From Methanothrix sp. (GTDB taxonomy: Archaea; Halobacteriota; Methanosarcinia; Methanotrichales; Methanotrichaceae), in the NCBI GenBank assembly GCA_024649985.1, contig JANKMW010000002.1, positions 1 to 35,072 of the forward strand: DNA of 35,072 nt. The letters run 5' to 3'. Positions 1 through 35,072 of this stretch are shown here, piece after piece. The stretch's first letter is position 1. Each line of letters begins with the position of its first letter. The notes under the pieces are model-generated. The model had not been told where the DNA came from, did not search any database, and saw nothing but the letters and a program-made list of their open reading frames with translations. A program made the position numbers and the translations under genes.

Positions 1-100
1 TTCGATCCATCTTTAAACGGTCTTCTTCGATCCATCTTTAAACGGTCTTCTTCGATCCATCTTTAAACGGTCTTCTTCGACCCATCTTTTTATAGTTCGT
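1..100. repeat. 25-bp tandem repeat, three perfect copies plus a decayed fourth
   Basis: Three identical 25-bp units occupy 1-25, 26-50 and 51-75. A fourth unit starts at 76 (ttcgacccatctt) and then diverges. Each unit contains ctttaaac, which resembles an archaeal box A, so the array is effectively a string of promoter-like elements ending at the working TATA box. The array may continue upstream of the window edge. Seen directly; the regulatory role is inference. Confidence 0.9.
86..94 (+). promoter_or_regulatory. TATA box of the Xaa-Pro peptidase gene
   Basis: The box ctttttata is centred near 90. Archaeal transcription starts about 26 nt downstream, which puts the transcript start at the ATG at 117 and suggests a leaderless mRNA. 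The box lies inside the decayed fourth repeat unit, which lost the TTTAAA core of its siblings. Confidence 0.6.
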
Positions 101-116
101 ATTCAGATCTCTTACC

Positions 117-1271
117 ATGCCTCCATCATCTCAGAGGACCGGAGAGTTTCTCAGCGACCAGGGGCTCGACGGCTTCCTCTTCCTTGGAGACAGCCTCTGC
201 AACCCCGACATCTATTATCTCTCCTGCTTCCTCGCCCCGGACCGGTTCGCCCTCCTGGCGGCATCATCTCTATCCATCCTGGTATCGGGGATGGAGGGGG
301 GGCGGGCAAAGAGGGAGTCTGTCGCCGACGAGGTGGCCACCACCTCCGATTACGGGATAAAAGAGAAGCTGGCGAACTTCGACCGGCCCGAGGACGCCTA
401 CGCTGCGGTCCTCAAGGAGTTCCTTCGGGACCGAGGCGTCAGGAAGCTGGGGGTCCCTTTTGACTTTCCGGTGAGGGTCTATTCCGACCTCACCGCCGAC
501 TTCGAGGTATCGGTCCTGGAGAGCCCCGCATCGAAGTGGAGGGAGGTGAAGACCCCCCAAGAGATCGAGGCGATCAGGTCTGTCCAGAGGGGCTGCGAGG
601 AGGCGATGAAGGTCGCCGTCGGGATGATAAGAAGGTCCCGCCCCGCCGGGGGGAGTCTGATCTTCGAAGGGTCGCCCCTCACCTCTGAGATGGTGAAGTC
701 CGCCATCGACGTCTCCCTTCTTAGAGGGGGTTATGAGGCTCAGGAGACGATCGTGGCCGGGGGCAAAGACGGAGCAGACCCCCACTTCGGCGGGTCGGGG
801 CCCCTCCCCGCAGATTCGCCGATAGTCATCGACATATTCCCCCGGTCCAAACGGACGCGGTACTTTGCGGACATGACGAGGACGGTCCTCCGGGGGGAGG
901 CAGACCCCGAGGTAGTAGAGATCTATGGGGCGGTTCGAGCAGCTCAGGCTGCGGGGATCGGTGCCGTCAGGGCGGGGGCCCCGGGGAGGGAGGTCCACGC
1001 CGAAGTCTGCGCCATCTTCGAGGAGCGGGGCTACCCCGAGCGGGAGGGTCGCGGTTACATCCATTCCACCGGCCATGGGGTCGGGCTGGCGGTCCATGAG
1101 AGGCCCTCCCTGAGCGAGGTGGGGGGCGCCCTGGTGGCAGGGAACGTCGTCACCGTGGAGCCGGGCCTCTACTATCCGGATATCGGCGGCGTCCGGCTGG
1201 AGGATCTGGTGGTGGTGAAGGATGACGGATGCGAAAACCTCACAGAATTTGAAAAGGGGCTCATCCTCTGA
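117..1271 (+). CDS. Xaa-Pro aminopeptidase / prolidase (M24 family)
   Basis: A cytoplasmic dimetal peptidase that releases residues linked to proline. The N-terminal half (about 1-145) is the creatinase-like prolidase domain and the C-terminal half is the pita-bread M24 fold. All five metal ligands can be placed: D239 (IVIDIFP), D252 (YFADMTRT), H320 (HSTGHGVG), E348 (VTVEPG) and E362 (VRLEDLVV). The length of 384 residues suits PepQ/PepP-type enzymes. The ATG at 117 sits 26 nt after a TATA box, so the mRNA is probably leaderless. The next gene, 45 nt downstream, is another M24 enzyme, methionine aminopeptidase. Whether the substrate is a dipeptide or a longer peptide cannot be told from sequence. 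Confidence 0.9.
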   Translation: MPPSSQRTGEFLSDQGLDGFLFLGDSLCNPDIYYLSCFLAPDRFALLAASSLSILVSGMEGGRAKRESVADEVATTSDYGIKEKLANFDRPEDAYAAVLKEFLRDRGVRKLGVPFDFPVRVYSDLTADFEVSVLESPASKWREVKTPQEIEAIRSVQRGCEEAMKVAVGMIRRSRPAGGSLIFEGSPLTSEMVKSAIDVSLLRGGYEAQETIVAGGKDGADPHFGGSGPLPADSPIVIDIFPRSKRTRYFADMTRTVLRGEADPEVVEIYGAVRAAQAAGIGAVRAGAPGREVHAEVCAIFEERGYPEREGRGYIHSTGHGVGLAVHERPSLSEVGGALVAGNVVTVEPGLYYPDIGGVRLEDLVVVKDDGCENLTEFEKGLIL

Positions 1272-1316
1272 GGAGAGTCCGACGAGGGTACTTTGACGAG
1301 AGGAGTATGATCTTTC

Positions 1317-2189
1317 ATGGACGCTGAAGTGCTTGAGAAGTACAGGAAGGCGGGGGAGATCCTGGCACGGGTCCGGGACGATGCGAGCTCGATGGTCGAT
1401 GTAGGGGTCTCCATCCTGGAGGTGGCGGAGTTCGTCGAGGAGACGACCCGCGCCCTCGGCGGCGAGGTCGCCTTCCCCTGCAACATATCTCGGGACCGGG
1501 TCGCCGCCCACGACACCCCCCGCCCCGAGGACGGGGACGTCTTCGGCGAGAAGCTGGACATCGGCGTCCACGTCGACGGCTACATCGCCGACGCCGCCGT
1601 GACGGTGGATCTCGGCGGCCACCCTGACCTCGTGGAGGCCTCGGCAGCGGGGCTCGCCGCGGCGATATAGCTGGTGGGGCCGGGGGTGTCCACGGCGGAG
1701 CTGGGGGCGGCCATCGAGGAGGCCATCCGGGGATACGGCTACAGCTCCGTCGCGAACCTGACGGGCCACGGCCTCGGTCGCTACCGGGCCCACGGCGAGC
1801 CGTCGGTGCCGAATCGGCGGATCGAGAAGGGGGTGGTCCTCTCGCCGGGAGAGGTCATCGCCATCGAGCCCTTCGCCACCGACGGCGTCGGGAGGATCAC
1901 CGAGGCGCCCCAGGCGGAGATCTTCTCCTTCGTCGCCAAAAGGCCCATCAGGTCTCCCCCGGCGAGGTCCCTGTTGAAGGAGGTACTGGAAAATTACTCA
2001 ACCCTCCCCTTCGCCCGGAGGTGGCTCTCGGGAGACCGGATAGATTACGCCATAGGTCAGCTCCTCAGGGCGGGGATCCTCCATCGGTACCCCCTCCTCT
2101 GGGAGGCGGAGGGCGCCCTCGTATCCCAGGCCGAGGATACCGTCATCGTTACGGAGGACGGGTGCGAGGTGACGACCCGGCCGAGGTGA
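1317..2189 (+). CDS. map: Methionine aminopeptidase type II, interrupted by one in-frame UAG codon
   Basis: Removes the initiator methionine from nascent proteins. The reading frame from ATG 1317 stops at UAG 1668-1670 (codon 118) and continues in the same frame to TGA 2187-2189, giving 290 residues if UAG is read through. Ligands lie on both sides: substrate His H65 (AAHDTP), D81 and D92 (DIGVHVDGYIAD) before the stop; H151 (LTGHGLGRY), E184 (AIEPFATDG) and E273 (AEDTVIV) after it. Neither half could be active alone. The UAG falls in a helix just before LVGPGVS, at a position that varies in the family. A restart at GTG 1674 has no visible ribosome site. At least eleven other genes here end in UAG, so it is an ordinary stop in this genome. 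Readthrough, a nonsense mutation and a base-call error all remain possible. Confidence 0.85.
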
Positions 2190-2231
2190 CCTGCGGGACT
2201 GAAGGCCGCCTTCGAGTCGCCGGTCGGAAGG

Positions 2232-2837
2232 TCAGGAGTCGTCGCCGTCGTCTTCGGACCCGTCGTCTTCCTTGTAGCTGTCGTCTCCGATCTGGGCGGC
2301 GGAGATGGCGTCGATTCCGTCGAGGAGCTCCGCCGTCAGGGAGTAGGGGAGGTCCTCGAAGACCTCTTCGGGGAGGGCCTCTCCCCCGATCACCCTCGCC
2401 CCGATATCGCTCAAAACCCCCAGGGCCTCCTCCATCCGGTCTGCCTCCTCGGCGAGGACCGCCTTTTTCACCAGATCCTCCAGCTTCGTCTTTCTGTCGT
2501 AGCCGCCGTCGATGTACCTCTGGCTTGAGATGAATACGGCGGTGAGGGCGGCGTTCAGCGACTCCAGCATCAGATTCGCATCCTCTCCCAGGGAGTCGTC
2601 CCTCTCAGAGACTATATCCCTGATCTCGTCGATGGCGTATATCGCCTCCTCTTTGGTGATGGTGGTGTGTTCACATCTCGCTATGACCTTTAGGCAGGCC
2701 AGGACCACGTCGTCCATGGCGTAGACGAAGACCGCAGCCGACGGATCCTCGTCCGACTCCTGGAGGGTGAACCCGCTCTCCTTTATCTTGTTGATCCAGT
2801 TCTGCCAGCGGCCCCGGGTGTAGAACTCTTCTTTCAT
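2232..2837 (-). CDS. DUF2150 family archaeal protein
   Basis: 201 residues. The N-terminal segment with RWQNWINKIKESGF and the DDVVLACLKVI helix, followed by ITKEEAIYAIDEI, match my recollection of DUF2150, an uncharacterised family mostly of methanogens. The protein looks all-helical and soluble, with no signal peptide or membrane segment. It ends in a strongly acidic tail (from about 187, D/E/S/G-rich). It lies 9 nt downstream of the Cgi121 gene on the same strand, so the two are probably cotranscribed, and it converges with map. The function is unknown; association with the KEOPS subunit gene is the only clue. Confidence 0.75.
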   Translation of the reverse strand: MKEEFYTRGRWQNWINKIKESGFTLQESDEDPSAAVFVYAMDDVVLACLKVIARCEHTTITKEEAIYAIDEIRDIVSERDDSLGEDANLMLESLNAALTAVFISSQRYIDGGYDRKTKLEDLVKKAVLAEEADRMEEALGVLSDIGARVIGGEALPEEVFEDLPYSLTAELLDGIDAISAAQIGDDSYKEDDGSEDDGDDS

Positions 2838-2846
2838 AAGATCATC

Positions 2847-3338
2847 TCATCGGTAAGCATCCATCAGCGCTACCCGTTCCAGCACGATGTCGGGGATCCT
2901 CTCCTCTCCCGCCGCCTCGATCTCCGCCTCCCCGATCTCGAAGGCTTCCCTGACGGCGGCCCTGCTCCAGCAGGGCCCTTCGCCGTCGATCTCGATGATA
3001 TCGGAGATCTTTGGAGGCGTCCCGTTCTCCACGACTATCAGGGCTATCCTCTCGGTCTCCTCCGATACCCCCATGGTGAGCGCCCGACCGATCTGTCTTT
3101 TGCCCGAGGCGTAGCGCAAGATCTCAAGCCCCAGATCTTTGGCGACGTTCTTCTCTTCGGAGAAGGCCCGGATCGCCTTCTCGGCGGCTAAGGTGGCGTG
3201 GCTCTCGCCGACGATCAGGGATGCGTCCATCGCCTGGATGACGCAGCCGCTCTCGACTTGGGCCTTCCTCAACGCCGCCAGAAAGGCCTCTTTACCCTTC
3301 ACCTTCGGCCTTCCGAAGATCAGACAAAGATCGCTCAT
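2847..3338 (-). CDS. KEOPS complex subunit Cgi121
   Basis: 163 residues. Cgi121 is the subunit of the KEOPS complex that holds tRNA during synthesis of threonylcarbamoyl-A37. The order CVIQAMDASLIVGESHATLAAEKA, then the middle LEILRYASGKRQIGRAL, then the end VALMDAYR is typical of archaeal Cgi121, including the conserved QIG/AL stretch that follows the ASGKRQI turn. The start is chosen at ATG 3338, about 26 nt after a minus-strand TATA box, giving an almost leaderless mRNA. It leads the two-gene unit with DUF2150. The other KEOPS subunits (Kae1-Bud32, Pcc1) are not in this window. Confidence 0.85.
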   Translation of the reverse strand: MSDLCLIFGRPKVKGKEAFLAALRKAQVESGCVIQAMDASLIVGESHATLAAEKAIRAFSEEKNVAKDLGLEILRYASGKRQIGRALTMGVSEETERIALIVVENGTPPKISDIIEIDGEGPCWSRAAVREAFEIGEAEIEAAGEERIPDIVLERVALMDAYR

Positions 3339-3361
3339 TGACGGTTGGTTCGGCGACGGAG

Positions 3362-3369
3362 TTTAAAAG
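3362..3369 (-). promoter_or_regulatory. TATA box of the Cgi121-DUF2150 unit
   Basis: On the minus strand the sequence reads acttttaaac, centred about 27 nt before the ATG at 3338. This predicts a transcript start within a few bases of the start codon. Confidence 0.55.
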
Positions 3370-3476
3370 TTTGCGGTCGTTTTATCCGCTGCCTACGGGA
3401 CGATGATCGGTGGAGCCGCGCCGATATGGATGAAATATAAAAATAAATTGGATCTATCGCGAGGGTCCTTCGGATC

Positions 3477-4163
3477 TCAGCATTCGACGGCGTCTCCTGC
3501 TCCCATGATCACCACCTCGGAGTCGCAGAGAGTCTCCACCAGATCCCTGAACTCGGTGGGGTCCTGCCTTATCCTGGGCCAGGTGTTGTAATGCATCGGT
3601 ATCACCAGGTGGGGCCGGATCCAGCTGGTGGCGATCGCCGCTTCTCGGGGGCCCATGGTGTACCTGCCTCCGATGGGCAGCAGGGCGACGTCCGGTCGGT
3701 AGAGATCTCCAATAAGCCTCATGTCGCTAAAAAGGGCGGTGTCGCCGGCGTGGTATATTCTTATCCCGTCGTCGATGACAAAGCCCGCGGCCTCCCCGCC
3801 GGGGGTCGGAGGGTCGGTGAGGTTTATCTCTGAGGAGTGGATCGCGGGGGTCATGGTGAAGAGGACGTCTCCCATCCGCAAGGAGCCGCCGATGTTCATC
3901 CCCTCGGATCTGATGGATAGGCGGTCCAAAAATCTCGCCACCTCGGCGACCGCCAGGACCGGAGAGCCCGTCTGTCGGGCTATATCCTCGGCGTCGCCGA
4001 GGTGATCAGCGTGGCCGTGGGTGACGGCGATGATATCCGGGTTGAGCTCTTCGACGGCCTTTGGGGCCATGGGGTTATCCCGGATGTAGGGGTCCACCAG
4101 GACGTTCATCGACTCTGCAAGCTCAAAACAAGAATGAGACAGCCAGGTTATCCTCATATCCAT
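3477..4163 (-). CDS. UPF0173 metal-dependent hydrolase (metallo-beta-lactamase fold)
   Basis: 228 residues, the usual length for UPF0173. The metal motif HxHxDH is H49-G-H51-A-D53-H54. Further ligands are H109 in TPAIHSS, D141 in YHAGDTALF and H191 in IPMHYNTWP, which matches the UlaG/UPF0173 branch rather than glyoxalase II. The fold hydrolyses esters, phosphodiesters or lactones in relatives, but the substrate of this branch is unknown. There is no signal peptide, so it is cytoplasmic. The gene stands alone on the minus strand behind its own promoter-like TATA at about 4305. It is not closely related to the two metallo-beta-lactamase paralogues at 18.2 and 21.2 kb. Confidence 0.85.
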   Translation of the reverse strand: MDMRITWLSHSCFELAESMNVLVDPYIRDNPMAPKAVEELNPDIIAVTHGHADHLGDAEDIARQTGSPVLAVAEVARFLDRLSIRSEGMNIGGSLRMGDVLFTMTPAIHSSEINLTDPPTPGGEAAGFVIDDGIRIYHAGDTALFSDMRLIGDLYRPDVALLPIGGRYTMGPREAAIATSWIRPHLVIPMHYNTWPRIRQDPTEFRDLVETLCDSEVVIMGAGDAVEC

Positions 4164-4301
4164 CCACCTGGGGTCTGCTGCGCCCCTCCTCTGCTGCCTA
4201 TCTTCATCTCTCCGTTCATCTCCCTCGTCCGGACGATCCGTCCGCCCTCAGGATCGGGGATCGAAGTAGGCGGCGAAGCGGAAGGCAGCGATGCGGGCGG
4301 G

Positions 4302-4309
4302 CTTTAAAG
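4302..4309 (-). promoter_or_regulatory. Possible TATA box for the UPF0173 gene
   Basis: The minus strand reads cctttaaagc. It would start transcription near 4280, leaving a leader of about 115 nt before ATG 4163, so it is only a candidate. Confidence 0.3.
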
Positions 4310-4314
4310 GTCCG

Positions 4315-4336
4315 GGAGCGGCCGGAGGGCCGCTCC
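4315..4336 (-). terminator. GC-rich hairpin after the coiled-coil gene
   Basis: Perfect 9-bp arms, ggagcggcc and ggccgctcc, are separated by the loop ggag. The hairpin begins 23 nt beyond the stop of the COG1340 gene on the minus strand. It lacks a clear U run, so its use as a terminator is inferred from position. Confidence 0.45.
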
Positions 4337-4358
4337 GGGATTAAAACCGATCTCGGTT

Positions 4359-5219
4359 TCAGACCAGTCCTGAACGCTGAAGTCTCAGGAGGTCGGAGGT
4401 GTCCAGCTTTTCGCCCTGTCTGAACTGGGTGAGGATCTCCTCGGCCTCCTTCCTGACCTCGGCCTTCACCTTGTCCTCCCTCTTCTCCCGGTTCTTTCTC
4501 CGTAGACCGGTGATGATCTTGTCGAAATCGCGGATCTCTCGCTGAGTTCGTATGAACTCCCGGTGCTGCTTGTCCGCCGCCTCCTGGGCTTTGACGAATT
4601 CCCGGTGGGCTCCGTCGGCCTGGGCCCTCACCTGGTCCGCTTCTTTGAAGGTGGCGATCATCTTGTCGTGGTATTCCTGGGCGAGTTCTGCAGACTTTGT
4701 GACGAGATCGTGGTATTCAGACGCCTGGTCGCGGAGCTTCTGCGCCTCGTCCAGAAGGTCTTTCAAGACGTCGTTCTTCTCCATCTGCTCCTTCCTCATC
4801 TTGAACTCGGCCCGGAGGGCTGATATCTTCTCGACGAGCTGCTTTTCTTTGTCGGGGCTTAAGACCTCGGTCTGCTGTTTGAACTCCATGTGGTCTATCT
4901 CTCTTCGCAGACCCCGGATGGATCGGTCGCCCGTGAGGTTGTGCTTCTTTCTGATCTCGTCTATCTGAGCGTAGAAGTCGTTCGTCTTCTCGTTGAACTC
5001 GTCCCGCTTCAGTTTGGCCTCAGCCACGTTCTTGTTGTACTCGTCACGGAGCGTCTTGAGCTCTTGGGCTTTGTCGATGAGCTCTTTTGTCTTCTTGTTC
5101 AGTTCGTTGCGCTCCGCGGCCCACTTGCTGGCTTCAGCGTTCAATTGGCTTCGACTATCCTTAAAATCGATGGCCTGTTGCTTCAGCCGGGCCTTCTTTT
5201 CTTCCAGTTCTGCCAGCAT
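4359..5219 (-). CDS. Archaeal coiled-coil protein (COG1340-like)
   Basis: 286 residues, almost entirely charged heptad-like sequence (K, E, R, D, A, L, Q) with no hydrophobic core domain, signal peptide or membrane segment. It therefore predicts a long rod of coiled coil. The pattern LNKKTKELIDKAQELKTLRDEYN followed by KLKRDEFNEKTNDFYAQIDEIRKKHNL is the hallmark of the COG1340 family found across archaea, whose role is unknown. The start at 5219 follows a good ribosome site (ggagg in ggaaaaggaggac on the minus strand). A perfect 17-bp palindrome lies 21 nt upstream of the ATG. COG1340 proteins are sometimes misnamed phosphoserine phosphatase; nothing here supports that. Confidence 0.8.
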   Translation of the reverse strand: MLAELEEKKARLKQQAIDFKDSRSQLNAEASKWAAERNELNKKTKELIDKAQELKTLRDEYNKNVAEAKLKRDEFNEKTNDFYAQIDEIRKKHNLTGDRSIRGLRREIDHMEFKQQTEVLSPDKEKQLVEKISALRAEFKMRKEQMEKNDVLKDLLDEAQKLRDQASEYHDLVTKSAELAQEYHDKMIATFKEADQVRAQADGAHREFVKAQEAADKQHREFIRTQREIRDFDKIITGLRRKNREKREDKVKAEVRKEAEEILTQFRQGEKLDTSDLLRLQRSGLV

Positions 5220-5239
5220 CCCCCTTTTGTCCTCCTTTT

Positions 5240-5256
5240 CCAGCCAACTTGGCTGG
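5240..5256. promoter_or_regulatory. 17-bp perfect palindrome in the leader of the coiled-coil gene
   Basis: The sequence ccagccaacttggctgg has two 8-bp arms around one central base. It lies just ahead of the ribosome site of the COG1340 gene, so it could be an operator or an RNA hairpin that affects translation. Confidence 0.55.
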
Positions 5257-5278
5257 TTTTCATCCCTTCCCTACGGCA

Positions 5279-5479
5279 CTATACTTCGTGGGGCATCATC
5301 GATGTCACATGCTCCTTCCATCGACCTGTTTCGGGGGAGATCTCAATAAAATCTCGATTTCGTTGACATCTGCGGATCATTTCAGCGGGGCTTTCAAGCG
5401 TCTGATCGAAGGATCGCGCTCTTCCAATCGCCCTGGAACCAAAATGTTGTTCTTTCCCAAGATCGACGTCGACGGGCAT
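5279..5479 (-). CDS. Possible small protein upstream of the coiled-coil gene
   Basis: A 66-codon frame from ATG 5479 (MPVDVDLGKEQHFGSRAIG...) to TAG at 5279, with a GTG 9 codons further up. A minus-strand TATA-like ggttaatac near 5515 would start a transcript about 10 nt before the ATG. I recognise no family. The codon usage is less GC-rich than in neighbouring genes. It may instead be a non-coding leader of the COG1340 gene, which begins 60 nt downstream. Confidence 0.25.
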   Translation of the reverse strand: MPVDVDLGKEQHFGSRAIGRARSFDQTLESPAEMIRRCQRNRDFIEISPETGRWKEHVTSMMPHEV

Positions 5480-5506
5480 GTGCCAATTTCCTAGTTTATC
5501 CCTCAC

Positions 5507-5740
5507 GTATTAACCTTTTGGTAAGAACCGGCTCTGGTGGCATGGGACGATCTCCCCTCCCGGCGTCTACTCACCCTCCTTCATCTCTCCCTTGTCCTTC
5601 ATCTCTTCATCTCCTGCAGCTCCTCTCCATCTGCCTGCGAGTCTCTTGGATGTTTTGATAAGCTATCCTGCTCTAAACCTCCACTCTATTCGTAGTTATC
5701 CTTTTTACGACCACAATTTACAAGTTAGTCGGAGATTACG
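5507..5740. other. Intergenic region without a recognisable gene
   Basis: Divergent spacer between the coiled-coil gene and the sulfite-reductase-like gene. It holds pyrimidine-rich stretches (about 5555-5630) and an AT-richer segment near 5690-5725 that probably carries the plus-strand promoter. No conserved RNA or ORF is evident. Confidence 0.5.
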
Positions 5741-6625
5741 ATGACATATGATCTTGGAGGGATCGTGTTGAAGCCGGAGATGTACAAGGGGATGCCCGCC
5801 GTATTCAAGAGGAGAGACGGGAAGTTTGAGATAAAGATCCTGGTGACGGGGGGGATGCTCGACCCCGCCCAGGTGAAGCGGATAGGAGAGGTGGCAGAGA
5901 AGTACGGCGGCGAGGTCCATCTCACCGTGAGGCAGGAGATCTCGATCCTCGGGGTCCCCGAGGAGAAGCTGGAGGCGGCTATCGCCGAACTGAAAGGTGC
6001 GGGGCTCGCCCCTGGGTCTGCAGGGATGACCTTCCGGAACGTCGTATCCTGTCTCGGGGAGGTGTACTGCTTCAAAGCCGCGGCGGAGACGACCGGCCTT
6101 GCAAGAGAGATCGGGGAGAGGTTCACGGGGGAGAAGACGCCGGGTCCTCTTAAGGTGGGGATAGGCGGGTGCCCCTTCCCCTGCACCAGGCCCCAGTTCA
6201 ACGAGATCGGCGTCATGGGGAGGGTCAGGCCCGAGCTGGACGCCGAGAAGTGCACAGGGTGCGAGAAGTGCGTCGCTGTCTGCAAGGTGGGGGCGGCCAC
6301 CATAGTCGATGGGAAGGCGGTCATCGACTATGATGAGTGCGTCATGTGCGGCCGCTGCGTCGTCAACTGCCCTGTGGGGGCGAGGTACACCGCCGAGGAC
6401 GGGTACATGATCTTCGTCGGCGGGCGGGGGAGCTGGCCTCCTCATGAGGGCTGGATGCTCCGCGACTTCGTGGCGAGGGAGGAGGTCATCCCCCTCATCG
6501 GCCGGATCCTGGAGGTTTATAGGGCCGGCGCCCAGCCTGGAATGAGGCTGCGGGAGTTCATAAAATCGGTGGGATTCGAGGAATTCAAGGGAAAAGTCCT
6601 GTCATCCGAGGCCGAAAAGGCCTGA
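5741..6625 (+). CDS. Sulfite/nitrite reductase-like siroheme [4Fe-4S] protein with 2x[4Fe-4S] ferredoxin domain (Dsr-like)
   Basis: 294 residues. Domain order: N-terminal ferrodoxin-like half of the sulfite reductase repeat (about 10-90, with VHLTVRQEISILGV), then the siroheme-[4Fe-4S] motif C104-x5-C110 ... C144-x3-C148. An inserted two-cluster ferredoxin follows (C171, C174, C177, C181; C200, C203, C206, C210), then the C-terminal part. This is the arrangement of the small Dsr-like proteins found in methanogens, short relatives of F420-dependent sulfite reductase that lack the F420H2 oxidase half. It probably reduces sulfite or a related oxyanion with ferredoxin-type electrons in the cytoplasm; the true substrate is uncertain. 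The ATG follows ggag at a good distance. The siroheme/heme operon near 29-32 kb could supply its cofactor. Confidence 0.85.
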   Translation: MTYDLGGIVLKPEMYKGMPAVFKRRDGKFEIKILVTGGMLDPAQVKRIGEVAEKYGGEVHLTVRQEISILGVPEEKLEAAIAELKGAGLAPGSAGMTFRNVVSCLGEVYCFKAAAETTGLAREIGERFTGEKTPGPLKVGIGGCPFPCTRPQFNEIGVMGRVRPELDAEKCTGCEKCVAVCKVGAATIVDGKAVIDYDECVMCGRCVVNCPVGARYTAEDGYMIFVGGRGSWPPHEGWMLRDFVAREEVIPLIGRILEVYRAGAQPGMRLREFIKSVGFEEFKGKVLSSEAEKA

Positions 6626-6902
6626 TCATCCCCCTGGGACTTTTTCTGACCTTATAACCATAATTATCTCCTTTTTTGGACTTTCAATCGCCGAACTTCT
6701 TTTATGCCATAATTTCATCCCGAGTGGCACCCTTTATAACCGAAAATTTCCGGAATGGCCGGGTCATCCTGAGGCGTCTGCGGCACCGGTCGCCCTGATG
6801 ATATCCTGATAATATATCATGCGATCAACAGATTAAAATAGGGGGGTGGCATTAGATTTATGCAAAGCTCTACTGAACTTAGTTTAGACGGAGGGAGTTG
6901 AT
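6626..6902 (+). promoter_or_regulatory. AT-rich promoter region of the secreted Cys-rich protein gene
   Basis: This 277-bp gap contains several box A candidates: ataatatatc near 6809-6818, gattaaaata at 6831-6840 and gatttatgc near 6856. The arms atgatat (6798-6804) and atatcat (6814-6820) form a 7-bp inverted repeat around the first candidate. A strong ribosome site ggaggg at 6890-6895 precedes the TTG start at 6903. I cannot tell which box is used. Confidence 0.5.
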
Positions 6903-7868
6903 TTGAGAAAAGTTATGCTCGCGATACTCGCCCTGTCGTTCCTGATGGGGATGGCGATAGCGACGTCCGATTATTTCAATAGCGACTCTATCAAAAGAGG
7001 CGCCGGTTACAACATGACCTTTGACTTCGAGCAGAGCGTCCAGGGAAGCGGCTACTTCATGACGTACAGGTACATCCAGCTGCCCACCCCCGACACCGGC
7101 AGCCCCGGCCAGAAGGGTCCGATGTACAAGGACTACGCCCACGGGAGCGGCACCATCGAGAACGAGATGATCATCAACGCTGATATCGTCAACTACGTCA
7201 AGAAAGACGGCTGCTACCAGGAGTGGGAGGCTTACTCCTGCATATCGGCGAGGGAGGACAACTCCATGGTCTACTCCCCGATGAGGATGGCCATAGGAAA
7301 CGGCTACTACGCGCGAAACCCCATCCTCTACGACTCCCTGCTTAAGGAGAAGACGGTGATAAAGAACTACAGGCCGGTCACCATGATGCACCACCAGGTG
7401 GAGTACGCCAAGGCCGTCGACAAGGAGATCGAAATCCTGGTCAAGGATAAGCAGTACGTATATGATGATCCGATCTACCAGGGCGTCGGCTACACCTGGA
7501 TGAAGATCAGCGAGGACGTCACCGACGGTATGGTGGACATAGGAGTCCTCCAGGGAGATCCGAATAACATGAACGACACCGGTTACGACGTTCCTGAGAG
7601 CACCGCCTGGAGGAGGCCGATGATCGAGATCGACGAGCACTACGTCGGGACCTTCACCATCGAGAAGAACATGACCCTCGAGGTCCCCTACAAGCATGTC
7701 ATTGTACCGAAGGACTGGCTGAGCTGCTGCTTCGGCGGATGCGATACGATGGAACCGTGCGGCACTTACAACCCCTGTGAGCCGTGCATATTCCCCGGCG
7801 CAGAGTCCAAGGCTGCCCCCACCGAGAGCTCCTACTTTGAGCCTGCGATGAACGGCTACATCTCTTGA
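6903..7868 (+). CDS. Secreted protein of unknown function with Cys-rich C-terminus
   Basis: 321 residues. I do not recognise a family. TTG 6903 is chosen because ggaggg lies 7 nt ahead; the first 22 residues (RKVMLAILALSFLMGMAIAT) form a clear signal peptide with likely cleavage near residue 20-22. The rest has no membrane anchor. It is rich in Tyr, Met and Asp, with a few N-x-S/T sites and paired cysteines (DGCYQEWEAYSC). Around residues 275-297 there is a dense cysteine cluster (WLSCCFGGCDTMEPCGTYNPC and EPC). A long promoter region and a hairpin terminator six bases after the stop suggest a well-expressed single gene. It could be a cell-wall or sheath component, but that is inference from secretion and cysteines only. 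Confidence 0.7.
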   Translation: MRKVMLAILALSFLMGMAIATSDYFNSDSIKRGAGYNMTFDFEQSVQGSGYFMTYRYIQLPTPDTGSPGQKGPMYKDYAHGSGTIENEMIINADIVNYVKKDGCYQEWEAYSCISAREDNSMVYSPMRMAIGNGYYARNPILYDSLLKEKTVIKNYRPVTMMHHQVEYAKAVDKEIEILVKDKQYVYDDPIYQGVGYTWMKISEDVTDGMVDIGVLQGDPNNMNDTGYDVPESTAWRRPMIEIDEHYVGTFTIEKNMTLEVPYKHVIVPKDWLSCCFGGCDTMEPCGTYNPCEPCIFPGAESKAAPTESSYFEPAMNGYIS

Positions 7869-7873
7869 ACAGT

Positions 7874-7910
7874 TCGGGGATAACCTCCCCGACCTCTTCT
7901 CTTCTTTTAT
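7874..7910 (+). terminator. Hairpin plus pyrimidine tract terminator
   Basis: Arms tcgggga (7874-7880) and tccccga (7886-7892) enclose a 5-nt loop and are followed by a T/C-rich tract (cctcttctcttcttttat). It starts six bases after the stop of the secreted protein gene. Confidence 0.65.
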
Positions 7911-7972
7911 CCGCCCTTGATCTGCTCGTCTTTTGCATCCACCATCTCCCTGCCCCGGATCGGAGAGGAAAG

Positions 7973-7980
7973 GCTTAAAC
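7973..7980 (+). promoter_or_regulatory. TATA box of mptE
   Basis: The box gcttaaac is centred about 26 nt before ATG 8003, predicting a leaderless mRNA. Confidence 0.55.
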
Positions 7981-8002
7981 TTCCTCCCGGCTAGGGCGTA
8001 TC

Positions 8003-8701
8003 ATGCGGTTTGAGGAATGGGACCCGATATACCGGGAGATCCTGGAGGAGTTCGGCTTCTCCCGCGACGAGGACGAGGCAGCGGCCCTCCTCCTCAAGGG
8101 CCTCCTCTCGGTGGGGGGAGGAGACCTCTCCCTCGAAGACCTGGACTCGATGATCCGGGGGCGGAGGGTCCTGGTATGCGGCAACGGGCCGGGGCTTGCG
8201 CTGGAGTTGGGGGCGATCCTGGAGGAGGGCCCTATGGTCCGGCCCGGCGCTTCGAGGGACGAGGGTCTCGTGGTCATAGCCGCCGACGGGGCGACGACGC
8301 CCCTCCTCGCGGCGGGGGTCGTCCCCGACGTCATCGTCACCGACCTGGACGGCCTCCTCCCCGACATCGTCGCCGCGAGCGAGAGGGGGTCGGCGGTGGT
8401 GGTCCACGCCCACGGCGACAACGTGGCTGCCCTTTTGGAGTACGTCCCCCGGCTCAGAAAGGTCCTCGCCACCACCCAGGCAGCCCCCCTGGAGGGGGTC
8501 TACAACTTCGGGGGGTTCACCGACGGCGACCGCGCAGTCTTCCTCGCCCGGCACTTCGGGGCAGAAGAGATCAGGTTGATAGGCTTCGATTATGACGATC
8601 CTGCCGTCACCCCAAAGAAGAAGAAGAAGCTCGCCTGGGCGAGGAGGCTCGTGGCGATGGCATTGGAAGATCAGCCCTCGCCGCCGACCTCCGTTCGCTG
8701 A
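8003..8701 (+). CDS. mptE: 6-hydroxymethyl-7,8-dihydropterin pyrophosphokinase, MptE type (DUF115)
   Basis: 232 residues. Archaeal MptE transfers pyrophosphate from ATP to 6-hydroxymethyl-dihydropterin, a step towards tetrahydromethanopterin, the C1 carrier of methanogenesis. The signature is visible: VLVCGNGPGLALEL (residues 57-70), AADGATTPLL (94-102) and the acidic VIVTDLDGLL (D114, D116) that binds metal-ATP. Further on are HAHGDN and the FGGFTDGDRAVFLA segment, followed by IRLIGFDYDD. The length is typical. The C-terminal KKKKKLAWARRL followed by a proline-rich tail is unremarkable. A TATA box 26 nt upstream makes a leaderless message likely. It converges with tmk. Confidence 0.9.
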   Translation: MRFEEWDPIYREILEEFGFSRDEDEAAALLLKGLLSVGGGDLSLEDLDSMIRGRRVLVCGNGPGLALELGAILEEGPMVRPGASRDEGLVVIAADGATTPLLAAGVVPDVIVTDLDGLLPDIVAASERGSAVVVHAHGDNVAALLEYVPRLRKVLATTQAAPLEGVYNFGGFTDGDRAVFLARHFGAEEIRLIGFDYDDPAVTPKKKKKLAWARRLVAMALEDQPSPPTSVR

Positions 8702-8779
8702 TCGTCGGTCTATCAATCGTCGATCTTCGATATCCGATCGCTGATCCATCAATCAGCGTTATCCGATCGTCGGTCTCTC
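8699..8779. repeat. Imperfect direct repeat and hairpin between convergent genes
   Basis: gatcgtcggtctatc (8699-8713) recurs as gatcgtcggtctctc (8765-8779). Between them cgctgat (8739-8745) and atcagcg (8752-8758) form a 7-bp hairpin with a 6-nt loop. The location between the ends of mptE and tmk suits a bidirectional terminator. Confidence 0.6.
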
Positions 8780-8802
8780 GATCTTTGATTCCTCACCGCG
8801 CC

Positions 8803-9519
8803 CTATCCATCCGCCCCGGACTCCTCCTCGGAGATGGCGGCGGCTAGGGCGCGGATCGCGTCCTTCAGGACCTGGGACCTCTCGCGGCCAGCGTCGATGA
8901 TGACGAACCTCTCCGGCTCGTTTCTGGCCAAAACCTCGAAGTTCGCCGCCACCTCTCTGAGAAACGCCTCCCGCTCGAACTTCTCGGGATCTCTCGATGT
9001 AGGGCCATCTCCCTTGCGGGAGAGGCACCTCTCCACCGCCTGGGCGGGATTTATCCTGAAGAGGATCGTCTTATCGGGGACGACGGACCAGGGGCGGTGG
9101 ATCGCCCCCACCCACTCCATGGGGCCGGGGACGATTCCCCGGAGGGCGGTCCCCTGGTAGGCGATCCTGGAGTCGGAGTACCGGTCCGAGATCACCACCA
9201 TCCCCCGGTCGAGGGCCGGGACCACCACCTCCCTCAGGTGGCGGGCGTGGTCTGCCAAGAAGAGGAAGAGCTCCTCCAGCCCTTCCGACCCCATCGGACC
9301 CGGCCCCCGGCCTTCCGCCGTCCTGGGGCCCTTCAGCCTCTCTCTCAGGAGCCGCCCCTCCTCGCCGTCGGTAGGCTCGGCGGTGAAGAGAAACTCCCTG
9401 CCTCTGAACGGCCCCCTCTCCTCTTCCTCCTCTGCGGAGATCCACCGGGCGAGGTCGGCGAGGGCCGTCGACTTGCCGGACCCGTCTATCCCCTCGAAGG
9501 TGATCAGAATTCCCCACAT
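8803..9519 (-). CDS. tmk: Thymidylate kinase
   Basis: 238 residues. Phosphorylates dTMP to dTDP with ATP. The P-loop is FEGIDGSGKST (residues 8-18). The TMK signature SDRYSDSRIAYQG comes after the LFLFLADHARHL helix, and the LFRINPAQAVERCLSRK segment leads into the lid region. It is slightly longer than the usual ~200-215 residues because of a G/P/E-rich insertion (about 55-85, TAEGRGPGPMGSEG). The ATG at 9519 follows a minus-strand TATA box by about 33 nt. The stop is TAG. Confidence 0.92.
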   Translation of the reverse strand: MWGILITFEGIDGSGKSTALADLARWISAEEEEERGPFRGREFLFTAEPTDGEEGRLLRERLKGPRTAEGRGPGPMGSEGLEELFLFLADHARHLREVVVPALDRGMVVISDRYSDSRIAYQGTALRGIVPGPMEWVGAIHRPWSVVPDKTILFRINPAQAVERCLSRKGDGPTSRDPEKFEREAFLREVAANFEVLARNEPERFVIIDAGRERSQVLKDAIRALAAAISEEESGADG

Positions 9520-9547
9520 AATCAGCAGGGTTCGTTGAGATGGTGCT

Positions 9548-9557
9548 GATATTTAAG
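9548..9557 (-). promoter_or_regulatory. TATA box of tmk
   Basis: The minus strand reads cttaaatatc, placing the transcript start about 7 nt before ATG 9519. Confidence 0.55.
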
Positions 9558-9581
9558 ATAATGGCGGAACGGGCGGAAACT

Positions 9582-9604
9582 TTATTATAAATGAGTTATA
9601 ATAA
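9582..9604. promoter_or_regulatory. Perfect 9-bp inverted repeat with 5-nt spacer
   Basis: Arms ttattataa (9582-9590) and ttataataa (9596-9604) flank atgag. It is embedded in the most AT-rich stretch of the tmk-ppaC gap and overlaps TATA-like sequence on both strands. It may be a regulator site or simply back-to-back box A elements. Confidence 0.6.
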
Positions 9605-9900
9605 TTTAAAATTGTGGGCCTGCCCCGCATGATTTTGGTATGTCGCCCGATGCTCTGCTAACTCTGAGGCCTCATCCTATGGAAGATCCGTCCGTCGGCT
9701 CAGTGACCCTCGCAGCGGGCTTATATGTACCGCATCTGGGTTGTCTTGAGGTCATGGGCAGACTGTAGTCATTATCTCCCCCAAGGACCTATCAACGCGG
9801 CTTTTGGTGTCGTTCCCCCTTTGCTCCGGCGGTCATGGCGACGGCGGACGCCTCAGCTCCTGCCAGTCCTCATAAGGGAACCCTCTTTCTATATGCTAAG
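9605..9900 (+). other. GC-rich intergenic segment, no gene recognised
   Basis: About 300 bp between the AT-rich inverted repeat and the pyrophosphatase promoter. A TATA-like ttatatgt lies near 9720. Reading frames here are short and have no convincing start or ribosome site. Base composition is GC-rich between AT-rich flanks, as seen for archaeal non-coding RNAs, but I found no SRP, RNase P, rRNA or tRNA motif. Confidence 0.4.
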
Positions 9901-9903
9901 TAC

Positions 9904-9911
9904 TATATAAA
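9904..9911 (+). promoter_or_regulatory. Strong TATA box upstream of pyrophosphatase
   Basis: tatataaa is close to the archaeal consensus. It predicts a start near 9933 and therefore a leader of about 100 nt for ppaC. A second, weaker candidate (gtttaag) lies near 9992. Confidence 0.5.
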
Positions 9912-9927
9912 GATGCTGGCCTCCTCC

Positions 9928-9956
9928 GATCCGCCCTCGCCGCCCCCCGGCGGATC
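9928..9956 (+). other. Hairpin at the predicted 5' end of the ppaC leader
   Basis: Arms gatccgcc (9928-9935) and ggcggatc (9949-9956) pair perfectly across a 13-nt C-rich loop. If transcription starts near 9933, part of the hairpin would fall before the RNA start; otherwise it could end an upstream transcript. Confidence 0.4.
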
Positions 9957-10024
9957 CGAGATAAATTTCGGCATAAACGGCTCGTTGCAAAGGTTTAAGT
10001 CGGAGTTGCGCGTTGAATATCTTC

Positions 10025-10030
10025 GGAGGT
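10025..10030 (+). promoter_or_regulatory. Ribosome binding site that conflicts with the GTG start
   Basis: ggaggt is the best ribosome site in the region, but it overlaps the in-frame GTG at 10029. Its spacing (7 nt) fits CTG 10038 instead, which would give a protein starting MADNVYVVGH, the length expected of the family. Confidence 0.55.
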
Positions 10031-10967
10031 GTTTCATCTGGCTGATAACGTCTACGTGGTGGGCCACAAAAGTCCAGACACTGACTCTGTAGCATCGGCT
10101 ATCGCTTATGCGAACCTGAAGAACCAGCTGGGTATGCCCGAGATATACATCCCCGCGGCGGCGGGCGAGATCAACAACGAGACCAAGTTCGTCCTCGAGC
10201 GCTTCAGCGTCCCTGTGCCGGAGACGATCACCGACGGCAAGGGCAAGAAGATCGTCCTCGTCGACCACAACGAGGTGGGGCAGGCGGTGGATAACATAAA
10301 AGAGGCGACGTTGATGGAGGTCATAGATCACCACAAGATCGGCGACATCCAGACAGGAAGCCCCATATTCTTCCACAACGAGCCCGTCGGGAGCACAGCG
10401 ACGATAATCTCGGCGATGTACGACCAGAATGGTGTTAACATCACCAAAGAGATGGCCGGCGTGATGATGTCCGCCATCCTCAGCGACACCGTCCTCTTCA
10501 AGTCTCCCACCTGCACCGATAAGGACAAAGAGCAGGTGGAGAAGCTAGCCAAGATCACCGGCGAGGACTACATGCAGTACGGGATCGATATGCTCACCGC
10601 CAAGAGCGACATCTCTTCCAAGACCGCCAGAGATATCGTAAAGGGCGACTACAAGCACTTCGACTTCGCAGGGACGAAAGCCGGGGTAGGCCAGATCGAG
10701 GTCATGGACCTCTCGGTGCTGGCTGCGAGGAAGAAGGAGATCCTGGAGGATATGGAGAAGGTGAGGAAGGAGGAGGGTCTCAGCTTCGTTCTGATCATGC
10801 TCACCGACGTCATGAAGGAAGCGAGCGATCTGCTGTTTGTGGGCACGCCTGTGGATAAGTTCGAGAAGGCCTTCGAGGGGAAGATGGAGAACAACTCCAT
10901 CTACAAGAAGGGCGTACTCTCGCGGAAGAAGCAGGTCATACCCCCGCTGGAAGCGGCCTTCAAGTGA
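10029..10967 (+). CDS. ppaC: Manganese-dependent inorganic pyrophosphatase (DHH family)
   Basis: 312 residues as drawn from GTG 10029. Hydrolyses pyrophosphate to phosphate in the cytoplasm. Family II motifs are all present: GHKSPDTDS, VDHNE, IDHHKIG (the DHH motif), EPVGSTATII, SDTVLFKSPTCTDKD and the C-terminal SRKKQVIPP that binds substrate. Homologues begin about eight residues before the GHxxPDTDS motif, which corresponds to CTG 10038 here; the GTG overlaps the ribosome site, so the annotated first three residues may not exist. In Methanothrix-type acetate metabolism each acetate activated by acetyl-CoA synthetase yields PPi, which gives this enzyme a central role; that link is inference. 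A T-rich terminator follows the stop. Confidence 0.93.
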   Translation: MFHLADNVYVVGHKSPDTDSVASAIAYANLKNQLGMPEIYIPAAAGEINNETKFVLERFSVPVPETITDGKGKKIVLVDHNEVGQAVDNIKEATLMEVIDHHKIGDIQTGSPIFFHNEPVGSTATIISAMYDQNGVNITKEMAGVMMSAILSDTVLFKSPTCTDKDKEQVEKLAKITGEDYMQYGIDMLTAKSDISSKTARDIVKGDYKHFDFAGTKAGVGQIEVMDLSVLAARKKEILEDMEKVRKEEGLSFVLIMLTDVMKEASDLLFVGTPVDKFEKAFEGKMENNSIYKKGVLSRKKQVIPPLEAAFK

Positions 10968-10979
10968 GGCGGCTCTCCC

Positions 10980-10990
10980 TTTTTATTTTC
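10980..10990 (+). terminator. T-rich terminator of ppaC
   Basis: tttttattttc begins 13 nt after the TGA. Such U-rich tracts are sufficient for archaeal termination. It lies at the 3' end of convergent tiaS. Confidence 0.55.
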
Positions 10991-12246
10991 TACCTGCTGG
11001 GATGGACCTTATCGCCTCTCATCCTCACCAGGGGCTTTGATAGGTGCCTCCTGGCGCAAGGAGGAACCTCATAGAAACCCTCCTGGATCTCTCTATGGAG
11101 GGGAACGGTCGCCTTCCCCTCTGCCCTCGTCTTGCACCTCCTGCACCGGTACCCCTGCCCCCGGCCCGCAGACTTCATCCTTCTGCTGCAGGAGGGGCAG
11201 AGGGGCGCCTCCCCGACCGTCCCCTCGGCGAGGGAGACGACCTCCATCTTCTCGAGGTTGACGGTCCCCTTCTTGACGGCGCCGTAGACCTCGACGAGGT
11301 CCCCTGGGAGTAGAGCCCTCACCAGATCCCTGAAGCCCTTCGTCGGCTCGAATGCGGCGCATCTGATGGTGGAGTCGGCTTCCTCATCTCTTAGGGTGAA
11401 GAAGATGTGGCCGCCTTCGATCGCCTCCGGCCCGTCGGCCACCACCCCCCGGAGGAGGTAGCTATTATCCTCGACGACGCCGCTGACCTCGCCCCGAGAG
11501 ATGTGGGCGTCGGTCCCCTGGTTCGTCCTGTAGATCACCATCCTCTCGAAGGGCTCGGACCTGATCGTCTCCAGGGCCTCCATAAGAGATCCTGGCTCAT
11601 CTCCCCGGATTCCGAAGAGGACCGGGTCTTTTGAGTGGGGTGCGAAGATGACCTTCCGGTTCTGGCGGTCGACGTTGTCCCAGGTCCGGGGGTAGGTCAG
11701 CTCGTCGGCCTTCCATACCGACTCCTCGTCGATCTCTCGGGGGGTGGCCCATCTCCTCTCCCCCCGGTAGGCTAGCAGCTCATAGGTCACGTCGGAGAAC
11801 CGAGCCCCTACGGCCGCCAGAGCCCCCACGAGACCCTGACGGTTCTTGAAGGACCGGGACCAGAGGCCGAGCCTCTCGATGATCTCCACCGCCTCTCTCA
11901 CGTCGATGACCTCATGGAGGGCCCTTTGGTAGAAGCCGGATAGCTCCCTCGGCACCTCCTCGGCGACCACGAGGCCGGGGTTGGTCTTTTTGCCGGAGAA
12001 GTCGGAGAGCTCCAAAAGGGTCTCGAGGGCGACCTCCTTCGCCTTATCGGGGCGTTCGGTATCGAGGGAGAAGGCGATGGCGGCGTTCCCCCTGGTCTTG
12101 AACTGGACGCAAGGATTGAGCCTCACCAGCTTTGGGAGGTCCACGACCTCGCCGAAGCTTCCAAGCCTCTCCATCATCACCGCAGCCAGGTAAGTGGTAC
12201 AGAGACCCTCTTCCGAATCGGTATCGTCTACCCCTATAGTTATCAT
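10990..12246 (-). CDS. tiaS: tRNA(Ile2) 2-agmatinylcytidine synthetase TiaS
   Basis: 418 residues. TiaS joins agmatine to C34 of tRNA-Ile(CAU) so that it reads AUA; it is an archaeal enzyme. Order: N-terminal GVDDTDSEEGLCTTYLAA, NPCVQFKTRGNAAIAF, the FKNRQGLVGALAAVGA block, TWDNVDRQNRKVIFAPHSKDPVLFGIRGD, an OB-fold region (about 255-350), then a zinc ribbon CPSC...CRRC (about 352-378). The C-terminal PLHREIQEGFYEVPPCARRHLSKPL closes the protein. The length is typical. The ATG at 12246 lies 45 bp from the divergent HTH gene; both promoters fit in that gap. Stop TAG. Confidence 0.93.
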   Translation of the reverse strand: MITIGVDDTDSEEGLCTTYLAAVMMERLGSFGEVVDLPKLVRLNPCVQFKTRGNAAIAFSLDTERPDKAKEVALETLLELSDFSGKKTNPGLVVAEEVPRELSGFYQRALHEVIDVREAVEIIERLGLWSRSFKNRQGLVGALAAVGARFSDVTYELLAYRGERRWATPREIDEESVWKADELTYPRTWDNVDRQNRKVIFAPHSKDPVLFGIRGDEPGSLMEALETIRSEPFERMVIYRTNQGTDAHISRGEVSGVVEDNSYLLRGVVADGPEAIEGGHIFFTLRDEEADSTIRCAAFEPTKGFRDLVRALLPGDLVEVYGAVKKGTVNLEKMEVVSLAEGTVGEAPLCPSCSRRMKSAGRGQGYRCRRCKTRAEGKATVPLHREIQEGFYEVPPCARRHLSKPLVRMRGDKVHPSR

Positions 12247-12256
12247 GATGGTGAAC

Positions 12257-12289
12257 CTTTAAATAACCGCTGAGCCGAGACATGTATAA
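12257..12289. promoter_or_regulatory. Overlapping divergent promoters of tiaS and the HTH regulator
   Basis: On the plus strand ctttaaataa (12257-12266) is centred about 30 nt before ATG 12292. On the minus strand attatacatg (about 12280-12289) is centred about 26 nt before a start near 12260, 14 nt ahead of ATG 12246. Both fit into the gap, so a protein bound there could affect both genes. Confidence 0.5.
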
Positions 12290-12291
12290 TC

Positions 12292-13221
12292 ATGAATAAG
12301 GAGTTTCTGACCGATCGGGTTGCGGGTCTTTTGTCCAGGTCGGGCTTTTCGGTCTCCGACCGGTGTTACGTCAGGCCGAGGAGTTTCGACCTGGCAGCGA
12401 GCCGGGGCGGACTTCTCCTTATTCTGAAGATCCTCTCCAACATCGACGGCCTCAACGAGAAGACCGCCGTAGAGATTCGCAGCCTGGCTAAATACCTTTC
12501 TGCAAACCCCCTTTTGATCGGCGAGAAGACGAGGGATCACAACCTCGAAGGGGGGGTCGTCTACTTCAGGTACGGGGTTCCCACCGTCAGCCTCAACACC
12601 CTCGCCGACTGGATCATCGAAGATATCCCCCCTTTCGTCTACGCCGCCCACGGAGGGCTCTACGTCAAGATCGACGGCCGCCTCTTGAGAAAGCTCAGGC
12701 TGGAGAGCGGCATATCCCTCGGCGCCCTCGCCTCGGAGCTATCCGTCTCACGGCGGACGATCAGCAAGTACGAGATCGAGAGCATGGACACCTCCATCGA
12801 CGTCGCCCTGAGGTTGGAGGAGCTCTTCGGCCAGGAGCTGATAAAGCCCGTCGAGATCCTGGAGCCGAAAAGCCCTCTCCTCGGAGTGCGGGGGCTCATC
12901 GACGACAAGGTGCTGAGCCACCTGGCCCAGATCGGGTTCGACGTCTTCCCCACGGTCCAGTCGCCCTTCAACGCCATAACCCAGAACGAGGCGCTGGTCG
13001 TCCTGACGGGGGTGGGTAAGCTCTCGCCCACCATGATGAAGAAGGCGAAGCTGATGAGCAGCCTCTCCATCATCACCAAGACCCGGTCGGTGGTGATCGT
13101 CGACGGCGAGACGAAGGTCGAGCGGGTCGAGGAGACGGCGGTCATCGAGGCCCGGGAGCTGGAGACGATCGACAAGACGAGCGAGTTTGCGGACCTCATG
13201 TCGGAGAAGCAGGATCGATGA
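12292..13221 (+). CDS. Archaeal HTH-type transcriptional regulator (XRE-like HTH in the middle)
   Basis: 309 residues. It belongs to a conserved archaeal family of putative regulators. The N-terminal ~125 residues form a nuclease-like alpha/beta domain (DRCYVRPRSFDLAASRGG, LLLILKILSNIDGLN). A helix-turn-helix follows at about 131-190 (LRKLRLESGISLGALASELS, then VSRRTISKYE), and the C-terminal domain contains VVLTGVGKLSPTMMKKAKLM. No ligand-binding residues can be assigned. It is divergent from tiaS and separated from the next gene by 54 nt. A leaderless or near-leaderless start at ATG 12292 is likely. Confidence 0.8.
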   Translation: MNKEFLTDRVAGLLSRSGFSVSDRCYVRPRSFDLAASRGGLLLILKILSNIDGLNEKTAVEIRSLAKYLSANPLLIGEKTRDHNLEGGVVYFRYGVPTVSLNTLADWIIEDIPPFVYAAHGGLYVKIDGRLLRKLRLESGISLGALASELSVSRRTISKYEIESMDTSIDVALRLEELFGQELIKPVEILEPKSPLLGVRGLIDDKVLSHLAQIGFDVFPTVQSPFNAITQNEALVVLTGVGKLSPTMMKKAKLMSSLSIITKTRSVVIVDGETKVERVEETAVIEARELETIDKTSEFADLMSEKQDR

Positions 13222-13275
13222 TATCTTCGCCAGAAGCCTCAGATCCCCGGTCCATCCCTCATCGGAGGATATCTT

Positions 13276-14289
13276 TTGAACCCCGGCCTGGCTGAAGGGC
13301 TCCGATCGTCCGGTCGGGTCTTCGTGGTGGCGGTGGCTGGAGATAGCGGCTCCGGCAAGACGACCCTATCGTGGGGGATCAGACGGCTCCTGGGCGAGGA
13401 CCTCGTCTCCACCTTCAGCATGGACGACTACCACAGCCTCGATCGTGAGGAGAGGAGGGTCCGGGGGATCACCCCCCTGAATCCCGAGGCGAACCGCCTC
13501 GATCTTCTCGCCCATCACCTCGGAGCCCTGCGGCGGGGGGAGGAGATCGATAAGCCCGTCTACGACCACACCGATGGAACGATAAAAGGGCCCGTCCCCT
13601 TCAGGTCGGCTCCCGTCCTCATCATAGAGGGTCTCCACCCCTTTTTCACCCCGGAGCTAAGGCGGGAGATCGACCTTTCGATCTTCGTCGATCCGAGCCG
13701 CAGCGTAAAGAGGCGGTGGAAGATCAAGAGGGACTGCATCGATCGAAACTACGATCGGGAAGCGGTGAAACGAGAGATTCTGGAGCGTGAGGCCGACTAC
13801 AAGATCTACGTCGACGTCCAGAAGATCTACGCTGAGGCGGTGGTGAAGATCGAGGAGTCGAGGCTTCCCGCGCCCCTTATGGCGGAGACGCCAAAAGAGA
13901 TGTACTCGGTGAGGCTCATCCAGGAGGTGATGGAGGCGGACCGGTCGGAGGTGGAGCTGAAGGTCGACCTTTCGGCGATCTACCGGGATGCGGAAGAGGA
14001 GTTCTCCATCGCATACCAGCGGGACGACTACTACGGCAAGAGGGTCTCGGTCCTCACCATCGACGGCGAGCTTCACATCTCCATGATAGCGGGGCTGGAG
14101 GAGAAGCTCTGCAGGATCATGGGCTCGGAGACTCCCATATGCGACCGGTCGGCTGGCGGAGTCGTCACCTCCACCGGGATGGTCCAGATCCTCCTATGCT
14201 GGCGGCTCCTGGAGAAGCTCGAGCGACACCTATCAAGATCTGGTCTTTCGGGGGGAGATGACGATGCTGAGGTTGAAGAGGGCGTATGA
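13276..14289 (+). CDS. prk: Archaeal phosphoribulokinase / uridine kinase-like kinase
   Basis: 337 residues from TTG 13276, chosen because ggagga sits 6-7 nt upstream. The P-loop is AGDSGSGKTT (residues 21-30), followed by FSMDDYHSLDREERR, TPLNPEANRLDLLAHHL, KPVYDHTDGTIKG and LIIEGLHPFF, the phosphoribulokinase pattern. The C-terminal extension (YGKRVSVLTIDGEL onwards) marks the archaeal PRK branch. In methanogens such enzymes phosphorylate ribulose 5-phosphate in the reductive hexulose-phosphate pathway with RuBisCO; no RuBisCO gene is in this window. Its last 26-32 bases overlap the DUF488 gene, implying translational coupling. Confidence 0.8.
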   Translation: MNPGLAEGLRSSGRVFVVAVAGDSGSGKTTLSWGIRRLLGEDLVSTFSMDDYHSLDREERRVRGITPLNPEANRLDLLAHHLGALRRGEEIDKPVYDHTDGTIKGPVPFRSAPVLIIEGLHPFFTPELRREIDLSIFVDPSRSVKRRWKIKRDCIDRNYDREAVKREILEREADYKIYVDVQKIYAEAVVKIEESRLPAPLMAETPKEMYSVRLIQEVMEADRSEVELKVDLSAIYRDAEEEFSIAYQRDDYYGKRVSVLTIDGELHISMIAGLEEKLCRIMGSETPICDRSAGGVVTSTGMVQILLCWRLLEKLERHLSRSGLSGGDDDAEVEEGV

Positions 14290-14611
14290 CCCGCCGTTGG
14301 AGGATGACGGATTTCGGATCCTCGTCGACGGGATATGGCCCCGGGGGATGAAGAGAGAGCAGATCCAGATAGATCTCTGGCTCAAAGACGTGGCCCCGAG
14401 CGACGAGCTGAGGAGATGGTTCGGCCATGATCCCGGGAGATGGGGCGCGTTCAAAGAGAGATATCATGGTGATCTGGCTTCCAAAGGGGATCTCATCGCC
14501 CTGATATCGGAGAAGATCTCCTCGGGGGATGTAACCCTCGTCTTTGGAGCTAAGGACGAGAAGTTCAACAATGCCGTGGCGCTGAAGGAATATCTCCTCC
14601 GGGAAGATTGA
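14264..14611 (+). CDS. DUF488 family protein (YeaO-like)
   Basis: 115 residues from ATG 14264 (an in-frame ATG also lies at 14258). The purine tract ggggggag is better spaced for 14264. The sequence LKRAYDPPLEDDGFRILVDG, then WPRG, then WLKDVAPSDELRRWFGHDPGRW, F..RY and LVFGAKDEKFNNAVALKEYL is characteristic of DUF488/YeaO proteins. Their biochemical function is unknown. It overlaps the end of the phosphoribulokinase gene, so it is probably in the same operon. It ends 10 nt from the convergent rubrerythrin gene. Confidence 0.85.
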   Translation: MLRLKRAYDPPLEDDGFRILVDGIWPRGMKREQIQIDLWLKDVAPSDELRRWFGHDPGRWGAFKERYHGDLASKGDLIALISEKISSGDVTLVFGAKDEKFNNAVALKEYLLRED

Positions 14612-14621
14612 CCGATTTTGA

Positions 14622-15122
14622 TCAGTCTATCCTCTTGAACCTCTCCCCCTTGACGCCGCAGACGGGGCACTTATCCGGCGGGACCCTCTCGGCAGTCATG
14701 CCGCAGACGGGGCAGACGTAGTAGGGGCTGCTCTCCACCCCCCGCGACTCCAGGTTCTCCATCATGTCGTGGTAGAGGCGGGCATGGATCTCCTCGACGT
14801 CGCTCGCGTACCGGAAGGACCTCTCCGCGGCCTTGTCCCCTTCGGATATGGCGGCCTCGATCATCCCGGGGTACATCTCCTTGAACTCGTGGGTCTCTCC
14901 TGCGATCGCCTCCCTCAGGTTCTCCTTCGTCGCCTTGACCTTCTTCATCGCATTGAGGTGGTTTTTCGCATGGACCGCCTCCGCCTCGGCGGCGGCCCGG
15001 AAGAGCCTCGCCGCTTGGGGGTAGCCCTCAAGGTCCGCCTTCTCGGCGAAGGCGAGGTACATCCGGTTCGCCTGGGACTCCCCGGCGAAGGCCTCATTCA
15101 GGTGATCCTCTGATTTTGACAT
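14622..15122 (-). CDS. Rubrerythrin
   Basis: 166 residues from ATG 15122 (MSKSEDHLNEAFAGESQANR). The frame remains open 28 codons further up, but that part is unlike the family. A diiron four-helix domain carries ligands in FAGESQANRMYLAFAEKA, EAEAVHAKNH, GETHEFKEMYP and EEIHARLYH. The C-terminal rubredoxin-like zinc/iron site is CPVCG...CPVCG. It reduces hydrogen peroxide in the cytoplasm and protects oxygen-sensitive enzymes. A TATA box near 15235 predicts a leader of about 90 nt, and an exact 10-bp direct repeat brackets that box. Confidence 0.92.
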   Translation of the reverse strand: MSKSEDHLNEAFAGESQANRMYLAFAEKADLEGYPQAARLFRAAAEAEAVHAKNHLNAMKKVKATKENLREAIAGETHEFKEMYPGMIEAAISEGDKAAERSFRYASDVEEIHARLYHDMMENLESRGVESSPYYVCPVCGMTAERVPPDKCPVCGVKGERFKRID

Positions 15123-15221
15123 GGTATCTGCCTCAAAGACTGGTTCGATAAGCTGTATCTTACACAATGGCATAAATCCTCTCGCTTTGGGGAGGTGGAA
15201 CAGCACATGAGATTTGCATAT

Positions 15222-15253
15222 CCAGATACAATTTTTATATGTGCCAGATACAA
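15222..15253. promoter_or_regulatory. 10-bp direct repeats flanking the rubrerythrin TATA box
   Basis: ccagatacaa occurs at 15222-15231 and again at 15244-15253, 22 bp apart, i.e. about two helical turns on the same DNA face. Between them the minus strand reads acatataaaaat, a good box A for rubrerythrin. This is the geometry of an operator pair for a dimeric regulator. Confidence 0.55.
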
Positions 15254-15282
15254 AAGTTATTTATTGTTGAATGGTATGAACT

Positions 15283-15297
15283 ATTTATAATTTAAAT
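15283..15297 (+). promoter_or_regulatory. TATA box of the orphan membrane protein gene
   Basis: atttataatttaaat gives a transcript start near 15314, just before ATG 15318. Confidence 0.5.
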
Positions 15298-15317
15298 GGT
15301 GCGAAGGGGCCTTGATC

Positions 15318-16166
15318 ATGTCAAATGGATCTGACGCTAAGGATTTAACGAAGACTTCTATTTTGCCGCCCTTCACGGCGGTTCGGATGGTCTGGGCACA
15401 GACGGGAGCGTCTTCTGACGATGAGCAATCCCAGATAACTGCCACTTTGGTGAAGAATTCTATGAAAAATATTCGCGAAAAGGCTGAAGCCGATGGCGTC
15501 AACGAGAACGAAAAGGAATATGTTCTAAGCGCGTTGGCGACCATGGAATCGAGCCTGCGCAACCTGGATATCGCTTACAAGGGCCGAACCTTAAACTTCG
15601 AAGAGAACGAGAAGCTCAGGGAAGCGTATCTGGACTCGATTAAAGAAGGGATAGAGTTCGGAAACAAAGCAAAAGATCTTCTTAAATCCTTGCCTACGAT
15701 GACTATTGGTGCCGTTGGTGGTGTTACTATTGTCAGTCATCTTTTTGGAGATTTACAAGAAGAATCGTTGTGGGGTATAGGCCTGGCGTTCGCGGCGGCT
15801 GGCTACTTGGTAAACCTCGTGATTGTAAGAGCGGGGAGAACAAAAACACAAAAGTATTATGTAGTTCAGGACTACGAACGAGGACTTTACTACGATCAGT
15901 ACGTCTCCAGAGCAGCAAATATATTGACATCTCTTTATCTGGATCTGGATAGAATTCATAAAAACGCCTTTGGACAGCGATATCCTGTTGATACGACGGA
16001 TGAAAGTGCCATAGTTGACGATGTCCTCAAAGGCGTCCGTAATACGTACTGCAAGTATGTTCACAAGCACATGAGAGAGGATAAGGTGACTCACGAACTA
16101 TGGCCTCTCTGTGAGACCGGAAATGAGGATGCTGTGAAGAAGTGCCCCCACTGGGAAGGTAAGTAA
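15318..16166 (+). CDS. Orphan protein with two membrane segments and atypical codon usage
   Basis: 282 residues from ATG 15318 (a TTG lies two codons upstream). I recognise no family. The first ~125 residues are soluble and helical. Two adjacent hydrophobic segments follow (TMTIGAVGGVTIVSHLFG, about 127-144, and LWGIGLAFAAAGYLVNLVIV, about 151-170), then a soluble tail of about 110 residues with three cysteines and three histidines near the end. This suggests a hairpin in the membrane with both large domains on the same side. The gene is visibly AT-richer than its neighbours and uses codons such as TTA, ATT, GTT and AAA freely. The flanking spacers are AT-rich too, and it is the only main gene here ending in TAA apart from thiC, hemA and the RidA remnant. 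Transfer from another source is likely. The role could be in defence or sensing, but nothing proves it. Confidence 0.75.
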   Translation: MSNGSDAKDLTKTSILPPFTAVRMVWAQTGASSDDEQSQITATLVKNSMKNIREKAEADGVNENEKEYVLSALATMESSLRNLDIAYKGRTLNFEENEKLREAYLDSIKEGIEFGNKAKDLLKSLPTMTIGAVGGVTIVSHLFGDLQEESLWGIGLAFAAAGYLVNLVIVRAGRTKTQKYYVVQDYERGLYYDQYVSRAANILTSLYLDLDRIHKNAFGQRYPVDTTDESAIVDDVLKGVRNTYCKYVHKHMREDKVTHELWPLCETGNEDAVKKCPHWEGK

Positions 16167-16184
16167 GGCCGTTAAATGGGGTGC

Positions 16185-16193
16185 AATTATATT
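16185..16193 (+). promoter_or_regulatory. TATA box of the AMMECR1 gene
   Basis: aattatatt is centred about 35 nt before ATG 16224, giving a leader of about 9 nt. Confidence 0.5.
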
Positions 16194-16223
16194 CACAGCG
16201 GACGCCTAATAATCCTTTAGTAC

Positions 16224-16847
16224 ATGGCGGCCAGAGATCCCTCCATGCTCACCATCGAAGAGGGGAGGCGGGCTGTAACTCTCGCGAGGGACGCCCTGAC
16301 GGCTTACGTCGAGAAGAGGGATAGGATAAGGCCGGAGGGCCTTCCGCCGTCCTTCCAGGAGAAGGCCGGGGTATTCGTCACCCTTCATGAGGACGGCGAA
16401 CTCCGGGGTTGCATAGGCTACCCCGAGCCGGTGATGGAGCTATCGCGGGCGATAGTCGACTCGGCGATAAACGCCGGCGCGAATGATCCCCGGTTTCCCC
16501 GGGTCCGGCCTGACGAGCTTCCCAAAATCGAGATCGAGGTGACAGTCCTCACCCCGCCGAGGCGCTACGACGTCAGAAACCGGGACCTTCCGGAGGCGGT
16601 CAAGATCGGGGAACACGGCCTCATCGTCCGCAGGGGCATGTGGTCTGGGCTCCTTCTGCCCCAGGTGGCGACGGAGTGGGAGTTCGACCCGACGGACTTT
16701 CTATGTCAGACCTGCCTCAAGGCGGGCCTGCCCCCCGACTCCTGGATAGACGAGGAGACGGAGGTCCTCTTCTTCGAGGGGCAGGTCTTCGCCGAGGTGG
16801 CCCCCGGCGGCGAGGTGGTGGAGAAAGAGCTGGAGAGCTGCTCCTGA
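16224..16847 (+). CDS. AMMECR1 family protein
   Basis: 207 residues, the typical size of archaeal AMMECR1 proteins. The invariant LRGCIGY stretch is present (DGELRGCIGYPEPVMEL). The block AINAGANDPRFPRVRPDELP is followed by IEIEVTVLTPP, IGEHGLIVRRGMWSGLLLPQ and the cysteine pair FLCQTCLKAGLPPDSW. The fold is a two-subdomain alpha/beta protein. The biochemical function is not established, although related sequences are often linked with radical-SAM or dioxygenase (MEMO1) partners. Here it is monocistronic and converges with thiC. Confidence 0.9.
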   Translation: MAARDPSMLTIEEGRRAVTLARDALTAYVEKRDRIRPEGLPPSFQEKAGVFVTLHEDGELRGCIGYPEPVMELSRAIVDSAINAGANDPRFPRVRPDELPKIEIEVTVLTPPRRYDVRNRDLPEAVKIGEHGLIVRRGMWSGLLLPQVATEWEFDPTDFLCQTCLKAGLPPDSWIDEETEVLFFEGQVFAEVAPGGEVVEKELESCS

Positions 16848-16872
16848 GGTATTCGGCTCTCAGGGGAGCCCT

Positions 16873-18180
16873 TTAGATCTCTTTCTCCGCCTTCTTCGTA
16901 TTCTTCTTCGCCTTCTCTTCTTCCCGCTCCATCGCCTCTCGCGCTAGCCTTATGGCGCATAGCTCGTCGCACATGGTGCAGGTGTCGACGTCCACCCCCC
17001 TCCGGTGGCGGATCATCCTGGCGATGGCGGGGTTTATGGCCAGGTCGAACTGGGCGGGCCAGTCGAGGTCCCTTCTGGCCACCGCCATCTTCCTGTCCCA
17101 CTCGCGGGCCCTATCTCTCACCCCGGGCTTTGTGAGGTCGCAGGCGTGGGCGGCGATCCTGGTGACGACCGTCCCCTCGAAGATGTCCTCCTTTGTAGGA
17201 AGGTCCAGGTGCTCGCTGGGCGTCGTCGCGCAGAGGAAGTCTGCGCCGTTCATCCCGGCTATCGTCCCTCCGATGGCGGCGGTGATGTGGTCGTAGCCTG
17301 GGGCGATGTCGGTGACGATGGGCCCCAGGAGGTAGAGGGGCGCGCCGTCGGCGACGTACTTCATAGCCTTGACGCTCGTCTCGATCTCGTCGGCGGGGAC
17401 GTGCCCCGGCCCCTCCACCATCGCCTGGACCCCGGCCCTCCTCGCCCGGTCGACGAGCTCGCCGAGCATGATGAACTCCATGTACTTCGCCCGGTCGCTG
17501 GCGTCCTCGATGCAGCCGGGGCGCAGGCCGTCGCCTAGACTCAAAGTCAGCTCGTGCTCTCTTGCTATGTCCAGGAGGTGGTCGAACTCGGCGTAGTAGG
17601 GGTTATCCTCCCCGGTCTCGCTCATGTACTTGAGGGTGAGGGAGCCTCCCCTGCTGACGACGCCCATGATCCTGTGGCTGTTCTTCAGCCTCTCAAAGCT
17701 GTTGAGGTTGACGCCTACGTGGACGGTGACGAAGTCGACGCCGTCCTTCGCCTGCCGCTCCAGGGCGTCGAAGAGCCCCTGGCTGGTGAGGTCTCCTGCC
17801 ACCTCTGCCTGGTATATGGGGACGGTCCCGACGGGTATAGCTACGGCGGCGAGAACCCGCCGCCTTATCTCGTCCAGGTCGCCGCCGGTAGATAGATCCA
17901 TCACGGTGTCGGCCCCCGCCTCCATCGCCACCACTGCCTTCTCCACCTCGGCCTCGGGGTCGGCGAGGCCGCGGGACGATCCCAGGTTCAGGTTGACCTT
18001 GGTGGTGAGGTTCTCGCCGATCCCGATGGGGTCGATCTCTCGGCGAACGTTCCTTGGGATCACGGCCCGGCCCCGGGCTACGAGGCGGGCGAGCTTCTCG
18101 GGGTCGACCCCCTCCTTCCTGGCTACGGCCTCCACCTCGGGGGGAGTCTTCCCCTTCTTCGCGTCTTCGATAATAGTCAT
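16873..18180 (-). CDS. thiC: Phosphomethylpyrimidine synthase ThiC
   Basis: 435 residues. Radical-SAM enzyme that converts aminoimidazole ribotide into hydroxymethylpyrimidine phosphate for thiamine. Visible motifs include [93 protein letters not shown] and [17 protein letters not shown]. The cluster motif near the C-terminus is C-T-M-C-D-E-L-C, i.e. CX2CX3C, one residue shorter than the bacterial CX2CX4C. The ATG at 18180 lies in a gap shared with a divergent metallo-beta-lactamase gene. I see no TPP riboswitch in the short leader. Confidence 0.93.
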
Positions 18181-18192
18181 GATACCAACTAG

Positions 18193-18202
18193 CTAATATA
18201 TT
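18193..18202 (+). promoter_or_regulatory. TATA box in the thiC / metallo-beta-lactamase gap
   Basis: ctaatatatt predicts a plus-strand start near 18224, 13 nt before TTG 18237. It is nearly symmetrical but lies too close to the thiC ATG to serve that gene at the usual distance. Confidence 0.45.
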
Positions 18203-18236
18203 GAAGGAATTACACTTGTCTTATGGGGTGGTTTGT

Positions 18237-18885
18237 TTGGTGAAAGTGCATAAGGTTAACGGCGGCGCCACCTCCTACGAGGGGAACGTCTATCTGATCG
18301 TCGACGAGGTGGCGGTCCTCATCGATGCGGGGAGGGACGCTTCAGCGATCCTCGATAACGTCCGGGGTCTGATGGATCCCGGGGAGATCGAGTTCATCAT
18401 CCTCACCCACTGCCACCACGACCACACCGCCGCGGTCCCCGCCCTCAAGGCGGCGACGGGGGCAAAGGTCCTGATAGGGGAAGGGGAGGTCTGCGACCTC
18501 GGCGACGACGTCGCCACAGGATCCTACCGGTACGCAGAGGATCCTGCGGAGTTCGGGGTAGACGGGACCCTGGAGGGGGGGGGACGTAATCAACCTCGGA
18601 AAGTGGGCGCTTTCGGTCATCGAAACGCCGGGCCACTCCCCCGGTTCCATCTCTTTATACGAGCCGAGGGCGAGGGTCCTCTTCTCAGGGGACCCCCTCC
18701 TCCCCCACGGGAATATCGGGAGGACCCGCCGGTCGGAGGAGGTGGTGAGGGACCTGGTCAGATCCATCGAACGGCTCGCGTCCCTGGACGTCCGGGTCCT
18801 CTACCCCGGCCACATGGAGCCGACGGACGAGAACGTCGGCGAGCAGATGAGAACGAGCCTCGCGTTTGCAAGGTCGATCCACTGA
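18237..18885 (+). pseudogene. Metallo-beta-lactamase fold hydrolase, frameshifted at a 9-G run
   Basis: Paralogue of the intact gene at 21218-21859. TTG 18237 aligns with the ATG of the paralogue (MVKVHKVNGG against MVEVHKVSGS). The HxHxDH motif is intact (LTHCHHDHTA). After VDGTLEGG the frame is lost at 18575-18583, a run of nine G; with eight G the protein continues VINLGKWALSVIETPGHSPG to ARVLFSGDPLLPHGNIGRT and YPGHMEP, ending at TGA 18885 (about 215 residues). As read, translation drifts into a long out-of-frame tail ending at 18941. The second half contains further metal ligands (TPGH, SGD, YPGH), so the frameshift should inactivate the enzyme. This may be a slippage site, a decayed gene or a sequence error. 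Confidence 0.85.
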
Positions 18886-18907
18886 TTCCGCTGCTCCGGA
18901 CCGCCGC

Positions 18908-18917
18908 CTATTTTTAT
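18908..18917 (+). promoter_or_regulatory. TATA box of the membrane methyltransferase gene
   Basis: ctatttttat is centred about 28 nt before ATG 18941, predicting an almost leaderless mRNA. Confidence 0.5.
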
Positions 18918-18940
18918 CATCGGGATCGAGCGGATCGGTG

Positions 18941-19558
18941 ATGCTCGACGACCTCTTCGATCTCGTCTTTCTTGCCGGATTTCTCGCCGCCTCCCTGATC
19001 CGGGTCTACTGGCTGAAGAAAACCCCCTCCTGGTGGCGGGAGCCGACGGAGGTCGCCGATAGCCGCGAGAGAAAGCAGGACCGCCCCCTCATGCTCCTCA
19101 CGGCCGCGGGGATGATCGTCGTCCCCTTCCTCTATCTCTTCACATCGAGGCTCGACTTCGCTGACTATACCCTGCCGGAGACGGCAAGCCTCGTCGCGGG
19201 CTCCCTGGGCGGCGCCCTCTTCCTCCAGGCCCTCTTGCTCCTGTGGCGGTCTCACGCCGATCTGGCCGGGAGCTTCTCGCCGGGGCTTCAGATCCGAAAG
19301 AATCACAGGCTTGTCACGACGGGGGTCTACGAGCGGGTCCGCCACCCGATGTACGCGGCCCACCTCCTCTGGGCGGCGGCCCAGCTTCTCCTCCTCCACA
19401 ACTGGATCGCCGGCCCCGCCTTCCTGGTGGCGTCCCTCCCTTTATACGCCGCCCGAATCCCCCGGGAGGAGGAGATGATGGAAGAGAAGTTCGGCGAGGA
19501 GTATCGGCGGTATGCGGAGCGGACGGGGCGGGTGGTCCCGCGGTGGCGGCGGGGATAG
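18941..19558 (+). CDS. Isoprenylcysteine carboxyl methyltransferase (ICMT/PEMT) family membrane protein
   Basis: 205 residues from ATG 18941; an upstream TTG extension to 18866 runs through the previous gene and is unlikely. Several hydrophobic segments are visible: about 5-21, 53-70, 80-102 and 140-175. The catalytic signature of the ICMT/PEMT family is present: LVTTGVYERVRHPMYAAHLLWAAA, then a hydrophobic pair, then IPREEEMMEEKFGEEYRRYAERTGR, which binds S-adenosylmethionine at the membrane face. Archaeal members probably methylate lipids or small lipophilic molecules; the substrate is unknown. It sits between the two duplicated families of this region. Stop TAG. Confidence 0.85.
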   Translation: MLDDLFDLVFLAGFLAASLIRVYWLKKTPSWWREPTEVADSRERKQDRPLMLLTAAGMIVVPFLYLFTSRLDFADYTLPETASLVAGSLGGALFLQALLLLWRSHADLAGSFSPGLQIRKNHRLVTTGVYERVRHPMYAAHLLWAAAQLLLLHNWIAGPAFLVASLPLYAARIPREEEMMEEKFGEEYRRYAERTGRVVPRWRRG

Positions 19559-19614
19559 TCCGCCAAGAAGGAGACGATCAGATCGTCGCCAGCGCTACCA
19601 CCCCCCAGCTTTCT

Positions 19615-19840
19615 CTACCTCCCCCCCGGCACCTGGATCTCCGTCACCCGCTCCTCCGGCGGCATCGATTCGCCCCACCGGACGTAGACCTCCCGGCGGC
19701 GTCCGTCGGATGGAGCCCATTCTGGAAGACCCATCTGTAGAGCTGGTGTGGACTTCTTCAAGGCTGGTTCAAGCCTCCTTATTGTCAGGTACGCCACCTA
19801 CGCCGCCGGGAGGCCCCCAACGCCGCCCTGCCCACGGGGC
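19615..19840 (-). pseudogene. Degenerate C-terminal fragment of a GyrI-like domain gene
   Basis: The minus strand encodes a second copy of the tail of the GyrI-like gene at 20553-21036. VAYLT, REVYVRWGESMPPEERVTEIQVPGGR matches VAYLT, REVYVKWGEEMPPEEQVTEIQVPVGR almost residue for residue, and the DNA is similar over the whole stretch. The middle is scrambled by frameshifts (RRLEPALKKSTPALQMGL in place of KGPYTNLEDAYTQLYGWVF). The N-terminal half is missing. It is a relic with no start codon of its own. Confidence 0.8.
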
Positions 19841-19922
19841 CACCGCCGAAAGATCTTAAAAGTAAGACGAGCAAGACCAGCATCCAGAAGAAACCCTGGA
19901 AGGCCTGAGAAGGGGGTGCTTT

Positions 19923-20234
19923 GTGGATACGGCGCGGTCGAAGAACGGCGTTCCCATCCGTCTGCCGGAGGAGAGATGGCTACACATAACTGAGTCGCAT
20001 TCCGAGATGGTAGGCTTTTACTCCGACGTCCTGGAGACGGTAGAATCTCCGGATGCCATCTTTGAGGGGGGATCTGGAGAGCTTCTGGCGGTCAGGCGGG
20101 TGCAAATCGATAAATACCTCGTCGTCGTTTATAAAGAGGTGAGCAAAGAGGACGGCTTTTTGATCACAGCATTTCTCACGAGGAAGCGAGGCCAGCTTGA
20201 AAGGAGATCGAAGGTATGGGAGCTGCAGAAGTAG
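19923..20234 (+). CDS. Small protein, possible RelE/barnase-like (PBECR-type) nuclease toxin
   Basis: 103 residues from GTG 19923; aagggggtg lies 8 nt upstream. The order GVPIRLPEERWLHITESHSE, then FYSDVLETVESPDAIFEGGSG, then KYLVVVYKEVSKEDGFLITAFLTRK resembles the small barnase/EndoU/RelE-like fold proteins that often accompany DUF2283 genes: a helix with an R-W-x-H-I motif, a PD.I hairpin and a final strand ending in ITAF.T. A nuclease activity is inference from these resemblances. It overlaps the DUF2283 gene by 19 nt, so the two are coexpressed. Copies of a GyrI-like gene tail lie on both sides of the pair. Confidence 0.55.
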   Translation: MDTARSKNGVPIRLPEERWLHITESHSEMVGFYSDVLETVESPDAIFEGGSGELLAVRRVQIDKYLVVVYKEVSKEDGFLITAFLTRKRGQLERRSKVWELQK

Positions 20235-20467
20235 AGAAGATCTCTGACCTGGTGCCCCATTTTCTGGGCATCCCTCACAAGAAGATCTGGATCGATTATG
20301 ACGAAGAGGCGGACGTCCTTTACGTCAGCTTCAAAAAGCCGAGCCACGCCGACGACTCCGAGATCACCGAGGACGGCGTCATAGTCAGGCGCGAGAAGGG
20401 CGCGGTGGTGGGGATGACCTTCCTGAACGCGTCAAAAAGGGGAACGGCCCCAAAGAGTCGCGGCTAG
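20216..20467 (+). CDS. DUF2283 family protein
   Basis: 83 residues. The DUF2283 core is clear: KIWIDYDEEADVLYVSF, then SEITEDGVIVRREKGAVVGMTFLNASKR. The family is small, beta-rich and often found beside small toxin-like genes in archaea and cyanobacteria. The ATG lies inside the last codons of the preceding gene (19-nt overlap), so the pair is translationally coupled. It could act as the antitoxin or partner; this is inference. Stop TAG. Confidence 0.75.
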   Translation: MGAAEVEKISDLVPHFLGIPHKKIWIDYDEEADVLYVSFKKPSHADDSEITEDGVIVRREKGAVVGMTFLNASKRGTAPKSRG

Positions 20468-20552
20468 ACTGAGATCGCCCTCGCCTATTCGCTCTTCCTT
20501 TCATCCTCTCCTCCACCCTCTTTTCTTTCCTCTTCCCTCTCGCCCTCTTCCC

Positions 20553-21036
20553 CTACCTCCCCACCGGCACCTGTATCTCCGTCACCTGCTCCTCCGGTGG
20601 CATCTCCTCGCCCCATTTGACGTAAACCTCCCGGGCGGCGTCTTTGGGCTGAAAGCCGTTTGAGAAGACCCAGCCGTAGAGCTGGGTGTAGGCGTCTTCG
20701 AGGTTGGTGTAGGGCCCCTTCACCGTCAGGTATGCCACTTCTGCCTCTGCCAACACCTCCACCGCCGCCCCGCCTTCGGCGACCTCGGGGGTCTCGCCGC
20801 AACCGGCATCGTCACCTTGAACCGCACCTCCTCGGGGGGATGGAGGCGGGGTCGTCGTAGTAGAGGGCGAGGCCCATCGGCGAGCCCGAGAGGGGAGGGA
20901 TCAACTTTTCGGCCATCCAGGCGGCCAAATCCTCGTAGGCCTTCGGGACGGTGACGGCGAAGGGGAGGCCCTTCCCCCAGAGGCTCGCCACCCGCAGGGC
21001 GGGGAAGCTCTTTATGTTGATCTCATACTGGGACAT
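20553..21036 (-). pseudogene. GyrI-like small-molecule-binding domain protein with two frameshifts
   Basis: The protein begins MSQYEINIKSFPALRVASLWGKG at ATG 21036 and is in frame to DPASIPP. It then loses frame at the C6 run (plus coordinates 20834-20839; seven needed), reads through EEVRFKVTMPVA in another frame, and shifts again near 20797 before GETPEVAEGGAAVEVLAEAEVAYLTVKGPYTNLEDAYTQLYGWVF and VTEIQVPVGR. Restoring two single bases gives a normal GyrI/AraC-effector-binding domain of about 160 residues, which in relatives binds hydrophobic small molecules. A minus-strand TATA (about 21076-21083) and the divergent metallo-beta-lactamase promoter suggest the gene was, or is, functional. Stop TAG. 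Confidence 0.8.
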
Positions 21037-21075
21037 ATCGACACCTTCAAAGCTGATCTGGAGAATGTCTATTTT

Positions 21076-21083
21076 CTTAAAAG
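21076..21083 (-). promoter_or_regulatory. TATA box of the GyrI-like gene
   Basis: The minus strand reads ccttttaaga, predicting a leader of about 17 nt before ATG 21036. Confidence 0.45.
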
Positions 21084-21177
21084 GTTGTTGATCGCCCCGG
21101 TAGATGAGCCTTCCTCGAACCATGCCCGAACCACCCTCTAACCATCCCCGAACCGCCCGGAATCTCGCTTCCAAACA

Positions 21178-21186
21178 GATATATCG
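21178..21186 (+). promoter_or_regulatory. TATA box of the second metallo-beta-lactamase gene
   Basis: agatatatc predicts a start near 21208, about 10 nt before ATG 21218. Confidence 0.5.
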
Positions 21187-21217
21187 GTGGAGCCCATCCG
21201 GGGGAGCAGGTGTTGGA

Positions 21218-21859
21218 ATGGTGGAAGTCCACAAGGTCTCAGGCTCTCCCTTCGACGGGAACGTCTACCTGATAAAAGACGAGGTCCCGGTCCTCATCGA
21301 CGCCGGGATGGATCCGGAGCCGACGCTGCGGAAGATCCAAAAGTTCATCGACCCGGAGGATATCGAGATGATCATCCTCACCCACAGCCATCACGACCAC
21401 TCCGGGGGGGTCGTGCGGCTGAAGGAGGCGACGGGAGCGAGGGTTCTGATCCACGAGGAGGAGGCGGGCTTCCTCGGCGACGATATGGCGACCGTCGCCT
21501 ACTTATTCGGCCTCTCGGCCCCGGAGCTGAAGGCCGACGGGGTCCTGAACGAGGGGGACGTCCTCGACCTGGGGGAGTGGAAGCTGGAGGTGATGCACAC
21601 CCCGGGCCACTCGCCGGGGGGGATCTGCCTCTATGAGAGGAAGGCTCGGGTCCTCTTCTCCGGGGATACCGTATTTCCCCAGGGGAACATCGGGAGGACC
21701 GACCTTTATGCCGGATGCGGCTCTGACCTCGTCAGCTCCATCGAGAGGCTGACGGCCCTGGAGGTGGAGGTCCTCTACCCCGGCCACATGGAGGTCGTCA
21801 GCGGCGAGGTGGGCCGCCAGATCCAGGCGAGCCTGCGGTTTGCGCGGAGCGTCCTATGA
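21218..21859 (+). CDS. Metallo-beta-lactamase fold hydrolase (glyoxalase II-like)
   Basis: 213 residues from ATG 21218 (MVEVHKVSGSPFDGNVYLI); an in-frame extension to 21104 runs through the promoter. The metal motif is LTHSHHDHSG, with later ligands in HTPGHSPGG, LFSGDTVFPQGNIGRTD and LYPGHMEVV. The protein is cytoplasmic and probably hydrolyses a thioester or similar bond, as in glyoxalase II relatives; the substrate is unknown. Intact paralogue of the broken gene at 18237. It is followed after 13 nt by argD but has its own promoter. Confidence 0.88.
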   Translation: MVEVHKVSGSPFDGNVYLIKDEVPVLIDAGMDPEPTLRKIQKFIDPEDIEMIILTHSHHDHSGGVVRLKEATGARVLIHEEEAGFLGDDMATVAYLFGLSAPELKADGVLNEGDVLDLGEWKLEVMHTPGHSPGGICLYERKARVLFSGDTVFPQGNIGRTDLYAGCGSDLVSSIERLTALEVEVLYPGHMEVVSGEVGRQIQASLRFARSVL

Positions 21860-21872
21860 TCGATAGAGAGCG

Positions 21873-23087
21873 ATGAAAATGAAGATGGAGAGAGAAATGT
21901 CTAGATCCGAGTCCGAACTCTCTGGCGCCGAGAGGACCGCCCGGATCGTAGAGCTGGAGAGGGGGTCGGTGATCCAGACCTACACCCGCCAGCCGATCCT
22001 CCTGGTCCGGGGAGCGGGAGCGAAGGTTTGGGACGCCGAAGGGCGCGAGTACATCGACTTCGTCGCCGGGGTGGCCGTCAACACCGTCGGCCACTGCCAC
22101 CCTGCCGTAGTCGAGGCGATCGCTCACCAGGCGAAAGAGCTGATCCACACCTCGAATTTATACTACACCGAGAACCAGGTCTTCCTCGCCGAGGAGCTGA
22201 AGACCCTCACCGGTATGGATAGAGCCTTCTTCTGCAACTCCGGAGCCGAGAGCGTCGAGGCGGCCCTGAAGCTCGCCAGAAGGGCGACGGGCAGGTCAAA
22301 GATCGTCGCCGCGGTCCACTCCTTCCACGGCAGAACCCTTGGGTCCCTGGGCGCGACCTACAAGGCCGTCTATCGAGAGCCCTTTCGCCCCCTCGCCGAG
22401 GCGGAGTTTGTTACTTTCGACGACCCTGAGGCTCTGGCTGCGATGGTCTCGAAGGAGACCTCGGCGGTCATCCTGGAGCCGGTCCAGGGGGAGGGGGGCG
22501 TCAATGTCCCCAGCCCGGAGTACCTGAGGGCGGCCCGCCAGATCTGCGACGACTGCGGCGCTCTCCTCATCCTCGACGAGGTCCAGACCGGGTTTGGGCG
22601 TACCGGAAGATGGTTTGGAAAGGAGCACAGCGGCGTTCTCCCGGACGTCATGACCCTGGCCAAGGGGATCGCGGGCGGCCTTCCCATGGGAGCTATGCTG
22701 GCGGCACAGTCCGTCTCCGAGGTCTTCCAGAAGGGCGACCACGCCTCCACCTTCGGCGGCGGGCCCCTGGTCTCCGCGGCCGCCCTCGCCTCCATCGGCG
22801 CCATCAAGAACGAGAAGCTGGTGGAACGATCTGCGGAGATGGGCGCATACCTCAGGTCCAGGCTGGTCGAGGAGATCGACGCCCGCGAGGTCAGAGGCCT
22901 CGGCCTGATGGTGGGGGTCGAGCTGGAGGCGAACTGCCCAGAGATCGTGAACCGTGCCCGGGAGAGGGGCGTACTCCTCAACGCGACGAGCGAGCACGTC
23001 CTCAGGATGGTCCCGCCCCTGGTGGTGGGCAAAGAGGAGATCGACCGCGTGGTGAAGGTCCTTGGAGAGATACTCGAAGAACCTTAG
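21873..23087 (+). CDS. argD: Acetylornithine aminotransferase
   Basis: 404 residues. PLP enzyme of class III that makes N-acetylornithine in arginine synthesis; relatives also accept LysW-bound or other omega-amino substrates. The PLP region reads FCNSGAESVEAALKLARRATGR, HSFHGRTLGSLGAT, ILEPVQGEGGVNVP, LLILDEVQTGFGRTG, and the Schiff-base lysine is in MTLAKGIAGGLPMGAM. The GDHASTFGGGPL motif follows. The first ATG (21873) and a later in-frame ATG at 21897 (with ggag upstream) are both possible starts. The 3' end overlaps hisC by 26 nt, so the two are coupled. Stop TAG. Confidence 0.9.
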   Translation: MKMKMEREMSRSESELSGAERTARIVELERGSVIQTYTRQPILLVRGAGAKVWDAEGREYIDFVAGVAVNTVGHCHPAVVEAIAHQAKELIHTSNLYYTENQVFLAEELKTLTGMDRAFFCNSGAESVEAALKLARRATGRSKIVAAVHSFHGRTLGSLGATYKAVYREPFRPLAEAEFVTFDDPEALAAMVSKETSAVILEPVQGEGGVNVPSPEYLRAARQICDDCGALLILDEVQTGFGRTGRWFGKEHSGVLPDVMTLAKGIAGGLPMGAMLAAQSVSEVFQKGDHASTFGGGPLVSAAALASIGAIKNEKLVERSAEMGAYLRSRLVEEIDAREVRGLGLMVGVELEANCPEIVNRARERGVLLNATSEHVLRMVPPLVVGKEEIDRVVKVLGEILEEP

Positions 23088-24126
23088 GCCCTGCTTGGAG
23101 CGGCTGAAGCCCTACGTCGCCGGACGGGGGATCGGCGAGATCGCGGCAAAGTACGGCCTCCCGCCTGAGGAGATCGTCAAGCTCGGGAGCAACGAGAACC
23201 CCTACGGTCCGAGCCCCCGAGTCTATGAGGCGATCTCCTCTGCGAAGCCCGAGAGGTACCCCGAGCCTGGGCGGCTCGTCGAGGCGATGGCGGAGTACGC
23301 CGGGACGGCCCCCGAGAACGTGCTCATCGGGGCGGGGATGGACGGGGTGATGGATACGTTAACCCGCCTCTTCCTCGACCCCGGGGAGAGGACCGTCATC
23401 TTCACCCCCACCTTCAGCTACTACGAGATCCTGACGGTGACGGCAGGGGCAGAGCCGCTCTTCCTCCCCCGGGGAGAGAACTTCGAGGTTCCGACGGACT
23501 TCCCAGAGGGGATCAAGATGATCTTCATCTGCTCGCCGAACAACCCCACCGGCGACACCATCCCCGAAGAAGACCTCAGGGGGATCGTCGAGGGGACCGA
23601 CGCCATAGTCTTCCTCGACGAGGCCTACGCCGAGTTCAGCGACGAGAACTTCCTACCCCTGGCGGCAGAGTACCATAACCTGGTGGTGGGAAGGACCCTC
23701 TCCAAGGCCTTCGGCCTCGCCGGTATGAGGCTCGGCTATGCCGTCGCCCCCCCCTGGATCGCCGAAGAGTATCGTAGGGCTGCGCCCCCCTTCTTCGGGG
23801 TGACGACGCCGTCGGTTGCAGCGGGGATAGCAGCCCTGGAGGATATCGAGTACATGAGACGGTCTGTTGAGGCGATAAGGCAGGAGAGGGCCCGGATGCT
23901 GAGGCTTATGCCAGAGTTTCGCCCCTCGGGGGGCAACTTCCTCTACCTGGAGACGGAGGTGCCCTCGGGAAAGGTGGCTGAGGATCTCCTCAGAAGAGGC
24001 GTCATCGTCCGGGACTGCTTCTCCTTCCGGGGGGCGGGGGACCGTGCCCTTCGGGTGACGGTGGGAACCCCGGAGGAGAACGACCGGTTCCTCGAAGCCT
24101 ACGGTGAGGTATGCGGGCTGCCCTGA
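23062..24126 (+). CDS. hisC: Histidinol-phosphate aminotransferase
   Basis: 354 residues from TTG 23062, inside argD. Class I PLP enzyme; converts imidazole-acetol phosphate to histidinol phosphate. Motifs: KLGSNENPYGPSP, VLIGAGMDGVMDTLTRLFLDPGE, FICSPNNPTGDTIPE, VFLDEAYAEFS and the PLP lysine in GRTLSKAFGLAGMRLGYA. SFRGAGDRALRVTVGTPEEN closes the active site. Length and motif order fit HisC well; other aromatic-type aminotransferases remain possible. It overlaps the following kinase gene by 16 nt. Confidence 0.88.
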   Translation: MERYSKNLRPCLERLKPYVAGRGIGEIAAKYGLPPEEIVKLGSNENPYGPSPRVYEAISSAKPERYPEPGRLVEAMAEYAGTAPENVLIGAGMDGVMDTLTRLFLDPGERTVIFTPTFSYYEILTVTAGAEPLFLPRGENFEVPTDFPEGIKMIFICSPNNPTGDTIPEEDLRGIVEGTDAIVFLDEAYAEFSDENFLPLAAEYHNLVVGRTLSKAFGLAGMRLGYAVAPPWIAEEYRRAAPPFFGVTTPSVAAGIAALEDIEYMRRSVEAIRQERARMLRLMPEFRPSGGNFLYLETEVPSGKVAEDLLRRGVIVRDCFSFRGAGDRALRVTVGTPEENDRFLEAYGEVCGLP

Positions 24127-24632
24127 CCGGTACGCCGGGGACGGGAAAGACGACCGTCGCCGCCCTCCTCCCCTTCAGGGTCATCGACCTCAACGCCGTC
24201 GTCAGAGTGGAGGAGCTCACCCTGGGCACCGACCCCGACCGGAGCTGTCTGATAGCCGACGTCGAAGCCCTCGCCGAGAGGCTGGAGGAGCTCGCCCCCG
24301 AGGGAGACGACGAGATCGTCGTATTGGAGGGGCACTTCAGCCACCAGTTCGCCCCCGAGGCGATCGTCCTGAGGACCCGTCCCGGGGTCCTGAGAGAGCG
24401 GCTCGTCCAGAGGGGGTACTCCAAGGAGAAGGTGAGAGAGAACCTGGAGGCGGAAGCTCTGGACGTCATCCTGGTGGAGTCGGCGGAGTGGTGTGATCGG
24501 GTATCTGAGATCGACGCCACTGCTCTATCGCCGGAGGAGGTGGGGGCCCTGGTGGTGAAGATATTGCGCCGGGAGATCGCCATGCCCCCGGGAAAAGTCG
24601 ACTGGACCGGAGAGATGGAATTTGACCCTTGA
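24111..24632 (+). CDS. AK6/Fap7-type adenylate kinase-like NTPase
   Basis: 173 residues. The P-loop is LTGTPGTGKTT (residues 5-15). Homologues of this type (hCINAP/Fap7, archaeal Adk6) combine adenylate kinase and ATPase activity and help maturation of the small ribosomal subunit. Supporting features are VLEGHFSHQFAPEAIVLRTRPGVLRERLVQRGYSKEKVRENLEAEALDVI, the typical RxR and AEAxD blocks. The start codon ATG 24111 lies within hisC, and the 3' end overlaps the CDP-alcohol phosphotransferase gene by 11 nt, so the whole argD-hisC-AK6-AIPS unit is tightly packed. Confidence 0.85.
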   Translation: MRAALTGTPGTGKTTVAALLPFRVIDLNAVVRVEELTLGTDPDRSCLIADVEALAERLEELAPEGDDEIVVLEGHFSHQFAPEAIVLRTRPGVLRERLVQRGYSKEKVRENLEAEALDVILVESAEWCDRVSEIDATALSPEEVGALVVKILRREIAMPPGKVDWTGEMEFDP

Positions 24633-25230
24633 CGACCTGAGATCGAAGTCCCTGGCAGTGACCGAGCCCCTGGCCGCCCTGGCGGAGAGGGCGGGGGCGA
24701 CCCCCAACGCCATATCCCTCATCTCCATGGCCTTCGCCCTGGCGGCGGGGGCCTTCTACTATCTATCGGCCGGGGGGCCATCCCTCCTTTATATAGCGGC
24801 CCTGATGGTCCTCCTCAACGCCGTCTTCGACGCCGTCGACGGGACCCTCGCCCGGAGGATCGGGGCTGCCGAGGCGAGGGGAGACTTCCTCGACCACGTC
24901 ATAGATCGGTACGCCGATATGGCGATCCTCACCGGGATCGTCCTCGCCAGCTACGTATCGGAGGCGGTGGGGATATTCGCCGTCATGGGGGTCCTCCTGA
25001 CGAGCTACCTGGGGACCCAGGCCCAGGCCCTGAGCCTCGGCCGCCTCTACGGCGGGGTGATGGGGAGGGCCGACCGGCTTGTCCTCATCCTCGCAGCCAC
25101 CATCGCCAACGCCATCTTCCCCGGCGATATCGCGGGCCTCTCGATCCTGGGGTGGGCCGTCGTCCTGATCACCGTGGCGAGCCACGTCACAGCCCTTCAG
25201 AGGATCGTCCTCATCTGGAGGAGGCTATAG
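24622..25230 (+). CDS. CDP-alcohol phosphotransferase, probably archaetidylinositol phosphate synthase
   Basis: 202 residues from TTG 24622, with ggagaga upstream. The CDP-alcohol phosphotransferase signature is D-A-V-D-G-T-L-A-R ... G-D-F-L-D-H-V-I-D, i.e. DxxDGxxAR(x8)GxxxDxxxD, in full. About five or six membrane helices follow the pattern of the family. In methanogens this member makes archaetidylinositol phosphate from CDP-archaeol and inositol phosphate, in the lipid-biosynthetic pathway; substrate assignment is by similarity of pattern only. It is the last gene of the overlapping unit and ends in TAG, 26 nt from the convergent response regulator. Confidence 0.8.
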   Translation: MTLDDLRSKSLAVTEPLAALAERAGATPNAISLISMAFALAAGAFYYLSAGGPSLLYIAALMVLLNAVFDAVDGTLARRIGAAEARGDFLDHVIDRYADMAILTGIVLASYVSEAVGIFAVMGVLLTSYLGTQAQALSLGRLYGGVMGRADRLVLILAATIANAIFPGDIAGLSILGWAVVLITVASHVTALQRIVLIWRRL

Positions 25231-25256
25231 TCTCCTTCGGGCCCCCAGGTTCCAGC

Positions 25257-26495
25257 TCAGCCGCGGTCTGTGGAGGATCTTCTCAAGCGGGAGACCTCCA
25301 CCACCTTTCCGAAGTGCCATGCGAGATCTCTCGCGAATTTGATCAGGTGTTCATCGATCTCTCCTTCGCGGCCCAAAACCAATAGGCCTATCGGCTCTTC
25401 GCCGGAGCAAAAGGGGGCCGAAGCCCAAGAGATCCTCATGTCCCCCTCCACCACCGTCCTCTCCTCGCAACACTCCAGAAGCTCCCCGACATCTACCTCG
25501 TCCATCAGCTCCATCAGCTCCTCCATGGGCCCCGCCAGGGCCCGGAGGACCAGATCTTTCCCTTCCAGGATAAACGTCGCCCCCACCACGAACCCGTCGC
25601 CCCCCTCCACCAGTTCGGATAGCTCCTCTCTCATCAGGTCGTCGGCCCCTCCGCGAAGGTCGAGGGTCTTGCGGGCGAGGGAGTAGAGGAGGGAGAGCCT
25701 CCGTCTGTCCGTCCGGAGGCCCTTCTCCCCCTCCTTCCTCTCGGTGATGTCCACCAGACTTCCCAGGACCCACCTCTCGTCCTGGTAGTCGAGGGGGACG
25801 ATCCTCGCCTCGACCCACCGTTTTGACCCATCCTTCCTGATGATCTTGAACTCGTGGACCATCGACCTTTCGGCTCCGGACTCCTTTGGAAAATCCCCTA
25901 CGCACTCGAAGGACTCGGGGTCGGCGAGGTTCCAGAAGTGCTCTCCGACGAGATCCTCCTCATCGCAGCCGAAGATCTCTTCGAACTTGGAGTTGGCCAT
26001 CTTGAAGCAGCCGTTCTGGAGGAGGTATATCCCTGTGGGGGAGTTCTCCAGGACGTATCTGCTCATAGCTTCGGACCGCTCCACGTCCCGCTTCATCCGC
26101 TGCTCTTCGGTCCGGAACCTGGCCTCGCTTATCAGCGCCTCGAAGATGAAGGGGAGGCTCCGGAAGCTGTCGACGCTCTTCATAACATAGCTGGTGGCAT
26201 ATTTCTCGAAGGCGACCACCTGAAGCTCTTCCGTCCCCCGGCCCGTCACCATGACGACGGGGACGTCCTGATCTCTCTTCCGGATCTCCTCTAGGACGTC
26301 GAGGCCGCTGATCCCCGGAAGGGCGAAGTCCACTGAGACGAGATCGTATCCGGTCTCTTTGATCCTCTCAAGCCCCTCCTCTCCGGTGGTGGCGACGTCC
26401 ACGAAGAACTCGTCGTGTTTTGAAAAGCCGAGGAGGATCAGCTCCACGTCGTCGGGGTCGTCCTCAATTATCAGGATCCTGTAAGGGTTAGTCAT
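25257..26495 (-). CDS. Response regulator with REC, PAS and C-terminal sensor-like domain
   Basis: 412 residues. Domains: REC about 1-125 with acidic pocket EDDPDD (11-16), phospho-acceptor D56 (VSVDFALPG), VTGRGT and YVMKS; a linker helix; PAS with PAC about 140-255 (VLENSPTGIYLLQNGCFKMAN, then KRWVEARIVPLDYQDERWVLGSLVDITERK). The C-terminal part, about 265-405, looks like a degraded GAF-type module (FVVGATFILEGKDLVLRALAG). There is no histidine kinase or DNA-binding domain, so it may relay a signal by protein contact. The gene is monocistronic and divergent from the beta-helix gene. Methanogens have many such REC-PAS proteins. Confidence 0.85.
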   Translation of the reverse strand: MTNPYRILIIEDDPDDVELILLGFSKHDEFFVDVATTGEEGLERIKETGYDLVSVDFALPGISGLDVLEEIRKRDQDVPVVMVTGRGTEELQVVAFEKYATSYVMKSVDSFRSLPFIFEALISEARFRTEEQRMKRDVERSEAMSRYVLENSPTGIYLLQNGCFKMANSKFEEIFGCDEEDLVGEHFWNLADPESFECVGDFPKESGAERSMVHEFKIIRKDGSKRWVEARIVPLDYQDERWVLGSLVDITERKEGEKGLRTDRRRLSLLYSLARKTLDLRGGADDLMREELSELVEGGDGFVVGATFILEGKDLVLRALAGPMEELMELMDEVDVGELLECCEERTVVEGDMRISWASAPFCSGEEPIGLLVLGREGEIDEHLIKFARDLAWHFGKVVEVSRLRRSSTDRG

Positions 26496-26670
26496 CCTGG
26501 ATCGCCTTTCCGTCTCGTCCCGCAGATATCCGTTTTCATCCGATTAGTATATTCCCTCATAAGTTCGGACCAGGAGCTCCGATCTCGATGGTTTCGGCCC
26601 CCATGGGAGAATGGCAAATTCGGCGGGGATAGAGTTATCTATCCCCCACGATAACGGGATGATTTAACGG
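26496..26670. other. Divergent intergenic region with hairpin
   Basis: About 175 bp between the response regulator and the beta-helix gene. A perfect 8-bp inverted repeat (ggggatag ... ctatcccc, 26625-26646, loop agttat) lies 25 nt before the first codon of the beta-helix frame. It may be an operator or a leader hairpin. Confidence 0.5.
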
Positions 26671-28926
26671 ATTGGGGGTATCGCAACGGAAAGATCCTGG
26701 CTTATTATCTCGCTCCTTCTCATCTCGGCATCTCTCCAGCTGGCCTCAGCAGAGACGCTGGTCGTCGACCAGAGCGGAGTCGAGGGGTTTTCGACCATAA
26801 GGAAGGCGGTCAACGCTGCCGGACCCGGCGACGAGATCCAGGTCCGTCCTGGATATTACAAGGAGGGGGCCATCCCGATTCACCGGTCGGTATCCATTCG
26901 CGGGGCACCAGGGGAGGTGACCCTCGAGGGGGGGTTCGTGGTGGGGGCGCCCGGCACGACCATCTCGGGCTTCGAGATCAGGGGCTTTGGGTCTGGCGTC
27001 GGGATTGAGCTGAAATATCCAGAAACCGTCATCGAGGGATGCACCATCCGGAACTTCTCGACGGGGGTCCTCTCCACCGCTTCGGAGAACCGGATCTGGG
27101 ACTCCGCCATCGAGGGCTGCACCGCTGGGGTCGGGTTCCGGGACGGATCCGGCAACCTGATCGGCGACTCTCTAATTCGATCCGCCCTCGGCGTCGAGAT
27201 CGTCGGGTCCCAAAGGTCTGAGATCTCTAACTGCACCTTCTTGGGAGATGTGGGGGTTTCCATCGCCAACTCCAGCGAGAACGCCGTCCTCTGCTCCGTC
27301 TTCTCATCGGCGACGGGGATCGAGGTATACGACTCCGATCATAACCGGATAGAAGGAAATGAGATCTCCTCTTCGAATGCGGGGATCGCCTTGGATGGAT
27401 CCCTGGAGAACGAGATCCTTGGAAACTGGATCGATGGGTCCAGAGTCGCGGGCGTCTTCCTCCTCAACTCCGGAAGAAATGCGATCAGAAACAATTCGGC
27501 GCGTGATTGCACCATCGGAGTTCGGTTGAAGGGCTCAGCTGAAAACCGAATCGGCGATAACCTCCTGGAAGATAACGAGGTCGCCGGACTCCGGCTGGAG
27601 GCTTCGACGGAGAACGTGATCAGAGGAAACCTCCTCCGGGATAACGGCGAAGGGCTCTTTTTGAGGTCGGGCTCCTCCAAGAACAAGATCGAAGATAACG
27701 AAATCTTCCGGAACGGACGGGGGGTCGGCCTCATCGGCTCTGGCTCAAACCTCCTCCGGGAAAACCGGATGGACCTGAACCGGTATGCCATCGGGGTCGA
27801 CCGGGAGGATATCTCGTCCTGGGACGACGGCCCCTTCCGCCAGGACCTCGATCCATCGAACACCATCGACGGAAGGCCAGTCTGCTACATCGTCGACGGC
27901 CTCGACCTCACCCTCTCAGAAGATTGCGCCTTCGTCGCCCTGGTGCGGTGCAGCAACGTCACCGCAGAGGACCTAGTCCTCTCCAACAACAGCGCCGGAG
28001 CTCTCATCGTCAACTCTACTGGCTGCGCCCTTCGAAATCTCACCCTATCCAGAGATGAGGCGGGGCTCCGTATGCTGAAGACCTCCGGCTGCAGGGTCGA
28101 GGGGAGCAGAGCCGATAACTGCACCATCGGGTTTCTCGTCCAGGGTGGGGAGGAAGACGAGATCCTCGGATCCACCGCCCGGGGCTCCGAAGGCTCGGGC
28201 TTTGATATCCAGGGCTCCGAAGGGGTCTTGCTGAAGGGTTCGAAGGCTTCGGATAACAAGGTGGGGATATCCATCGCCAACTCGCCGAAGACCATGATCT
28301 ACAAGTCCGAGGCGATCCGGAACTCCGAGGAGGGGGTGAGGATCGCGGGATCTCCCAACTGCGTCCTGAACATGAACTCGGCGTCGGAGAACCGCCAGGG
28401 GATCCGCATCTCCGGCTCCGGCTCCTCCCTTTTGATCAGAAACGAGCTTTGCTCCAACCGGGATGCTGGGATCGCCCTCCACCAGCTATCGGGGGCGACG
28501 GTATCCGGGAACGTCGCCGTGGACAACGGCGACGGCCTCTTCCTCCAGTCCGTCGAGGGGGTGAAGGTGGAGGGGAACAACCTGAGCAGAAACGGCCGCT
28601 ACGGCCTGAGGATGAGCTTCTCCAGGGACGGCAGGGTCCTCGGAAACTCTTTCATCCAGAACGGGATCTCGGGGGCGAGCCTGGTGGACTCCACCGGATG
28701 GTCCATATACCGCAACAACTTCGTCGATAACGGAAACCCGATGCTGCCTCAGAACGCCGTCGACAACGGGGATAACGACTGGGACGGCGGCCCCGAGGTC
28801 GGCGGAAACTTCTGGAGCGATCATCATACATCGGGAAATCCGGGATCGGATCCCAGACGGGTCCCGGTGAAGGGGGTCGACAGGTACCCTTACCAGGACC
28901 CCGACGGCTGGAGGGGGCTCAGATAG
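26671..28926 (+). CDS. Secreted NosD-like right-handed beta-helix protein
   Basis: The open frame runs from ATT 26671 to TAG, 751 residues. Residues from about 8 encode a clear signal peptide (ERSWLIISLLLISASLQLASA). The mature part starts ETLVVDQSG and has a repeated parallel beta-helix pattern, with many N-x-I/L turns (ENRI, GNLI, NEIL, GNWID, ENVIRGN), i.e. about 20 or more coils. A middle insert has the typical NTIDGRPVCYIVDG, and the C-terminus shows VGGNFWSDHHTSGNP. The fold suggests a surface protein, possibly carbohydrate- or wall-binding. No ATG/GTG/TTG lies in frame upstream of the signal peptide; TTG 26672 is one base out of frame in front of a run of five G. The first in-frame GTG (26917) would discard the signal peptide. 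Confidence 0.8.
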   Translation: MGGIATERSWLIISLLLISASLQLASAETLVVDQSGVEGFSTIRKAVNAAGPGDEIQVRPGYYKEGAIPIHRSVSIRGAPGEVTLEGGFVVGAPGTTISGFEIRGFGSGVGIELKYPETVIEGCTIRNFSTGVLSTASENRIWDSAIEGCTAGVGFRDGSGNLIGDSLIRSALGVEIVGSQRSEISNCTFLGDVGVSIANSSENAVLCSVFSSATGIEVYDSDHNRIEGNEISSSNAGIALDGSLENEILGNWIDGSRVAGVFLLNSGRNAIRNNSARDCTIGVRLKGSAENRIGDNLLEDNEVAGLRLEASTENVIRGNLLRDNGEGLFLRSGSSKNKIEDNEIFRNGRGVGLIGSGSNLLRENRMDLNRYAIGVDREDISSWDDGPFRQDLDPSNTIDGRPVCYIVDGLDLTLSEDCAFVALVRCSNVTAEDLVLSNNSAGALIVNSTGCALRNLTLSRDEAGLRMLKTSGCRVEGSRADNCTIGFLVQGGEEDEILGSTARGSEGSGFDIQGSEGVLLKGSKASDNKVGISIANSPKTMIYKSEAIRNSEEGVRIAGSPNCVLNMNSASENRQGIRISGSGSSLLIRNELCSNRDAGIALHQLSGATVSGNVAVDNGDGLFLQSVEGVKVEGNNLSRNGRYGLRMSFSRDGRVLGNSFIQNGISGASLVDSTGWSIYRNNFVDNGNPMLPQNAVDNGDNDWDGGPEVGGNFWSDHHTSGNPGSDPRRVPVKGVDRYPYQDPDGWRGLR

Positions 28927-28937
28927 GAGGTGTTGAA

Positions 28938-29408
28938 ACGACCGAGGAGATCGACGGACTGGACATAGCCCTCATCAGGGCTGCCCAGGAGGGGATAGCG
29001 GTATCAAGAAGCCCTTACCGGCTTCTGGGCACAGAGCTGGCCATCGGCGAGGAGGAGGTGATCGAGAGGCTCCAGCGGCTCCTGGAGTTGGGGGCGATCA
29101 GGAGGTTCTCGGCGACGATAGGCCACAGGGCTCTTGGGATCGTCGCCAACGCCATGATCGTCTGGAGGGTCCCTCCCGAGGAGGTGGCTAGGGTCGGGGA
29201 GATCATGGCCTCCTTCGACGAGGTCACCCACTGCTACGAGCGGACCCCGAGGGTGGAGTGGCCCTACAACCTCTACACCGTCGTCCACTCCCCGTCGAGG
29301 GAGGAGTGCCGGAAGGTCGCCGCCGAGGTATCCCGGAAGGTCGGGATCTCCGACTATCAGGTCCTCTTCAGCGAGAGGGAGTTCAAGAAGACGGGGGCGA
29401 GGATCTGA
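28938..29408 (+). CDS. Siroheme decarboxylase subunit (AhbA/AhbB-like)
   Basis: About 156 residues. Removes acetate side chains of siroheme in the alternative haem pathway of archaea and sulfate reducers. The N-terminal half is an AsnC/Lrp-like winged helix (IDGLDIALIRAAQEGIAVSRSPY, IGEEEVIERLQRLLELGAIRRF). The C-terminal half has VTHCYERTPRVEWPYNLYTVVHSPSREEC with the His and Tyr of the siroheme site, more like AhbB. The frame upstream contains no ATG, GTG or TTG back into the previous gene. The ribosome site ggagg (28926-28930) is ideally spaced for ACG 28938, while TTG 28933 is out of frame. The first usual start, GTG 29058, would delete the helix-turn-helix. Confidence 0.8.
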   Translation, partial: TTEEIDGLDIALIRAAQEGIAVSRSPYRLLGTELAIGEEEVIERLQRLLELGAIRRFSATIGHRALGIVANAMIVWRVPPEEVARVGEIMASFDEVTHCYERTPRVEWPYNLYTVVHSPSREECRKVAAEVSRKVGISDYQVLFSEREFKKTGARI

Positions 29409-30094
29409 CGGGCCACCTCCCCCTCCTCCTGGATCTCTCAGGGCGGAAGGTCGTAATCTTCGGCGGGGGGGCGGTCGGCGAGAGGAAGGCGCGGTTATTT
29501 TCAGAGCACGCCAGGGTGACGGTGGCGAGCCTCGAATTCAGCCCCGGCCTTCAGGAGATGGCAGAGGTGGGGGCGGTCGATATCCTCGAGGTCGATCTTT
29601 GGAGCGGTGCCGCCGACCTCCTGCGGGAAGCCTTCATCGCCGTCTCCGCCACCAGTGATAAAGAGCTGAACCGCTGGCTCGAAGAGACGGCAAAGGCCGC
29701 TGGGGTCCTGGTCAACAGGGTCGACGGCGTCGGCGAGGTCACCGTCCCCTCCGTCGTCAGGAGGGGTCCAGTCGTCGTCGCCATATCGACCATGGGAGAG
29801 AGCCCTGCCCTAGCGAGGCGGTTGCGGGAGAGGATCGAGACGGTCCTGGACGAGGGGTACGGCGATATGGCCCGGCTCCTGGGGGAGATGAGGGGGGTTC
29901 TCAAGGAACGGGTCGCCGACCAGGGTGAGCGGCGCCGGATCCTCTTCGAGATAATCTCCGACGATAGTGTATGGCGGCTCCTCTCGGAGTCCTACGAAAA
30001 GGGCTATAAGAGGGCCGGAGAACATATCCCCCCAGATGAGCGAGATAGCCTCGATGCTGGTGACCCACCGGAAGGCCTGCATCGAAGAGATTGA
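29405..30094 (+). CDS. Precorrin-2 dehydrogenase / sirohydrochlorin ferrochelatase-like (Met8/CysG N-terminal)
   Basis: Homology starts at HLPLLLDLSGRKVVIFGGGAVGERKARLF, the NAD-binding motif of Met8-type enzymes that oxidise precorrin-2 to sirohydrochlorin. VSATSDKELNRWLEETAKAAGVLVNRVDG, VPSVVRRGPVVVAISTMGESPALARRLRERIE follow, typical of the family. The natural start would be CTG 29405, which overlaps the previous stop as CTGA and has gagg about 7 nt upstream. No ATG, GTG or TTG lies nearby in frame; the nearest GTG is about 100 nt upstream within the previous gene. About 229 residues from CTG. The 3' end overlaps hemA by up to 59 nt. Confidence 0.85.
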   Translation: MTGHLPLLLDLSGRKVVIFGGGAVGERKARLFSEHARVTVASLEFSPGLQEMAEVGAVDILEVDLWSGAADLLREAFIAVSATSDKELNRWLEETAKAAGVLVNRVDGVGEVTVPSVVRRGPVVVAISTMGESPALARRLRERIETVLDEGYGDMARLLGEMRGVLKERVADQGERRRILFEIISDDSVWRLLSESYEKGYKRAGEHIPPDERDSLDAGDPPEGLHRRD

Positions 30095-31310
30095 GCGGTC
30101 GTGGCACGGAGACCTGGAGGCGCTCCTATCCTGGATATCGTCTCACGATCTCGTCGAGGAGTGTGCCGTCCTCAAGACCTGCAACCGGGTCGAGATCTAC
30201 GTCGTATCCCCCCGGGGGGAGAAGGTCCTCTTCGAGCTGGCCAAGCGGGCCCGGATCTCATCGAGGATCATCGACTTTCACGATCATGACGAGTCCCTCG
30301 CCCACCTCCTCCGCCTCGCCTCGGGGCTCGAGTCGATGATCATCGGCGAGGACCAGATCCTCGGCCAGATGAAGGAGCTCTACTCGATGGCGAAGGAGGC
30401 GGGGACCACCGGGTGGACCCTGGACGTCGCCTTCAAGAAGGCGATCTCCGTCGGCAAGAGGGTCCGTCGCGAGACGAGCATCAACGAGAGGTCGATCTCC
30501 GTCGGCTCGGCGGCCGTCGACCTCGCCGAGGAGATCCTGGGCTGCCTTGCGGGCAAGAGCGTCCTGGTGATCGGGGCCGGCGAGACGGGAGAGCTGATCT
30601 CAAGAGCCCTCCTCTCCAAGGATGTAGGAGAGGTTCGCGTCACCAACAGGACCTTCGGGCGGGCCCTCTCCCTGGCCGCGAGCCTCGGGGCCGAGGCCGT
30701 CCCCTTCGACGAGATGAAGGAGAGGATCAGGACCTCAGACCTGGTCATAAGCGCCACCTCCGCCCCCCACTACATCCTGAGGCGGGACGACCTGGAGGAG
30801 GTGATGGGCCGTAGGGCGAAGGGGACGCTCCTGATGATCGATATCGCAAACCCCCGGGACATCGACGAGGACGTCGGGGAGATCCCCGGCGTGGAGCTTC
30901 GAAACATCGACGCCCTCCGGGAGATCAGCGCCGAGAATATGAGGCTTCGGATGGCGGAGATGGACCGGGCCGAAATGATCATCGCCGAGGAGCTCGCCTT
31001 CCTCAGGGCGAAGTACAAGAGGAGGAGGGCGGAGGAGCTCCTGGGGAGGATCTACCTCCAGGCCGAGGAGATCAAGGCCCAGGAGATCGTGAGGGCGATG
31101 AACAAGCTCGCTGCCCGCCACACTTTAGGGGAGATCGAGGAGAGGGTCTTATCGGATATGAGCCACTCCATCGTCAACAAGATCTTCGCCGAGCCGACGA
31201 AGGCGCTGAGGAGGGCGGCGGAGCGGGGCGACGACGGATGTCTGAATTTCGTAGAAGAGCTCTTCGGGCTGGAGGCGGATTATGATGAGACGGATGAGAA
31301 GGCTTCGTAA
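30036..31310 (+). CDS. hemA: Glutamyl-tRNA reductase
   Basis: 424 residues from ATG 30036 ([20 protein letters not shown]); an ATG at 30057 is an alternative. Reduces glutamyl-tRNA to glutamate-1-semialdehyde, the entry to tetrapyrrole synthesis. The catalytic cysteine is C49 in [11 protein letters not shown]. Then follow [49 protein letters not shown], the NADPH-binding [16 protein letters not shown] and [11 protein letters not shown], and the C-terminal helical dimerisation domain. The length is normal. The start lies inside the Met8 gene and the stop overlaps hemB, so the operon is coupled throughout. Confidence 0.93.
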
Positions 31311-32244
31311 GCCGGGGATAAGAAGGATCGTCGCCGAGACGAGGGTATCGACGGACGACCTGATCATGCCCCTCTTCGTCGACGAGCGGTTGAAGGCGCC
31401 GGTCGCGATAGGGTCGATGCCGGGGCAACTGAGGCACTCCCTCGAGAGCCTGGCAAAAGAGGCGGAGGAGCTGGAGGAGCTGGGGGTTCCTGCGGTGATC
31501 TTATTCGGCCTTCCTGAAAAGAAGGACGAGGTCGGCTCCGGTGCCTGGGACCCCGTCGGCGTAGTCCAGCGGGCCGCCGAGCGGATCAAGGAGACGACAT
31601 CGAAGGTCGTCGTCATCGCCGACCTATGCCTATGCGAGTACACCAGCCACGGCCACTGCGGCCTGATCAAAAACCAGGAGGTTGCAAACGACGAGACCCT
31701 CCCCCTCCTGGGCAAAGCAGCCGTCTCCCAGGCGAGGGCGGGGGCGGACGTCGTCGCCCCCAGCGGGATGATGGACCACATGGTCGCAGCCATCCGCGAA
31801 GCCCTGGACGACGAGGGCTTCACTGATACCCCCATCCTCTCTTACGCTGCGAAGTACGCCTCATCCTTCTACGGACCCTTCCGGGAGGCGGCGGAGTCGG
31901 GGTACTCCTTCGGCGACCGGTCCGGCTACCAGATGGACCCGGCGAACGCTTTAGAGGCCCTATGGGAGGTCCGCCTCGACATCGAGGAGGGCACGGATAT
32001 GATCATGGTGAAGCCGGCGATGCCCTACCTCGACGTTATCCGGATGGTGAAGGACGAGTTCGGGATGCCGACGGCCGCCTATCAGGTGAGCGGTGAGTAC
32101 TCGATGATCATGGGCGCGGCCGAAAGGGGCTGGCTCGATGGAGAGAGGGCGATGGGTGAGGCGCTGACGTCGATCAAGCGGGCGGGGGCGGATATGATCC
32201 TGACGTACTACGCGAAGGAGTTTGCGAAGAAGACGCAAGAGTGA
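31282..32244 (+). CDS. hemB: Delta-aminolevulinic acid dehydratase (porphobilinogen synthase)
   Basis: 320 residues. Condenses two aminolevulinates to porphobilinogen. The metal site [14 protein letters not shown] carries the cysteines of the zinc-dependent class. The two active lysines are in [15 protein letters not shown] and [38 protein letters not shown] and GRSGYQMDP-like [11 protein letters not shown] support the assignment. The start lies within hemA. The next genes of the pathway (hemC, hemD, hemL) are absent; instead a restriction-modification pair starts right after the TGA. Confidence 0.94.
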
Positions 32245-33255
32245 GTGAGGAGTCTGAGTCAGAAGATGTGCGAAGATGTGGTGATAATCGAGCCCTCCGA
32301 TTTTGGGCGCGAGCTGGAGGATCTGGTTCCGATGGCCGCTCTAAGTTTTGCCCGAAGCGAAGGGCAGAGGGCGATTCCAGCCATCGCCAAAAACCCGGAT
32401 CTTCTCCTGGAGATCGAGATGGCTGCAAAGCGGGTCCCCACCCGCCATCAGCTCATCCTCGGAGACAGCCGTTTTATGGAGGCGATCCCGGACGAGAGCG
32501 TCCATCTAGCGGTCACCTCTCCTCCCTACTGGACTCTAAAGGAGTATCCAGCCAACGAGGGGCAGCTCGGCTCCGTCGAAGATTACGAGCAGTTCCTCGA
32601 AGAGCTGGACAAGGTCTGGCGGAACGTATTTCGGGTCCTCGTCCCCGGCGGTCGCCTCGTCGTCGTGGTGGGGGACGTCTGCCTCCCGCGGCGCTGCTTT
32701 GGAAGGCACGTCGTCTTCCCTCTACACGCCAGCATCCAGGAGCGGTGCCGGAAGATCGGCTTTGACAACCTTGCGCCGATAATCTGGTACAAGATCGCGA
32801 ACGCCAGATTCGAGTCGAATAACGGGTCGAAGTTTTTGGGAAAACCCTATGAGCCGAACGCCATCGTCAAGAACGACATCGAGTACATACTATTTCAGAG
32901 AAAGCCAGGTGGGTATCGAAAGCCCTCAAATGCGGCTCGTCTCCTCTCGGTGATCCCCGAGGATCTCCACAAGGAGTGGTTCCAGCAGATCTGGACGATC
33001 ACCGGGGCATCGACGAGAAAACATCCTGCCCCTTTCCCTCTGGCCCTTGCAGAGAGGCTCATAAGGATGTTCTCCTTCGTCGGTGATACGGTCCTCGACC
33101 CCTTCATGGGCACGGGGACCACAAACTTGGCCGCTGGCCAGTGGGGGCGGAGCAGCGTGGGATTCGAGATCGAGCCGACATATTTTGAGATGGCCTCGAA
33201 TCGTCTCAACAAGATCAGAAATAAGCAGCTTACGCTGGATTTTGACGGCTTCTAG
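32245..33255 (+). CDS. Type II DNA methyltransferase (beta-class, TSPPYW)
   Basis: 336 residues from GTG 32245 (ATG 32266 is an alternative). The catalytic motif IV is TSPPYW (residues 91-96), preceded by LGDSRFMEAIPDESVHLAVT. The SAM-binding motif I comes late, at DPFMGTGTT (285-293), followed by VGFEIEPTYFEMA. This order (IV before I) defines the beta class, mostly N4-cytosine enzymes, with some N6-adenine ones. The target-recognition part lies about 150-250. The gene abuts the hemB stop with no spacer, is less GC-rich than the hem genes and is paired with an endonuclease gene 50 nt downstream. The target is inferred from that partner, not from this sequence. Stop TAG. Confidence 0.9.
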   Translation: MRSLSQKMCEDVVIIEPSDFGRELEDLVPMAALSFARSEGQRAIPAIAKNPDLLLEIEMAAKRVPTRHQLILGDSRFMEAIPDESVHLAVTSPPYWTLKEYPANEGQLGSVEDYEQFLEELDKVWRNVFRVLVPGGRLVVVVGDVCLPRRCFGRHVVFPLHASIQERCRKIGFDNLAPIIWYKIANARFESNNGSKFLGKPYEPNAIVKNDIEYILFQRKPGGYRKPSNAARLLSVIPEDLHKEWFQQIWTITGASTRKHPAPFPLALAERLIRMFSFVGDTVLDPFMGTGTTNLAAGQWGRSSVGFEIEPTYFEMASNRLNKIRNKQLTLDFDGF

Positions 33256-33305
33256 GGGGTGGGATTATCACAGATTTCGCTGGAGACCTCGTTTTCTCTG
33301 ACGCT

Positions 33306-33986
33306 GTGAAAACTTTCTGGCAGATGAGAGATCGGCAGATAAAGGATCAGGAGAGGCGCAGCAGGTCTGATCAGGGGGCGCGGAGCGCGGTCACTGGCGG
33401 AAAGCAGATGGACGGATTTGTCCGGAAGATCATCGAGCTGATGACGGCAAGCGGCGTCGATGAGGGGAACATCTATACGAAAAGGACCCACCTGCCCGGA
33501 TTCTTCCGGCCGGTCAAGGGTTGGGATATCGTGGTGGTAGTTGACTGGGAGCTTATGGCTGCCATCGAGCTCAAGTCACAGGTTGGCCCGTCGTTCGGAA
33601 ACAACTTCAACAACCGCACCGAAGAGGCGATGGGCACGGCCCTGGACATCTGGACCGCCTACAGGGAAGGTGCCTTTCGCACATCCCCTGCGCCCTGGCT
33701 TGGATATCTGTTCTTGCTGGAGGACTGTCCGGGATCAAGAAGCCCGGTGAGAACTCAGGAGCCCCACTTTCCCGTCTTCGAGGAGTTTCGGGGCGCTTCA
33801 TATGCCAAGAGGTACGAGCTATTCTGCCGGAAGCTGGTCCGAGAGCGTCAGTACAATGCAGCATGTTTCATCATTGCAGATCGCGAAAGATCCCGCTCCG
33901 ATGAGAACTACATCGAACCGGCAGAGGATCTATCTGCAAACCTGTTTTTATCTCAGCTGACTCGCCACGTGGGGGATCGAAGGTAG
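33306..33986 (+). CDS. PaeR7I/XhoI-family type II restriction endonuclease
   Basis: 226 residues from GTG 33306. The family stretch AVTGGKQMDGFVRKIIELM, TKRTHLPGFFRPVKGWDIVVV, AAIELKSQVGPSFGNNFNNRTEEAMGTALDIWTAYREGAF and GYLFLLEDC...EPHFPVF, ASYAKRYELFCRKLVRER is clear. The PD-(D/E)xK site is D74 ... E88-L-K90. Known relatives cut CTCGAG. Homologues have a few residues before AVxxFW, which here would lie upstream of the GTG (DFAGDLVFSDAV). No ATG, GTG or TTG is available there in frame, only ATT 33264. Stop TAG. It is intact in all visible motifs. Confidence 0.85.
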   Translation: MKTFWQMRDRQIKDQERRSRSDQGARSAVTGGKQMDGFVRKIIELMTASGVDEGNIYTKRTHLPGFFRPVKGWDIVVVVDWELMAAIELKSQVGPSFGNNFNNRTEEAMGTALDIWTAYREGAFRTSPAPWLGYLFLLEDCPGSRSPVRTQEPHFPVFEEFRGASYAKRYELFCRKLVRERQYNAACFIIADRERSRSDENYIEPAEDLSANLFLSQLTRHVGDRR

Positions 33987-34013
33987 GATCGTTTTTTGGT
34001 ATGTGATATGCTA

Positions 34014-34259
34014 TTATCTCCGCTCCGCCACCACGGCGACGGCGTCGATCTCCACCAGAAACTCCGGCCGGGCGAGCCCCGAGACGATGGCCACGGTGAT
34101 CGCCGGCGGGTTGGGCCGCGTTCCCCACATCTTCACGAACGCCTCGCGGGCCGGCTGGATGGGCTGGCCGGCGGCGACGGGGACGTTCCACTTGACGACG
34201 TCCCCGAGGTCTGCGCCAGCGGCCTCCAGCGCCGTCCGGGTCGGAACAAGCCTATTCAT
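34014..34259 (-). pseudogene. 5'-truncated RidA (YjgF/UK114) family gene
   Basis: Only the C-terminal two thirds of a RidA protein is encoded: RTALEAAGADLGDVVKWNV, then AREAFVKMWGTRPNPPAITVAIVSGLARPEFLVEIDAVAVVAERR. Intact RidA proteins are about 125 residues and start with a segment (GPYSQA..., SGQ) that is missing here. The nominal start ATG 34259 gives 81 residues. The DNA upstream belongs to the divergent FMN reductase gene and carries no RidA homology. RidA hydrolyses reactive enamines made by PLP enzymes; this copy is unlikely to work. Confidence 0.75.
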
Positions 34260-34283
34260 ATCTTGACCAAGAAATAGAGACCT

Positions 34284-34805
34284 ATGTACATCCCCATCAT
34301 CCTCGGGACCGCCCGGGAGGGGCGCGAGTCCGAGAAGGTCGCGAGGTTCATGCTGGCGAAGGCCGCGGAGTTCGGCCTCGAGAGCGAGATCATCGACGTC
34401 CGCGACTACCGCCTCCCCGCGACGGACGACTCCAAGACCTCCGAGGCGGCGGCCCGACTCAAGGAGCGGGTCCTCCGGGCCGACGGGATCGTCATCGTCT
34501 CCCCGGAGTACAACCACGGCTACCCGGGGGAGCTGAAGATGATGCTCGACCTCCTCTACGCGGAGTACTTCGGAAAGCCTGTGGGGATCTGCGGCGTCTC
34601 CTCCGGGGTATTCGGCGGCGCCCGGATGATCGAGCACTTGATCGCGACCTGCGTCCGCTTCCACATGCTCCCGACGGGGGAGGTCCTCTACTTCCCCAAA
34701 GTCCAGGAGCTCTTCGACGACTCCGGGGCGATCAAGAAGGAGGCTTACCACCAGAGGGCTGAGAAGTTCTTGGCCGTCCTCGCCGGATACGCCGAGAGGC
34801 TCTGA
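34284..34805 (+). CDS. NADPH-dependent FMN reductase family flavoprotein
   Basis: 173 residues. Flavodoxin-like fold: IPIILGTAREGRESEKVARFM binds the FMN phosphate, and the conserved SPEYNHGYPGELKMMLDLL lies at about 73-91. GICGVSSGVFGGARMIEHL follows. It reduces FMN or quinone-like acceptors with NAD(P)H; the real substrate is unknown. It begins 24 nt from the divergent RidA remnant, whose missing 5' part may have been lost when this gene arrived. Confidence 0.88.
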   Translation: MYIPIILGTAREGRESEKVARFMLAKAAEFGLESEIIDVRDYRLPATDDSKTSEAAARLKERVLRADGIVIVSPEYNHGYPGELKMMLDLLYAEYFGKPVGICGVSSGVFGGARMIEHLIATCVRFHMLPTGEVLYFPKVQELFDDSGAIKKEAYHQRAEKFLAVLAGYAERL

Positions 34806-35006
34806 GAGGGCAGAGATGCCCGATCCTGATCTCTGCTGCCTCATCTTCATCAAAAATAGCGGAAGATATCCAGTCCGGGATTCGCGATCGGTCGAGAGGT
34901 GATCTATTCACCAACGACCCTCCGATAGAAGGTCGCGGTGGGCTATGCGACCGAAATATCAGGGTTTTATGGGCTAAAACCCCGAATAGACCTCCATTTT
35001 CCGACG

Positions 35007-35016
35007 CTTTAAATAT
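35007..35016 (+). promoter_or_regulatory. TATA box of a transcript leaving the window
   Basis: ctttaaatat is close to consensus and predicts a start near 35038. No start codon with a ribosome site follows within the window, so either a long leader or an RNA gene may begin here. The spacer 34806-35006 shows no other gene. Confidence 0.45.
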
Positions 35017-35072
35017 CGATGAAGAGTAGCGATGAGGCCTCAGCGAGGGGTCCGAGTCGAGGGAGAACTTAT

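Follow-up and report, generated by a model that had tools for sequence, protein, structure and literature searches.

A lone in-frame TAG in the only methionine aminopeptidase gene found in a Methanothrix draft genome: most likely an ordinary nonsense base

When a stop codon interrupts an otherwise readable housekeeping gene in a methanogen, does it mark a recoded amino acid, an inactivated gene, a split enzyme or a flaw in the draft sequence? The question is raised by map, the gene for a type II methionine aminopeptidase (MetAP), in a stretch of 35,072 nucleotides from Methanothrix sp. (the whole of which we call the window). The window is part of a contig of 52,197 bp (C164) belonging to a draft genome of 2.09 Mb in 241 contigs, 95.2% complete, which falls in the Methanothrix harundinacea group; among its congeners are genomes that were deposited under that species name. 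The map frame runs on the forward strand from ATG 1317 to TGA 2187-2189 (290 codons), and in the assembled sequence it is interrupted by one in-frame TAG at codon 118. The features of the locus are the following:

117 to 1271, + strand: intact M24 peptidase of 384 aa next to map, a neighbour conserved in congeners
1317 to 1670, + strand: 5' part of map, codons 1 to 117 and the TAG, with ligands D81 and D92
1467 to 1469, + strand: codon GTC for Val51, where congeners have CCN (Pro)
1550 to 1551, + strand: point at which 9 bases that relatives have (GAG-ATG-GTG, E-M-V) are deleted in frame, directly before KLDIGVH
1668 to 1670, + strand: in-frame TAG, where 7 of 7 full-length congeners have GAG (Glu)
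1674 to 2189, + strand: 3' part of map, which can be opened from GTG 1674, with H151, E184 and E273 and the TGA end

Read through the TAG, map matches the TIGR00501 profile with 315.4 bits (cut-off 222.65), and the match spans profile positions 2-295 of 295. This TAG is the only one within the match, and the gene shows neither another stop nor a frameshift. A sequence-only reading of this DNA had proposed that the frame is the same before and after UAG 1668-1670, with D81 and D92 on one side and H151, E184 and E273 on the other; both points are borne out by the single frame and by the positions of the five metal ligands (D, D, H, E, E), which are all kept. The best solved relatives of the product are Pyrococcus-type MetAPs, and the full-length profile match and the five ligands are what it shares with the archaeal type II enzymes (TIGR00501; Pyrococcus furiosus MetAP, PDB 1xgs). 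It departs from them in that its reading frame is not uninterrupted, owing to the TAG, and in that three residues are missing before the first ligand strand. Gene order around map is conserved in the genus: the neighbourhood is syntenic in congeners, the upstream M24 peptidase and four downstream genes are intact, and alignment gaps are almost nil.

Because some methanogens, the Methanosarcinaceae, use pyrrolysine, and the map frame is conserved across the UAG, one explanation would be that a dedicated tRNA places pyrrolysine, or some other amino acid, at this codon. We give this explanation next to no credence. A search for the core motif of tRNA-Pyl (pylT) that allowed as many as 3 mismatches gave no match in this genome, about 95% complete, or in the congeners G001 and G008, whereas the motif was found without a mismatch in 3 of 3 control genomes, inferred from their size and kinship to be Methanosarcinaceae. 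Profile searches of the genome for PylS, PylB and PylD gave no hit that came near the curated cut-offs, and the 39 predicted tRNAs, an incomplete inventory that is without tRNA-Tyr and tRNA-Trp, include none with a CUA anticodon. The release factor aRF1 is present. In the surveyed part of the genome, TAG ends 35 of the 187 orthologue-supported ORFs, and for all 32 surveyed TAG-ended genes the stop of the G001 orthologue lies at most 4 residues away, being TGA in 9 of them. The earlier count of at least eleven window genes with UAG as their stop holds as a crude figure (11 of 35 ORFs, one of them antisense), but falls to 3 of 17 among orthologue-supported ORFs. Map also differs from the known cases of pyrrolysine decoding, with which it shares the in-frame UAG in a methanogen gene, since it is not a methylamine methyltransferase gene and its ancestral codon is that of Glu, the residue that congeners have at codon 118. 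On the tRNA, enzyme and terminator evidence, pyrrolysine and any other recoding of UAG were rejected; UAG serves as a stop in this organism, and its reassignment is very unlikely.

Two observations on the tRNA genes may be recorded here. Seven of them (L131, L132, L142, L148, L150, L152 and L153) contain introns of about 12-37 bases, and one of these, L152, which ARAGORN called SeC (tca), was rejected as such, being by eye an intron-containing tRNA-Arg(UCG).

The comparison with relatives shows what the codon was. In the alignment, codon 118 is GAG in 26 of 28 family genomes, the two exceptions being GCG and AAG, and the proposed check of close relatives gave GAG throughout the genus among full-length copies. 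The TAG thus goes back to a single G-to-T substitution in a codon that is conserved for Glu, and the site is less variable than the suggestion of a variable helix residue implies. In one further congener (G007, C99), the contig stops near codon 126, 4 bases past its match to map, and the N-terminal half is absent from the assembly.

Selection on the gene was followed through its substitution rates. After the stop, dN/dS of map against congeners is 0.09-0.27, as compared with 0.12-0.26 for the same part in pairs of intact congeners, and purifying selection looks normal on both sides of the stop. Normal dN/dS past the stop, together with the lack of any further stop or frameshift, indicates that the stop is either very recent or absent from living cells. 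Map is present in 60 of 61 related genomes and in one copy here. The possibility of a second map gene elsewhere, raised in the sequence-only reading, found no support in the assembly, which lacks about 5% of the genome: its M24 genes are two only, map and the adjoining 384-aa peptidase, both in the window. In Bacillus subtilis, map is described as essential in the text cited (PMC1266368); our literature search returned nothing specific on this gene or genus.

Because map is near-universal and single-copy, without another M24 candidate, and is constrained on both sides of the stop, a fixed or tolerated loss is unlikely; the most economical and the likeliest explanation is that the consensus base is wrong or belongs to a minority. 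On this reading the TAG is an ordinary stop, made from GAG by a single G-to-T change in the one map gene that was found; the living population would encode a full-length MetAP, with the consensus base of the draft being wrong or representing a minority allele, and we infer that the population is not fixed for this base. To this reading as a whole we assign about an even chance. It is supported by the nature of the sequence, a draft scaffolded assembly in which N runs interrupt conserved genes, among them Nre and aRF1, and by the intact flanking genes. Such N runs are presumably typical of scaffolded short-read assemblies, and some could be masking. Further support comes from a non-amber nonsense codon in a second, otherwise intact gene of the same genome.

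That second codon came from a survey of about 200 genes with orthologues in this genome and G001, which together amount to 64-71 thousand codons; it is a survey that covered about 0.76 Mb of the former genome and 1.2 Mb of the latter and required that mismatches concentrate at codon position 3. Two clear mid-gene nonsense codons were found in well-supported genes, the TAG of map and a TAA in an alkaline phosphatase gene (C163, L281, around 6227), so that the lesions are not specific to amber codons. Lone nonsense codons of differing kinds hence occur in about 1% of the surveyed genes, and both of these are G-to-T/C-to-A changes. The alkaline phosphatase frame is otherwise intact around its single in-frame TAA, where two congeners have TAC; the gene was not found in several congeners and carries a TAG in G007. 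From this patchy presence and the G007 TAG, it looks dispensable, and the copy may be a true pseudogene, which weakens the parallel as support for a sequence error in map.

Several apparent lesions did not survive closer inspection. Many in-frame stops of the first survey belonged to antisense or over-extended ORFs, and most were removed by the codon-position-3 filter; several of those that passed it lie upstream of the likely true start, and the residual hits fall in ORFs that are short or over-extended. An apparent frameshift in Nre (C18) was a gap made by an N run, an apparent break in aRF1 (C221) was likewise an N run, and what looked like an internal TAG in an aRF1-like paralogue (C185) was the normal terminal stop of that gene. 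As a separate observation, a large N6-methylase gene of the restriction-modification type does not have the same frame and length in G001 as in this genome (L172 10097-11878, L155 12456-13949), with a TGA in G001 where this genome reads on.

The description of the gene as an otherwise perfect methionine aminopeptidase could not be maintained. Three codons (E-M/I-V) are missing from map between residues 78 and 79, just ahead of KLDIGVH, the strand that bears D81, and residue 51 is Val at a nearly invariant position that is Pro in congeners and nearly all of the family. The three-codon gap was seen in no relative of the alignment and in none of the motif-matched methanogen and ANME-type loci (haloarchaeal loci did not fit the motif and were left unscored), and Pyrococcus furiosus MetAP has the three residues. 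Such changes are atypical of base-calling errors and, lying in the same gene, count against a wrong or minority base; they fit a map copy that is really relaxed or decaying, and are the main evidence that selection on it might be relaxed. The corresponding explanation is that a recent, real nonsense mutation inactivated map in this lineage or strain, MetAP being dispensable or encoded in the unassembled 5%, and the deletion and P51V would then reflect relaxed selection. Both neighbours of the doubly altered gene are intact, and true pseudogenes occur in the genus, with the alkaline phosphatase as a probable example; yet map is nearly universal in relatives, there is no second copy or other M24 candidate in the assembly, and the constraint is intact past the stop, so that inactivation would have to be very recent. 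We regard this explanation, the main rival of the wrong or minority base, as possible but doubtful.

A stop that is real and tolerated would require either low-level readthrough of the UAG by a near-cognate tRNA, or a restart at GTG 1674 that yields two half-domain chains able to assemble into an active enzyme. The architecture lends itself to this, each half being a clean M24-fold part with its own ligands, the GTG lying 3 bases after the stop and opening the entire second half, and both halves looking constrained. However, GTG 1674 has no Shine-Dalgarno-like GGAGG immediately before it (the nearest one lies more than 30 bases away), no relative has a split map, UAG terminates normally elsewhere in the genome, and a suppressor tRNA was not found in the incomplete tRNA list. 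Tolerance of a real stop is improbable on this evidence. It is quite improbable in its strictest form, namely that the TAG is real and fixed and that the sole MetAP, its N-terminal half already altered by the three-codon deletion and P51V, is made as two half-domain chains from the GTG 1674 restart or by UAG readthrough. If the stop were indeed real, fixed and tolerated in a near-universal single-copy gene, it would be a striking example either of a stop that is read through or of a housekeeping enzyme made in two pieces.

Among the four options first put forward for this codon (recoding, readthrough, an error, and a nonsense mutation backed by another map gene elsewhere), error and nonsense mutation stay in play, while recoding is unsupported and the second map was not found. 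The closest known parallels to the locus are nonsense pseudogenes and single-lesion draft genes, which likewise present a lone point nonsense codon in a conserved frame, as does the alkaline phosphatase TAA of the same genome. It differs from nonsense pseudogenes in that map is nearly universal and single-copy, and in that a small in-frame deletion is added to the point change. The TAG in map is most likely either a wrong or unrepresentative assembled base or a recent disabling mutation, and hardly a sign that the genetic code is read in a new way. The main value of the analysis is that the pyrrolysine reading is closed, and that the map entry should be annotated neither as recoded nor as two genes.

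A last observation concerns the edge of the contig. Window positions 1-89, which form the start of C164, consist of a 25-base tandem repeat, TTCGATCCATCTTTAAACGGTCTTC, in 3.6 copies with 98% matches, and this repeat is probably the cause of the assembly break there.
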